Of a stretch of 64,000 nucleotides of DNA, positions 1-64,000 are shown piece after piece. The stretch's first letter is position 1. Each line of letters begins with the position of its first letter. Under the pieces are notes generated by a model. The model made no database searches. It was not told the DNA's origin and saw nothing but the letters and a program-made list of their open reading frames with translations. The DNA is from Tieghemostelium lacteum (lineage: Eukaryota > Evosea > Eumycetozoa > Dictyosteliales > Raperosteliaceae): NCBI GenBank assembly GCA_001606155.1, contig LODT01000028.1:720735-784734 (forward strand), read 5' to 3'. The translations under genes were made by a program, and so were the position numbers.

Positions 1-461
1 TTGTGAATCTATTTCGTTTAACCTACGACTGCTTGTCTAAGATTTAGCTTGCATATAAACGTGCTCTGGCTCTTACATAATGATAATCCACTGCCTGCAG
101 CTTTTAAAATCTATTCAAGATATTTGCTACTCATTCAACATGATATTTCAAGTACCTTGGAATTCTTTCCTATTCAATTACTCAACCATTCAAGCTCAAT
201 CGATGTTCTGATCTATTATTTTCCTATTGATTTTCAAATCAATCTTAGGAGGGCGTAGTGTAGCCGTAACGATAGTATCTATCATTACTCTCACACATCT
301 CAGACCATCTCATCTCAGATCACATCATGATCACATCATACATCTATTATTCCGAGCTCAACTCTGTTATTCGTATTCATAAAATAAAGACCATCATAAT
401 ACATATTCATCTTAGTTATACAAACATCGTTTAGTCTTTATATTTATCCATTACGTTTACA
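1..461 (+). mobile_element. 3' end of an LTR retrotransposon (fossil; the rest lies left of the window)
   Basis: Seen: a stretch whose composition differs from the surrounding poly(A/T) DNA, containing a purine-rich tract (AGGAGGG, about 248-253) followed within a few bases by a segment that begins TGTA at 259 and ends TACA at 461. This is the order expected at the 3' end of an LTR element: internal region, polypurine tract, LTR. An AATAAA-like signal lies near 382. Inferred: bases 1-258 are the end of the internal region and 259-461 is the 3' LTR. The family is undecided; the tract-LTR join looks Ty1/copia-like. No protein domain could be recognised in the internal part. The other LTR is not in the window, so age cannot be estimated. 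It lies 47 bp beyond the 3' end of a tRNA gene, fitting the known habit of several dictyostelid retroelements of inserting beside tRNA genes. Confidence 0.5.
259..461 (+). repeat. putative 3' LTR (about 203 bp)
   Basis: The segment starts TGTAGCCG and ends CGTTTACA, so its termini form a short inverted repeat (TGTA/TACA, 6 of 8 outer bases complementary). A polypurine tract lies immediately upstream and an AATAAA-like signal inside. No second copy was found in this window, so the call rests on structure alone. Confidence 0.45.
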
Positions 462-491
462 CTGGGCAAAATTAATTTTTTTGATTGCTTG

Positions 492-503
492 CAAAAAAAA
501 AAA
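492..503 (-). terminator. RNA polymerase III oligo-T terminator of tRNA-Cys
   Basis: A run of A on the + strand reads as a long T run on the - strand, 5 bp beyond the tRNA discriminator base. This is the standard pol III stop signal. Confidence 0.75.
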
Positions 504-508
504 GGAGA

Positions 509-580
509 AGGTTTTGACCAGGATTGAACTGGTGACCGAAAGATTTGCAGTCTTCCGCTCTACCACTGAGCTACAAAACA
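509..580 (-). tRNA. tRNA-Cys (anticodon GCA)
   Basis: Read on the minus strand, the sequence folds as a cloverleaf: D arm with AGTGGTA loop, anticodon stem GAAGA/TCTTT with loop CTGCAAA giving anticodon GCA, a five-base variable region, and T arm ACCAG/CTGGT with loop TTCAATC. The discriminator base is U73, the identity base for cysteine tRNA. There is no intron. One oddity is that six of seven acceptor pairs form, but position 1:72 reads U:C rather than the usual G:C. Internal A and B boxes are present. The gene is probably functional, but the mismatch leaves a pseudogene possible. Confidence 0.85.
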
Positions 581-1674
581 ATCTTGTTGAAATTGATAAA
601 AATTATTCCGGATTTTGTCCCAAAAACAAACAACAAAAATTAGCTTTTTTTCACCTACAAGATTAATATAGCTAAAAGAGCAGAATGGGAAAAAACATTC
701 TGCCTAATATCCAAACACTGGAGACTCCACCACAGTACCACTATAGACAAGGTAAAAAACTAATCTATATCCTCGATCAAATTTCAAATCAAAATCTTCA
801 CCAAGACTTGGTGCAAAAATAACAATCTAATACAAATTCTAATACCAGAACATTTTATGGCCCTTTTCAATGTACATAAATAAACTTTAGATCCAACTCC
901 TACATGTTAGGGGTCTGGGCATAAGGCTATCAATTGATACGCCTTTAACAAAAAATGGGAATCTAATATATATATAAATAATCTAATATGGGAATATAAA
1001 TAATCAAAAAAAAAAAACAAAAAACTTTAATTATTAAATCATTATAAATAAATAGTTAGTTAGTTCATTTTTATATCTTAAATTATAGTTAAGAAAGTTG
1101 TATCTCTTACAGATCTATCTTATAAGTACTTTGGTAAATAAAGGACTTTACTTGAAATATATTCCAAATATCCAATAATCAAAATAATAATATCTAATCA
1201 TCATTTATCATAAAAATTTAATAAAAAACATTCTTTCATCTTTATTTCCTATATTCTAAATTACTAAAGAAGTACTTAATTATTTATCTATTAAAAATAG
1301 TACTTAACAACATTTTGAATATGTCAATTTTATCTAAGATAATTCCTGCGGTGATCGCCAAATGTAATTACAATGGGTAATCTTTAATATAGTGTTGTTT
1401 AATTATTTTATTTTTATAATGTTAGATATTTAAAATATGGAATTAAATTTTTGTAAGGCATGCTCCTACCAAGTTTCACAAGAGTACAGTATAAAAATAT
1501 TTCTCTGAAATCAAAAATGAATAAGGTATAACTAATACTCAATTTAAAAAATATTAAGAAATTCTTAAGATGTTTATGTTTAAGATTTAAAATACAAATA
1601 AATCATTTAATCAAATAAAAAAAAAGAAATTAATATTGTTTATTCATCAAAATAATAAAATGATATTTGAATAA
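581..1674. other. intergenic stretch, no gene recognised
   Basis: AT-rich DNA between the tRNA and the first protein gene. Two things stand out: a perfect 8-bp inverted repeat (GCAGAATG / CATTCTGC, 680-687 and 696-703), and a GC-richer island near 898-945 containing the palindrome TATCAATTGATA. No convincing ORF, tRNA or snRNA was seen. Confidence 0.5.
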
Positions 1675-3272
1675 TTATAATAATTTTTCCCAATTGTAAT
1701 ATTGAACATCACTGATATTACAATTCCATTGTTTTCCAGTAATATTTAAATTACCCTTTTCAAAGTTAATAGTCCAATAGTTATCTTGTTTCTTGTTAGT
1801 TTTCAAAACAATTTTTAGACCTGGGGTAGCTTCGATAAATGCTTCTAAAGTCATTGGATCCTTATTTCTGTCACAAATATTATTAGCAGCTCTATTTAAA
1901 ACTTCAGCCAAATATTCACCAATACTGTCTTTGGAGGAATCAATAAGAGGGTATACTTCCTCCAAAGATTGTTCATCAAGAGACCAACCATCATTTTTAG
2001 TACTTGATTTAATTCTATCTATAGATTCATCAATTTTATCCTTATTTTTTTTTAGATTAATTCTAGCATTTAAAGAATAAACTCCTGGGGTTGGTGTGAT
2101 ATTAGAAAGTTTAAAATATCTAATATCATTAATATTACAATTAAAATCTTTAAAAATTAATTGTAATGTACCATTATCCCATTGACATTTCCAATATCTA
2201 ATATATAAAAAAAAATATATTATTAATATCATTATAATAATTAATTTTAAATATTAATTACTTATACATTACGTTGAATCTTTTTTTATCAGTGTTTGCT
2301 AATAAAGTAATTTTACAATTTGTATTAGTTTTCAACAAGAGCTTCTTTAATTAATTCTTCTTTTGAACTTTCAGAAATATTAAAAGCAATTGCACCAGCA
2401 ATGTCTTTATAAAATGTTTCACCACAACTATTCTTTTGTGAATCAGTTGCTTTTTCTAATAATACAGCAAAATCAAATTCAATTTGCCATTCAACTCCCA
2501 ATGCAGTTTTAATTTTTTCCATTGCGGTTTTAAGATGTTCTTCATTATCACGTAATGATTTTCTAGCTATTTAAATATTTAAAATGTTAAAAAAATGTTA
2601 TATTGTTTTAATCAGATGATTATTTTACTTACCAGTTACACTTAATTGATTGATTGATTGTTGAGATGGTGAAAGTACTGGTTGTTGAACATTTGGTTGT
2701 TGTGGTGGATAATTTGGATATGCTTGAGTTGGATAACCTGGAATTGGAGTAGTTGGTTGACCTGGAATAGTTGGTGGAGTAGTTGGCTGACCATAACTTG
2801 CATATTGTTGTGGTGGGTATCCAGCATATTGTTGTGGTGGATAAGCTCCATATGGTTGTTGTTGTCCTGGTACTACCGGTGTTGTTGCTGTAGAAGTACT
2901 TGGAGGAGTACCTGTTGGTGGTACTGTTGGAGTAGTAGTTAGGGGTGTTGTAGTTGGTGGAGTAGTTGGTTGGCCTGGTACAACTGGTGTTGGAGTAGTA
3001 GGTTGACCATAACCTGCATATTGTTGTGGTGGATATCCAGCATATTGTTGTGGTGGATATGCTCCATATTGTTGTGGTGGATAGGCACCATACTGTTGTG
3101 GTGGATATGCTCCATATTGTTGAGGTGGATAGGCACCATATTGCTGAGGTGGATAGGCCCCATATTGTTGTGGTGGATATGCTCCATATTGTTGTTGTTG
3201 TTGTTGTGGTGGATAAGCACCATATTGTTGTGGTGGGTAAGCACCATAAGGTTGTTGTGGTGGTTGGCTCAT
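1675..3272 (-). CDS. YGAYPPQQ-repeat protein with a duplicated C-terminal domain
   Basis: I do not recognise the family. Predicted exons: 2633-3272, 2262-2566, 1675-2197, all with GT-AG borders. The start at 3272 gives MSQPPQQPYGAYPPQQ, which skips an in-frame upstream ATG that would add an unlikely poly-Phe stretch. The N-terminal ~190 residues are a Gln/Pro/Tyr low-complexity region built on YGAYPPQQ octapeptides plus Thr/Pro spacers. The C-terminal ~290 residues contain two copies of one alpha+beta domain: each has a helix around GETFYKDIAGAI or GEYLAEVLNRAA, then strands ending in a CNINDI- or CNISDV-type motif. No signal peptide or membrane segment is seen. The three exons sum to one base more than a multiple of three. 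The frame breaks after ...EALVEN in exon 2, at an A run near 2335, while the protein similarity continues in the next frame. This is a one-base indel or sequencing error. About 488 residues if continuous. Confidence 0.7.
3018..3262 (-). repeat. tandem 24-bp coding repeat (YGAYPPQQ units)
   Basis: About nine or ten near-identical 24-nt units, read on the minus strand as YGAYPPQQ or YAGYPPQQ, interrupted by one glutamine run. A shorter second block lies near 2800-2860. Similar Tyr/Pro/Gln octapeptide tails occur in annexin VII-like and other low-complexity proteins. Unit number is likely to vary between strains. Confidence 0.85.
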
Positions 3273-3423
3273 AACTGATTTTTGGTCTTTTAAAAAATAA
3301 AAAAAAAAAAAAACTTTCAGATTTTCCATTTTATCGAATCATAATCAGATATTTTTTAGTGATTTTTCTCAAATCTCACATTTAAAATGCAAGAAATAAT
3401 ATATTATTTGAAAAATATAATTT

Positions 3424-6400
3424 TTATTTTTCAGTAAACATTGTACTATTTTCAATTTTTGAATGTTTTAAAAATATTATGCCATGTTTTGTCAATTTTA
3501 CATAAAAGTATTTTCTTACAAAGAAAATGATAACCAAGATTATAGATAAAACACCAAATATAGAAACTAAAACAACTGTTGGAATTAACCATTTTCTAAC
3601 GGCATTAGAACTATTATCGCAACCATCAAATAAACCATCAACCAATACAGAAAAATCAGGATCTAATAGAACCTCTCTTGTGAAATGTGGTAATGTTATA
3701 CCATATCTAATGGTAGTATCATTTGATCCTAAAAAAATGGTACTTGAATAGGCAGAACGACCATCAGAAAGTACTCTATCAATGAATTTACCATAAAATA
3801 TATTACCATCTTTTTGAATAGTAAAATAATCTATAGATTCATTTGTTTGACCTTGCCTATTGATGGTGGCTTCACAATCACTTTTAGATTGTACATAACT
3901 GTGCATTATCAATCTTAGTGTATTTAAACTCTGATAGAATTGCCAATTACTAATATTTACAGTTAATTTTATAGTATCCTTTTTCAAATGTATATCTACA
4001 CCAGCAAATGTTTGATTTCTATCTTGAAGTACTTGTTCAATGGTATAGGTTATAACAGAATCCTCATGTTTCAGTTGATATTGAACTATATTTGATGAAT
4101 TTTGGTTATCTTGTAGTGACCAAGTTTGAAATGGAATTTCACGTTCAATATTTCCATTAAAATGTAATTCCTGTAATGAGATCAGTCGAATACCAAACTG
4201 AATATCTTCATTGGAAATCTCAGTTTGTCCATTGGTATTGTTAATTTTTACAGGTGATTGATCACCAACTATAGAACAATCACTACCAATCCAACCAGGC
4301 ATACAATAACAATTATTGGAGAATCCATCGGATTGACATATACCATTACCATTACAATTGGATGGACATGGTCTATTATCTTCGAGATAATAGTAATTGG
4401 CAACTAAACTTTTACCTTGAACTGTAAGATTCATCATGGCACGTCCACTACCAGGTGGTGCTGTAAATTGAATATAGGTATTATTTATAAAACCAATGGG
4501 ACAATTGGTATCATATAGAGTGATATTGGAATTTTCAATGGTAGAACCGTTACCAAATACACCAAATAGTTGAGCTGCTCCTCCAGATCTTGGTGATGAT
4601 ATATAACTAGTTAACAATGGCCATCCTCTAACTAATCTTATATCATATTCGAATATATATCCTGAAATATTGGCATTTACTCTATAGACTTTTTCTGGTA
4701 ATTTTGGATTATAAATAACACATGCTATAGTATTATCATCATTTTCAGTTACCAAACAATTATATTCACCAACTGTAATTTTTATATTATTATAGTCACT
4801 TGATAGACCATATCCAACTAGATTCAATACGAATCCCAATGATGAATAATCTGCAAAGAAACGATCTATAATATTTGGTTTCTCTCTGGTTATTGGTAGT
4901 GTAACTGTAATATTTTGTATTGGAAATACAACTGTAACATTACCTCTATTCAATATTGTTTGTGATTGAGATGGTGTTAAGCTTGCTGAAATCTTCTTAT
5001 TAATTATATTTACTGAAAATTTTACTAGTGGATCCACTATATAGGCTTTCTGTGATGGTACCATATTATCACTACTAAAATATCCAAGATTTTCTCCATA
5101 TATTTTCAATGATGCATATCCAGTCAATAATTGATCAGCATTTGTAACCAATCCAGGACACTGTGGAACAGCATCACCATCTTGATAATTATTAAAATTA
5201 TTACCACTAATTGATAGTCTAATAGATGGATTTTTCAATGAACACAATATACAATTTGGTAATGATCCAGTTAATAAATTATCATTCAACTGTGCATCAC
5301 AATTACAATAGGTTGCACTATCAATTATACCACTAAATGAATTATTTTGAAAATTCAATACACAATTTTCTGTAAAATTACTAATAATCAATGGTTGTGA
5401 AATTTCATTATTTGAAATATCCAATACTATAACCTTTGAAAATATATTACTATTACTAATTAATTTTATACCTAAATATGATAGTGTTCTGTAAAAAAAA
5501 CAAAATTAATATAAATTTATGTTCATATATAATTCTAAAAAATACATACAAGTACTGTAAATTATTAGATAAATTTTCAAATGGAAAATCACCATTTCCA
5601 TTTAAATAAAAATTTGAAGAGTCAACAAAATATAATGAATTAATTATATTATTTACATTCATTTGAATTTTTCTAGTTATTGGTTTAAAATTACAGTTTT
5701 TAAATCTTAAAATGGTAATTTTAAATTCCTCGTCTTCCAATAAATTCATTGGAAATTCTAAATTTGTACTACCATCTATATTTTGTATTGTTCTAAAATA
5801 ATATTAATATATTATTATATATATATATAATAAAAAACAATATTAAAATATTTACAATTCAAGTGGAGCTGTTACGGGTCTGTTACTAAGAGTATATATC
5901 GATTGAAAATTTGTATTTGATAATGTTTGTATATATGCATATTTTAAATATTCCAATTGTGATATATTATTAAATTCTAAGACTGCTGATGTACTAAATA
6001 TATTATAAATAAAAGTAAATATTTTTTCTAAAACATTTTTATCAATATCAATACGTACAATCTCACTAATTTTAAACTTTGTGAAAAGTCAAATATTAAA
6101 CCTTGTGCTATATTATAATTTTGTGATTCAACTAAAAAGTCACTATATATATATTGATTAGTATTGAATATTTCTTTTAATTTATAATTTACTTACAGTG
6201 TATCTAGTGAATACGGTATTTTAAATGTTCCACTTAGAGGATTATTTTGTAATCTTAATAGATCCAATGTTGTAAATTCAAAATTTATATTGGTAATATT
6301 ACAATAATTACATGTACTAATTTTACAAAAATAGTTAATTATAATTGAAAAAACAAAATAGAATAAATGATACTTACATTGACCTATAACGATATAGTGA

Positions 6401-6920
6401 AGTAAAAAATTCAGTTTCATTTATAACTATTGCATTATTTATATATAAATAGTAATATGATGTTGTATTGGTAAAAAATTTATCCCATACATTTGGAATT
6501 ATATTAGTTCCATTACCTGTAAGATTACTATATTATCATTATAAATATTAATATAATTTTAAAAAAAAAGGGAGAGGGGATAAATATCAATGGTGATCTT
6601 ACAATCTTATAAATGAATTATGTTGAACATCATAGGTGATGGCTGTAGTTGTAATTTCAAAATTTATTAAACCTTGACTATCCGCTGGGTACAATGTTTG
6701 TAATTGAAATGAATCTCTTATTGCTAATAATGCTTCATCTATGAAAATTAAATATCAATATTGGGCCTTATTGTTTTAAAATTTTAAACTCCTTTTTTTC
6801 AGGTCCTAATTTTTGTTAAATCTAGATCACATACATTGCGCATTTGAAACACTGCAATCATAACAGTTTATTATTAAAATTACAATTATATATATTTGTA
6901 AAAAATTCTGAATTGTCATT
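3424..6920 (-). CDS. ComC-like LRR / IPT / EGF transmembrane receptor
   Basis: A predicted type I surface protein. Eight exons with GT-AG borders: 6835-6920, 6603-6738, 6378-6527, 6197-6316, 6059-6142, 5856-5993, 5550-5792, 3424-5488. The order is signal peptide (hydrophobic run before CYDC); degenerate leucine-rich repeats split over the small exons (NNPLSGTF, NNLQYLTLSYLG and similar); an IPT/TIG-like middle; one EGF-like module (CPSNCNGNGICQSDG then CYCMPGWIGSDC); a long beta-rich domain matching the C-terminal region of dictyostelid ComC-type proteins; a single transmembrane helix; and a short basic tail. Many N-glycosylation sites are present. The likely role is cell-surface recognition or developmental signalling, by family only. 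The start is tentative: the signal-peptide frame joins the ATG at 6920 only if a seven-T run near 6905 is one T shorter. About 1,006 residues. Confidence 0.75.
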
Positions 6921-7332
6921 GGTATTTGATTTCAAGTAAAGAGGACAACCGAATTGAATACTTGTTTTAAAAAAAAAAAAAAATAATAAAAAAAATCACA
7001 ATAACGACCGTTTAAAAATTAAAAATAAAAAAAACTTTTTTTTATCTCATCTAAAATGCCAATTGAATCGAAGCATCTTCCGAAATAGAAGATACCAGTC
7101 ATAAGAAATTTATCTTGATTTATTAGAAAACCACCATTTGGTTTTATCAAATGAAAATTCTTAAAACCACAACATATTTTATTAAATTTTTAATTAACCA
7201 CTTTTTTTATGGATTAAAAACTTAAGTTTTTTCTCATGAATTTCTCCTTGAAAATCAAAAAACTTTTTTTTTTTATTTTTTTGATTCATTTAGATTTGTA
7301 AGGTTCTTTAAACTTTAAAAATCAATCAACAA
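6921..7332. promoter_or_regulatory. divergent promoter region between the receptor and helicase genes
   Basis: Both flanking genes point away from this 412-bp interval. It is dominated by A/T homopolymers. The only distinctive element is CACAATAACGACCGTT at 6997-7012, about 77 bp upstream of the receptor start. A closely related 16-mer lies upstream of the Ras gene. Confidence 0.4.
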
Positions 7333-10300
7333 ATGAATTTAAAAGAAAATGTTATAGAAACTAAAGAATATACATTTTTGACATTATTTGAATATATAGA
7401 AGGTGCTATATTTAATGATTTTGGTAGACAAGATGAATTCTTGGTAGATGGTGATGCACTAATATTACATTTAGTTAGAGAACTATTTGAAATTAACAAT
7501 TGTAAAGGAATTGTTGAATTGGAGACACTAGTATTACACCAAAATCTATTATTTGTTGACGCATTTGAAAGTTTTCTCTCTAAACTTTTAACAAAAAAAT
7601 GTAAATTCACTTTACTTTTCTTAACAATGAATAAGTATTTTTATAAATCAAATACTATTGTAATGTATAAAAATTGGATTCTTCTTATTATATATACAAA
7701 AAAGAAATTAACACAATAATTTTACAACTCAGTTATTTTTAAGAAATTTAATTATTGAACATTATAAAAATCAAACTTTTGATTCTTTTGGTGATTCATT
7801 TTCAATCAAATTAATTGAAACTGAATGGTATCAAACTAATCAAGAAGGTGAATTTAGATTTTTGGAAGTTTTAAATTTTTATAAAGAAAAATTGGTATTG
7901 TATCTCTTTTACTTGAAAATTAAAATGAATTCTAATATTAACATATGTTATTAGTTTTCATTTATGATAACATTACCACCAAATTCTTTTGAAATTTATA
8001 ATGATTTATATAATAGTGATGCTCTACTTGTAAGTTTATAATAATAGTTTTAATATTCAATTTTTTATTAATATATATTTTCAAGTTAAATATGTTTTTA
8101 TCAACAGAATACTTTTCACATTTTGTTGATTTAAGTTGTTGTAAATTTAGAGGATCAAATATAACATCATTTATTTATTCTTTTAAAAGATCAAAAATAT
8201 CTACAATTGATCAATTAAAAAGGGAATTAGTAAATTTATTGGATGACACTGTTATTGATGAAAAAAAGAAACAAGATATTCTCTTTTCAAAATCAAATTT
8301 ACAATGGATCCGAAATAACCATCAGGAATATAATTGTAGAGATTTATTATTGTTTGGTGCTATTGATGCATGTCAAAAATCAAATGATAAAATTCCATTA
8401 TCACTTTTAAAGGAGTTATGTATCTATATGGTTTTAATGGAAGATTTACCAGTTCAAGAAAGATCTTTTGATTTGGTAAATTCTGTGCCACTAATATACC
8501 ATCCAATAATATTTAAAAATCTTGAATATCTTTCAAAGATTGTAAAATATTTTATACCATTGCTATTGGAGATTAGATCTCTAAAAGGACAACAATTATT
8601 CAATGTAGATTTGTTAGATGGTAAATTCCTTATATTTATCAGTTTATTGATTCAGAGATACAAAATTACAGAGATTTTGGATCAGAATCAAATGGAACGT
8701 TTACATTCTAAAATTGGAGATCTCGGACAATTGATTGACCAGAATATAGATTTACAATTTAAAGATCAATCATCTATAACACCAGAGATTGCAGTGGAGG
8801 TTCTAGATTCTATATCTAAACAAACTCAATTGAATAATTCAATTGAATTCCCAAAATATCAAATTGATAGTGATTTTGTTAGAGAGGTTGTTGGTGATGT
8901 TCAAGATCAATTGGAATTTCAAGAGGATGATAGTATCTTTGCCGATTTTGAAGAGGAAAATGAGTACTTTGCAGTATCTCATACTCATGTTATTAGTCTT
9001 CTAAAAAATCTACCAGATGCATTCCAAACTAAACTCAGGGAGGAATGGGTTGCCAAAAAGAAGTATTCTGAAAAAGCAAAACAAGGTGCTGCTGCAAAGT
9101 ATTTTAGAAATTCAGAATCCCTATTTGATCCTTCTAAAAAGACATTGATTACTGAACTATACAGTGCTCAAGTGGAACAAAAGAAAGAAAAGGTGAATTA
9201 TCAGGTTACTAAACAAACCATGAAGAATCTGCAACTAAAGAAAAAGGATGCTGTTAAGGTTAAGTTGGATGATAAGTTAAAACAACAGAAAGAGTATATT
9301 GGTAGGCTGGTTAGAAAGCATAATGATGTTTTAGCAATCATTAAGGTTCTACAATCTGAGATTCCACAGTATCCTCAACAAGAGTTTATTAAAGTATATC
9401 AAATAGCCTTAGATAAAATCTTTGAAAACTATCAATCAGAGAATCCACAACATAGATTGAGTTTATATCAATTGATTCAACAAATTCTCAGACTATTTGA
9501 TTCTGGTTATTTTGTCTACAATACCAAAGATGAATATATACCAAAATTTGTTGATAGTATGTATCATTGTTCAACAAAATTGGAATTATTTGATCTATCT
9601 GATTATATTGATCAACGTTTCCAATTAACCTATGGTAACTATGATCCATCATTTGATCAAAATCACAGCTCAGTTTGTTATCAAATGAAACATTCTCATG
9701 ATACTCTAGTAAGATCAACTGGTTCCTCTAAAGATCCTAGAGTTAAACATTTCGAACCTGATGATTGGCAAAAGAGTCTTTTAGATATAGTGGACAGAAA
9801 TGAAAGTGCTCTAATCTGTGCTCCAACAAGTTCTGGTAAAACTTTTATCTCCTTTTATTGTTTTGAAAAAATTCTACGTGAATCTAATGATGGTATAGTA
9901 GTTTATGTTTCGCCAACAAAAGTATGTATAAAAAATCACCAAAGTATAGAAATAACCATTCTAATATTTTATTAATTATAGGCATTAGTAAACCAAATGT
10001 ATGCTGAAGTTATTGGTAGATATGAAAAGAATTATGTTAATATTGTTGGTAATGATAGAGCTGCAAAATATAGAATGGCTGGTATATTTACTAGAGATTA
10101 CAGAGTTGATTATGATAAATGTCAAGTTTTAATTACAGTACCACAATGTTTAGATTTATTGTTCCTATCCATTACATCATCAGATTGGTTACATAAAGTA
10201 AAATATGTAATATTTGATGAGGTTCATTTGATTTCAAGTGAACCAATTTGGGAACAATTACTACTCATTAATCCAGCTCCATTTTTGGCATTGTCTGCTA

Positions 10301-12450
10301 CCATTGGTAATTTAGAGGAATTTCATCATTGGTTAAAGGAAATCAACCCAGAGAGAAAAGTTGAACTTATAAAGACAGAGAATAGATTTAATGATTTGAA
10401 ATTCTATCAATATAATCACTCTGATAGTACTATAGTACCACATCACCCTTTCTCTACACTAAAAATGAAGAAGGATACCAGCTCATTGAATTTACTCAGT
10501 GAGGAATCACTTGAACTCTATAATGTAATGGTCAAGAGATTTGGTGGTAATGATCCAGAAATCTCCTATTTGGATCCTCTTAAATTCTTCTCCAAAACCA
10601 AGAATAAGGAGTATAATCTCAAAAAGGAACAATTAAAAGACTATCAAAATCTATTGAAACAAGTTTTCAATAAGAGATTGTCACATCCTGGGGCAGACTC
10701 TATTATACATGTTGATTTTCCAGATTTGGGATTAAAGGGTGAGAAAAACTGGAAACGTGATATACCAAAATTCATTGAACAATTAAAAGAACAAAATCTT
10801 TTACCTGCTATTGTATTCTTTTTCAGTAGAGATGGGTGTGAGAAACTAGCACAAGCTGTAAAGCATAGCATTGACAGAAAGAATTATGATCCAAAAAGAC
10901 AATCAAAAATCAGAGTACTCCAAAGTGAAATTGATAAACTTAAAGAGGAAATTAGAGTTTGTAAACCTTCCACAGATGATGAAATATTTGAAGAATTGGA
11001 TAGACTTTGTAGTCAATTGGCATTGTTGACCAATAGAAAACCTGAATATGGTACCATTATGAGGGAGGATATCTATGATCCTAAAAATAAATTGGAGAAT
11101 CACCATCTTATGGGAGCTCTTATGGAAGGTGTAGCTGTACATCATAGTGGTCTTCAAAAAGAGTATGTTGAAAATGTTGAAATTCTCTTTAGAAAGAAGA
11201 AAATTCAAGTTGCTTTTGCAACCAGTTCTCTGGCATTAGGTGTTAATTTACCTTGTAAAACTGTTGTCATTGCTGGTGAGAGTCCTTATAATAATCCATT
11301 AATGTTCAGACAAATGAGTGGTCGTGCTGGTAGAAGAGGTTATGAACCTAGAGGTCATGTCATAAGTTTAGGTCTATCTGAGAATCGTATGAACTCACTT
11401 GTAAATTCTAAACTCTCCAATATTCTTGGTAATACTGTTCTAACACCATCACTAGTGTTACGTCTATTCTGTAGATTTAATTTCATCCAATTTGAAGATA
11501 AATCCAAACAAGAAGAGTATTCTCAAACTCTTATAAATTGCACTAAAAGAATTCTAGAGAAATCATTTTATCTCACTAATGAACCACTTCAAAATCAACT
11601 ACTATTCCTATTCTCCACTGACTACATCTATAGAAATGGATACTTAAATCCAAGGGGACAAGCTATAGGATACTCTGGTATCATTACCCATTTATCCTAT
11701 TTGGAACCTGTCAATTTCATTTTTGTAGATCTCATCAGAGCTGGTGTCTTTGAAAAGTTTACTGGTGATAACAAATATGATGAAGTTGAAATTCTAAAAA
11801 TTCTTGCATTCCTCTTTTGCAGAGAAAATCTACCAAATATTATCCCAATGAGATCAAGTTCATTAATATCTCTTCCAGAACTTCCAGAGTATCTCGCAAA
11901 AGTCTATCAAGAAAACAATATGAAATTGGTAAAAACCTTAGTCCCATATCTACTCTCTATGCAAGACATAACAGGTTCACAAGATTTAATGCCACTATCT
12001 AAAGATTTGAGTAATCAACTTACCATCACACGTCCAATATCTAACAATTGGAAGAATATTCATAACAAGTTTATTGAAGATCCAAAACTTATCAAAGGTG
12101 TCAAATCATTGTTGGGATCCACCAATAATATTTCATCATTGAAAAAACTTGAATATTCTCTACCATTGGATTCCTACATGGATTTCAATACACTTCCACT
12201 AATTCATCACGAACCTTCAAGAACCAACAGTTATCTTGTTGATTTTTATAAACACAAGCAACTCAAAACCATTATTAAAGATAATCGTATCAAAGATGGT
12301 AATATATTTACCAATCTTAAAGACTTTGTAATGACTCTTAAAACCATTTCAGCAGCACTTCAAATTCAAGATCCTGATAAACCAGTTACTCTTGCCTTTG
12401 TTAGATTATCTCAAAAATATATTGAATTGTTTAAAAATAATTATAATTAA
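7333..12450 (+). CDS. DDX60-like Ski2-family DExH helicase
   Basis: Predicted exons 7333-7634, 7744-7894, 7955-8029, 8086-9921 and 9982-12450 join in frame to 1,610 residues, near the length of animal DDX60 (about 1,700). The N-terminus has the PIN-like start of that family (DEFLVDGDALI and FVDAFESFL). The Ski2-type core shows motif I CAPTSSGKT, Walker B FDEVHLI, motif III LSATIGNLEEF and motif VI RQMSGRAGRRGYEPRG, with LALGVNLPC before it. A long C-terminal helical region follows. DDX60 proteins are cytosolic RNA helicases, interferon-induced and antiviral in mammals. What the amoeba protein does is not known from sequence. All helicase motifs look intact. The small introns are clustered in the 5' quarter and one falls just after the conserved SPTK. 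Confidence 0.88.
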
Positions 12451-12494
12451 ATAAATAAATTACAAAAAGATTAGATTTTTAAATAATCAAATAA

Positions 12495-15400
12495 TTAAAT
12501 AGTAGTTGTTAATGATTTATTTAGTGATAAAAAGTCTTTTCTGTTGGCATGTATTCTAGAAGAAGGATAGGCAGTTTTAAATTTCAGAGAAATTTGTCTG
12601 TGTAAACTTGGATATAATGTTTTACCTCTTCTTTCTGAAGCATTCAGTGTACTAAATTTAAAATCTGATAAATTAATTCTTGTTGAATGTCTATAGGAAT
12701 TATTTTTGTTTATACACAAATAAGATGTTGATAATGGTTTATCAACATCTACTATTGAATCTGGTATTGTTGGTAATGGTGTTGATGCCATTAAAATACT
12801 GTTATTATTATTATTGGAAGATAAATTATTTGAAGTTGTTGATCTCTTTACACCAATGAATGATTGTTGAAGTTGTAATTGAGTTCTTCTTTTAATGATA
12901 TCAACAGATCTACAAAATTCACAAAGAATATAACCATTCTTCTCATAATATTTACCATCTTGTAGAATCTTATTACAATTGAAACATACAAAACAATGTG
13001 CATGTAATTGTTTACCATTGAATTTAATGAATACACCATCGATAATCTGATCACATTGGTTGCATTTCAATCCAAATAGTTCCTCATAGTGATCTTTACA
13101 ATAGATGAGACCCTGATGATCACCAAAAGCCCCTTCAATTTGTTTTCTACATGTTGTACAGGTAAGACATTGTAAATGCCATTTTTCACCTAGAGCATCC
13201 ATCATTTCTTCATCTTCAATTATTAACTTGCATCCATAACAAATGACATTCGACAGTGTAGTTGTGAGTGCATCGTCATTACTCTCTTGAGAGTACTTTA
13301 ATCTCTCTTCTTCCTCTTGTTGAAACAATAGATTCTTTTGTTTCTTCATCAGAGCTTTATCACATTGTGAACATATTGGTTGTGACTCTTGATTCTTACT
13401 AAAGTAACCATTAAAATCCAATAACCGATTACATTCAGCACACTGAAAACAATCTCTGTGATAGACACCAGAATCTAAAATTATAGGTCTTAAACCAATT
13501 GGTTCATTACATTTGGTACAAATGATATTAAATTCATTTGTAATTTCCTCTTCTTTTTCCTCTTTTTTGTTTTCTTGCTCCTCTATTATAGCATCTACTT
13601 TTTCAATTTCAATAGTATTATTATTATTATCTTCTTGTTGTTCATTTAAAATTATATCCTGTTGGTTTACTATTATTTCATTATTATTATTATTATTTAC
13701 TTTAATTTCGTTATTATTAATTTCTGTTGGTTTTATTGGTACTAAAAATGATTGATCTTTTAGTTGATTAAAATTCTCATGTTCATATTGATTTACATTA
13801 TGATTAATATTGTTTACATCTTTTTTAATTTCATTATTTGCTCTTTCTACACATGTTGAGCATTGTAATAGTTTCTTTTCCTTAATGATAAAGTCTTTTC
13901 CTACTAAATAATTTAAACAAGTAGAGCAAAAGAAACATGCATTGTGAAACACTAAATCGCCAAATTCTTCAAAATTACTATTCTTGATGACCAAATTACA
14001 TCCAGAGCAGAATTTAAAGAATCCACTTGTTGTTCCACAGTCAAAACATAGTGTCTTACTACCTTGAAATAAACAATTATTATCTTTCATTAATGATTTG
14101 CTACAATTATCACAATTCAAACATGACTATTTTAAAATTATAATATTAATAACATGAATGTCTTTTCAGTATAATAATTATACATACCCAATGATAATTA
14201 TTTAAGCCATTATTTACTGATACTTCGGTTGATAAAATATTAAGATTACATTTTGGACAATTAAATACTTCTTTACTAGATATTGGTCTTTCATTTGTGA
14301 CTATATCATTATTATTATTATTCTTATTTATATTTTCTAAAGTTGTTGATGTGGTTGTAGTAGTTGTTGTAGTTGGTACTGGTACATCTACTAAAGTAAT
14401 ATTTGTTGGTATACTTCCACTAGATTTATTTGTAAATAATTTATCTAAATTATTTATATATGAAGTACCATATAACTGAAGTCCTTGATGTTGATTGTTA
14501 TTGTTATTATTATTATTATTATTACTAATATCAATTGTATTTTTCTTTGAAGTTGATGGAGAATCAGATTTGAAACCAACTTCAATTAAATCATCTTCAG
14601 TGAATTCTTCTACAAATTCTAATTCTATACTGAAATTATTTGGAAAATGTTTTGTATCTTTATGAGCTTTATCAATTTCCACTCTTCTAATTGAAACTTT
14701 ACTACTGTCTATAAATGCTGTATGAAAACAATAACTAAACATGTAACCTTTAGAATTCTTATTATAAAATTTCAGTTTAACATCATTACAAAGAATGATA
14801 TTCCCACAATCAATTTCAATAGCTTTTGATTGTCCTTTTTTAATTTTCTAGAACATTTATCATATTATGATTATGTTAATAGATAGTTGTAGTCGGTAGA
14901 TTAGATTTCAAAGAGATCAAACTTACAAGGGGTTTAGTATAAAATACATTTTTATCTTGTTGAGTTATACAGAGGTATGGTTCACAACCACCACCAATAT
15001 TGAAATCTGGTAGAGAACTCATACGTATAGTTGATAGGATTTTAGTTATACTTGGAGCAGGTCTAGTTGGTTTACCATACTGATTGAGAGCTTCAAAATA
15101 TCTAACATATCTAGCTTGACTTGGAATTGTAATTCCTTTACCATTATGAGTTCTTTTCGTACCAAACATTCGTATAGATTCAGAACTAGTTGTACAACTA
15201 CGATTATAAAGTAACCAACAAGCAACCATTGTACCAGTACGACCTTTACCCGCTTTACAATGAATAGCTACTATATTCTCTGGGTGTTGGTCTAACCATT
15301 CCTCAACATCCAAACAAAATTTACCTATAACATCCAAATTTGGTGGTGAATGATCATCAAATGGATATTCACTGACATTACCTTCAAATCTATCATGATC

Positions 15401-15704
15401 ATACTTTCTCTCTGAACACAAGTTATAGATTTTATAGTGACCTGGGTGTAAGGTATTAAAGAATCTCTGTACATCTTTCATATTATTCCTATATAATCCC
15501 TCAATAGATTCACTCGGAAATCCCATACCTATAACTCTATCTACATATATTTTGACAAGTATTATTCAATATTAATACACATTTTATACCTTATTTGTGT
15601 GTTGATATTTATATATTACCTGTTAGGTAGGTTAGATCTAAATCAAAGTTTCCCCATTCAAATCGTTTCTTTTGTTTAGAAACTATCTTTCTTACTAGAT
15701 GCAT
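12495..15704 (-). CDS. PTEN-type lipid phosphatase fused to five LIM domains
   Basis: Four exons (15620-15704, 14927-15540, 14188-14847, 12495-14126) join exactly in frame to 996 residues. Residues 1-230 are a PTEN phosphatase domain: N-terminal basic PIP2-binding-like segment (RKIVSKQKKRFEWGNFDLDL), MGFPSESIEGLYRNN and the P-loop HCKAGKGRTG with its catalytic cysteine and the two lysines that read 3-phosphoinositides. A C2 domain follows, then a poly-Asn/poly-Thr linker, then five LIM zinc fingers and a basic tail. The exon 3/4 splice falls inside the first LIM finger and restores its H-x2-C (CPKC ... HWSC LNC DNC), which argues strongly that this is one gene and not two. Predicted role: membrane PIP3 3-phosphatase with LIM-mediated partners, probably cytoskeletal. 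The PTEN part is sure; the function of the fusion is inferred. Confidence 0.88.
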
Positions 15705-15984
15705 AGTTTCAGTGTTGATTGAGAGAGTTGAATTAAAAAAATTTAAGCTCTATGTACCAATGTTGGGAAAAAAAATTTATCAAAACAAAAAAATATCTCT
15801 AGATTTTTACTCTGGTTTTTCATCAGATTTATTTTTAGTAACCAGATCTCGGTATTCTCAAAGATACCTCATCTTTGGAAATAAATGATATCATAGTTAA
15901 TTAATATTTAATTTAAAAAGGTACCTTTTGGATTGGATTCGTAAATCAATATTTTTGATTTTTTTATAGAGGATTTATTTTCGA

Positions 15985-17549
15985 TTAGAAATTCGAAGAT
16001 ATAGTTGTATCAAGTCCATCGATAATTGAACCCATTGATATATTTTCCCAACGAGATTTACACTCTAGTGCGGTTCTTGGGATTTTAGTTTGTCTTGCTC
16101 TTGCCATTGATTTTGAAATGTCCATCCAAGAGAGATCTCTTCCCTCTTGTTTAGATTCAATAACTTTTTTCTGTAGGAGTTCATCTTCTTTACTTGACCA
16201 TGGGACTTCACGTGACATGCAAGATTTAAAATATTGGTAACGACATTGAATATCAGTTCTGGTTCTAATCTCTGATGCAACATTTTTCCACGATTGACCA
16301 TGTTTCTCAACTAGAATAAATAATTTAGCCTCCTCTTCTTCATCCCAAGACCCTTTTCTTATAGCTGGACACAATACTCTCTTCCAATGTTGAGCACATT
16401 GAGCACCAGTTTTTCCACCACCAATTTGTAAAGCAATCTTTTTCCATTGTTTATCACCATTGTCATGAACCAACTGTATCAATCTTTGTGATTCTTCTTT
16501 TGTCCATTTATTTGGTGGATTTCTTAACCCTCTACTAACACTCTTTCTACCTCTTTCTCTCTAAAATTTTATCAAAATATTAATATATAAAGTTATACAA
16601 ATTTTAATAAAATTTGATGATTGATACAAACTTTTTTTAAAGCATTTTCAAAATCGGTTAATAATGTAGTGAAATTTTTACTTTCAACAGTACTGTTGAG
16701 TTCTTGATCAGATATTCCATTGTCTCTGAGATAAGTAAACATTTTTGGACTGGTGTCTAAAACTAAAAATATTTCAATGAGATATTGTAGAAGGGATTTG
16801 TCTTCCATTTGAATGTCTCGAAGTTCTAAAAATATATTTTTAAGAGGTATCTCTTCATTGGAAAAGTCAGTGAGTAGATTTAATATATGTTCTCGACAAC
16901 TTTGGTCAAGGTTTTGATTGATAATTGGTTGGAAATATTCTTTTAGTTGTTCATCTACATCTTCATCTAGAATTCCATCTGAAGGACCACCACCAGACCC
17001 ATTTTGGCTAATATTAGTAGGTGAACTAGACAACAATTGTGGTTGCCCGAGTAAATTAATGGCAGTTGAACTTGGTGATAGTGAATGAGGTTGTGGTGAA
17101 GGTGGTTGTGAAATGGGAATAAAATTAAATTGTTGGTAATAGGCACTCGATGAATTTGGTGATGTTGGTTGTTGATCAAGATATCTTTTTTTGGAGTTAC
17201 CTTGTTGTTGTTGTTGCTGCTGTTGTAGCATTTGAGGTGAACTTATTGAGAAACTTGAAGTTGGTGATAATTGTTGATGTTGTTGTTGTGGTGACCAATT
17301 TTGGTAATAGTATTGTTGTTGTTGATGTTGTTGATGTTGTTGTTGTTGATAAATATATTGCTGATGAATTTGATTTTGTTGTTGCATTTGTTGATATTGA
17401 GGATCTAATAAAGATTCAAATTCATTACTTGGAACAGTTTGAAATATTTGACCACTAACCATGGAATTTGGAGATGAACCTTTATAAGGATTTGAATAAA
17501 ATCCATTTACAGGATATCCATTACCATTACCATTTACCATTGTAATCAT
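15985..17549 (-). CDS. Myb-domain protein (three SANT repeats)
   Basis: Two exons, 16633-17549 and 15985-16560 (borders within a base), about 497 residues. The first ~190 residues are a Gln/Asn/Pro/Ser-rich low-complexity region. A helical region follows that ends in LLTDFENALKK. The C-terminal ~190 residues hold three Myb/SANT repeats recognisable by spaced tryptophans: NKWTKEESQRLIQLV ... QWKKIALQIGGGKTGAQCAQHW; GSWDEEEEAKLFILV ... SWKNVASEI; VPWSSKEDELLQKKV ... SWMDISKSM. This is the layout of c-Myb-like DNA-binding regulators. It is presumably a nuclear transcription factor with targets unknown. It has an unusually long 5' intergenic region. The donor GTTTGT is non-canonical but preserves the frame. 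Confidence 0.85.
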
Positions 17550-18916
17550 TTTATTATTTTTTAAATAAATAAATATTAAATATTAAATTATATTTTTTTT
17601 TTTTTTAGTATAAAATAATTATTAGATATTTTAAATCAAATAAATAATAATGGTATATATATTTTAAAAGGAAAAAATGAATTTTATATAAATTGAGTAA
17701 AAATTTGGATTGATTTCTTGAGGACAAATTTGTGAATTAAAATAAAAATTATAAAGTGTCTTTTAAAATGATGATAATTATAAAATAAAAAACAACTTGT
17801 GAAAATAAATTTTATACAATTTTAAATTAAATTAGAATTGGTTGGTACAGCCAACACTAACAGTAGTAGGAGTAGGAGTAGTACTTCTTAAAGATAATAA
17901 TAATATCAGACAAACAACTAAATTTAAATTTAATATAATTGTGTTTTGTTGTTATTGGTGGTGGTTTTGTGAGAATTTGAAATTGATGAAGGTATTAACC
18001 TCTCTCTGTATGGGTAAGTAGTTTATGAATTCGCATAAAGTTATTTAACACCCAGCATCACAGAGCAAAGTATGGTGTGAGGGTGTGGGAGTGGTCATTA
18101 TCAAAAGTTTATCTTTTTTTTCAATTTTTTTGATATTAAATGATGGGTTAGATGATCAATTGTTGTTTACCCAAAACCACCACACGATTTAACAATATTA
18201 ATACTAAATCATGTGAATTTAACCAAATTTGTCATTATGTGTTTCGATGTGGTTTGTCTGGTGCTACTGATTTCTGTCATCAATAAATGTTTTTCAATCA
18301 ATAATCACCTACTTTATCCCCTATAAATGTTTATAGAGATTTATAATTTTTAAAAACACAATTATGTCTCTTTCTTTCTTTGTACTATGTTGGTGTTTAA
18401 GTGTGTGTGTGTGTGTAAGGAAAAAGAGAAATTATAAACCACCACCCACTACCACTCTCACTCACTACTACTATTATATCTATAATTAGTTAATTTTTAA
18501 ATTTCTGTATATAACACCCGACTGTGTGAGTGTGGTTAGGGGAGTGGGTTTTTTAAAAATAGATTCACTAAATTTTTTCTCTCTTTTTGTTTTTTGATAT
18601 GGCAGTAGTGATAACTGATACTATTGAGTTTACAGATAACTAAAAGAGGAAGAGAGAATTAAAGAGATGATTATTATATTGATCAAATCAATCAAATTTT
18701 GTTTGGACACACCGTTTTATTTGTCCACACTAATTTCTTATTTATATAAATTTATATATTTCACTATTTTTATTTTTAACTATATTAAGTTAAATAAAGA
18801 TCAAAAGATGTTAACCACACATTTCTTAGAACAGTAAATATGAAAATGAAAAAAATAAATTTTTTGAATAGATTTTTGAAAAAATAAAATAACGGATAAA
18901 AAAGTGGGTGTATTAA
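17550..18916. promoter_or_regulatory. 1.37-kb divergent control region with G-box-like blocks
   Basis: The region lies between the Myb gene (-) and RAD50 (+). Unlike other spacers here it has several G/T- or C/A-rich blocks: a GTGTG/GGGTGTGGGAG block at 18074-18094, a (GT)n run at 18401-18416, a CCACC/CACTC block at 18438-18468, and AACACCCG plus GTGTGAGTGTGG at 18513-18535. In dictyostelids such CACACC/GTGTGG elements are the sites of G-box-binding factor in development-induced genes. The regulatory role is inferred. The long leader probably serves the Myb gene, since RAD50 genes are usually constitutive. No ORF of note was seen. Confidence 0.45.
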
Positions 18917-21900
18917 ATGACATCAATTGAAAAGTTATTAATACAAGGTATAAGATCTTTTGATCCAAAAGATGGAAGTGTTATTGATTTTTATACACCA
19001 CTAACTTTATTAGTTGGTTCGAATGGTGCTGGTAAAACTGTAAATACTACACTTTAATGAAGCAATCTTTTAGATACTGACTTACTTACTTTGTTTAAAT
19101 TAAAATTAAATGCCTAAAGACAGTAATTGAATGTTTAAAATATATAACTACAGGTGAAATGCCACCAAATTGTTCTAACGGACAAGCATTTATACACGAT
19201 ACAAAGATTGCAAATGAAACAGAGGTTAAAGCACAGATAAAAATGAGATTTAAGAATCCAAATGGTAAACCTATTGTAGCGACTAGATCACTATCTTTGA
19301 TACAGAAGGCATCTAAACAAGAGTACAGACAAATTGATAGTTCTCTACAGAGTTACAATACAGAAGGTCAGAAAGTCAGTAAGAGCTTTCGTTGCTCTGA
19401 TTTGGATAAAGAGATACCTGAACTCATGGGTGTTGCTAAACCTATTCTCAAACATGTCATATTTTGTCATCAGGAGGAGTCTAATTGGCCTCTTAGTGAA
19501 TCTTCTAAATTAAAGGTCAAATTTGATGAGATTTTTGCAGCTGTGCGTTATACAAAGGCTCTAAAGGCTATAAAGGATAAGAGAAAGGAACTGATGACCC
19601 AAATCAAGGAGTATAAGTTAAAATTGGAAGTTGTGTCTAATAATAAGGATCATGCTCATAAATTGCAATCAGATTTGAAAAAGTGTGAGGAAAAATTGAA
19701 AAAAGATAATTTGGATTTGGAGAGAATTAAGGGTGATATGGTAGAGTCAAAGAAAGAGATTGATAGAGTAAATAGTATTCAGGATAAGATTAATTCAATG
19801 ACTACTGAAATATCAGTGTTGGAAGCTAGAAAGAAAGAGATGGAGAGAATTAAACAACAATATATGGCATCATTGACAGAGGTTTTAGAGGAGACCGATG
19901 AGGAGTTGATTGCAATGTCTGATAGTTTTAATGATGAATTGGGTACAATGAAGCAAGCTGAGGCTGAACTTGCTGAGAATCTGGCGAGATTGACTAGAGA
20001 GAAACAAGAATTGCAAAAGAAGCAACAAGATAATCAAGCTGATTTAGTGAGAATACAGGTCCAGCAAGAACAGTATCAACAAATGACACAGGAACGAGAT
20101 AAAGAGATTTTGGAATTTATAGGTCGTTACAAAATGAAGGGGTATGAGAATTTGGGTAGTCCACTGGCTAAAGAACATGTAGAGAAATTTCTTAAAGAGA
20201 TATCAGATAAACTTAAACTTTTAACTGCTGCACTCACTGAGAGTTCTAGTAAGAACCCTGTACAGAAACTGCAACAGGATATCTCTGATAGTAAGATGGA
20301 GGTGCAAAAGATTCAAGAGAGAATAACAAATCAACAACAATTACAAAAACAAAATGTACAAAAAATACAAAATTTAGATAAAGAAATATCAGGTTATCTT
20401 AATAGTTCTCAAAAGTCACAAGAGTTGGAAAACGAAATTCAGAGACTTGAAAAGGAGATTCAGGATTTGGAGTTGGTAATCTCACAAGCCAATTTACAAC
20501 AAAAGATTTCTGATTTACAAGCATCTAAAAAAGCCAATCAAGATTTATCATCTCAAAGAGAGCTTTTAAAAGAGATTTCACAGTATCAGACTAGAATTAA
20601 TATGAAGACTAAAGATCTGGAAAGTCGTTCATCATCGATTGACCAGAAACTCTCACCACTGCTACCTAACCTCAATCAGATATTCTTGGGTGGTCAATGG
20701 CAATTGGAGACATTAGATAAACAACTCTCTGAATTTACATTACAAAACAATCAAAAGTTTAATGTCTTGGTACAAAATAATCAAACTGAGCAAAAAGGAC
20801 CAATTACTAAATTGAGTAATGAAATTTCATTTATTCAAAAAGAATTAGATAAAAAGATTCAAGATTCTTTGAAATTTAAATCTGTGATGGAGCTAGATAT
20901 TGATAAAGTCAGTCAAGAGATAAAAAATCAACAAGAGAAATTGTCATTATTGGAGAGATCTTCAACCATTTTGGAATCTGAAGAGATTGTCTATAAGGAG
21001 TATATTGAAAAGGCTAACCTCAACAGAGAGTGTTCGCTCTGTAAAACAGAGATGAAAAATGAAAAGGATCTTGAAGTGTTTGTAAATCATTTGTCAACTC
21101 ACACTCTGAATATTCCAGAGAAACTTCAACAACAGAGAGAAGAGATTAAGAATCTCAAACAATCGTTGGTAAAATTAAATAGTCAACATGCAGATTTACT
21201 ATTGTACAATGAATTGAAGTCGGCTATTACAAATCTGAATACACAGATTACACAATTGACTATACAGTTGCGTATCAAGCAGGATTTAGATCAAACTGAG
21301 TCTGCTGAAATTCAAGTTCTACGTAATCAAACACAACTTTGTGACCAAGTGTCTGTACAGTCTAAAATCATTTCTCAACTATTGGCAGAGAGAGATCAAT
21401 TGAAATTGGATATCTCCAATGAACAACAACAAATTAGTAGACTGATGGGATCCTCTTTAATGACTTTGGAGGAATTTGAAAAGTCCATTGAAACCAAACA
21501 AAAACAATGGAATGCAGACTCTGAACTTTTAGATCAGTTACAATTGCAATCTAAAGAACAAAATGACGCTTTATTCACACTAAAGAATAAGCGTATGGCT
21601 AGTCAGAATCTACTGACAATGCATTCCAATTCCAGTGGTATCATTGAGAGATTAAAAGGCTCAAAATCAGAACTTGCTTTGGAAAATGAGAACATTGATA
21701 AGCAATGCCTTGAACACCAACAACAGGTTCAGGATATTCAGGTTAAGATATCTCAACAGACTACTGAATACGAGAGTGAAAAAGAAAAATTTGAAACCAA
21801 AATGTCAACTCTTCAAAAGGAAAAAAATCTCTTTCAGACCAGAATTGAATCTATTCGTTCCTATCATGGTAGAATAGTTCAGTTTAAAATGTCTGAGGAT

Positions 21901-22899
21901 TCAATGGCAAGAATTCAAAAACAAAATGTAGATTTACAAGAGATGATTAAGGTTTTGGATGCAGATTATGCAGTTGGTGACCAAAGTATTACAGAGATTC
22001 GTAATAATCTCTCACAAGTTGATGTAACTAAACGTACTATTGCTGATAATATCGCCTATAGACAACAGATTAGTAACCTGAATCAATTGGCACAACAGAT
22101 TGTTAGAAAACGTGAAATTGTTAAAACTGTTGTAGAACAAGAGAGTGCTAATCTACCTGATTTACAAAGAAATATGGAGATTCTAAAATCAAAGTACGAT
22201 CAGATAACTGGACAAACAACTATCTTACAACACCAATTAGAGAGCTGTAACAGTGAACTAAAGAAACCAATTTACAAGGGTGTTGACGAAACTTATAAAG
22301 ATCTATTTCTTAAACTACAGGCAACAGAATTTGTCAGTACTGATTTGGATAAATATTTCAAAGCTCTTGATAAATCTCTGATGAAATATCACACTTTGAA
22401 AATGGATGAAATAAATAAATCCATTAGAGAAATCTGGCAGACTACCTATAAGGGTAACGATATAGATACCATTGAAATTCGATCTGAAGAGACAAAAACT
22501 GCAAACAAAACTGTAAATTACCGTGTAGTTATGATTAAAGGTGAAGTTGAACTCGATATGAGAGGACGTTGTTCAGCAGGTCAAAAAGTGTTGGCATGTC
22601 TTGTCATTCGTATGGCATTGGCAGAGAATTTCTGTGCCAACTGTGGTATATTGTCATTGGACGAACCTACCTCACATCTTGATCGTTCAAATATAGAATC
22701 CTTTGCCAACAGTCTACTAAACATTATTGAAACTAGAAAAAATCAAAAAGGCTTCCAACTCATTATCATTACCCATGATGAAGAATTTGTTCAATATCTA
22801 TCTCGTGGTAACTTTTGTGATTACTATTGGAGAGTTACAAAGAATTCAAGTCAACATAGTACTTTAGAAAGAAAAGCAATTTCAACTATTAATTCATAA
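18917..22899 (+). CDS. rad50: DNA double-strand-break repair ATPase RAD50
   Basis: Exons 18917-19039 and 19120-22899 join in frame to 1,300 residues, the usual length. The N-terminal ABC half has Walker A GSNGAGKT and continues [17 protein letters not shown]. About 900 residues of coiled coil are broken in the middle by the zinc hook CSLC (around 21022-21050). The C-terminal half has the ABC signature ([15 protein letters not shown]) and Walker [15 protein letters not shown]50 is the SMC-like subunit of the MRE11-RAD50-NBS1 complex, which tethers and processes DNA ends in the nucleus. The intron lies directly after the Walker A threonine. The DEPT motif ends SHLD where most homologues have TNLD, a mild change. 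Confidence 0.95.
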
Positions 22900-22960
22900 A
22901 TTTATTTTTTTGTATATATATATTTTAATTTATTTTTTTTATCATATGAGGTTTATATGT

Positions 22961-24271
22961 TTAAAAATATACAAAAGGTAATAAAAATTCACCAGAATCA
23001 AAGGATTGATATTCATAACTTGTAGTTTTGGAAAAGGTATAGAGTTTCATACGATTTGAGTCGGTATCATTTACTTGAGAGCTACCAGGTACTTTTGCAT
23101 TAATGACAACAGTACATGAGTAAATTGAATCTTCACCTAGTTGTTCAAATTGTGAGAGATTAGATTCCTTGTTATAAAATGATGCACGAAGTATAAATCC
23201 ACCAGCAACTGTTATACAAGGAGCTGAGTTTATTCCAACATCTGGGAATTGGAAATCAATTTCCGGTGTAAATGGTAATGCAATTTGTCTGAAACTACTA
23301 CTTGGATAACCATTGGCAGAGTCACAAACACTGAATGCAACACCAGGTTTATCAGTTCTTGAGAATACAGCTAGAAGTATAGTTCCATTTGAATTGTGAT
23401 TTCTTGCAATTGTTGGTGATCCTACAAAATTAACACCGGAACTTAGGTAATTCATGTTATGCCACATACCATAATTGGAATGATCATTTAGATTAGCCCA
23501 TGTGTAACTTAGATAGGCTCTAGAACCTCCTGTGTATTTGGCAAATAGCCAACTTGTGGCGTTACTATATCCTATACATGGTGACCCTGACCAATGACTT
23601 CCCCAGTTATCCCAAATAGTTTGACCAACTTGAGTTTCATAGAGTTCAATAAAACTGTTATACATCTGACCAGAGTCTGTAATTACAGTTGCTTGACAAA
23701 ATTCACAATTGGACTCTGAGTTGATAGCATAGAGTCCTTGGACCGCATTTGCATTTCCAGGTAATGATGAAGATACAACAACACGACTGTTACTAGAATT
23801 CAAATAAGCAATGGTAAACATGGATCCGTAACATCCAACAATAGCAGGGAACCCATAACTTGTATATACCATATGAATCCCACTAGTCATTTGAACATTA
23901 ATTGGCATTGGTGTAGTCCAAGATGCATTGGTAACTGATGTATCAATTAAACTTACTGATAGATTACCATAACTGTCACTGTACACTGACCATGCCTTCT
24001 TTTGATTCTTCATATAGAGTGCTGCAATTTTGTTTCCTTGGTTATCATAGGTTACAGTTCTCTCTGATCCACTTGATGATGCTCTGGTATTAATCTCATC
24101 AGTAGAAGATTCTCCATAGTATGGATCTGGCATTTGCTCTGGACTTGGTTTAACAGTAGTACTTACTGGTATATCAATTGTTTGGTTAGATAAATCACCA
24201 GTATTTGGGTCTCTAGGATAAGAGAAATTTAATACTAAATTGGTATTTTGAAAGAATTTGGTATTATCCAT
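22961..24271 (-). CDS. hypothetical protein with propeller-like repeats (paralogue A)
   Basis: A single exon of 436 residues; function not recognised. After a variable ~75-residue N-terminus the protein is beta-rich, with recurrent blades marked by GSPCIG, GSPTIAR and SAPCITVAGG motifs and regular aromatic residues. This resembles a beta-propeller of the PLL/fucose-lectin kind, by eye only. There is no signal peptide or membrane segment. It is clearly paralogous to the divergently transcribed gene at 24613-25947: both share QG-Y-x-N, W-NWG or WYDWGN followed by GSPCIG, and NGYPSS-F or DGYPSTLF. The 341-bp shared spacer points to an inverted duplication. Confidence 0.8.
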   Translation of the reverse strand: MDNTKFFQNTNLVLNFSYPRDPNTGDLSNQTIDIPVSTTVKPSPEQMPDPYYGESSTDEINTRASSSGSERTVTYDNQGNKIAALYMKNQKKAWSVYSDSYGNLSVSLIDTSVTNASWTTPMPINVQMTSGIHMVYTSYGFPAIVGCYGSMFTIAYLNSSNSRVVVSSSLPGNANAVQGLYAINSESNCEFCQATVITDSGQMYNSFIELYETQVGQTIWDNWGSHWSGSPCIGYSNATSWLFAKYTGGSRAYLSYTWANLNDHSNYGMWHNMNYLSSGVNFVGSPTIARNHNSNGTILLAVFSRTDKPGVAFSVCDSANGYPSSSFRQIALPFTPEIDFQFPDVGINSAPCITVAGGFILRASFYNKESNLSQFEQLGEDSIYSCTVVINAKVPGSSQVNDTDSNRMKLYTFSKTTSYEYQSFDSGEFLLPFVYF

Positions 24272-24612
24272 ATTATTTGTATCTATAATTTATTAAGTTT
24301 TAATCAATATAATGATAATAATTTTTTGTTTTTAATTCTTAAAATTAATAATTTATGATTGATTAGATATTTTACACTTTTCAAGTAAAAAACTGATTTA
24401 GGTAGAGTTTTTAAAAAAATTATATGATCATTTAAATTTTTTAAAATTTGTGAACATGTTTGAATTTCTAAAGAAATTATAATCATGATCCAAACCGATA
24501 TTGGTCAGAATCCAATCTATCTAGATATTTTCTTCAATCAAATTAAATTCTATTTCTTTTTTTTTTTTGTTAACATAAACATATTTATAATAACTATACA
24601 ACAATAATAAGA
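24272..24612. promoter_or_regulatory. shared divergent promoter of the propeller-like pair
   Basis: A 341-bp AT-rich spacer between two head-to-head paralogues. It contains T/A runs but no motif I can name. A short minus-strand reading frame here (24304-24486) has biased composition and looks spurious. Confidence 0.4.
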
Positions 24613-25947
24613 ATGTTAAAAAAGAATTTAATATATAATAATAATAAAATTAAATTATATGAATCAAAACCAATTGATGAAAGTAACCCAAATTTTCATT
24701 CATTGACCATACCTGTGAATAGTAGAGTAAAAGAGTCACCACCACCATTGGAAGGTGAGGAAGTTAAAGTTGAATCACCACCAGTTAATGTAGTGTCTTC
24801 TGCTTCATTAAAGAAGACAGCTTCTACAAGTGCTGCTGCTTCTGCATCTAATAGTACCACCAGTGACAATAATGGTAATAAATCCTGTGCTCTATTTAAT
24901 TATGATGATGAGACTGCATATGCTGTATATACATCCTCTAGTGGAACATGTACTCTGATAAAATGTCCAAATACCACCATGGTTTGGTCATCACCACAGA
25001 CTCTATCAGGGTTCAGTATTGTAAGTATTCCACATATGGTATTCACAGGTAATGGATATCCAGCTTTGATAGGTGCCTCTACCAATCAGATTATTGTCAA
25101 ATATCTTGGTGTTGGTGGACACAATGATTTGGGTATCTCCATGGCATTTCCAAGTGGTACTACAAGCATCCAAGGTATCTACGCATACAATGTAATCGAC
25201 AGTGATATGGCACAAGTTGCTATAATCGACCAAAGAGGTAAACTCCTAACCAGTTACTTTTCATTTGAATCCGATAAAGTTATGGCAACCTCTTGGTATG
25301 ATTGGGGTAACGGATGGCAAGGTTCACCATGCATAGGATCAAGTGACCATACCCTATGGTTCATTGCCAAAAACATTAGTTCATCCAGACCAAAGTATTG
25401 TTATAGTTGGTGTTATATATCCGATCCCACAAATTATGGTAGATGGCGTAACATGAATCTATTACCAGTCAGTGATTTCATAGGTTCACCAACCATCTGT
25501 CGTTCATCATCCATGGACACACACCACTACTCTGGAATCTACCTTACATTTTTTTCTAGAACCAATAACAATAGCATAGCATTTGCACCTTGTTCATCAC
25601 CTGATGGTTATCCCTCAACTTTATTTCAAGAGCAATTTATCGGATTTCCATTGGAAATGGATCTTCGATTCCCAGTACTAGGTGTAAATACCTCACCATT
25701 TGTTACCATGTCCAATAGTAATCTACTAGTTTCAGGATACAAAATATCCGCTAAGGTATTGGAAAGTTTTCAAGTTGTCAACCCTAATGATACCTTCCTT
25801 TTTGCAAGTTCTGTTACTTTTCCAATCTTTCAAAGTTCAAATTCAATTGGTGTCTACAGAACCAAGTGTTTTTTATTCCTTAAAACATCTTCTGGTTCAA
25901 ATTTAACAGTTGATTATTCCACTGTCATTCTTCCTCAATCTCAATAA
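24613..25947 (+). CDS. hypothetical protein with propeller-like repeats (paralogue B)
   Basis: A single exon of 444 residues, the head-to-head paralogue of the gene at 22961-24271. The N-terminal ~90 residues are low in complexity (Ser/Ala-rich, KKTASTSAAASASNS). The rest follows the same blade pattern (WYDWGNGWQGSPCIGSS, DFIGSPTICRSS, VNTSPFVTMSN). Identity to the partner is moderate and confined to the repeat part, so the duplication is not recent. No catalytic motif is seen. A lectin-like or protein-binding role is possible, but nothing in the sequence decides it. Confidence 0.8.
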   Translation: MLKKNLIYNNNKIKLYESKPIDESNPNFHSLTIPVNSRVKESPPPLEGEEVKVESPPVNVVSSASLKKTASTSAAASASNSTTSDNNGNKSCALFNYDDETAYAVYTSSSGTCTLIKCPNTTMVWSSPQTLSGFSIVSIPHMVFTGNGYPALIGASTNQIIVKYLGVGGHNDLGISMAFPSGTTSIQGIYAYNVIDSDMAQVAIIDQRGKLLTSYFSFESDKVMATSWYDWGNGWQGSPCIGSSDHTLWFIAKNISSSRPKYCYSWCYISDPTNYGRWRNMNLLPVSDFIGSPTICRSSSMDTHHYSGIYLTFFSRTNNNSIAFAPCSSPDGYPSTLFQEQFIGFPLEMDLRFPVLGVNTSPFVTMSNSNLLVSGYKISAKVLESFQVVNPNDTFLFASSVTFPIFQSSNSIGVYRTKCFLFLKTSSGSNLTVDYSTVILPQSQ

Positions 25948-26200
25948 ATAAATTTATAAAAATAAAAAAAAAAAATAAAAAAGCATAAGATCACCTCCAA
26001 AAATTATTTAAGTAAATAAAGGCAATCTCATATCTAAATCTAATAAATATTCAAATATTTATAATCCTAATTAGAAAATTAATATGTATACATATTGAAT
26101 CAATATTTATTGTATAAATCTATTTTTTTCTGAGAATTGCGCTTTTTTTTAAAACTTTTACTCAAAGATTTTCTTTCACTAGTCCCAAACACCTCAAGAC

Positions 26201-28939
26201 ATGTCAAAAGATGAAGAATTAAATAATAATGTTGTAAAAGAAGATAGAGGTTTTATAACATTTTATAAATCATTGGATGTTGAAGATAATTTAATTAGAT
26301 TATTTGATAGAAAAGGATACTATTCATTACATGGACAAGATGCAGAATATGTAGCATTAATACATTTTAAATCAAAGAAATCACTTAGATATTGGTCAAC
26401 TGAAAATCCTTTGACACCAATGAAAAAGAAATTTAAATCAGATGGTAGTCAAGATGTATCAATGTCATCACAAGACAACTCATCTCAATCTAGTGGATTG
26501 GCAATATTGACTATACGTGCTGGTATAGAATATGAAACTGTTATTAAAGAGTTATTTGATGAAAAGAAAAAGGTAGAAATATGGGCAAATAAACCAGGTA
26601 AACTAAATCAGTGGGAGGTCATTAAAAAAGGATCACCAGGTAATTTACAGAAATTTGAAGATATTCTTACTGATAACCCCGAGAGTTCGGTAATGATGGC
26701 TTTAAAAATGCATTTGGATAATAATACTCGTGTCTATGGTATAGCATTTGGTGATGCTACTTTTAAGACTATTGGTTTGACACAGTTTCTAGATGATGAA
26801 TCACTTAGTAATCTTGGATGTTTTATCATGCAAAAGTCAATTAAAGAGTGTCTCATTTATGATGATTCTAAATTACACCCATCAGATTATAAAAAGACTT
26901 TAGAGAAACTAGCTGATGCTAATATACCAGTAACTGTTGTCCCCAGAAGTGACTTTAGCAGTAAAAATGTAGAACAAGATCTGACAAGACTTCTAGGTAA
27001 CATAACTAATAATCTATCAGATCTAGAACAAGAGCATGCTATTCAATCTGTAAGTTGTCTGATTAAGCATCTAGATTTACTAGCTAATGAAGCCTATTTT
27101 GGAAAATTCAAATTGGAGAGATTTGATTTAGAAAAGTTTATGAAATTGGATGCGGCAACATTCAAAGGTTTACACATTATAGATAGTAAAGATATCAGAG
27201 GACAATCACTTTACCAGTTGTTGAATAAGTGTTCTACACCAATAGGTTCAAGACTACTACTTCAGTGGGTTAAACAACCTCTTGTCAATTGTGACGAAAT
27301 TGAAATTCGTCTTAATTTCGTAGAGGCTTTTATTCAAGATCTAGATTTACGACATTCCTTGAGATCCAATGATCTAAAGAATATAGGTGATCTTGATCGT
27401 CTCAGTAAGAAACTTACAGGTCCCAAAGCCACTTTGGAGGATTGTGTCAACTTGTACAATACCACACAAAAACTACCAAATCTCTTAGGAACTCTTGGTG
27501 GCTACCAAGGAAACTATTCAGAAATTATTCAATTGAATTTCATTACACCACTAGACTCTATCATTAAAGATTTCCAACAATTTCAAGCAATGGTTGAACA
27601 GACTATTGATTTGGACCTAGCCAATGAATCTCACGAATATGTCATTCGTAGTACATTTAACGAAGACCTGCGTGGAATTCAAGCTAAAAGAACCCAAATT
27701 TCTGATAAAATTGAAGAAATGCGATTGGAAATTGCAGATGATATTGCATTAGATGAAAGTAAAATCAAATTAATCTACACTGAAAAGGAAGGATATCTAT
27801 TAAGAGTCTCTAGAAAAGATGAGGTTTCCATTAGAGGTAAATCCAAGTATATAGGCTGTGGTACATTAAAAGATGGGTCCAGATTCACAACAGTAAAAAT
27901 CAAAATGCTCAATGAATCCTATATTAAATTGACTCAAACCTATATGGAAAAACAAGAGGGTCTAGTAAAGAAAGCTCTGATGATTGCTGCTAGTTTTGCA
28001 ACTTTGGTTGAAGATCTCAGTGCTCTTATTGCAACATTGGATGTTTACACTACATTGGCACATGTTTCATCCATTGCTCCTATACCCTATGTTCGTCCAA
28101 TAATTCATCCTATGGGTTCATCAGATGGCACTGTTATAAAAGCTGGTAGACATCCATGTGTTGAACAACAGGAATCCGTTGCCTATATACCCAATGACAT
28201 TGCACTTCTCCGAGAAAACTCACAATTTCATATTATTACAGGACCTAATATGGGTGGAAAGAGTACTTTTATTCGTCAAACTGGTTTAATAATTATATTG
28301 GCACAAATTGGATGTTTTGTACCTTGTGAACAAGCAGAGATCACTATTGTCGATTGTATATTGTCAAGAGTTGGTGCAGGTGATTCACAATTGAGAGGTG
28401 TCAGTACTTTTATGGCAGAGATGTTGGAAACTAGTTATATACTCAAAGTTGCTACTAAAAACAGTTTAATTATTATTGATGAACTGGGTAGAGGTACCTC
28501 TACATATGATGGTTTTGGTTTGGCATGGGGTATCGCAGAGTACATCTGTCATCAAATTGGTGCCTATTGTCTATTTGCAACTCATTTCCACGAACTTACA
28601 GTACTCTCAGATCTAATTCCAATTGTAAATAACCTACATGTCGCCGCAGATACTTCAGTTAACAACACCCTTACTTTATTGTATAAAGTGAAACAAGGAT
28701 CTTGTGATCAGTCTTTTGGTATTCACGTTGCAATACTAGCTGATTTCCCAGACGAAGTAATACAAACAGCCAGACAAAAAGCAAAAGAATTAGAATCTTT
28801 TGAATCTGATTCTCTAAAGAAAAACAATAATCAATTTTTAGAGGAATTTAAATTATTAGATCTCGAAAATTGTTCAGAAGAGAAAGCACTCAGTTTAGTA
28901 AATAATCTATTAAATAAATATTCTCTATTAGATAACTAA
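26201..28939 (+). CDS. msh2: DNA mismatch repair protein MSH2
   Basis: A single exon of 912 residues, close to human MSH2 (934). The mismatch-binding N-terminal domain starts at GFITFYKSL. The lever/clamp region is followed by the ABC ATPase: Walker A GPNMGGKST, Q-loop and ST-x-F-x-A-E-M segment (RGVSTFMAEM), Walker B with signature DELGRGTSTYDGFGLAWGIAEY, and the H-loop ATHFHEL. The C-terminal helix-turn-helix mediates dimerisation. MSH2 pairs with MSH6 or MSH3 to recognise mismatches and loops in nuclear DNA. Like MSH2 of other eukaryotes it lacks the Phe-x-Glu mismatch reader found in MSH6. Nothing looks broken. Confidence 0.95.
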   Translation: MSKDEELNNNVVKEDRGFITFYKSLDVEDNLIRLFDRKGYYSLHGQDAEYVALIHFKSKKSLRYWSTENPLTPMKKKFKSDGSQDVSMSSQDNSSQSSGLAILTIRAGIEYETVIKELFDEKKKVEIWANKPGKLNQWEVIKKGSPGNLQKFEDILTDNPESSVMMALKMHLDNNTRVYGIAFGDATFKTIGLTQFLDDESLSNLGCFIMQKSIKECLIYDDSKLHPSDYKKTLEKLADANIPVTVVPRSDFSSKNVEQDLTRLLGNITNNLSDLEQEHAIQSVSCLIKHLDLLANEAYFGKFKLERFDLEKFMKLDAATFKGLHIIDSKDIRGQSLYQLLNKCSTPIGSRLLLQWVKQPLVNCDEIEIRLNFVEAFIQDLDLRHSLRSNDLKNIGDLDRLSKKLTGPKATLEDCVNLYNTTQKLPNLLGTLGGYQGNYSEIIQLNFITPLDSIIKDFQQFQAMVEQTIDLDLANESHEYVIRSTFNEDLRGIQAKRTQISDKIEEMRLEIADDIALDESKIKLIYTEKEGYLLRVSRKDEVSIRGKSKYIGCGTLKDGSRFTTVKIKMLNESYIKLTQTYMEKQEGLVKKALMIAASFATLVEDLSALIATLDVYTTLAHVSSIAPIPYVRPIIHPMGSSDGTVIKAGRHPCVEQQESVAYIPNDIALLRENSQFHIITGPNMGGKSTFIRQTGLIIILAQIGCFVPCEQAEITIVDCILSRVGAGDSQLRGVSTFMAEMLETSYILKVATKNSLIIIDELGRGTSTYDGFGLAWGIAEYICHQIGAYCLFATHFHELTVLSDLIPIVNNLHVAADTSVNNTLTLLYKVKQGSCDQSFGIHVAILADFPDEVIQTARQKAKELESFESDSLKKNNNQFLEEFKLLDLENCSEEKALSLVNNLLNKYSLLDN

Positions 28940-29075
28940 AAGAGATTCTAAAAAAGATAAGTGTTCAGTGAACCAATACCTAAAAATTCAAGTGGTGTTC
29001 GATATTTAATTAAATATTGATGTTCATTGAAATTCACTGGAATTTTGGATAATTTTATTTATATATTTGATAAAA

Positions 29076-30224
29076 TTAGAAAGAATCTAAAGTTTTTTTT
29101 ATCAGATCATCAGTGATACTCTGGAATACAAATTTAATATTTGTGGTATCAACAGCGCAAGTTTGATGAATATAAATTTTCTTTTTTGGAGATTTCTCTA
29201 GAAACATACTGGCAATGTATTTAGATGCAGATTTTCTATTATTTGGACCGGTATACTCTGGAAAGTATTTTGAAAGTGGTATAGATTCAATACGTTTTTG
29301 AAATATATCTTTCTTGTTGAGAAATAGAACAATGATACTTTCGTTAAAGTATTTTGAGTTGGCAATCTCTTGAAACAAGTCTAAAGAGTCTTGAAGTTGG
29401 TTTGTAGTTTCATCTTCCTCTAGAAACCTGTAATAGGCAGTTAGAGATGCGACAAAAAGAACAGCTGTAACATTCTCAAAACAGTGTATCCATTTTCTAC
29501 GTAGACTCTTTTGACCACCTACATCTAGCATACGGAATAACAAACCACGAAAATGAAACTGACTTTCGATGATACCTGCTGTTTTAATTCTAACTCGAAG
29601 TACATCGGCTTCACGTGGTATGAATTCATTGTTTTGGTAGTATTCTAGATTGTCAAGGAAATAGAGGGTACTATCTGAGAACTGACTCTCAACCAGAGAG
29701 TATTGGTGCTGTATTTCTGGTGCCTCCCAGAGAACTTTAATGTCCTGAATGATGGTGCTCCATGATTGTAAAACACCATTTTCAGAGACCAAGTCAAATG
29801 CATGTTTGACACGAAGTGATCTCTCAAAGTAGGCAGGCTCCTCAAAGTAATTGGTATTATTGGCACTACTTGCAGAGGTGCCTGTAGAGGTTATAGATGA
29901 CGACGATGAATTTAGTGACATTACTGTTGATAACTTGGATGCTGTACGCTCTCTGTCAATGGTCTCCAAAAACATTGACATTTGTGTAATGATATGATGA
30001 ATTATCAATTCTCTAAATTCTTTTAATTCCTTTTGAGAGTATCCGCCATTCTCTTGAATGATTTTCATCTGCTTGAATAGTGTTGATTTTCCACTGTCAC
30101 TAGCACCCAGTAACAGTAATTTAACGTCATGTGAATGTATTTTCTTTTCTTTTCTAATAGAACTATCAATTTCTTTACTAATTGATTTCTCTTTTGCTAA
30201 TGTCTTACTATCATAACAGTTCAT
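29076..30224 (-). CDS. heterotrimeric G-protein alpha subunit, divergent
   Basis: A single exon of 382 residues. The Ras-like and helical domains are both present. Visible motifs: G1 GASDSGKST, switch I LRVRIKTAGI with the catalytic arginine, switch II DVGGQKSLRRKW with the catalytic glutamine, G4 FLNKKD and G5 TCAVDT. Differences from the consensus are SD instead of GE in the P-loop, TA instead of TT in switch I, and a Ser/Thr-rich insert after the first helical-domain helices. The N-terminus starts MNC, so N-myristoylation (which needs Gly2) is excluded, but Cys3 could be palmitoylated. It should bind GTP at the inner plasma membrane. Which of the many dictyostelid G-alpha subtypes it represents is unclear. 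Confidence 0.88.
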   Translation of the reverse strand: MNCYDSKTLAKEKSISKEIDSSIRKEKKIHSHDVKLLLLGASDSGKSTLFKQMKIIQENGGYSQKELKEFRELIIHHIITQMSMFLETIDRERTASKLSTVMSLNSSSSSITSTGTSASSANNTNYFEEPAYFERSLRVKHAFDLVSENGVLQSWSTIIQDIKVLWEAPEIQHQYSLVESQFSDSTLYFLDNLEYYQNNEFIPREADVLRVRIKTAGIIESQFHFRGLLFRMLDVGGQKSLRRKWIHCFENVTAVLFVASLTAYYRFLEEDETTNQLQDSLDLFQEIANSKYFNESIIVLFLNKKDIFQKRIESIPLSKYFPEYTGPNNRKSASKYIASMFLEKSPKKKIYIHQTCAVDTTNIKFVFQSITDDLIKKTLDSF

Positions 30225-30843
30225 GATTAGTTTATAATTTTTACTCCTAATAGGGGTAATTTAAAAATATTTCGTGGTATATATGTGTGGGTGGTATGAA
30301 GAGGTGTGAAGATTATATTAAAAATATATAATCAATAGATTTTCGATTTCCTTTCTCTCTATAGCGGTTTTACAACTATACAAGAAAAAGAAGAGTAATA
30401 TTAAGTCCGATTGGTTGATTCGAGGTTGTGTATGAAAAAAAATATATACAATAAAAAATATAAATAATTAAAAGAGATAATATGTTTAAATCATAAAACT
30501 ATTTTTATCTATTTCAATTAGTTTAAAGGGTTGATGTAAAGAGAAGAAAAAAAAAAAATATTTTTGAAATAAAGAATAGAATGTTTTCTTTGATAAATGC
30601 AAAGGTGCTTGGACAGATCGATTTGTAGTAAACAAATTGAAAAAATTAGAGGTGAAAGGTGCTTGCGTGTATATTGAAATGGCAAAAATTATTGTAAAAA
30701 AACGAATAGTTGATTGCAATTTGAAATTATTATAAATTTTTCAAAGATATTTTTCAAATTAAAAATTTTTTATAAACAGTTTATATTCAACTTCCTTATT
30801 TAATCACAATTATTATTTCTATTTTGGTTTTGGATTTACAAAA
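30225..30843. other. intergenic, promoter regions of two divergent genes
   Basis: A 619-bp AT-rich spacer between the G-alpha gene (-) and the orphan gene (+). A short GTGTGGGTGG block lies near 30282. A 77-codon minus-strand frame at 30486-30719 has no recognisable features and is probably chance. Confidence 0.4.
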
Positions 30844-31570
30844 ATGACATCAACAGAGTTTAGTCAACATTGGACAAAAGAACATCTTTGTAAAGGTGAT
30901 GGTTTCATTATTGAAGGTGTAGTAAAAGGATCAAAAGTACACAATGTATTTGTAACTTCAAAACAAAACCCAGAATATACAGCCTTACCAACCAGATTCC
31001 TAGCAGTAACTATGGTTGTAGATTCTATAATTAAAAGAAACTGGAATAAAGATGGTTATGAAATTCCACCAAAAATGACACGTGGAACTGCAATCTCAAA
31101 AGGTTATCTAAATAAATTTGGTAAGTATTTGGGATAACTTTTGAGAGGAAGAGTGATTTGATCCTAACTATAATACATATATAAAAGATAGAATTCAATC
31201 AACACCAGTTGATAAATTAGATTGCAATCAAATGGCAAATCTCATTGCTAATGGTAATGCATTACCACATGATTTCCATGATGATGTTTTAAAGAATTTA
31301 CATCCACACGTACCAAATACATTTGAATTTTGGTTAGATATGGAAAAATTCAATCATAAGGATATTAAAGCAGGTGATGAAGTTAGAATTAAAACTATAG
31401 GTAACTCTGTTATTGTTCAGGAATATGTTAGAATGGATCAATCTCAAATTTCAAATTTCTCTGGTGACAAAGATTTGGGAACTAATTTTGTAAAGAATAT
31501 TAATAAATTTAAAGATTCAGATGAAAATAATGAACCACAACAAGATGATGATGACGATGAATGGAAATAA
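30844..31570 (+). CDS. conserved-looking protein of unknown function with an acidic tail
   Basis: Not recognised. Exons 30844-31120 and 31188-31570 (GTAAGT ... AAAAG) join in frame, giving about 219 residues. The first part is soluble and basic-aromatic (FSQHWTKEHLCKGDGFIIEG, VVDSIIKRNW), with a KMTRGTAISKGYLNKF segment across the splice. The second has an FEFWLDMEKFNHKDIKAGDE segment that looks like a small beta-rich fold. The protein ends in an acidic Asp/Glu tail before EWK. There is no signal peptide or membrane segment. The acidic tail and even composition suggest a soluble nuclear or cytosolic protein, but that is inference. Confidence 0.75.
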
Positions 31571-31888
31571 ATAGCACATACATTCCAATTATAATCAAAA
31601 AAAACAGAAAAAAATTTTGTAATAAAATTAAGTATTGGAAAATACTTTTTATCTTATTTATTATGTTAATTTATGATTCGTTGTTTATTTTGAAAAAGAG
31701 GAGTATAGATTACAATAAATGCTATTAATAAAGTAGTTCGTAGGGTTTTTTTTTTTTGTGGAGTATTTCTTTTATTTCTATTTATCTACAATATGGGGAT
31801 TTAGATTAAATAGTTTGGTGGGAGTGAAGTTGTGAGGAGAAAAAAAATTGGGAGTTGATATTGGCTTTGAAGGGTGAATTAAAATTTT
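31571..31888. other. convergent 3' spacer
   Basis: A 318-bp AT-rich interval between the 3' ends of the orphan gene (+) and the Ras gene (-), with several T runs and AATAAA-like sequences usable as polyadenylation signals on both strands. No gene was seen. Confidence 0.4.
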
Positions 31889-32887
<999 letters not shown>

Positions 32888-33382
32888 TTTGAGTTTTTAT
32901 AGTAGTTTTAAAAGTTATATATTACAAGGGATTCTAAATAAATATTTAAAAAAGAAAAAATAAAAAAAAAAAAAGTGTTAGCGATTTTTAAAAAAAAAAA
33001 AGATTTTTTATCCACAATAACGGTCGTTGATTATTTCTATTCTCTCTTACTTTTACTTAAAAAAAATATTAAATGTTAAAAATAATTATACAAATTTAGT
33101 TTTATCTAAAACTTAATTGTTGTGATGATTATCAATGAATTATTAAAAAGTGAAATGCATAAAGTATTTTTATATCAAATTAATTAGACATTTTAGCATA
33201 GAAAATATTCGTGCAAAAATTTTCACTGAATTCTTTTTTTTTAAAAATTTGATCAATTGCTACTATTTCTGTTGTGTGAAGATTAAGTACAATCTAATTT
33301 TATAAATCAGGATTTTTTTATTTATTATAATGTAAATTGGATTAAATCAGGAATTATGTTTTGTATACAATTTAATTTAATT
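32888..33382. promoter_or_regulatory. Ras upstream region and downstream gene 3' spacer
   Basis: A 495-bp AT-rich interval. It contains CACAATAACGGTCGTT at 33013-33028, about 126 bp upstream of the Ras start and closely related to a 16-mer upstream of the ComC-like gene. Otherwise only homopolymers were seen. Confidence 0.4.
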
Positions 33383-35254
33383 TTATTTTTTAAGGTATTT
33401 AAAAATTACAAAGGATGCAATGGAAATTAATATAGTTGATGTTACAATATATTTTGTGGAGGTTGGTATGAGTGATTGTGGTTGGTTTTCTTTGACAAAG
33501 GTATTATAGTTCTGTAGATACTGTGGTACTTCCACTGGATATTTTTGATTTAGATTTTTAATTTTATCTATAAAGTATTGTGCTCTCTTTTTGTTACCCA
33601 ACATGTAAAGACTTTTGGCAGAATAGAGGTATTGATCAATAACAACTCTATCGTACAATTCACAGACTCTGATACTTTGTGCAGCGTAATGTAATGATTC
33701 TTTATAGTTTCCTAAAAAGAAGTAGTTTTTACAGATATAGTAAAGCGCACTAGAGTACTCTGGTTCTTTCTCATCAGAAACCTTTTCTAGAGCTTCTTGG
33801 AATACTTCTATGGCCTTTTCATGCATTTTCAAACGTTCATAACACAGAGCAATCTTAATTATTGCATTGGAAACCAGAGTGGGATTCAAATCCATTTTGG
33901 CTTTGATGTGGTACACTTCATTCATTTGGATATAGAGTTTAAGGTGTGTTATTGCTTCTTCATATTTGGCAATTTTTTCATTGATTTGAATATCAGCAAT
34001 TCTCAAATGAGCAATAATTTCAATGTACTCACCAGAGCCTTTGAGAATATCCAGTGCTTCTTCAGTCCATTTCAAACCCTTCTCAACTTCTTGATATGAG
34101 TTGTAAATAACTCTGGCACATACCAACAAGATTCTAGCCTTTTGAACATCATTAAAGTATTCCTTACTGTGATGGTAATAGAAAAGGTGTCTAGTTAGCA
34201 AAACATCTTCGAACTCACTCAATGTTATGGAATATCGACCTGTTATAATCAAAAAGTCATTTAAATATTCTTTTTGATCTTCTATTACATTTCTGAGTAA
34301 TTTACAAGCACTTCTACCGGGCACTATAATAGTAGTATCATTGAATTTTTTAAAGATTTCCCAGAAGCCAAAATAACACATAGTACTAGAGAATATCTGT
34401 ACATCTTTTGCATGTAAACCTTGATTTTGGGCCATTACTTGAAGCCAGTGATAATATATAGAAAATGGTGCAAACCAACAATAGGTAGAAAGAAGTCTTT
34501 CATTGGAATATTTACCAGATTGGAAATCTTGTAAAATCAATCTAGCTAACTCCAGTTGAGCTTCTTCTTGATGAGATTGAAGATTCTCTAAAAGAGTATC
34601 AATAGCCTCTGTCTGGATAGTGTTAATGTATCTTGACAGCATTTTACTGAACAATGGATTACCTTTTGTAACCTCAATGGCTTGTGTCATTTGAGCATCT
34701 GTCAACTCTATTTCCAAGTACTCTCTAAATAGTTGTTTACGATTGTCATCCGACTCAATATTACCCAACTGATAGTGGGTGATATGCTTGAGTTCTTTGA
34801 ATTCTTGAGATCTTATGAATATAAAATGATGATCATTTTCAATGTTTTTACAAGACTCTTCATCTATAGGTAACTGTTCTGATAACTTTTCATAAATCTC
34901 AGCATCAGGGTGTTGAGCTAGACAATGTACTACAACCAATATCTTTTCTTTACATGTCATAATGTATTCCTTCAAACTATTATATTTAGTTCTATCTTCA
35001 GCAGGTACTTGAAGGAATACATTATACATACATGTACTACTATACTCCAAATCCGAATATTCAAATATATTTTCATATTCCTTAACCTCATCAGATTTCA
35101 TTAAATGACGCACTAAACTGTATTTACCAGTGCCATCACCACCCTGAATGACCACGCATTTCTCCCTCTTTAAAATATCTTTTATATCTTGAATCTCTTT
35201 ATCTCTACCAACTAATTTCTTTTTAAAGAACTCATTTGATGTAGTTTCACTCAT
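33383..35254 (-). CDS. tail-anchored STAND-like P-loop NTPase with helical-repeat region
   Basis: A single exon of 623 residues. The order is: a short N-terminus with VGRDKEIQDIKDIL, typical of AAA/STAND ATPases just before the P-loop; Walker A GGDGTGKYS, where the residue after the lysine is Tyr rather than Ser/Thr; a possible Walker B region around KEKILVVVHCLAQH; then about 350 residues of helices with TPR-like signatures (KIALCYERLKMHEKAIEVFQ, YYICKNYFFLGNYKESLHYA). The last 22 residues form one hydrophobic helix with a basic end (FKYLKK), a classic tail anchor for ER or mitochondrial outer membrane. There is no signal peptide. STAND NTPases with TPRs serve as signalling or immune switches in other organisms. 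The substrate and trigger here are unknown, and the altered Walker A may weaken ATPase activity. Confidence 0.65.
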   Translation of the reverse strand: MSETTSNEFFKKKLVGRDKEIQDIKDILKREKCVVIQGGDGTGKYSLVRHLMKSDEVKEYENIFEYSDLEYSSTCMYNVFLQVPAEDRTKYNSLKEYIMTCKEKILVVVHCLAQHPDAEIYEKLSEQLPIDEESCKNIENDHHFIFIRSQEFKELKHITHYQLGNIESDDNRKQLFREYLEIELTDAQMTQAIEVTKGNPLFSKMLSRYINTIQTEAIDTLLENLQSHQEEAQLELARLILQDFQSGKYSNERLLSTYCWFAPFSIYYHWLQVMAQNQGLHAKDVQIFSSTMCYFGFWEIFKKFNDTTIIVPGRSACKLLRNVIEDQKEYLNDFLIITGRYSITLSEFEDVLLTRHLFYYHHSKEYFNDVQKARILLVCARVIYNSYQEVEKGLKWTEEALDILKGSGEYIEIIAHLRIADIQINEKIAKYEEAITHLKLYIQMNEVYHIKAKMDLNPTLVSNAIIKIALCYERLKMHEKAIEVFQEALEKVSDEKEPEYSSALYYICKNYFFLGNYKESLHYAAQSIRVCELYDRVVIDQYLYSAKSLYMLGNKKRAQYFIDKIKNLNQKYPVEVPQYLQNYNTFVKENQPQSLIPTSTKYIVTSTILISIASFVIFKYLKK

Positions 35255-35500
35255 ATTTTGGTTTTAGTATCAACTTTCAATGTTAACGTATCACTCTATA
35301 CTAAAAAAAAGTAGTTGAAAACTAGTGTCAAAGATGTTTTGCTGAAATATTATGTGTCCCCGCAAATTTCGCTGAAATAAAGAATTTCTAAAAATAAATT
35401 TAAATTCATACGCAAACATGATATCTCATTAGATCATACATCATTTTATTTTGATATTTATGTTACTGATAATAATGATGTCACAAATATAATTATTAAA

Positions 35501-38500
35501 TTATACCATGAATTGTCTTGTTTGAATGAATAGAGAGGATTGGGTGAGACCTTCCTTCTCTTTTTGTGATAATTCAGTCTCTGTATTTCTTTCAGTTGTT
35601 AAAGAGTCAAGTGGGAATAGATATTTATCAATTCTACAAAAGTGTTGATAATACACAGATTGACCATCAATCTTTCCATGATTAAAATAAAAATAGGAAC
35701 TGGTTTCGTCTAATTTTGGAATACTCTTAATGTGATTTGTTGATAGCATAGTATCACAAGGTATTGGTGTACTTAAATTATTATTATTATTATCATAAAC
35801 AATTTTATCTTGTTTTAATGTATCTAACATATTCAGAATTGTGTATGCTAGTGATGGTGGGATATGTGTAACAGGTAATCGATATTCACTAATAGAAAAA
35901 CCATTCTTTTTAGTACGACATAGATCGTATTTCAGTACTGGTAATTGACTGATAAGTTCTGCAAAGTCATTATTACCTAATCTTACAACTACCTGATCAG
36001 ATATCTTAATGAATCTATCAGAACTCTCTTTGACTGTGATTATACAACCTTTAAGAATATCACTAATGTCTGTTGAACTGACTTCAAAGTGAATCACATT
36101 GTTTTGGTATTGAATTTCCTTACAGAATCCTTGTAGAAAAGATTTTGAAACTTTCAAATAATTTCCAATAAAATAGTCTCTAATTTCAATCTTCTTAGCT
36201 CTTCTCAAGCAACTTGGACGGAAGAGGGCAATTGCTTCTTTAGAAATCTCACGAAGAATTCCATTGAGTAATAGATAGTATCTTTCTTTCTCATCTTTTA
36301 CAATTGTAGATCCTTCAATGGTAAGACCTTCACAAATGAAGTTTGGTGTATCTCTGTCAGTTGACTTTAAGGTAACTTTACTTTTTAGAACTTTTCTAGA
36401 GAATAAGTGGACATTATTAGTTACCTGGTGTAGTCTACTATCAAATACCACATAAATATGATCTCCAATTTCAACAAGTGATCCATTTCCTTTTATACCA
36501 TATATCAATGATGTATTGATATGTTGGAATGATATCATTCTAGCATAGATTCTTGTAAGGTTACCTCCACTCTCTTGATATAAATCCAATGATTCTTCAG
36601 TTGTGACCAATAGTGGTTGAATACAATTGTATAATGCTCCCATTGCCTTTGTAATTGATATCAATGGTACAATAAGATATTTTGAAATCTCACTATGATT
36701 TGTATTTTCAGATAGGTATTTTGGTAGGATATTAATATTGTCATGATACCATCCTGTACCAACACTATCACTTACAGTTCTATACAATCTATAGACTTTA
36801 ATAAACTCATTTACCAGATCTACATTATTTCTATATAACATGGTGATTTGAGCACTGAATTCCTTTAGATCTTTGAATAAATATTCATTGGTGATTTCAA
36901 GTTTCTCATAATCAATGAGACCAGTTAACATTTCTTTAAACCCAATACTGGATAGTAGTTGTTGTACTTTAGACAGGAGTTGAAGTTTAACAGATTCTTC
37001 AATGACAATATGCGATTCAATATCACTTGCAAAGGGAATTATGATTCCTTTTATCGAGTAAAGTGGTTGTTTTGGTTTGGATCCATTAATAGATCCGGAA
37101 CTCATAAACCAATTAACGGGATTAAATATCTTATTGGCTGTACTGGCAACTGTACTGGCAACATCTGCAACAGTTTCAGCAGCTTCAACTACAGTATCTG
37201 TGACTACATTGATGACTTTAGTGACAATACCTAACATACTATCACAGACATCAGATGCCAAATTATAAACTCCAATAAAAGCACCTTTAATAGACTCAGC
37301 TGAGAATTTACCAACTAACCAATCTTTTGCTTCATTTGCTGATTTTCCAATCCATTTACCAACACCACAAATGGCGTTGATATAGTTACTAAACTCTTTA
37401 CAAAGATAGTTACCGATATCACCAATAGCTTTGAATGCTGATAAAACCAAATCCTTCAAATTATTAACAATATAGTTAACAATACCTTGGAAAAGTGTGC
37501 TGAATGATCCAATTTTAATTTGGAAAGATGGAATTTTGATACTTAGCTTATTGAAGGTAAAATCCAAACCACCACTAATAGTAAGACCAGATGATTCAAC
37601 AAATACATTTAATTTACCATTAAGTCTAGTTGATACATTAATGGATGGGAATATAGTGGCACCAAAAACTGATATTTCTGGAGAACTAAAGTTTATATCC
37701 CACTCAATACTACTACAAAATACAAATGAAGTCTTTTGAAGTGCTGCATAGACTGATAATTTAAATTTATCACTTATTGACAATGTAGTGCTAATCATCA
37801 TACTAGTAGATGATATATTTGCTGTAAATGTAACTTGACATCCATAAAGGTAAAGTCCACCTGATATTGCAAATTTTACATTTTCAGGTTTAAGTTCAAG
37901 ATCAAAAGCAGCACCATTTTTAAATACACCATTTGGTAGAACAGATAGAATCTGATCTTCAGTTTTTTTAATTTCATCATTGGTTACACCTATAAATGTA
38001 CTATTTCCAAGTTTAAGATTTCCATTGAATCTGTCAATAGGAGTTAGGGCACCAGTTGCCTTGACACCAGAAATATCATAATGTACATACAAGTACAAAC
38101 CAAAATCACAAATGTAGGCTTCTAATTGACATGTAAAGTCCAACTTATTTTGAATTTTTCCACCTTTAATAGAGGCAGTTTTAAAGGTAATGTTTTTCAA
38201 GGTATCAGAAGATAAATCTTTAGAGAATATATCACGAATGATTCTCTCAAAATTGATATCAGTCACTGTAAATTCCATTCCAAAGTCACCTCCTACCAGA
38301 CTGAGATCTAGCTTACCTTTAATATAGGCTGGTGATTTTTCTTTAATCATAACCAAAGCTTGAGATGCTGATTGGTTTTTAACTGATTTTTGTAATTCCA
38401 ATGGAATGATATCAAATTGACCTTCCAATTTTACAGACTCTAAAAGGAGTGAGGGTAGAACAATCATGGAACCACCTAATGCTAGTTTTTCAATAAATAA

Positions 38501-41500
38501 CCAATCAATTGAGAATGGCTGTTTCCAATTTACAAAATCTAACTCTAGACCCATGGAAAGTCTACCAACGCTAATTGTACCTTCCATTTTACCTGAAATT
38601 TCAGGACCATCGATAATTATACCTGTAACTTGGAATGATAATGTTATAGATGTTCCTCTAAATGAAGTAGCTATGACAATGGATTTCAGTGCAAACACAT
38701 CACCAAAATAAATCATGGATTCGGAGCAATTATAAGAAGCTGATAGTTCAAATAAACCAGGTTTCTTTGCTAACATGAATTTCAATTCATCAGCAGCTTC
38801 TTGGTATTTGTCTTTTGGTGTAAGTTTCTGTCTCATTTCAGCAATTAGAGATGATTTACATCGAAGTGCTATTGCAGTGGTACCTCTAGTTAGTTCATAC
38901 TGATTTACAAATTTAATGAGATCAACATCTCCACATGATGTAAATAAACTGGATAGTTGTTTATCGTCTAATGAGGAGGAAGTGTGCATGAATTGTATAT
39001 CAAATTCATCTTTTAAAAGGAATGATAGAGATTTTAGAGGATTCACCATATCACCAATTAAATAAGGTGCATCTTCTGCATTTCCATTTGATGATGTTGA
39101 TGGATTGGAGTTTGGATTAAATCTAACCAAATTTAAATGGAATGAAAATAGGATGTTGATATTTTTGTTCAAGTATCCAATGGCGAACTTTAGAGCTTCT
39201 GTTGATGTAAAGAGAACTGCCTTCTTATTAGATGGGTCCAAATTCAAAAAAATTGACTGCAGAGAGAATTTATCAGTAATTTGGTTAAAGAATGTTGATG
39301 CATCAGTTGATTGGAAGTTAACAAGATCATGTGTGATTGAACTTGTTTTGATTGCATTATTACGATATTTGGAAACCAATTGCCATGTTGATTGATTGGA
39401 AATTGATTTTTTCTTTTCCAGAGTGAGTTCAACTACTTTATTACCGTCAATACCAATTTTACTAGCCAATGTAATTGTCTTCTCACCAGAGGAATTGTAT
39501 TGATAGCTCAATACAAATTGTGTCAATTCAAAATTAGTATTGAATATTTTGATTGGTTTGATTGATTCAATGATAACATGGAAGTAATTTATAACTTTTT
39601 TCTTGAAATCAATTTCCAAACCAATACTTGTTAGAGATAGAGATTCTAAGAATACTTTAATTTCATTTGGAATTCCTTCAGTTAGAGTACTACATTCTCC
39701 AATAAAGAATGTCAGGATATCCAATAGAGATGTAGTCTTATTAAGTTTTACAACTGCACTCAACTTTGACTGATCTTGTGATTGTAAAAATGAAACAAAT
39801 AAAATACCAATACTAGACATTGTTGAGCTTTTTTCAACAACTTTAGAGAATGAAAATGAACATGTAATCTTGGTCATTTTAAAACCACCAAAAATAGTAG
39901 AGTTTTCATTGAGGTGTTCGAAATTCACAACAGCATCATCCAAAATAAAAGTATCAGATAACTTTATGGGTTGGAATTGTAATAGACATTGTAGACCTGC
40001 ATATTTCTTGGTGGTTCTATGGATATAGATGGAAAAGAATTGTGGAATAAGTGATGAAATGTCACCTACAAATCCATTATCTTGAAAATTTACATTTTTA
40101 AATGGTGCACCTTCCATTACAGTGTCTTTTAGATTGTTGGTAAGAGTAGACAAGTTCATTTTGTCTTTGTCATGTTTATCTAATCTAAAATAGATTGCCG
40201 TACATTCACCATTAAGATTCATGTCAATTCCTACTTCCATATCCATTTTAGAGTTTAATTTGAATTGCCCACCAACTGAGATATTACTGAGCTCCAATTC
40301 ATCAGATTCATTGGATCTCTGCATTTCAATGGTCATTACAATGGAGGTCAATCTAATCATACTGAATAGTGATTTGGAGGTATCTACTGGTTGATATTTT
40401 CCTTTAACTCTTAGATAATCCACGTTGGAAATGGTTAATGGTGGACATGTGTTGGATGTATTTGAATTGATATAAGACCCCTCAAAAGATTCAATTATAA
40501 TTTCATTTAAAAATTTCATTGAATCAGGACTCTTGTAATTTAGGTTAGGAAATGCATTTACAATATCTGAAAATGTACTTCCAAGACCTGAAATTTCAGT
40601 TATAGTTGTAATTGCCTCTCCCAATTTAATGTTTCCAGGTACCAATTCAAATTGAATACCTCCTTTGGAAATTGATTTATATTGTAGTTGATATCCAGGA
40701 TTTACTCTATTCTCATTAGGAAATGATAATAGTGATGGTGTATCAGATCCCATAAAGGTACGGTATTGAAGTCTATCTACACTCAAGTCTGGTGAAATTG
40801 TATTTTTGAATATTATATTTGATGGTGTAACATTGGCGGGTGTTGGTATTACCATAGGTGGTTGTAGAGGTGGTACTGAAGCTGGTGATATTCCTAGTAT
40901 TATAGGTGCATATTTCTTGTCTTTATAAGTGGGTTGGTTATAAAGGATAATTCTCTCACCAGAGTTTTCGAATAGATCATTTTTTCTATAATTAAAAACA
41001 CCATCAGCATCCTTAGTATAGAAGGTTGGATATGACAATATCCATGGTTGTTTTTTATCTTTAATATTTAATAAACCGGGTGCAATGTGACAATCAGTAC
41101 CAGGTGAAGATGCAAAGATAAATCTAGTTTGGTGGTGAAACCAAGTTAGAAAATCAATTTGTGCTTTTTCTATTTAAAATAAATTTGTTAATATAATTTA
41201 TAAAAAGGTTTAAAAATGAATTTTAGGATAATCCTTTAGGATGAAATATTTACCTGTAGTATCTTTGTAAAGCTCTATAAGTAAAGCATCTGATGCAATT
41301 CCATTTCTAAGCGAGCCATGATGTGGTAATTGAAAACAGTCCCATTTCTCTACTAAGGTAGCATCTAGTATTAACTGACGATATTCATTTGCAATAGGGT
41401 CACTTAAATCCAAACCTTGTTGTACTTTATAATTAAAGAACTTATTATATGCCATCTCTGGAGTTGTGATATTATATTTACATCTAAGTAGATGAAATTG

Positions 41501-42295
41501 TAATGCATTTCTAGGTAGAAATCTAATATAATCTAATACCATATCAATGACAGAGTCACCAGTGAATACATAATGATAGTCATTTTGCATAAAGACTGTA
41601 ATGATAGATGCCTTATTTTCATCAGAGCCATCAATAGTAGTCTTTTTTAGTCTTTCCAATAGTTCATCTTTTGCTACAGACTGAGCAACCACAATACTAC
41701 TTGGTATAGGTAACAAATCTGGTGTACCATACTGAAACTTGTTATCGTTTTTATAGTTTGATGTTAAATACAATGTGATACTAGGTAATTTAGAGGTATT
41801 ATATTTATCCCATTTTCTCAATAGAATTTTACCATCAGTCAAAATGAAAACGGATCTAGATGCATCTTCATCAATTTGATCTGGTTCTGGGTTTTTATCA
41901 AAAAAGAATTTCTTAATATCAGTAAGAAGAGTTTTCTTAGTTGATCTAAGTGTGGTACCATGTGCAAAGAATTGTAAATCTTCAAAATAGGTTTTGTCAG
42001 TGTCATCGTTAATCTTGACAAAACTATCTAAACCACCACTATGATCACCATCCAAATGTGACAATATCACACCAATGAGTTTGGAATCTTTTGATTTTAT
42101 AAGAATGTGGTCTAGCACTTTTGAGATGTTTATACTTGCTGATTTTAAACCAGAGTCTAAAAGAACATAGTCAACACCACCCTTTATATTCTTTCTAATT
42201 GGTAACAGTAAACAATCACCACCACTCGCAGATGTTAAATTAGTAGTTTCTCTACCCCAATCAATACATATTGGTGCAGTTAATGGAATATCCAT
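35501..42295 (-). CDS. giant protein: ComEC-type metallo-beta-lactamase fused to a ~1,900-residue beta-rich region
   Basis: Two reading frames are joined by one 84-bp GT-AG intron (41170-41253). The join closes exactly in frame: 1,042 + 5,669 nt gives 2,236 residues. Residues 1-370 are a metallo-beta-lactamase fold with SHLDGDHSGG (metal ligands), VFTGDS and LPHHGS, the spacing of the ComEC/Rec2-type hydrolase domain. After the intron the fold finishes (HHQTRFIFASSPGTDCHIAPG) and a very long region follows. It contains repeated beta-strand segments of similar style (LSLTSIGLEIDF, GGLYLYGCQVTFTANIS), a central helical/amphipathic stretch (VVEAAETVADVASTVASTAN) and a C-terminal globular part. 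There is no signal peptide or clear membrane helix. I cannot name the long region; large bacterial DUF6603-type proteins look similar by eye, untested. The substrate (nucleic acid or other phosphodiester) is unknown. Confidence 0.75.
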
Positions 42296-42750
42296 AAATT
42301 AGTTATTATAAAATATTCTTTTTGATTTGATGTTGCATTTGTTCTTTTTTTTTCTTGACCTCTGATTACGAATTCACAATAGTTTTTTTAAAAGAATGAT
42401 CACAACACAAATCACATTTCGACAATTTCAATATCGATTCTGACATTTTCAAAAAAATCCAAAGTTTTAAAGTGTTATCTAGATTTACATGTCAGATATC
42501 GATTAGATTAGATGCATTTCTTTGTTTTTATGAATTCACTAAAACCAAAATAGATTTTTTTTTTACTTGTCAATAAGGAATAGATAATTACCAATTCTAA
42601 AAAATACTCAGAATTACCGACAATGTTTCCATGATTAAAATAAACTTAGGAAACCTAGTTTTGTCGCAAAATAAACTAAAATTTTTTATTATATTATAAT
42701 CAAAATCACTGATTTTTTTTTAATTTCCATCAAACCTTAAAATTGATAAA
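42296..42750. other. divergent upstream region, no gene
   Basis: A 455-bp AT-rich spacer between the MBL-fusion gene (-) and a small membrane-protein gene (+). Nothing beyond homopolymers was recognised. Confidence 0.4.
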
Positions 42751-43044
42751 ATGACATATTTACATATAACAAACACCTTTTTTAAATCAGCACTTATATT
42801 ATCTCCTTTGTGGTGTATATTTTTAATATGCTATCCTTTATTCATGACATGGGCACCACCACATCATTTTAAATTTGTAAAAAGATGCATAATATCTACC
42901 ATATCAACACCACTTTTGATGGGCTTAGCACTGTATTATCAGTCTAAAACCTTGACTTTTAATATTTATCTTTCATCATTACCAATTCTACCTTTATTTG
43001 TTTACTATAGAAATGTAAAAAAGATTGGTAATCCCAACTTCTAA
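42751..43044 (+). CDS. small multi-pass membrane protein
   Basis: A single exon of 97 residues with an ATG start and a stop before an AT-rich 3' region. Three hydrophobic segments are visible: FKSALILSPLWCIFLICYPLF, CIISTISTPLLMGLALYY and IYLSSLPILPLFVYY. They are separated by short basic loops (FKFVKRC), and the protein ends in a basic tail. I do not recognise a family. The length and even codon use support a real gene, but a protein of this size could be a chance frame. Confidence 0.55.
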   Translation: MTYLHITNTFFKSALILSPLWCIFLICYPLFMTWAPPHHFKFVKRCIISTISTPLLMGLALYYQSKTLTFNIYLSSLPILPLFVYYRNVKKIGNPNF

Positions 43045-43414
43045 TACACACCACACACATTATTTTTAACCTAAAATTTGTTTTTATTTTCATAGATTAT
43101 CTTTAATCTACCACATTAAAACAATATTGAGACTTTAATTACATTATTTATATTAACTATTTAAAAACTGTAGATAAAATTTAAACCAAACAATCTAAAT
43201 TATATAACAGTTTAGATTTAACAATAAATCCGGAAAGAGATAAAACCATTAATCTTTGAATAAACATATATGTGCTTAATTAAATAAACTACTAATCTAG
43301 TTATTTTAAAACACTCTAACATTTTAATCTTTTTAAATTCTATTCTATTCTATTATTTCTAAAAGTTAAATATTCAAAATTTGATTTCTAAATTAATAGG
43401 TTAAAACACAGAAA
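43045..43414. promoter_or_regulatory. upstream region of the first type III PKS gene
   Basis: 370 bp of AT-rich DNA with oligo-T tracts. No recognisable element beyond the usual homopolymer-rich dictyostelid promoter structure. Confidence 0.35.
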
Positions 43415-44551
43415 ATGACAACAGGTGATTCTGAAATTAAAAATCCATTCATTTTGGGTATGGGTACTGCTAACCCTGAAAGATACATTACAGCAAAAGA
43501 ATTTCATGAAAAGATTGGAGCTCCTTTTCTTATTCAAGAAGAATACTTAAAAAAAACAGAAGAAGTGTATCCCAAGATTGGTGTTGAAGGTAGACATTTT
43601 GGAAGAGATTACACATTGACTAAAACTAGTTATCCAGTGAGAGCACTCCAGAATATTGAGCAGGTAAATAACGAATATATTGGTTTTGCAATGGATATAA
43701 GTGAGAAATCATGTTTGAAAGCCGTTCAAGATTGGGGTGGTAACCCAAAGGATATAACTCACTTTGTTACTGCAACTTGTACTGGTCAAATGGTTCCTGA
43801 TTTGAACGCACGTTTGATTCCTATACTTGGTCTAAATGATGATATTAACAGAGTATCCTCAAATTTCAATGGTTGTTGTGCTGGTTTGACAACCATGAGA
43901 ATTGCAGCTGATATAGCTAGAGCTAACAAGAACTTTCGTCTCTTAGTGTTATGTACAGAACTATGTACACAACAAATGTCCTTAAGTGCTGAATTTGATC
44001 AAGTCATAACATCATACCTCTTTGGTGATGGTTCAGCTGCTTATATAATGGGTTCTGAACCCAAAGAATCTGAGAAACCTTTATATGAAGTCCTTGGATC
44101 ACATACCAAAATTATTCCAAATACTCAGAATCTTTTGAAATTTGAACTTGCTGTACAAGGATGGTCTATGACTATTGATCCTATGATTCCACCTACCATC
44201 AGCACCAATGTTCAAGGCTTCCTAAATAAAATGCTTGAAGAAAAGTGTAATGGAAACAAACTACCAACTGACTTAGTTGCTGAATGTGAATACTTACTTC
44301 ATCCAGGTGGTCCAGGTATTCTTAAAGGTATTTGTAAGTCATTAGGTATCACTGATTATCATGCACGTCACTCATGGCATGTCTTAAAAAAATACGGTAA
44401 CATGTCTTCTGCTACAGTACTCTTTACCATGAACAGTGCAAGATATGATAAAGTTGCTAAACCATATTCAATCAGCTTTGCATTTGGTCCTGGACTGGCT
44501 GTTGAAGGTATAGTACTAAAAAATCATTTCATAAATAATACAAATATATAA
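43415..44551 (+). CDS. type III polyketide synthase, free-standing (copy 1)
   Basis: A single exon of 378 residues, the normal length of a chalcone-synthase-type homodimer. It has the complete catalytic triad in family context: nucleophile Cys in NFNGCCAG, His in LLHPGGPGI and Asn in KKYGNMSSA. The SYLFGDGSAAY block and the closing FGPGLAVEG loop are also present. Such enzymes condense malonyl-CoA onto a starter CoA or acyl chain. In D. discoideum the known type III PKSs are C-terminal domains of the giant Steely hybrids (differentiation-signal and related polyketides). Here there is no fatty-acid-synthase part upstream; the preceding DNA is non-coding for 370 bp. A second copy follows 672 bp downstream. 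The product cannot be deduced from sequence. Confidence 0.92.
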   Translation: MTTGDSEIKNPFILGMGTANPERYITAKEFHEKIGAPFLIQEEYLKKTEEVYPKIGVEGRHFGRDYTLTKTSYPVRALQNIEQVNNEYIGFAMDISEKSCLKAVQDWGGNPKDITHFVTATCTGQMVPDLNARLIPILGLNDDINRVSSNFNGCCAGLTTMRIAADIARANKNFRLLVLCTELCTQQMSLSAEFDQVITSYLFGDGSAAYIMGSEPKESEKPLYEVLGSHTKIIPNTQNLLKFELAVQGWSMTIDPMIPPTISTNVQGFLNKMLEEKCNGNKLPTDLVAECEYLLHPGGPGILKGICKSLGITDYHARHSWHVLKKYGNMSSATVLFTMNSARYDKVAKPYSISFAFGPGLAVEGIVLKNHFINNTNI

Positions 44552-45223
44552 AAAATTGTTTTTTAAGGATAAATCTTTCAAATAAATTCATTATTATAAT
44601 GTATTATGAAGTTATCAGAATTATTTTAATTTATACCAATCTTTAAAATTCTTGAATATTAAAAATATTGCCAAACATAGATAGATTCTAAAATTTTTTT
44701 ATTTAAGTCTAATCCCATATCAATAATAATAATTACTTTATTTTTAAATAATTAAATAATAAGAATTGGTTATTAAGATTGATAAATCAAAATAAATAAG
44801 ATGTGAGGTTGTACAGATATTCTATTAGTATATTTAATATGTAATTTATATTACACTATAAATTATAATGAGAAAAAATAATAAAAATTTTATTCTTCAA
44901 ATGGTGGTTTAGATTGGTTTTTATTTTTAGATGATTAATAAACTATATACAATGACATTTATTATAAATTATTAAGTAAGATTTTAAATCAGCCTGTTGA
45001 AATAAAATTATTGTCAAAATTTGAAAATTAATATATATTATTAATCAAAAATAGTGAGTTTGTGTATATCTAATCTATATTCATAGTTTGATAATAATGA
45101 GTTTTTATAGGTTAAGATTTACTCCTTTTTAAAAGAATATTTAAAACATAAATTAAAAAATTCATTCTAATTAACCAAATTACTACTTATAGTATTATTA
45201 ACATAATTTAACATTATTAGAAA
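44552..45223. other. spacer between the two PKS genes
   Basis: 672 bp of extremely AT-rich DNA with no reading frame, tRNA or repeat recognised. It must contain the terminator of copy 1 and the promoter of copy 2. Confidence 0.4.
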
Positions 45224-46351
45224 ATGACAATTCAAATAAATGAAGGTAATCCATTTATTCTGGGTATGGGTATCTCCAACCCAGATAACTACATTACAAC
45301 TGAAAAGTTTGATGAGACCATTTCAAAATATATTGTAGCAGACGATATGGTAGATAAAGCAAAAGCATTGATAAATAACATTTGTATAGAAGGTAGACAT
45401 TTGTCAAGGGATTTCACACACATAGACAGTAGCTATCTATTGAGAAGACACCAAACCATTGGCGAAGTGAATAAAGTGTACATTGTCGATGCACTTAAAC
45501 TAACTGAGATTTCATGTTTGAAAGCCATTCAAGAGTGGGGTGGTAGTCCAAAAGATTTAACTCACTTTGTTACTGCAACTTGTACTGGTCAAATGGTCCC
45601 CGATATCAATGTCCAATTGATCCCAACACTTGGTTTGAATGAGGATATTCACAGAGTATCTTCAAATTTCAATGGCTGTTGCGCTGGTTATACAACCATG
45701 AGAATAGCAACTGATCTTGCAAGAGCAAATAAAAATCATCGTGTTCTTGTATGTTGTACTGAACTTTGTTCTCATCAGGTACCAACAAGTAAGGATTTTG
45801 ATATTGTTATTGCATCATTTCTTTTTGGTGATGGTTCAGCTGCTTATGTAATGGGTTCGGAATTAAGAGAAAATGAGAAACCTCTATTTGAAGTTATCGG
45901 TACTCATACAGCTGTTCTTCCAAATACTCAACATTTAATGACATACGCTATAACAAGTATAGGTTGGGACATGCATCTTGATCCTTTGCTTGGACCAACA
46001 GTTTCTAAAAACTCTAAAGAATTTATTAGAAAGATGGTTGAAGAAAAGTGTAATGAAAATGCAATACCAACAGATTTAGTTGGTGAATGTGAGTATCTAA
46101 TACATCCAGGTGGTCCAGGTATAATTAGAGGTATTTGTAAATCATTAGGTATAACTGAACAGCATGCACGTCATTCATGGAATATCTTAAAGAAATACGG
46201 TAACATGTCTTCTGCTTCTGTACTCTTTACCATGAACAGTGCCAGATACGATACAGTTGCTAAACCATATTCAATTGGTATTGCAATGGGTCCAGGCCTA
46301 GTAGTTGAAGGTGTAGTACTAAAGAACCATTACATGAATAACAATAATTAA
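45224..46351 (+). CDS. type III polyketide synthase, free-standing (copy 2)
   Basis: A single exon of 375 residues, tandem paralogue of the gene at 43415. The same triad is present (NFNGCCAG, LIHPGGPGI, KKYGNMSSA) with FLFGDGSAAY and MGPGLVVEG. The two copies agree closely around the active site but differ strongly at the N-terminus and in the central 220-290 residue region (MTYAITSIGWDMHLDP against LKFELAVQGWSMTIDP), the part that shapes the starter and cyclisation cavity. Different starter preference is therefore likely but inferred. Both are intronless and on the same strand, so a simple tandem duplication explains the pair. Confidence 0.92.
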   Translation: MTIQINEGNPFILGMGISNPDNYITTEKFDETISKYIVADDMVDKAKALINNICIEGRHLSRDFTHIDSSYLLRRHQTIGEVNKVYIVDALKLTEISCLKAIQEWGGSPKDLTHFVTATCTGQMVPDINVQLIPTLGLNEDIHRVSSNFNGCCAGYTTMRIATDLARANKNHRVLVCCTELCSHQVPTSKDFDIVIASFLFGDGSAAYVMGSELRENEKPLFEVIGTHTAVLPNTQHLMTYAITSIGWDMHLDPLLGPTVSKNSKEFIRKMVEEKCNENAIPTDLVGECEYLIHPGGPGIIRGICKSLGITEQHARHSWNILKKYGNMSSASVLFTMNSARYDTVAKPYSIGIAMGPGLVVEGVVLKNHYMNNNN

Positions 46352-46448
46352 TATAAATTTCTAAAAAAAAAATAATAACTGAAGATTTATATTAAATAAT
46401 AAAAATAAAAAAATTGAATTTTAGTTTAAGTCACTTTGATAACTGGGA

Positions 46449-47607
46449 ATGATGAAAAGTATAACTACCTTTTTTTTTTAATTTTTTTATTTTTACATAT
46501 AACTATAAGTTTAGGGGGATCTGTTAGCATGAAATCATTGAGAAATTTGGCTGTTGATATAATTAAAGAAGAGGAATTACAAAATAATCCTCATTATAAA
46601 TTAAAACTATATAATAAGACAAAGAAAGAATATACTTTCTATTATAGGATTGATAGGGATGTGCTGGTAACTGAAATTCAAGATAAATTTGTACAGATGG
46701 AATTTGATCAGGAAACAATGAAATTCATTAACGAAACACCACGATGGAATCAAATTTCCAATTCAATGAATTGGTTAATGAGTTGGATGTACACGAAAAC
46801 GGATATCATGGGTTACTTAAATATGGGTAAAATGTATATTCTATCTACATCTCAATTTAAACATATGCTATTTCGTATGGAACCACAACAACAACAGTCA
46901 TCAGAACCACAACAACAAATTGTAAAATACGAATCACTACTTGATATTGGTTCAGGATGTGGTGAAATTACACTTAGATTAATGCCACTATTTCACAATA
47001 CCCTTGCAACAGAAGCTTCAAGAGGAATGATAAACAGTCTAAAGAGGAAATCTATTAATTCCCTATATTGTACTGATTTAAACCATTGTAGAGAACTAAA
47101 AGAAAAACAGTTTTCAGTAGTCTCACTACTTAATGTTTTAGATAGATGTGAAAAACCATTAACTTTATTAAAGTAGGTAACATAACACAAGATGATAGAG
47201 TACCATAACTATAGGTTCTAACCAATCTTTGATATAATAGGGATATTAAAAATTATTTACAACCTGGTAAAGGTAAACTTTTATTGGCGGTTGTTTATCC
47301 ATTTGAACCCTATGTGGAGTTTGGTGGTATTGAAAATGAACCTTTAGAAACATTAGATATTAATAATGACTCTACTGAGGAATTTATAAATTCACTTTAT
47401 AAAAATGTACTATCACCATTGGAATTAGAAATTGAAAGTTTTACAGTTGCCCCATATATATCCGAAGGTGACACTGTTTATAAAAACTATGCACTTCAAG
47501 ATATTGTATTAGTTTTAAAACATTCAAATAATATAACACCAATAGTTAGTAACAATAATATTAATAATAATAATGAAGAAAGTGTTAATATTAATATTGT
47601 AAATTAA
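46449..47607 (+). CDS. METTL9/DREV-type methyltransferase
   Basis: Exons to 47172 and from 47241 (GTAGGT ... ATAATAG) join in frame exactly where METTL9 reads LTLLKDI. The SAM-binding motif is LLDIGSGCGEITLRL. SLLNVLDRCEKPLTLLK and LLLAVVYPFEPYVEF match the family's conserved C-terminal half. METTL9 is a protein-histidine (1-methylhistidine) methyltransferase in animals; here this is inferred by homology. The 5' end is unsure: an ATG at 46449 would give a signal-peptide-like start (MMKSITTFF, then LIFLFLHITIS), but only if the ten-T run near 46470-46480 had eleven T. The first in-frame ATG otherwise is at 46529. The poly-Gln patch near residue 150 is low complexity. Animal METTL9 also begins with a hydrophobic segment. 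Confidence 0.82.
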
Positions 47608-47680
47608 ATATTTATAATAAATTTAAAACCCTTATTATATATAATTTATATATTTTAACTGAAAAGTTTACTTGATTCAA

Positions 47681-49374
47681 TTAATTTGTAGAATTTATTT
47701 GAAATGTTTTATCAGATGAATAAACTTTTAGATTTGAGGATTTATCAAATTCAAATGTAATTTCTAAGGTATCTGAAGTAACAGGGAACAACAGCCTAGA
47801 CAGTAACTGTTGAGTGGGATTAGAGAGAGTAGATTGATAAATAGACAATGGTATTTGTTTTGGAGACTGTTCAGTAGTTTGAATTTTAAAAGATCTTTTA
47901 CAAGGTAAACGTGTGTATTGTGGAATGACACTAATGTAACTGTTGCCTTTTCCTTCGATACTAATTGTACTAGTTGTCATTTCAATTGGCAACTGTGTGC
48001 TCAATGTATTCTGAAGTTTCTTCTCACCCAACGACGATCCCTTCTGAGAAAGTAAATGTGCTTGAAGTGTAGCTCCAAAACATACAACTTCCTCTTGATT
48101 CTGTGATTTTATCAATTCTTTCTTTTGTTGACTAAACAAGTCGGTGAGTTTGTTCTGAATAGAAGGTATTCTCGATCCACCTCCTACTAGGATAATTCTA
48201 TCGACTTGCTCTTTAGAAACCTTACAATTCTCAAGTAACTGAAGCACAGGTTTCATAGAGTCTCTTATAAGGGTGCCAGCAAGATCCTCAAAACGGGCTC
48301 TAGTGATGTTTGTAAAGAAGTCTATACCCTCATAGAGAGAATCAAGTTCAATTGAAGCCTGGTTATTGTTACTCAGCAGTCTCTTTGCTTTCTCACAAGC
48401 TGTCTTCAATTTTGCTAGAGATCTAGCAGATTCCTTCAAGTTACATTTATGTTTTCTATTGAATTCCTGAGTGAAATGGTTGACTAAAACCTGGTCAAAA
48501 GATTCACCGGAAAGAGAGTCTTCAGTTACGTTACCAAGAACCTCTAAAAGCCCTTGAGATGATCTCTGTATCATTGAAACGGATAGACCAGATCCACCCA
48601 AATCGAAGATGAGTATATTTCTGACATCGTTAGTCTCTGGTGAAACTTGATCGAATCCATATGCCAAAGCAACTGCAGAGTGTTCATTAACAAATCTCAG
48701 AACATTGATACCGGCACTCTGAGCAGCATCTTTTAACTCTTTCTTTTGTTTATCATTGAAGTGATAGGGAACTGTGATGACTGCCTTCTTTATAGTCTCT
48801 CCTAAAAATGTCTCTGCAGTACGTCTAATTTGTGATAATATACTAGTTGTAATATCAGTTGGGGAAGTTTGATAATCTTTGCCTTTGAACTTCAAATCAA
48901 AAGCAATTTTATCAGGTTCTGATGTTACAATCTTAAATGGGAATTTACTAATTTCATCCTATTTTCAAATAATTGAAGTGGGGGGTTAGAAACTATTGTA
49001 ATTTAATGTGTTTTTGAGAGGGGGTGAATGAATAAGAGATAGATTACTTTAAAAGATTGATCAGAAACCTTTCTACCGATAAGTTTCTTTACATCGTATA
49101 CTGTATTATTAGGATTTCTATCCATTTGTGATTTGGCTTCATCACCAACCAATTGATCATTTTCAACAAATGATACTACAGATGGTGTTGTTCTGTTACC
49201 TTGTTGATTTGGACATATTTCAACTCTGTCATTCTTGAATACACCTACACATGAATAATGTGTACCAAAGTCAATACCCATATAACTACTGCTGGTTGAA
49301 TTGGCACTAGAATTGTTATTGTTATTTGGTTGTTGTTGTTGCTGTTGCTGTTGTTGTTGTTTCTTTGGTGGCAT
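47681..49374 (-). CDS. HSPA14/Ssz1-like Hsp70
   Basis: Exons 49048-49374 and 47681-48958 join in frame to 534 residues, close to HSPA14 (about 510) and shorter than canonical Hsp70 (about 640). A poly-Gln/Asn leader of ~30 residues precedes the ATPase domain: phosphate-1 [15 protein letters not shown], phosphate-2 [12 protein letters not shown] and adenosine motif [13 protein letters not shown]. The substrate-binding part is short and ends in a beta region without the helical lid. HSPA14 and Ssz1 form the ribosome-associated complex with a J-protein and assist nascent chains. That assignment is inferred from length, the missing lid and overall similarity. The Gln-rich leader is typical amoeba low complexity. 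Confidence 0.85.
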
Positions 49375-49639
49375 TTGTTAGAGTATCCTAAAGTTGAAAA
49401 AACGTTCGGTTTAATTGGGTTTGGGAGGAAAAGCGAAAAACTATTGCAAGAATCACCCAAGTTGTCCTTTTTTTTTTAAAAAAATGAAATTTGTTTTTTT
49501 TGTGTTTTAATATTGAGTATACAACCAAGTTGAAAGTAGCAGATTAACACCAAAGAGCCAAACCAGATGCGGATCCTTTATAATATTTACAAATTAAATT
49601 TCAAATAAAGTTTTTATAAAAGGATGTTCCACTATTGAA

Positions 49640-50890
49640 GTAATTTTTGTGTCCCAGGGGTAACCCTTCGGGATTTCATGATTAGTTCTGGTGGTTTTTA
49701 TTTTTGGGCTTTGGAGTGAGAATATTAAATCTTCTCTTGTTGGTATATGATGTGATATTACTATTGCTGTTGTTATGGTACACCAAAAACACTGAAAGTG
49801 ACAACAAAACTAAAATGGATAAAAATGGTAAAAGCATCAAAAGTAAAGGATTTCTGTCTGATTGTATACCTTGTATCCATGTAAAGTGTTCAATATAATA
49901 TCACTATAACCATCGTTATTCAAATCACCAATTACAGGTGGAGCCAATACAGGGTTATAGGTATCAACCAGTCTTGTCAGTGTAGTCTTTTCATTCATCT
50001 TTGATAGAGTAATCATAACCTCTCCATAGTTATCCAAAATTGCCATTGAGCTACTACCTACAACTAAGACATTACTTTTATGACCTTGTGAGTAAAATGA
50101 AAATGGTTGTACTGATGCATAGGGATAAGGCTCTTGTGTGTGGTCCCACTGAACATTAGTATCTGTTTTCCAATTTTCAATACCTTTAGGTGAGATACTA
50201 GTTGCCATTCCATTACTGACTATATGCACAACTTCCAATTCACCAGTCTCTGGATTTCTTATAAAAGTAGGTGGACAAGTTGACAATTTACTCAATGATG
50301 ATTTTTGTTTTTTTTGATTTGAAGTTGGAGGTTAAAAAATAATGATGCATAGTCTTTATCACAAATCTCTCTACGATAGAGATAGTCTCTAGGTGGTTTA
50401 CCAGTCATTGGCAAGACCAAGACATTGACTACCTTTGAATAGTAATGGATTTGAATCTGGATTGGTTGAAGTTATACTATGCATCTGATCGAGTATACCA
50501 TCACCATTGATATCCATATAGACTATAAAATGAATCTTCCAAATCCTTAGTAGAGAATATATTCAATAAAGAATCTAAATTACTTTTATAGACACCAATT
50601 AACTCACTATTCCATTCAGACAAACCACTGGATGCGGCATTCTGTTGTTTCATTGTATTGGTTTGTTTTCTGGAGAAATGTTTGAGTTCAAGTTTAGTGT
50701 CGTAGTTACTAGACCAATGGTGAGGTAGAGAATCCAAAACTGAGTCTTGGTACATTCTCCAATTTACCTCACCTAAATGATCAATAGGATCGAATATATG
50801 TTGTCTGACACTATGTTTAGAATGGGATTCCTTATCGTAAGGATTCTCAACTATAAAGTCATCTTCCTCATGTGACCATCAAGATCAGTT
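49640..50890 (-). pseudogene. broken FG-GAP-repeat transmembrane protein gene
   Basis: On the minus strand, pieces of one protein appear in order but in different frames: a Trp/Ser/Asp-rich part (50510-50880), FIVYMDINGDGILDQMHS and VVNVLVLPMTGKPPRDYLY (50360-50530), then the longest frame (49837-50295) with the FG-GAP calcium loop PVIGDLNNDGYSDIIL, then a C-terminal transmembrane helix (LLLMLLPFLSILVLLSLSVF, near 49770-49850). At least three frame changes not explained by GT-AG introns, and no N-terminal start or signal peptide, indicate a decayed, 5'-truncated host gene. Sequence errors could account for some of the frame changes. FG-GAP proteins are integrin-alpha-like surface beta-propellers. 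Confidence 0.65.
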
Positions 50891-51340
50891 ATGGTTGTGG
50901 ATAATACAAAAAAATTTTTTAAATTGATTATTTTTATGTGAAGATCAAAAAACAAATAGTGGTAATCATATTTTTTGGTAACATTCTATTCAATTACTAA
51001 TATTTAGTTATGTATTTCATTCACTCAAACTAATAAAATTAATAAAAAAGATATTATTAAATAAAAAAATTATTTATAATTATAGCTTCAAAAAATCCAT
51101 AACAATAATAACATGATTAATTCAATTGTTCAAAATAGTTTAATAAAATAATAACTAGTTATTTTAGTTATTATGGTTATTAAAAAAATAAAAGTTGTAA
51201 AAAAATATTTTTCTTAGACTTTTTCAAAAAATAATTGTAAAATAACTAAAATAATTCATACATAAACTCAGAACTTCAAATTATTATTCGAAAAACAAGA
51301 ATAAAAGTGTATTGGTAAATTTTTAAATTATTTTTTCAAA
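50891..51340. other. intergenic, upstream of the Uma2-like gene
   Basis: About 450 bp of very AT-rich DNA. No gene or named element was recognised. Confidence 0.35.
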
Positions 51341-52491
51341 ATGGGTGATTTAGGAGGGCTTATAGAAACTCACAAGCTGAAATTACCTTGGAGAATCTCA
51401 GAAAAGGAATTTCAAAAATTCAAGGAATTAAATAGTAGTTTCAACCCAAAATACATTAACCACCATTGTATAGAAGTTCCAGAAGAAACTAGCATTGATT
51501 TATCACCTCTACTTCCTCTTCTACCAATACATATTAGTAACAACTCACCAACATTTGCAAAATCAAAACCTGAACTTATCAAGTTTAATGATAATCTTAA
51601 CATTGAAACATTGAATAGCTCATTAATCAACATTAAAACAACGTCTGATCTTTCCACAAGACAGAATGGTGAATTATGTAGTCAACTTCGTAATTGGACT
51701 TTTGAAAATGGTTTAATAGGACCCAATGATTCAAGCTCAAAGTTTCATTTAGTAGGACCTAATACAGATGGAAAATTGTAAGATCAAGTGAATACAAATT
51801 CGTTTTTATATTACTAACATGTTATTATATCTGTTTAATCTTTAGTGGGCCAGATGCTGCCTACTTTCCCCTCCAACAACATATGAATATTGATATAGAG
51901 ACAAGAAAGAATAATACTATTCCAATTGCACCATCTTTTGTTATAGAGAACCGTTCATATTCCCCAGGACCCAACAATGAACGTCAATATCAAATGGATA
52001 AGATGTGTATGTGGATAGAATGTGGATCAGAGTCAGGTCTTTTGATTGATGGGAAATCAAGAATGGTTGATTTGTATTGTAGAACAAATCTACTTCATCC
52101 TCAAGTTGGTCAACCCAATCTATATGTACATCCACAGGCTCAACTTCAAATACAACAAACTCAACAACAAATTGCTCAACTTCAAAATAGGATTTTAGGA
52201 AGCCAACAGTCCCTACTTATTACTCCAGTAGGTACAGAGGGGCATCAAGATATTTTAAATTCTATACAGACAAAACAAGATCAGTTAAATATTTTAATCA
52301 ATTTCAACCATATATATTTTGATAGCATGAGAGTTGTACCTAATCATCCAGGTGTATGCCATGTTTCAGTTCCCTTTTGGCCACCCAATCAAATTATAGC
52401 TCTACTTCAACATGGACCAAATTTGATAATTCATTGTATTGGGGATGTACATGGCTTTAAGTTGGATTTGTCATCATATCCAATGGACTGA
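51341..52491 (+). CDS. Uma2-family (PD-(D/E)XK nuclease-fold) protein
   Basis: Exons 51341-51777 and 51846-52491 join in frame to 360 residues. The middle ~200 residues match the Uma2 pattern of putative restriction-endonuclease-fold proteins: LSTRQNGELCSQLRNW early, FGPDAAYFP (the PD element) after the splice, TIPIAPSFVIENRSYSPG (the core E strand), and KMCMWIECGSESGLLIDGKSRMVDLY closing the core. Whether a catalytic lysine remains is unclear. A Gln-rich coiled segment and a globular C-terminus follow. Uma2 proteins are common in cyanobacteria and other bacteria and also occur in some protists and fungi, where their function is unknown. The gene ends only about 50 bp from a fossil virus-like element. 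Confidence 0.65.
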
Positions 52492-52545
52492 AACCACCAA
52501 AACTAGAAACAATTTCAATTCAGCCTATGATTTAATAAATCGTGT

Positions 52546-54055
52546 TTATTTAATAAATAATTCATCATTAACATTTTTCATCTTACTCACTTCACCATAT
52601 TCACAGAAACCTTCATACTTAAGATTACCAGGTTCATTACCTAACTTCACATTATCAAGAGATTTACCTCCTCTTTTACTTGTATCTTGAGTGATATCTT
52701 TTTCTTTGAGTAAAATCCATCCGTGTGAACTCTAACAATGTCATCAATGAATGGTGCAATGATAGATCCAGTCATCTTTCTACCTCTTGATAAAATAAAT
52801 GGTACTAATCTGGCATAAGGTGTATCATAATATTTAAATGAATTAATACTTTGTTGACCTACTGTATTTCCTTCATAACTCTTGAATGATAACAATCTAA
52901 TTCAAAATCAAAATCTTTGATTGCAACTTTGTGCACCATTATCTATTTCTTTAACTAGTTTGGCATTACAATGATTAATTCTTTTAGATAATTTTCCTAA
53001 AAATCCCCATAGCTTTTGGTATAGAGCTCTTTGGATCTTGGTACTCCTTGTTGAACATAACCCATTACTTCATATATGTATTTACCGAATAATACATCTC
53101 CATTAACTGTACAATCACCATTATAAAGCATTTGGTTCTGAATCATTAACCAGATCATAGTGCAAGTCCAAATCTTTAGCTAGGTTCAAATCATAATGGG
53201 TAGTTTAAACCTATCTCAAAGGTACCTTTAACACCTTTGTTATGATAGGTATTACTTAATGTCTGATAGTTTTGATCTGGTTTCTTGTAAAATTACCGAT
53301 GCAGAACCATTGAAAACTAAATCAGTTGATACTGTAAGAGATGCATTTGTTAAGATTTATAAAAGAAATATACTGAAACTCCCAACTCAAATTCAAACAG
53401 ATCCAGGTAGTGAATTTAAGGGTTCAGTCAAATCATAATTTACAAAGAATGGTGTAGATATTAGATACGGTAAACCTGGTAGACATCAACAACAGGCATT
53501 AGTTGAATCTAGAAATAAGACAATTGGAACAGTATTATTTAAGAGAATGACTGCCGAGGAAATATTAACAGGAGCAGTTTCGAAAGATTGGATTGATGAT
53601 TTACCATTGGTTATTAAGGCAATGAATAAAAAGTTCAACAGAATCAAAAAGGATATGAAACTTCTTTCAGACATTCCAGTTTGTGAAGGTGATTCATGTC
53701 AATTACTAGAAATGGGTACAAAGGTAAGAGCAATACTAGATGATTATACAACAGATAAAAGATTACATGGAAAATTCAGAGCAGGTGATATTAAATTGAG
53801 TCCTGAAGTGAGATACATCAAGAAAATCATTTTAAAGCCAGGATTCTCACCAATGTACCTTCTAAACAAAGGTGAAAATGATGGCTTGGACCTAGTTACA
53901 AAGAACCAACTTCAGGTAATAAATCCAGATGAAGAAAACCAGATCCAAGTGTAGTGAGAGGTAAACCTGATACCTATAAAGTAGAAAAGATTGTTGGTAA
54001 AAAGAAGGTTGGTAATAGGATTAAATATGAAGTAAAATGGGTTGGCCTTGCAATA
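52546..54055. mobile_element. fossil virus-like element, Polinton-like (type-B DNA polymerase and integrase parts)
   Basis: Two opposed blocks. On the minus strand (52546 to about 53280) lie pieces of a DNA polymerase of type-B style, with a segment ending IDDIVRVHTDGF where the polymerase catalytic motif is expected and a conserved-looking tail. On the plus strand (about 53290 to 54055) lies a retroviral-type integrase core (QTDPGSEF, then VES) followed by a kFRAGDI-type domain and a chromodomain-like end (EVKWVGL). The combination of PolB with an integrase plus chromodomain points to the Polinton/Maverick class or a related virus-like element; the exact family is unsure. It is broken, with several disruptions in each block. 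No capsid gene or terminal repeats were seen, so this is an internal remnant. Its age is moderate: the domains are still readable. Confidence 0.55.
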
Positions 54056-54073
54056 AAAGTTTTTTTTTTATTT

Positions 54074-55392
54074 TTATATTTTGAGAATGGCGAGAATGAT
54101 ACAAATAAACCAGAGAGTTAGTGCTGGTAATAGGGAGCTAGAAGAACTTGGTAGTGGTGATGGTGTTACTGTTATTGGTACAGAACATTCAGATTGTATG
54201 TCAGTGTATTTGTAGTTGGTACAAGCTGATAACACCATATTGATAAATCCCTTTGAGGTGCTATCAGCAACATTAAAGCAACTTGACATTTTACAAGCCT
54301 CGGTGTTACAGTTAGTTTGTAAACATCCACCTTGAGTAAACAAGGATCTCTGATTCATTGGACAGTTATTATCAACTGCGCAGGTCATTAACTCGGTAAA
54401 TGTGGTCTTACAAGCACTGGTTATATAGACACCTTGTGAACAGAATCCAGCTTTACCTAATTCAACAACTTCTGAGGAATTTGTATTACACATACATGAT
54501 TCTCCATACCCTTTACAATCTGTAGCTGTCATACAAAGTGAACATTGTTGTGATACACTATTAGCAACACATTTGGAATTTGAACACTAATTATAGTAAA
54601 ATTTTTTTAAAGATAAAATGGGGTTAGTGTGTTGTTTTATGTGTGTGTGTGTGGATACGTATAAATATATCCTATTATAATAATTACCATTAAACCTTTA
54701 CTAATATCACAGTCATAAAAGAATGGAATTCTAGATGGATCATCTTCAGAATTACATTTATCACCAGCTTGTTTAGTGTATGGGAGTTGACAAGATAATG
54801 TAGTATTGGTATTATCGGAATATGAACAAACTAAATTCTCTTTACAGTCATATCTAGATTGACAAGCACCATTTACATCACTAGATGCTAAACATTCACC
54901 AGTTGCCCCTGTAACCTTACAATACTGATTATTAGCACAATCAGTTGCCACTGCACAACTTTGACCTGATTTAAAAGCACAGATATTCGAAGTACATTCC
55001 ATCTTAGTTGGATTTACACAACTGCTATCATCAACACAATCATCTCCTAAACTATTATATTTTAATATTTTTTAGTATACCAGATGCTACTATAAATTAG
55101 TTGACAATACCTACAATGCATAACCAATGTAGCCACATTTTGAGCTTACACAACCACCAGTTAGACATTCATTGTTTGCAGTACAGGCAGAATCTTTGGC
55201 TTTTTGAGCTACACATTTTAATGTAGTGCTGTTACAATAACCAAGTTTACATATATTGGTTTGATCAGCTTTGCATGTTGCACCAATTGCAAGCAATGGT
55301 ATATCTGTTGAGCATTGTTGACAATTTACAATACTACATATTACTAAAATTACAAAGAGATAATTTATAAATTTACAATTCATTTTTATCAT
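54074..55392 (-). CDS. secreted cysteine-rich GPI-anchored-type surface protein
   Basis: Three exons (55115-55392, 54688-55051, 54074-54586) join exactly in frame to 384 residues. An N-terminal signal peptide (FINYLFVILVICSIVNC) is followed by repeated cysteine modules, CxxGYC / CLTGGCVSSKCG / CANNQYC / CKENLVCS, with about 40 cysteines spaced like small disulfide-knotted units. The C-terminus has a Pro/Ser linker (VTPSPLPSSSSS) and a hydrophobic end (LLPALTLWFICIILAILKI) without a basic tail, the signature of GPI attachment. Dictyostelids have many such prestalk or spore-coat-like surface proteins; the exact one is not identified. The stop codon lies just 19 bp past the fossil element. Confidence 0.82.
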
Positions 55393-55987
55393 AAATAAAG
55401 ATTATTTGACAATGGTGGTGTGTTTTAAACTTAAACTTAAATTAAAATATTATTTTTTTTTGATTTTATTTAATTTTTTTTAAATGAAAATCTCTCCAAT
55501 TGGATTTTAATAATTGTAAAATGTCACACCTCTCTGTCAAAATATTATTAGAAAATCACCTCAAGTGCTGATACGTTTATTTATAGTAGTTGTACAAATT
55601 TAGTAACATTCGTTAATAATAAGTAACCATCAATTCATTGTCATAAATTAAATAACAAGTAATAGTTTAAAATTATAGATTTAAATTTATACATGAGATA
55701 ATTCCCACACAAGTCTTGTTACCAAAATAACAAAAATGACAAAAAATTTTTTTTTTTATTTCATTCGATAATTTAACAAAACAAAAAAATCTTCTCACAG
55801 ATTTATTTATTTATCTTTCTACACACTTTTTTTATAAAACTTTCATTTCAACTACTCAATTACTAAAAGGAACAGTACCTTTATTATTATTACAAAGAGA
55901 ATATAATAATAGGTATTAGTCTTAAATAACAACTTTCCTTTCGTGGATACAAAAAATAAAAACAGCCCCTTTACAATAACTCCTTAT
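55393..55987. promoter_or_regulatory. divergent upstream region between the surface-protein gene and the AdoMetDC gene
   Basis: About 600 bp of AT-rich DNA with poly-A/T runs. The plus-strand half near 55860-55987 gradually loses homopolymers and probably holds the transcription start and 5' leader of the AdoMetDC gene. Confidence 0.4.
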
Positions 55988-56071
55988 ATGCATTGGGGTA
56001 ATAACATCAGAAGGACCATCTCTTTCAACTTTACACTCGCAGGCTTTTACGCTGACACTGGAATTTCCTAG
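55988..56071 (+). promoter_or_regulatory. candidate regulatory uORF in the AdoMetDC leader (27 codons)
   Basis: An ATG-to-TAG frame begins MHWGNNIRRTISF and ends LAGFYADTGIS. It lies 169 nt upstream of the main ATG and is noticeably less AT-rich than the surrounding DNA. Its codons are biased to the C-ending ones (AAC, ATC, TTC, TAC, GAC, TCC) preferred in highly expressed Dictyostelium genes. That is unexpected for chance leader sequence and suggests selection on the peptide. AdoMetDC mRNAs of mammals (ending MAGDIS) and plants carry peptide uORFs that stall ribosomes when polyamines are high. The C-terminal ADTGIS resembles the mammalian GDIS end; this may be coincidence. Confidence 0.6.
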
Positions 56072-56240
56072 CATTTATACTCAACACTTTACATAGATAC
56101 GAAATATATTAAACCCAACAACAACCACAACTATAATTACACAATATATAAAAAAACTCAAAAAAAACACCCAAAACTCAATATAATAATAACAATCTCA
56201 AATTTTTCAATCACATAATCAAAACAAACTAAACAATTAA

Positions 56241-57709
56241 ATGCCTATAATGTAAGTTTTACAATCATTTTACACCTCTCGTTCTATTTTGCGGGTGGCT
56301 CTTGGAGTCAAAAAGTCAATCTTTTTTCGAAAAAAAAAAAACAGAGAAAATTACGAAAAAAGTTTTTTAAAAGACATGTTTGCAGAAATTTGCACCAAAC
56401 AAGTCAAAAAAGACAGATTTTATTAAAATTATTTGGATCCAAACCCACAAAAATTATTTTTCATTTTTTATAATTTCTGAAAGATTAGAAAATATATTAA
56501 TATACTTTTATTATAATATTTCAAAATTAATTATTTGAATTTTTAATAATTCAAAAAACAACAAACAGGTCAACAATAGATAAATTATTCAACGAATCTG
56601 ATGCAGGATTTATTGGTAACCACCAGCACAATGGTTACACCAATGAAACAACAGAAGAAATTTACGGATTTGAAGGTCCAGAAAAGAAATTGGATATCAG
56701 ATTCTGTCAAATGAAAAGCAGTAAAATCTCTACCAAATCAGGATTGAGAATGATCAACAAGGAGAAATGGCAAACTGTATTGGATTCAGCTAGATGCACT
56801 ATTATCAGTCAGAAATCAAATGACTATATGGATGCCTATGTACTCTCTGAATCTTCATTGTTTGTCTATCCTAGAAGAGCAATGATTAAGACCTGTGGTA
56901 CCACTACTTTACTTCACTTGATTGCCAAGATGATTAAAGTTGGTCAAGAGTGTGGATTGGAGGTAGAGATGGTCCTATTCTCTAGAAAGAACCTCAATCA
57001 TCCCAGTAAACAGGTATTCCCACATTGCTCTTTCAGTGACGAAGTTGAATTCCTCAACAAGTCCTTCCAAGGTCAAGCCTATGTCATGGGACCTCTTAAC
57101 AAGGATCACTGGAATCTCTATATTGCCGACTTTAGAAAATCATCTACTTTTCAAAGAACTGAACAGACATTTGAAGTGATGATGCACGATCTCGATCCAA
57201 AAGTCATGGAACAGTTCTTTAAGAAACCTGACCAACCAGTCAGTGAAGTCACTGAAAAATCTGGTATTGCAGGTCTACTACCTGGATCTTTGATTGATGA
57301 CTTCCAATTTGATCCTTGTGGTTACTCTATGAATGGTCTACTCAACCAATGGTATTGGACCATTCACATTACACCAGAGTCTCACTGTTCCTATGTTTCA
57401 TTCGATACCAATCTAGCATTGGCTGACTATAACCAATTGTTGGCTAATGTCTTGGAGGTATTCAAACCAGGTAGATTTACTGCTGCTATCTATGCTGAAG
57501 ATGGTTCACCTTGTGGAGACCCATATTCATCTTTAGATTTGCCATCTGCATATTCTATTCAAAACAAAACTGTCCATGGTTTCGATGGTGGTTATGATGT
57601 GGTTGTTTGTAACTACTCTCTTGTTGGAAAAGAGAAAAAACATTCAACTAAACAGGATCTAACTTCAAAAAGCCCACTTGAATGTAATTTAATTTCTGTT
57701 GGTAATTAA
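56241..57709 (+). CDS. amd1: S-adenosylmethionine decarboxylase proenzyme
   Basis: Exon 1 is only 11 nt (MPI plus AT) and is followed by a 317-bp intron, the longest here; exon 2 is 56569-57709. Together they encode 383 residues. Family landmarks: YVLSESSLFVYP (the serine becomes the pyruvoyl cofactor after self-cleavage between Glu and Ser), KTCGTTTLLH (catalytic cysteine), and the C-terminal FEPxCH-like region TPESHCSYVSF. The enzyme makes decarboxylated SAM, the aminopropyl donor for spermidine and spermine. A conserved-looking uORF in the leader suggests translational feedback by polyamines. The long first intron could hold regulatory elements. The start is the only ATG that joins in frame to the conserved N-terminus. 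Confidence 0.93.
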
Positions 57710-58076
57710 TTACATTTCTAAATTTACTATATATATACAAATATTACATCATAAATGCAAACAAATATCAATTTAATAAATAATAATAATAATAACTCTA
57801 TAATTCAACTTTGAATTATAATAATAATAACACAATATTATAATTGTTTATTTTTCATTTTGGTTTTTTCTAATACTTCTTAAATTCTAATAGATTTAAC
57901 AAACTATAAAAAAAGAATGAATCATGTTAGTGCCAAAATAGTAAAAGATATAGGCAATGGTGAGAATAAATCTGTGAATTTTAAGTATGAAGGTTTGTGA
58001 ATATGGTGAGGTTATTATTGATATTATTTATTAAATAAACACTATTTATTAATTTATTTTTGCATATATTGCGGAT
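57710..58076. other. spacer holding the polymerase relic
   Basis: 367 bp between AdoMetDC and the next gene. Its right half is the relic described separately; the left half is AT-rich with short AAT repeats and no gene. Confidence 0.45.
57937..58055 (+). mobile_element. second relic of the element's polymerase 3' end (fossil)
   Basis: TTATTTATTAAATAAACAC at 58024-58042 is identical to the reverse complement of 52542-52560, and TTAAGTATGAAGGTTT (57981-57996) is identical to that of 52607-52622, in the same relative order. The bases between the two anchors are also similar. This is a short degraded copy of the end of the PolB-like part of the element at 52.5-54 kb, in opposite orientation. It stops about 20 bp before the next gene's ATG. 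Only the tail is present. Confidence 0.6.
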
Positions 58077-58862
58077 ATGAATAATAATAATAATAAAATA
58101 ATATGGGTTGAATTCGATGGTGAGCCTAATAATCCTATTGAAGTAATAAATAAAGAATACATAGTAGATGTATTAGACTACTTCCTTTTTCACCCAAAAT
58201 TCAATAATAGATTCATAACAACCGACTTGGAGTTTGTTCAAGTTGAAAGAACAGTTACAGGAGTTGAGACTGAAAGTGAGTTTCTTTGTACAGATAGAAA
58301 ATTAAATACCCTGAAAGAAAGTTATGACAAAGATGGTGTTTTTCAAATAAGATTAAGAATTAAATTTATAAAACAAAGTATGTATTATTTTGAACAATTT
58401 AAACTCTACTAACACTATGTTTTGTGATCTTCAACTTACTGGCTGTCTGTTATCTCCCTATATAACTCGTAGTTCCTGAAGCTTCTGTATGTAAAGTTCG
58501 TATTTTTGAAAAAGCTACTGGTGATGATGATCCCAAACAAATTTTTAATGCTGGAGTTACTCTTGAAACAATAAAAGAAGTTTTACATTTATCCAAAGCA
58601 AGTCTTATAAGAAGAAATGATCCCAGTAAAGTTATTTTTAATTCTCCATATCCACCTGGTGACTACCAAATTATAAACTCAATTGTATGTATATTTATCC
58701 AACCACTAAATTATTTGTAATTAATATTAGTCTATTTTTAATTTTTAGAATGTAAGTGAAGGAAATAGGAAATTAATTGTTTATGGGATAATATATTTCA
58801 TGACCCTCATTCTCTCAATAGGTTCCATTATTATGGCATCCATAGTACTTTCAAAAAAATAA
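58077..58862 (+). CDS. small tail-anchored protein of unknown function
   Basis: Exons from 58077, about 58470-58686 and about 58750-58862, joined at GTATGT...TCGTAG and GTATGT...TTTTAG, give about 220 residues. After MNNNNN the first ~90 residues read as a small alpha+beta domain (IIWVEFDGEPNNPIEVINKE ... FITTDLEFVQVE) with the style of a ubiquitin-like or Crinkler-type header, but that similarity is weak. The last exon encodes one transmembrane helix (IIYFMTLILSIGSIIMASIVL) and ends SKK, so the protein is tail-anchored or single-pass. The ATG follows directly after a fossil-element relic. Confidence 0.65.
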
Positions 58863-59064
58863 ATTTCTTCCTTTTTTGGTCTTCCACTCCTATATATATT
58901 ATAAAAAAAAATCTAGACTTTAGAACGAAGAAAGAGGAGTACTTGAAAAAAAAGATTTTCTATTTTTGATTGTAATTTGATTTAGAAATTTATATCTATA
59001 AAATCATTTTGAAGTTTTTTTTTTTAATTTTTGTAAATTGATTCTTTTATTTAGAAATTAAATT

Positions 59065-61836
59065 ATGAGCACAAAAGGAATTAAACAATCACTTAATGGG
59101 ACTTGGAATTTAAATTTATTGACAATTAGGGATGAAAAATGCGAAGATAGACCAACTAGTAGCATTATAAAAACAATTAAAGATATACCTTCGACAGTAC
59201 CAGGTGAAGTTCACATGGATCTATTTAAACATAAATTAATACCTGATCTATACATTGGTGAAAAAGAGGTATTTATTTGAACATAGTTATTACAGGTTTT
59301 TAAAGATTTTATTAACATATTACCTATAGTTGGAATATAGATGGATTGCTTGTTGTGATTGGGTATACACTAGACCATTTCAAATTGATGATATATCAGA
59401 TTTTAATAAAATTGAATTAGTTTGTGATGGTATAGATACCATTGCAGATATATTCATTAATCAAAAAAAAAATCAATGAAAAAACATTGGAGAATATGTT
59501 TAGAGTCTACAGATTCGATATTAAACCCTATCTTATCCCTAATAGTGTTAATACTATTGAAATTAGACTGTATTCTCCTGCAAAATATTGTAAATTAGCT
59601 TCTTTAAATTATAAATACCAAGTACCACTTTGGGAATACCCTAATGGAGTACATCATAGAAATTTTATTAGAAAATGTATGTTTGAAATGTAATATTTAA
59701 TTTTTTATGATATTAATAATCAATGTTCTAAAAGGTGCATGTCATTTTGGTTGGGATTGGGGACCCTGTTTCTGTCCAATTGGAATCTACAAGGATATCT
59801 ATATAGATTTCTCTAATATACCTAGAGTTGAATCTATTCAAATTCATACTGAAAGTGGTGTAAAAGATCAACCTATGAAAGAAGGTTCAAAGTCTTTGGT
59901 TAATATTAAATTACAACTTTCTGAAGTTGTTAAAAAAGACAGTCAAGTTAGATTTGAAATATATGGTCCAGATTCAGTTGTAGTTTATTCCAATTCTGCT
60001 ACTATACCACTTGGTGAAAAGTTATTATTGACAACTGCAGAAGTGCAGAGCAGTAGATTGTGGTGGCCTAATGGGTATGGTGAACAACCTTTATATAAAC
60101 TAATAATTGGGATGGATGATGATATTCTATATAATGAAAAGTTTGGTTTGAGAACTGTTCAATTAGATACCTCAAAAGATCAACATGGTAACAAATTTCA
60201 ATTTGTTGTCAATGGTGTACCTGTGTTTGCTAAAGGTGCTGATTGGATTCCTATCGACCATTTCATAACCAGAATTACAAACTCAAAATACAAATATTTA
60301 CTAGAAAGTGTAAAAGTTGCAAATATGAATTGCCTGCGTGTATGGGGTGGTGGTATATATGAAAGTGATTACTTTTATCAGTTGTGTGATGAATATGGTA
60401 TTTTGTTATGGCAGGACTTTATGTTTGGGTGTGCATTGTATCCTACCAATACAGAGTTTCTTAATAATGTAAAAGAAGAGGTTAAAGACCAGGTAAGAAG
60501 AATTGGTAACCATCCATGCCTGGCACTTTGGTGTGGAAGTAATGAATCTGAACAAGCTATCATTGAGAAACTATGGGACCCTATAAAAGCAAATCCACAA
60601 AGATACACTATAGACTATAACCAATTGTATATTGAAACTATACAACCTGTACTTGAAAAAGAGTCTCCCAATGCATTTTATTGGCCAAGTTCACCTAGTA
60701 ATGGTGTTGGTGAATGGGGTGATTGTAATGATGACACCAGAGGTGACACTCACTATTGGGCTGTATGGCATTCTGATATGCCATTTACACAGTATCTCAA
60801 ATGTAAATCAAGATTTCTTTCAGAATTTGGGTTTCAGAGTCTACCTAGTTACCATGAATTAAAAGGGGTGGTATCAGACGAAAGTCAGTTGAATATAACG
60901 TCTCCTGAGATGGAAGGACGTCAGAGATCACCTAAACCAGGTAACCTTGGAATTCTTAGACATATCGGTCTACATTTTAGAATTCCAAATAGCTTTAGAG
61001 GTATGTGCTATATCAGTCAGATTCTTCAAGCAATATCTATAAAGGCAGGTTGTGAGCATTGGAGAAGAATGAGACCATATTGTATGGGTACTCTCTATTG
61101 GCAATTAAATGATATTTGGGTAGGTCCATCTTGGTCTAGTATTGAGTATAACGGTGGTTGGAAAGCTCTACATTACTTTGCTAAAAAGTTTTATGAACCT
61201 TTACTACTGTCATTCAATGAGCCACTGGATAATGCTGATCAATTGGAGGTCTGGGTAACAAATGACAAAACTGCCAATATCAGTAAGGGTACAGAAAAAC
61301 ATGATATAACAGTTAAAGTTTTAAACATAAAAGACTCAACTATTTTTAAAACTCTAACGTATGAACAACTTGAAATTCCACTTGAATCCAGTAAATGCTA
61401 TTCGACATTAAAGAAATCGGAATTGTTTAATAGTACAGATGCTAAAGTTCACGCAAACTATATAGTCTTGGCTACTTTAGATTCTGGTAAAGAAAAGCAA
61501 GAAAACATCTATTATCCAGTACCATTTAAACATTTTAATTTACAATCACCCAATATCCAATTGAAATCAGTTTCTAGAAAATCTGATGATGTAATGGAAC
61601 TTGTTTTAGAGTCCTCCAATGCAATAGCTCTATTTGTGTGGGTAGAGACTACAAATCACAATCCACTCAAAGGATATTTCTCAGATAATGGATTTATATT
61701 ACTCAAAAAACAACCTCTTTCTATATATTTCAATTTATCCACTCCTAATGTTGACATTCCTCAATTTATAAAACAATTCCCATTGGGTTTGGAGGGCTTA
61801 TTTTCCATAACTTCCCTCGTCTCTTCCTATAATTAA
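59065..61836 (+). CDS. beta-mannosidase (GH2 family), probably cytosolic
   Basis: Exons 59065-59268, 59330-59676 and 59735-61836, about 883 residues. Family signatures: SLNGTWNLN at the start, VPGEVHMDL, RWIACCDWVYTR, ACHFGWDWGPCFCPIG across the last splice, NCLRVWGGGIYE, the acid/base in LALWCGSNESEQA and the nucleophile in FLSEFGFQSLPS. It removes terminal beta-mannose from glycans. There is no signal peptide, unlike the lysosomal enzyme, which suggests a cytosolic or fungal-type-B role. Exon 2 is one base out of frame: an A run at 59463-59472 has ten A where nine restore INEKTLENMFRVYRFDI. This is probably a sequencing error or a recent indel. Confidence 0.85.
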
Positions 61837-61916
61837 AACCAAATGTATAAAATAAAAAAAAAATGTATTGTTAAAGAAGTTTAAACATTTATTGTGACGA
61901 ATTGGTGTAATCTAAA

Positions 61917-63926
61917 TTAGTTAACGGTTTGTTGTTGAATATTCTTAAAGGGATAGGAAAACATATTCGATGAGATTAAAAAGTTTTCTTCTTGTTGTTG
62001 GAATTGATTGGTTATTTGAGCTAGATGTTTTTCATCTTGAATCAAACGTTCTTTGGTGATGAGTACCTCAAAGAGTTCATCTAGGGTCTTGTCAGAGAGA
62101 ACTGTGATTTGACCTTGAATTTGTTTTCTCAATTCATTTTGCATTGGAATCAAGAAGAAATCATAGCATTTTAACATTATATTCTTTACAATACGGGCAC
62201 GAATGTCCTGGAATAATTTAGAGGATAAATTAGCTACTATAGACATGGTCTCTGCCTTGGATTTACTGGTGGTTTCTGAGAGTCTTTTGAGTTCCTTGTT
62301 ATTATTCAATTCCCAATAGATTAATCTGGTGGTGTAAAACTCATCCATACATTTGTTCTTGCAGATTACACTGACCTCATTAATGAATTTAAAGTACATT
62401 TCCTTGATGGCGTAGATGAAATATGGATGATCTTCAACAACTAGAAGTGTCTCAGAGGTCTTTGAAGAACCATTGGAAGATCCTTGATCTTTAGGATCGA
62501 ATGACAATGAATTTCCACTGTTTTGACGACGTAATTGAATCTTCTTTTTGTTCTCAATCATCTTGTCGACAATATCAGCCAATCTCTTGAGAATGTAGGT
62601 TTGTCTTCTAAAGAGTTGGTCAATGAGTGGTACCAAAAGATCTTTGGCTTTCTTTTGAGCAATATCACTTGCAGCCCATGCCAAGTTACTGACATTATGT
62701 GGTCTATTTGACCCCAAACTAGTGGCAATCTCATCAGTTGACAAGTCACCCAATTCTACAACTTCAGAGATGTTTTTGAATTCCGATAACAATCTTTCAA
62801 ATTGTTGACCACCATAGAGTTTACTGTCATGATACTGAACTTTCTTGGAGAGGTTCTCTAAAAGTTTGTGATTATAATCATACCATTCACCTACATCATC
62901 TTGTTGTTTCTCTTCAGCTAAAGTCTGACCATTCAGTGCTGGGTTACCTTCCAGTGTACCACCAAATACTAGTTTCTCAATATTCTGAAGGAATTCCATA
63001 ACATAGTTACTGGCAATGACTCTGAGATTACCAGAATTCATATTAGAAATCTGGTTCTTTAGTCTAAGTAACTGGTCAGAGCTGTTCTTTCTGAATGATC
63101 TCAGACGTTTCAAGACCTCTGGAATAGACTCTTGGTATCTCTTCCAAGTCAACTCTGAGGCAAAGTGAATAAATGACTGAATACCCATGGATCTAGCATA
63201 CTTTTTATCAAATTGCAATTGTTCTAGAATCTCTTGATCCTTTTTGTTTAGTTGGTCACAAATATCACGAAGTTGGTCTTTGGTCTTACATTTGAGTCTT
63301 TGTTCATTGTTTGGAAGTGTAGTGAAGAAACAATTTGGTTTACTCAAATCCTGAAGATACTTGTTCAGATCCTTATTTTGAGTAAATGTTTGCAAATGGT
63401 CGTGGAATCTGTTGAATACAAAGATGGATCTGTCCAGTTTAGGGTCAATCTTTTTGGCAAATTCCATCAGTTCATTAGACTCCTCTAATGATGCTGAACT
63501 TTTTTCAACAAACACCAATACCTTGTGATCCTCTTGTGACTTACTAGACAATGACATTTGTAAATCATCCAAACTTGACAATTTAAAACCATTCTGAAGT
63601 GATGGGGGTTCTATTAAAACCATATTCAAACAATTCTTGTATTCAATAGTTATTCTAATGGGCACATTAGTCTTTGCATTTCTCTTTGTAATCTCCAATG
63701 TCAATTCATCCAATTCCACCTGTTTATCAATTTCAAAACTATTTAAAAATCTGTCTCTCTTTATAGTAAAAACAGGTTTCTCATTCAATAGATTATTAAC
63801 CATTGTAATAGCAATAGGTCTATATGTTGTACCTGCGATACCCAATGGTAATCCAATAAGTGATTCAATCAATATAGATTTACCACTTCCATCTTTTCCA
63901 AGGAATATAAATTCTGGTATTTCAAT
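61917..63926 (-). CDS. dynamin-related GTPase, ARC5/DlpA-like (5' end outside the window)
   Basis: The visible exon encodes about 669 residues; at least one exon lies upstream, since an acceptor ends ACAG at 63927. P-loop FLGKDGSGKS, G2 region GIAGTTYRP and a derived G4 (VFNRFHDH in place of TKxD). The rest is the helical middle/stalk region and ends in helices (ITNQFQQQEENFLISSN). This is the architecture of ARC5/DRP5-type dynamins without a PH domain. In Dictyostelium the DlpA/DlpB relatives act in cytokinesis. A possible microexon (GGAGGATGAAGAAG) lies at the window edge near 63970. The 5' end cannot be finished from this window. Confidence 0.8.
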   Translation of the reverse strand: MEIPEFIFLGKDGSGKSILIESLIGLPLGIAGTTYRPIAITMVNNLLNEKPVFTIKRDRFLNSFEIDKQVELDELTLEITKRNAKTNVPIRITIEYKNCLNMVLIEPPSLQNGFKLSSLDDLQMSLSSKSQEDHKVLVFVEKSSASLEESNELMEFAKKIDPKLDRSIFVFNRFHDHLQTFTQNKDLNKYLQDLSKPNCFFTTLPNNEQRLKCKTKDQLRDICDQLNKKDQEILEQLQFDKKYARSMGIQSFIHFASELTWKRYQESIPEVLKRLRSFRKNSSDQLLRLKNQISNMNSGNLRVIASNYVMEFLQNIEKLVFGGTLEGNPALNGQTLAEEKQQDDVGEWYDYNHKLLENLSKKVQYHDSKLYGGQQFERLLSEFKNISEVVELGDLSTDEIATSLGSNRPHNVSNLAWAASDIAQKKAKDLLVPLIDQLFRRQTYILKRLADIVDKMIENKKKIQLRRQNSGNSLSFDPKDQGSSNGSSKTSETLLVVEDHPYFIYAIKEMYFKFINEVSVICKNKCMDEFYTTRLIYWELNNNKELKRLSETTSKSKAETMSIVANLSSKLFQDIRARIVKNIMLKCYDFFLIPMQNELRKQIQGQITVLSDKTLDELFEVLITKERLIQDEKHLAQITNQFQQQEENFLISSNMFSYPFKNIQQQTVN

Positions 63927-63983
63927 CTGTGTATTTAAACTATATTTTAGTTAGAATCTCTTATCTACCTTCTTCATCCTCCC

Positions 63984-64000
63984 TATATATATATATATAT
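63984..64000. repeat. (AT)n microsatellite at the window edge
   Basis: A run of alternating T and A from 63984 to the last base. It probably continues outside the window. Confidence 0.9.

What the first reader, a model, noticed from the sequence alone, without database searches (positions are those of the whole stretch)
35501..42295. 2,236-residue fusion of a ComEC-type metallo-beta-lactamase to an unknown beta-rich giant
Two frames that would be annotated as separate genes join through a perfect in-frame intron. The hydrolase keeps HLDGDH, GD and HHGS. The partner is ~1,870 residues of repeated beta segments with a central helical region and no family I can name. ComEC-like hydrolases act in DNA uptake in bacteria, but no membrane channel is present here. 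This is the strongest candidate for an undescribed system in the window.
Basis: partly seen in the sequence, partly recalled or inferred. Interest (0 to 1): 0.7.

Follow-up and report, generated by a model that had tools for sequence, protein, structure and literature searches.

The report
Amoeba nuclease-like enzyme fused to giant
An amoeba gene joins an enzyme domain that looks like bacterial DNA-cutting (DNA-uptake and anti-virus) enzymes to a huge protein of unknown kind, and some bacteria keep a similar enzyme gene right next to a different giant gene, which hints at a shared but unstudied system.

Summary
One minus-strand gene of 2,236 codons (exon 1 42295-41254, 84-nt GT-AG intron, exon 2 41169-35501) joins a ComEC-class metallo-beta-lactamase (MBL) hydrolase to ~1,840 residues without a named family. 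Two tandem paralogues in the same genome (2,608 and 2,620 aa, 29% identical) have the same architecture, an intron at the same site and phase, and the metal motifs. The intron lies inside the hydrolase, so exon 2 alone would be incomplete. It is not ComEC: no membrane channel, and motif II-IV spacing 163-166 fits stand-alone bacterial MBLs (140-216), not ComEC-like frames (77-89). It is not DUF6603 by any sequence test made. Yet 4 of 14 bacterial DUF6603 loci examined have an MBL gene directly upstream, and the amoeba hydrolase profile, run on 398 Pseudomonadota genomes, lists two such MBLs first, the second in a tie. The giants themselves show no significant similarity. Most likely: a nuclease-type hydrolase held on a large scaffold or sensor, perhaps a domesticated bacterial two-gene module. 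Nuclease activity, fold and defence role are inferred, not shown.

The parts
41254..42295 (-). Exon 1: hydrolase domain, residues 1-347 (ATG at 42295)
   Evidence: Pfam Lactamase_B E 8.5e-5, PADLOC LmuA E 8.3e-15
41170..41253 (-). Intron, 84 nt, GTAAAT...AAATAG, phase 1
   Evidence: same site and phase as intron 3 of both paralogues
35501..41169 (-). Exon 2: end of hydrolase, linker and giant partner, stop codon 35503-35501
42041..42058 (-). Motif II HLDGDH (residues 80-85), the HxDxDH form
   Evidence: H, D, D, H conserved in 3 of 3 paralogues
41555..41560 (-). Motif IV GD (residues 246-247, FTGDS)
41312..41323 (-). HHGS motif (residues 325-328)
41087..41101 (-). GTDCH (residues 371-375), last hydrolase motif, encoded by exon 2
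   Evidence: G, T and H invariant in 3 of 3 paralogues
35504..41026 (-). Giant partner, about residues 396-2236, no named family
   Evidence: no family; paralogues 29% identical over the whole protein
37121..37519 (-). Central helical stretch (about residues 1565-1697)
   Evidence: helices, mostly pLDDT 50-63, in an otherwise poor model; weak matches to phage tape-measure coils

Best explanation
One gene of a social-amoeba-like eukaryote encodes a protein without membrane spans whose N-terminal ~395 residues are a metal-dependent MBL-fold hydrolase of the ComEC/anti-phage nuclease class, most likely a Mn-dependent DNA phosphodiesterase. Its motif II-IV stretch is about 80 residues longer than in ComEC, as in stand-alone bacterial MBLs, and it has some 50 further residues between motif IV and HHGS that none of the 21 bacterial MBLs compared has. 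A proline-rich linker joins it to a ~1,840-residue giant that I take to be scaffold, sensor or gate. Proposed mechanism (inferred): the giant holds the hydrolase inactive or places it on a target until something foreign, such as DNA of ingested bacteria or a virus, is met, and the hydrolase then cuts. The architecture parallels bacterial loci in which an MBL gene directly precedes a DUF6603 giant, and the hydrolase is probably related to some of those MBLs. Shown: the in-frame join, its conservation in three paralogues, intact motifs, spacing, and the bacterial gene pairs. Inferred: splicing in the cell, nuclease activity, gating, defence role, bacterial origin.
For: Same architecture and same intron in three paralogues. 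Motifs conserved 3 of 3, window 34% identical to the others. Profile ranking: PADLOC LmuA > PDC-M48B > RTasMBL > Avs1a (LmuA in 3 of 3 paralogues); NCBIfam Avs1a 1.4e-9, ComEC/Rec2 0.015. Motif II-IV spacing 163-166 against 140-216 in 14 stand-alone bacterial MBLs and 77-89 in 4 ComEC-like frames. ComEC's C-terminal domain is a Mn-dependent nuclease whose motif II has Asp for one His (PMC8579336, passages); related anti-phage MBLs are gated DNases (PMC12799240, passages). The amoeba hydrolase profile hits 5 of 398 Pseudomonadota genomes; the first two listed are MBLs next to DUF6603 giants. MBL directly upstream of a DUF6603 giant in 4 of 14 loci. Between paralogues A and B dN/dS is 0.43 overall and 0.12 in the giant's core. 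Precedent for an anti-phage domain taken over by Dictyostelium: TirBCD (PMC13142454, preprint, passages).
Against: No activity, expression or structure data; both AlphaFold models were useless (mean pLDDT 37.5 and 34.0). The giants show no significant similarity to DUF6603 proteins; reversed controls score as well. The hydrolase tree leaves the amoeba group on a long, unresolved branch. The DUF6603-linked MBLs of Streptomyces clavuligerus and Embleya were not matched by the amoeba profile at E <= 1. G262 and G191 giants are 97% identical, so the two count as one lineage. Three of the 5 hits lie in ComEC-sized frames (761-778 aa), one tying with G191; a LmuA-type MBL outranks G191. dN/dS is 0.78 in the hydrolase (14 synonymous, 40 nonsynonymous changes) and 0.93 in the next 400 residues, much weaker constraint than in the giant's core. 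No protease was found among the few neighbours scanned.
Confidence: 0.42

Rival explanations
1. The hydrolase is not a nuclease but a metabolic MBL, for example an esterase or thioesterase acting on a small molecule, with the giant as scaffold.
For: Two type III polyketide synthase-like genes lie near the window gene (43400-44551, Pfam; 45221-46351, by resemblance); the bacterial MBL-DUF6603 locus of G191 and G262 has a ketoacyl synthase (Pfam) and, by reading only, a reductase and a carrier protein upstream. MBL folds include a phosphorylcholine esterase (PMC8579336).
Against: Motif II is HxDxDH; the curated profiles that rank first belong to defence MBLs. No polyketide synthase was seen beside the C30 paralogues in 6 of 7 neighbour frames scanned over 40 kb.
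Confidence: 0.22
2. The giant is the working part and the hydrolase is a decaying or non-catalytic leftover.
For: dN/dS 0.78 for the hydrolase against 0.39 for the giant and 0.12 in its core, paralogue A against B.
Against: The metal motifs are kept between the window copy and paralogues A and B, which share only 34% of hydrolase residues with it.
Confidence: 0.17
3. An AVAST-like pair: the hydrolase-giant works with the neighbouring STAND ATPase with TPR repeats at 33383-35263.
For: Same strand, ~240 bp downstream; TPR matches and a sub-cut-off nSTAND3 match; AVAST type 1 has an MBL protein (model name) and AVAST is built on STAND ATPases (PMC12799240, passages).
Against: The STAND protein gives 13 matching stretches in the genome, itself included, and none is on C30 where the two paralogues are.
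Confidence: 0.06
4. Two separate genes, no splice.
For: No transcript data; each frame is long on its own.
Against: Shared intron site and phase; the hydrolase motif GTxxH is in exon 2; the first Met of exon 2 is at residue 105 of its translation, past conserved sequence.
Confidence: 0.03

Closest known systems
LmuA / Avs1a / DRT-associated MBLs of anti-phage systems
   Same: HxDxDH, GD, HHGS; long motif II-IV stretch; best curated profile matches
   Different: Scores far below the Avs1a cut-off (37 of 420 bits); no partner protease seen; fused to a giant; extra insertion between motif IV and HHGS
ComEC C-terminal domain
   Same: HxDxDH form of motif II, GD, HHGS
   Different: No membrane channel; motif II-IV spacing about twice as long; ComEC/Rec2 profile only E 0.015
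Bacterial MBL gene + DUF6603 giant gene pairs (G262, G191, Streptomyces clavuligerus pSCL4, Embleya NBC_00896)
   Same: MBL directly before a giant, same strand; the G262 MBL is the first hit of the amoeba profile, the G191 MBL second (tied) in 109
   Different: Two genes, not one; giant carries DUF6603, to which the amoeba giant has no detectable similarity; the Streptomyces and Embleya MBLs are not matched by the amoeba profile
DUF6603 (PF20248)
   Same: Giant proteins that can stand beside an MBL
   Different: No match by profile, profile-profile or pairwise tests; the positive control between bacterial DUF6603 giants worked

Membership tests
MBL superfamily | Lactamase_B profile above its cut-off | tested here: met
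   23 bits against 22.7, E 8.5e-5: barely
MBL superfamily | Metal-ligand motifs II, IV and HHGS | tested here: met
   3 of 3 paralogues
ComEC/Rec2 | Membrane channel in the same protein | tested here: not met
   No convincing transmembrane segment in 3 of 3 paralogues by hydropathy
ComEC/Rec2 | Equivalog profile TIGR00361 above cut-off | tested here: not met
   13.4 of 190 bits
Avs1a / LmuA anti-phage MBL | Family profile above curated cut-off | tested here: not met
   Avs1a 37.2 of 420 bits; LmuA 52.7 bits, E 8.3e-15, the PADLOC listing gives no cut-off
Avs1a / LmuA anti-phage MBL | Long stretch between motifs II and IV | tested here: met
   163-166 residues; 14 stand-alone bacterial MBLs 140-216, one of them (L043) a doubtful GD call
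Gated nuclease-protease pair | Adjacent trypsin- or caspase-like protease | tested here: inconclusive
   None in three window neighbours and six of seven C30 neighbour frames; other window frames were only read, not scanned
DUF6603 (PF20248) | Profile match in the giant | tested here: not met
   None up to E 10; hhalign none, control E 2.2e-59
AVAST type 1 | Conserved STAND partner | tested here: not met
   None of 13 STAND-relative stretches lies on C30, where both paralogues are
All of the above | DNase activity | not testable with these tools
   -

The most novel reading that the evidence does not exclude
MBL plus giant is a general, undescribed conflict or DNA-processing module: bacteria carry it as an MBL-DUF6603 gene pair and amoebae as a single fused protein, acquired by horizontal transfer, intron-bearing and duplicated. 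The amoeba giant would be a diverged or replaced DUF6603-like scaffold that gates the nuclease in cis instead of by a protease.
Probability: 0.22. Interest if true: 0.78.

Novelty: new variant of a known kind. Interest (0 to 1): 0.5.

Why it matters
MBL proteins resembling the ComEC nuclease are now known as gated DNases of bacterial immunity (PMC12799240, passages), and Dictyostelium has taken over at least one anti-phage domain family (PMC13142454, passages). A fused amoeba MBL-giant with a bacterial two-gene parallel could add a second case, put a first functional hypothesis on DUF6603 giants (no paper in the searched library names DUF6603), and offer a tractable host to test it.

Tried and rejected
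DUF6603 membership: Pfam to E 10, own-genome profile search (controls silent), hhalign of the amoeba proteins against bacterial giants (one search used a wrong option; 48, 71 and 84 did it locally), BLASTP/phmmer with reversed controls, and a module profile built by hand from bacterial N-termini. In one search the real amoeba proteins score 1.2-1.6 bits against at most 1.1 for their own shuffles and reversals, while some reversed bacterial giants score up to 11.9: not significant. A caution: the N-terminal half of an MBL-linked bacterial giant was itself not found in the long DUF6603 giants, so a missing match does not exclude remote kinship. A by-eye resemblance (24 residues at 50% with an Embleya giant, E 0.93) was dropped.

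Internal repeats of the giant: profile windows against each other, best probability 1.8%. Structure: two single-sequence AlphaFold jobs (and 95/111), mean pLDDT 37.5 and 34.0; no fold search was run on them. Phage and plasmid tblastn with window proteins: none in plasmids, only E 0.2-0.3 to phage tape-measure coils for the giant (the hydrolase was not run on phages). PDB by sequence: hydrolase none to E 1, giant none to E 10. Viral contigs: none (77 with a bacterial MBL). Genome contigs: first scan nothing, second one Pseudoxanthomonas locus, used as a taxonomic entry point. P8_CR capsid match in paralogue B (E 3.6e-4, below cut-off) judged chance. Giant profile in 398 Pseudomonadota: none, without a positive control. 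Hydrolase tree unresolved.

Full report
OBSERVATION. The two open frames exist as stated: 41210-42298 (-), 362 codons, and 35501-41173 (-), 1,890 codons. Removing 41253-41170 joins them in frame into 2,236 residues with one terminal stop. The intron is 84 nt, GTAAAT...AAATAG, 84.5% AT against 68.0% and 68.3% in the exons. One alternative acceptor six bases on also keeps the frame.

The strongest support for the join is comparative. The window lies in a 23.3-Mb, 43-contig genome; gene content and AT-richness suggest a dictyostelid, which is my inference and not a taxonomic result. That genome holds two further copies in tandem on contig C30. Modelled by me with GT-AG introns they are five-exon genes of 2,608 and 2,620 residues, 94% identical to each other and 29% to the window protein. 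Hydrolase and giant stand in the same order in all three. Intron 3 of both paralogues is phase 1, as is the window intron, and from it to the end of GTxxH there are 28 residues without a gap in all three; 6 of 28 are identical between window and A. The paralogues have three more introns that the window gene lacks. Read without splicing, the paralogue frame runs HHGM; spliced it is HHGS. Since GTxxH is part of the hydrolase, exon 2 starts inside the hydrolase; the first methionine of exon 2 is at residue 105 of its translation. Two independent genes are therefore very unlikely.

THE HYDROLASE. Pfam Lactamase_B matches at 23 bits, just above the cut-off of 22.7. The best curated matches are models of anti-phage systems: PADLOC LmuA E 8.3e-15, PDC-M48B 1.3e-8, DRT-associated MBL 1.4e-6, Avs1a 5.5e-5, and NCBIfam Avs1a 1.4e-9 (named an MBL-fold hydrolase); ComEC/Rec2 reaches only 0.015. 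That the PADLOC LmuA model describes an MBL is my reading of what it finds (HxDxDH and HHGS in its strong hits). LmuA is matched by 3 of 3 paralogues. No PDB sequence matches to E 1. Motif II is HxDxDH, the form in which Asp replaces one His, as in the ComEC C-terminal domain, a Mn-dependent nuclease (PMC8579336, passages seen). Spacings: from motif II to GD 163-166 residues in the three amoeba proteins, 140-216 in 14 stand-alone bacterial MBLs (frames of 325-509 aa; one value doubtful), 146 and 167 in two DUF6603-linked MBLs, 77-89 in four ComEC-like frames (so called from frame size, not tested by profile), 128 in one other. From GD to HHG it is 24-39 in all 21 bacterial sequences compared and 79-85 in the amoeba ones, so the amoeba hydrolases have an insertion of their own. 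In the anti-phage nuclease HamM, insertions absent from ComEC appear to block the active site until cut by a protease (PMC12799240, passages seen). Whether the amoeba insertions do this is unknown. A maximum-likelihood tree of 28 MBLs does not place the amoeba group (long branch, weak support).

THE GIANT. Residues ~396-2236 match nothing in Pfam to E 10, NCBIfam or PADLOC to E 1, or PDB sequences to E 10; PHROGs gives only weak matches (E 0.056 or worse), three of four to tape-measure proteins. There is no convincing transmembrane segment and no detectable internal repeat. Single-sequence structure models were too poor to use. Between paralogues A and B, dN/dS is 0.43 overall, 0.39 in the giant and 0.12 in A residues 823-1622, but 0.78 in the hydrolase, 0.93 in residues 423-822 and 0.62 at the C-terminus: the giant's core is the most constrained part, which counts somewhat against a purely enzyme-centred view.

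BACTERIAL PARALLEL. DUF6603 was found in 9 of 398 Pseudomonadota genomes. Separately, the LmuA profile rang in 229 of 398, and two of its places, in G262 and G191, proved to lie directly upstream of DUF6603 giants. I then scanned 14 DUF6603 loci for MBL frames with a model of 23 bacterial MBLs, none from such loci: all 9 and 5 plasmid records (of 8 found; Streptomyces clavuligerus, two Embleya, Paenibacillus, another Streptomyces). Not examined: three further plasmid records (two more S. clavuligerus, Gemmatirosa) and three further genomes matched (G470, G406, G650). Four of 14 have an MBL: G262, G191, S. clavuligerus pSCL4 and Embleya NBC_00896; in 4 of 4 its frame directly precedes the giant on the same strand. 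G262 and G191 giants are 97% identical, so this is three lineages, two of them Streptomycetaceae. The ten others showed none in the fetched flanks.

Is the amoeba hydrolase kin to these? A profile of the three amoeba hydrolases, run over the 398 Pseudomonadota genomes, gives 5 hits at E <= 0.001: G262 (9.6e-6) and G191 (1.7e-4), the two DUF6603-linked MBLs, head the list; G244 ties with G191, and G244, G067 and G353 lie in ComEC-sized frames. Among the fetched MBLs the G262 one again ranks first (8.9e-8), a strong LmuA-profile protein (L039) second (1.2e-6), G191 third (1.3e-5). The G191 MBL and the amoeba alignment match over 78 columns, 29% identity, probability 89.5%. Against this, the Streptomyces and Embleya DUF6603-linked MBLs are not matched at E <= 1, and G262 and G191 are one lineage. 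So kinship is suggested, not proved.

The giants are another matter. Profile-profile comparison finds nothing between amoeba and bacterial giants, while the same method links two sets of bacterial giants through DUF6603 at E 2.2e-59. Using only the MBL-linked giants, or modules cut from them, changes nothing; reversed sequences score as well. The test has limited power: the N-terminal half of an MBL-linked bacterial giant was not found in the long bacterial giants either. Either similarity has eroded, or the amoeba giant is a different protein in the same role.

NEIGHBOURS. Downstream on the same strand is a STAND-like ATPase with TPRs (33383-35263), tempting because AVAST joins an MBL and a STAND protein, but it belongs to a scattered family (13 matching stretches with itself, none on C30). 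The C30 copies sit in a duplicated block with two ~1,000-residue genes each (a weak legume-lectin match in one); six of seven neighbour frames there were scanned. Two type III polyketide synthase-like genes lie upstream of the window gene beyond a small frame (42724-43044) with a sub-cut-off ER-lumen-receptor match.

MECHANISM. I favour a nuclease-type hydrolase held by a giant scaffold or sensor that controls it in cis, possibly in defence against foreign DNA. Shown: gene structure, conservation, motifs, spacing, gene pairs in bacteria. Inferred: splicing in the cell, DNA as substrate, Mn, gating, defence, horizontal origin. The precedent for transfer is Dictyostelium TirBCD, related to a bacterial immune protein (PMC13142454, preprint, passages seen).

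NOVELTY. DUF6603 is named in no paper of the searched library. Searches around MBL, ComEC-like proteins, Dictyostelium, amoebae and anti-phage systems (listings, plus passages of the three papers cited) showed nothing on this architecture. The library lacks most subscription papers, and no eukaryotic sequence collection was available, so the spread of the fusion among eukaryotes is untested.

Noticed in passing
window 33383-35263 (-): STAND-like ATPase with TPR repeats and, by reading, a hydrophobic C-terminal tail; 13 matching stretches in the genome with itself, three in a row on C2.
   Followed up: partly
window 43400-44551 and 45221-46351 (+): Two adjacent type III polyketide synthase-like genes near the hydrolase-giant gene (first by Pfam; second by resemblance).
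   Followed up: partly
own genome C30:1180032-1201205 (L019-L021): Tandem block: each hydrolase-giant paralogue comes with two ~1,000-residue genes on the other strand; one has a weak legume-lectin match. Their N-termini reminded me, by recall only, of stonefish-toxin-type domains.
   Followed up: partly
L069:2159-6635, L034:2350-6786: The bacterial MBL-DUF6603 locus has a ketoacyl synthase (Pfam) and, by reading only, a reductase and an acyl carrier protein just upstream of the MBL gene.
   Followed up: partly
L035, L036, L037, L070, L071, L072: A second class of bacterial DUF6603 giants, open frames of 3,251-3,518 codons, without an MBL neighbour in the fetched flanks.
   Followed up: partly
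L080:8719-10914: The frame upstream of an Embleya DUF6603 giant holds a 257-residue segment twice, letter for letter.
   Followed up: no
window 22961-24289 (-) and 24574-25947 (+): Two neighbouring genes on opposite strands that look alike by eye; family not determined.
   Followed up: no
window 2625-3338 (-): Low-complexity frame of PPQQYGAY repeats.
   Followed up: no
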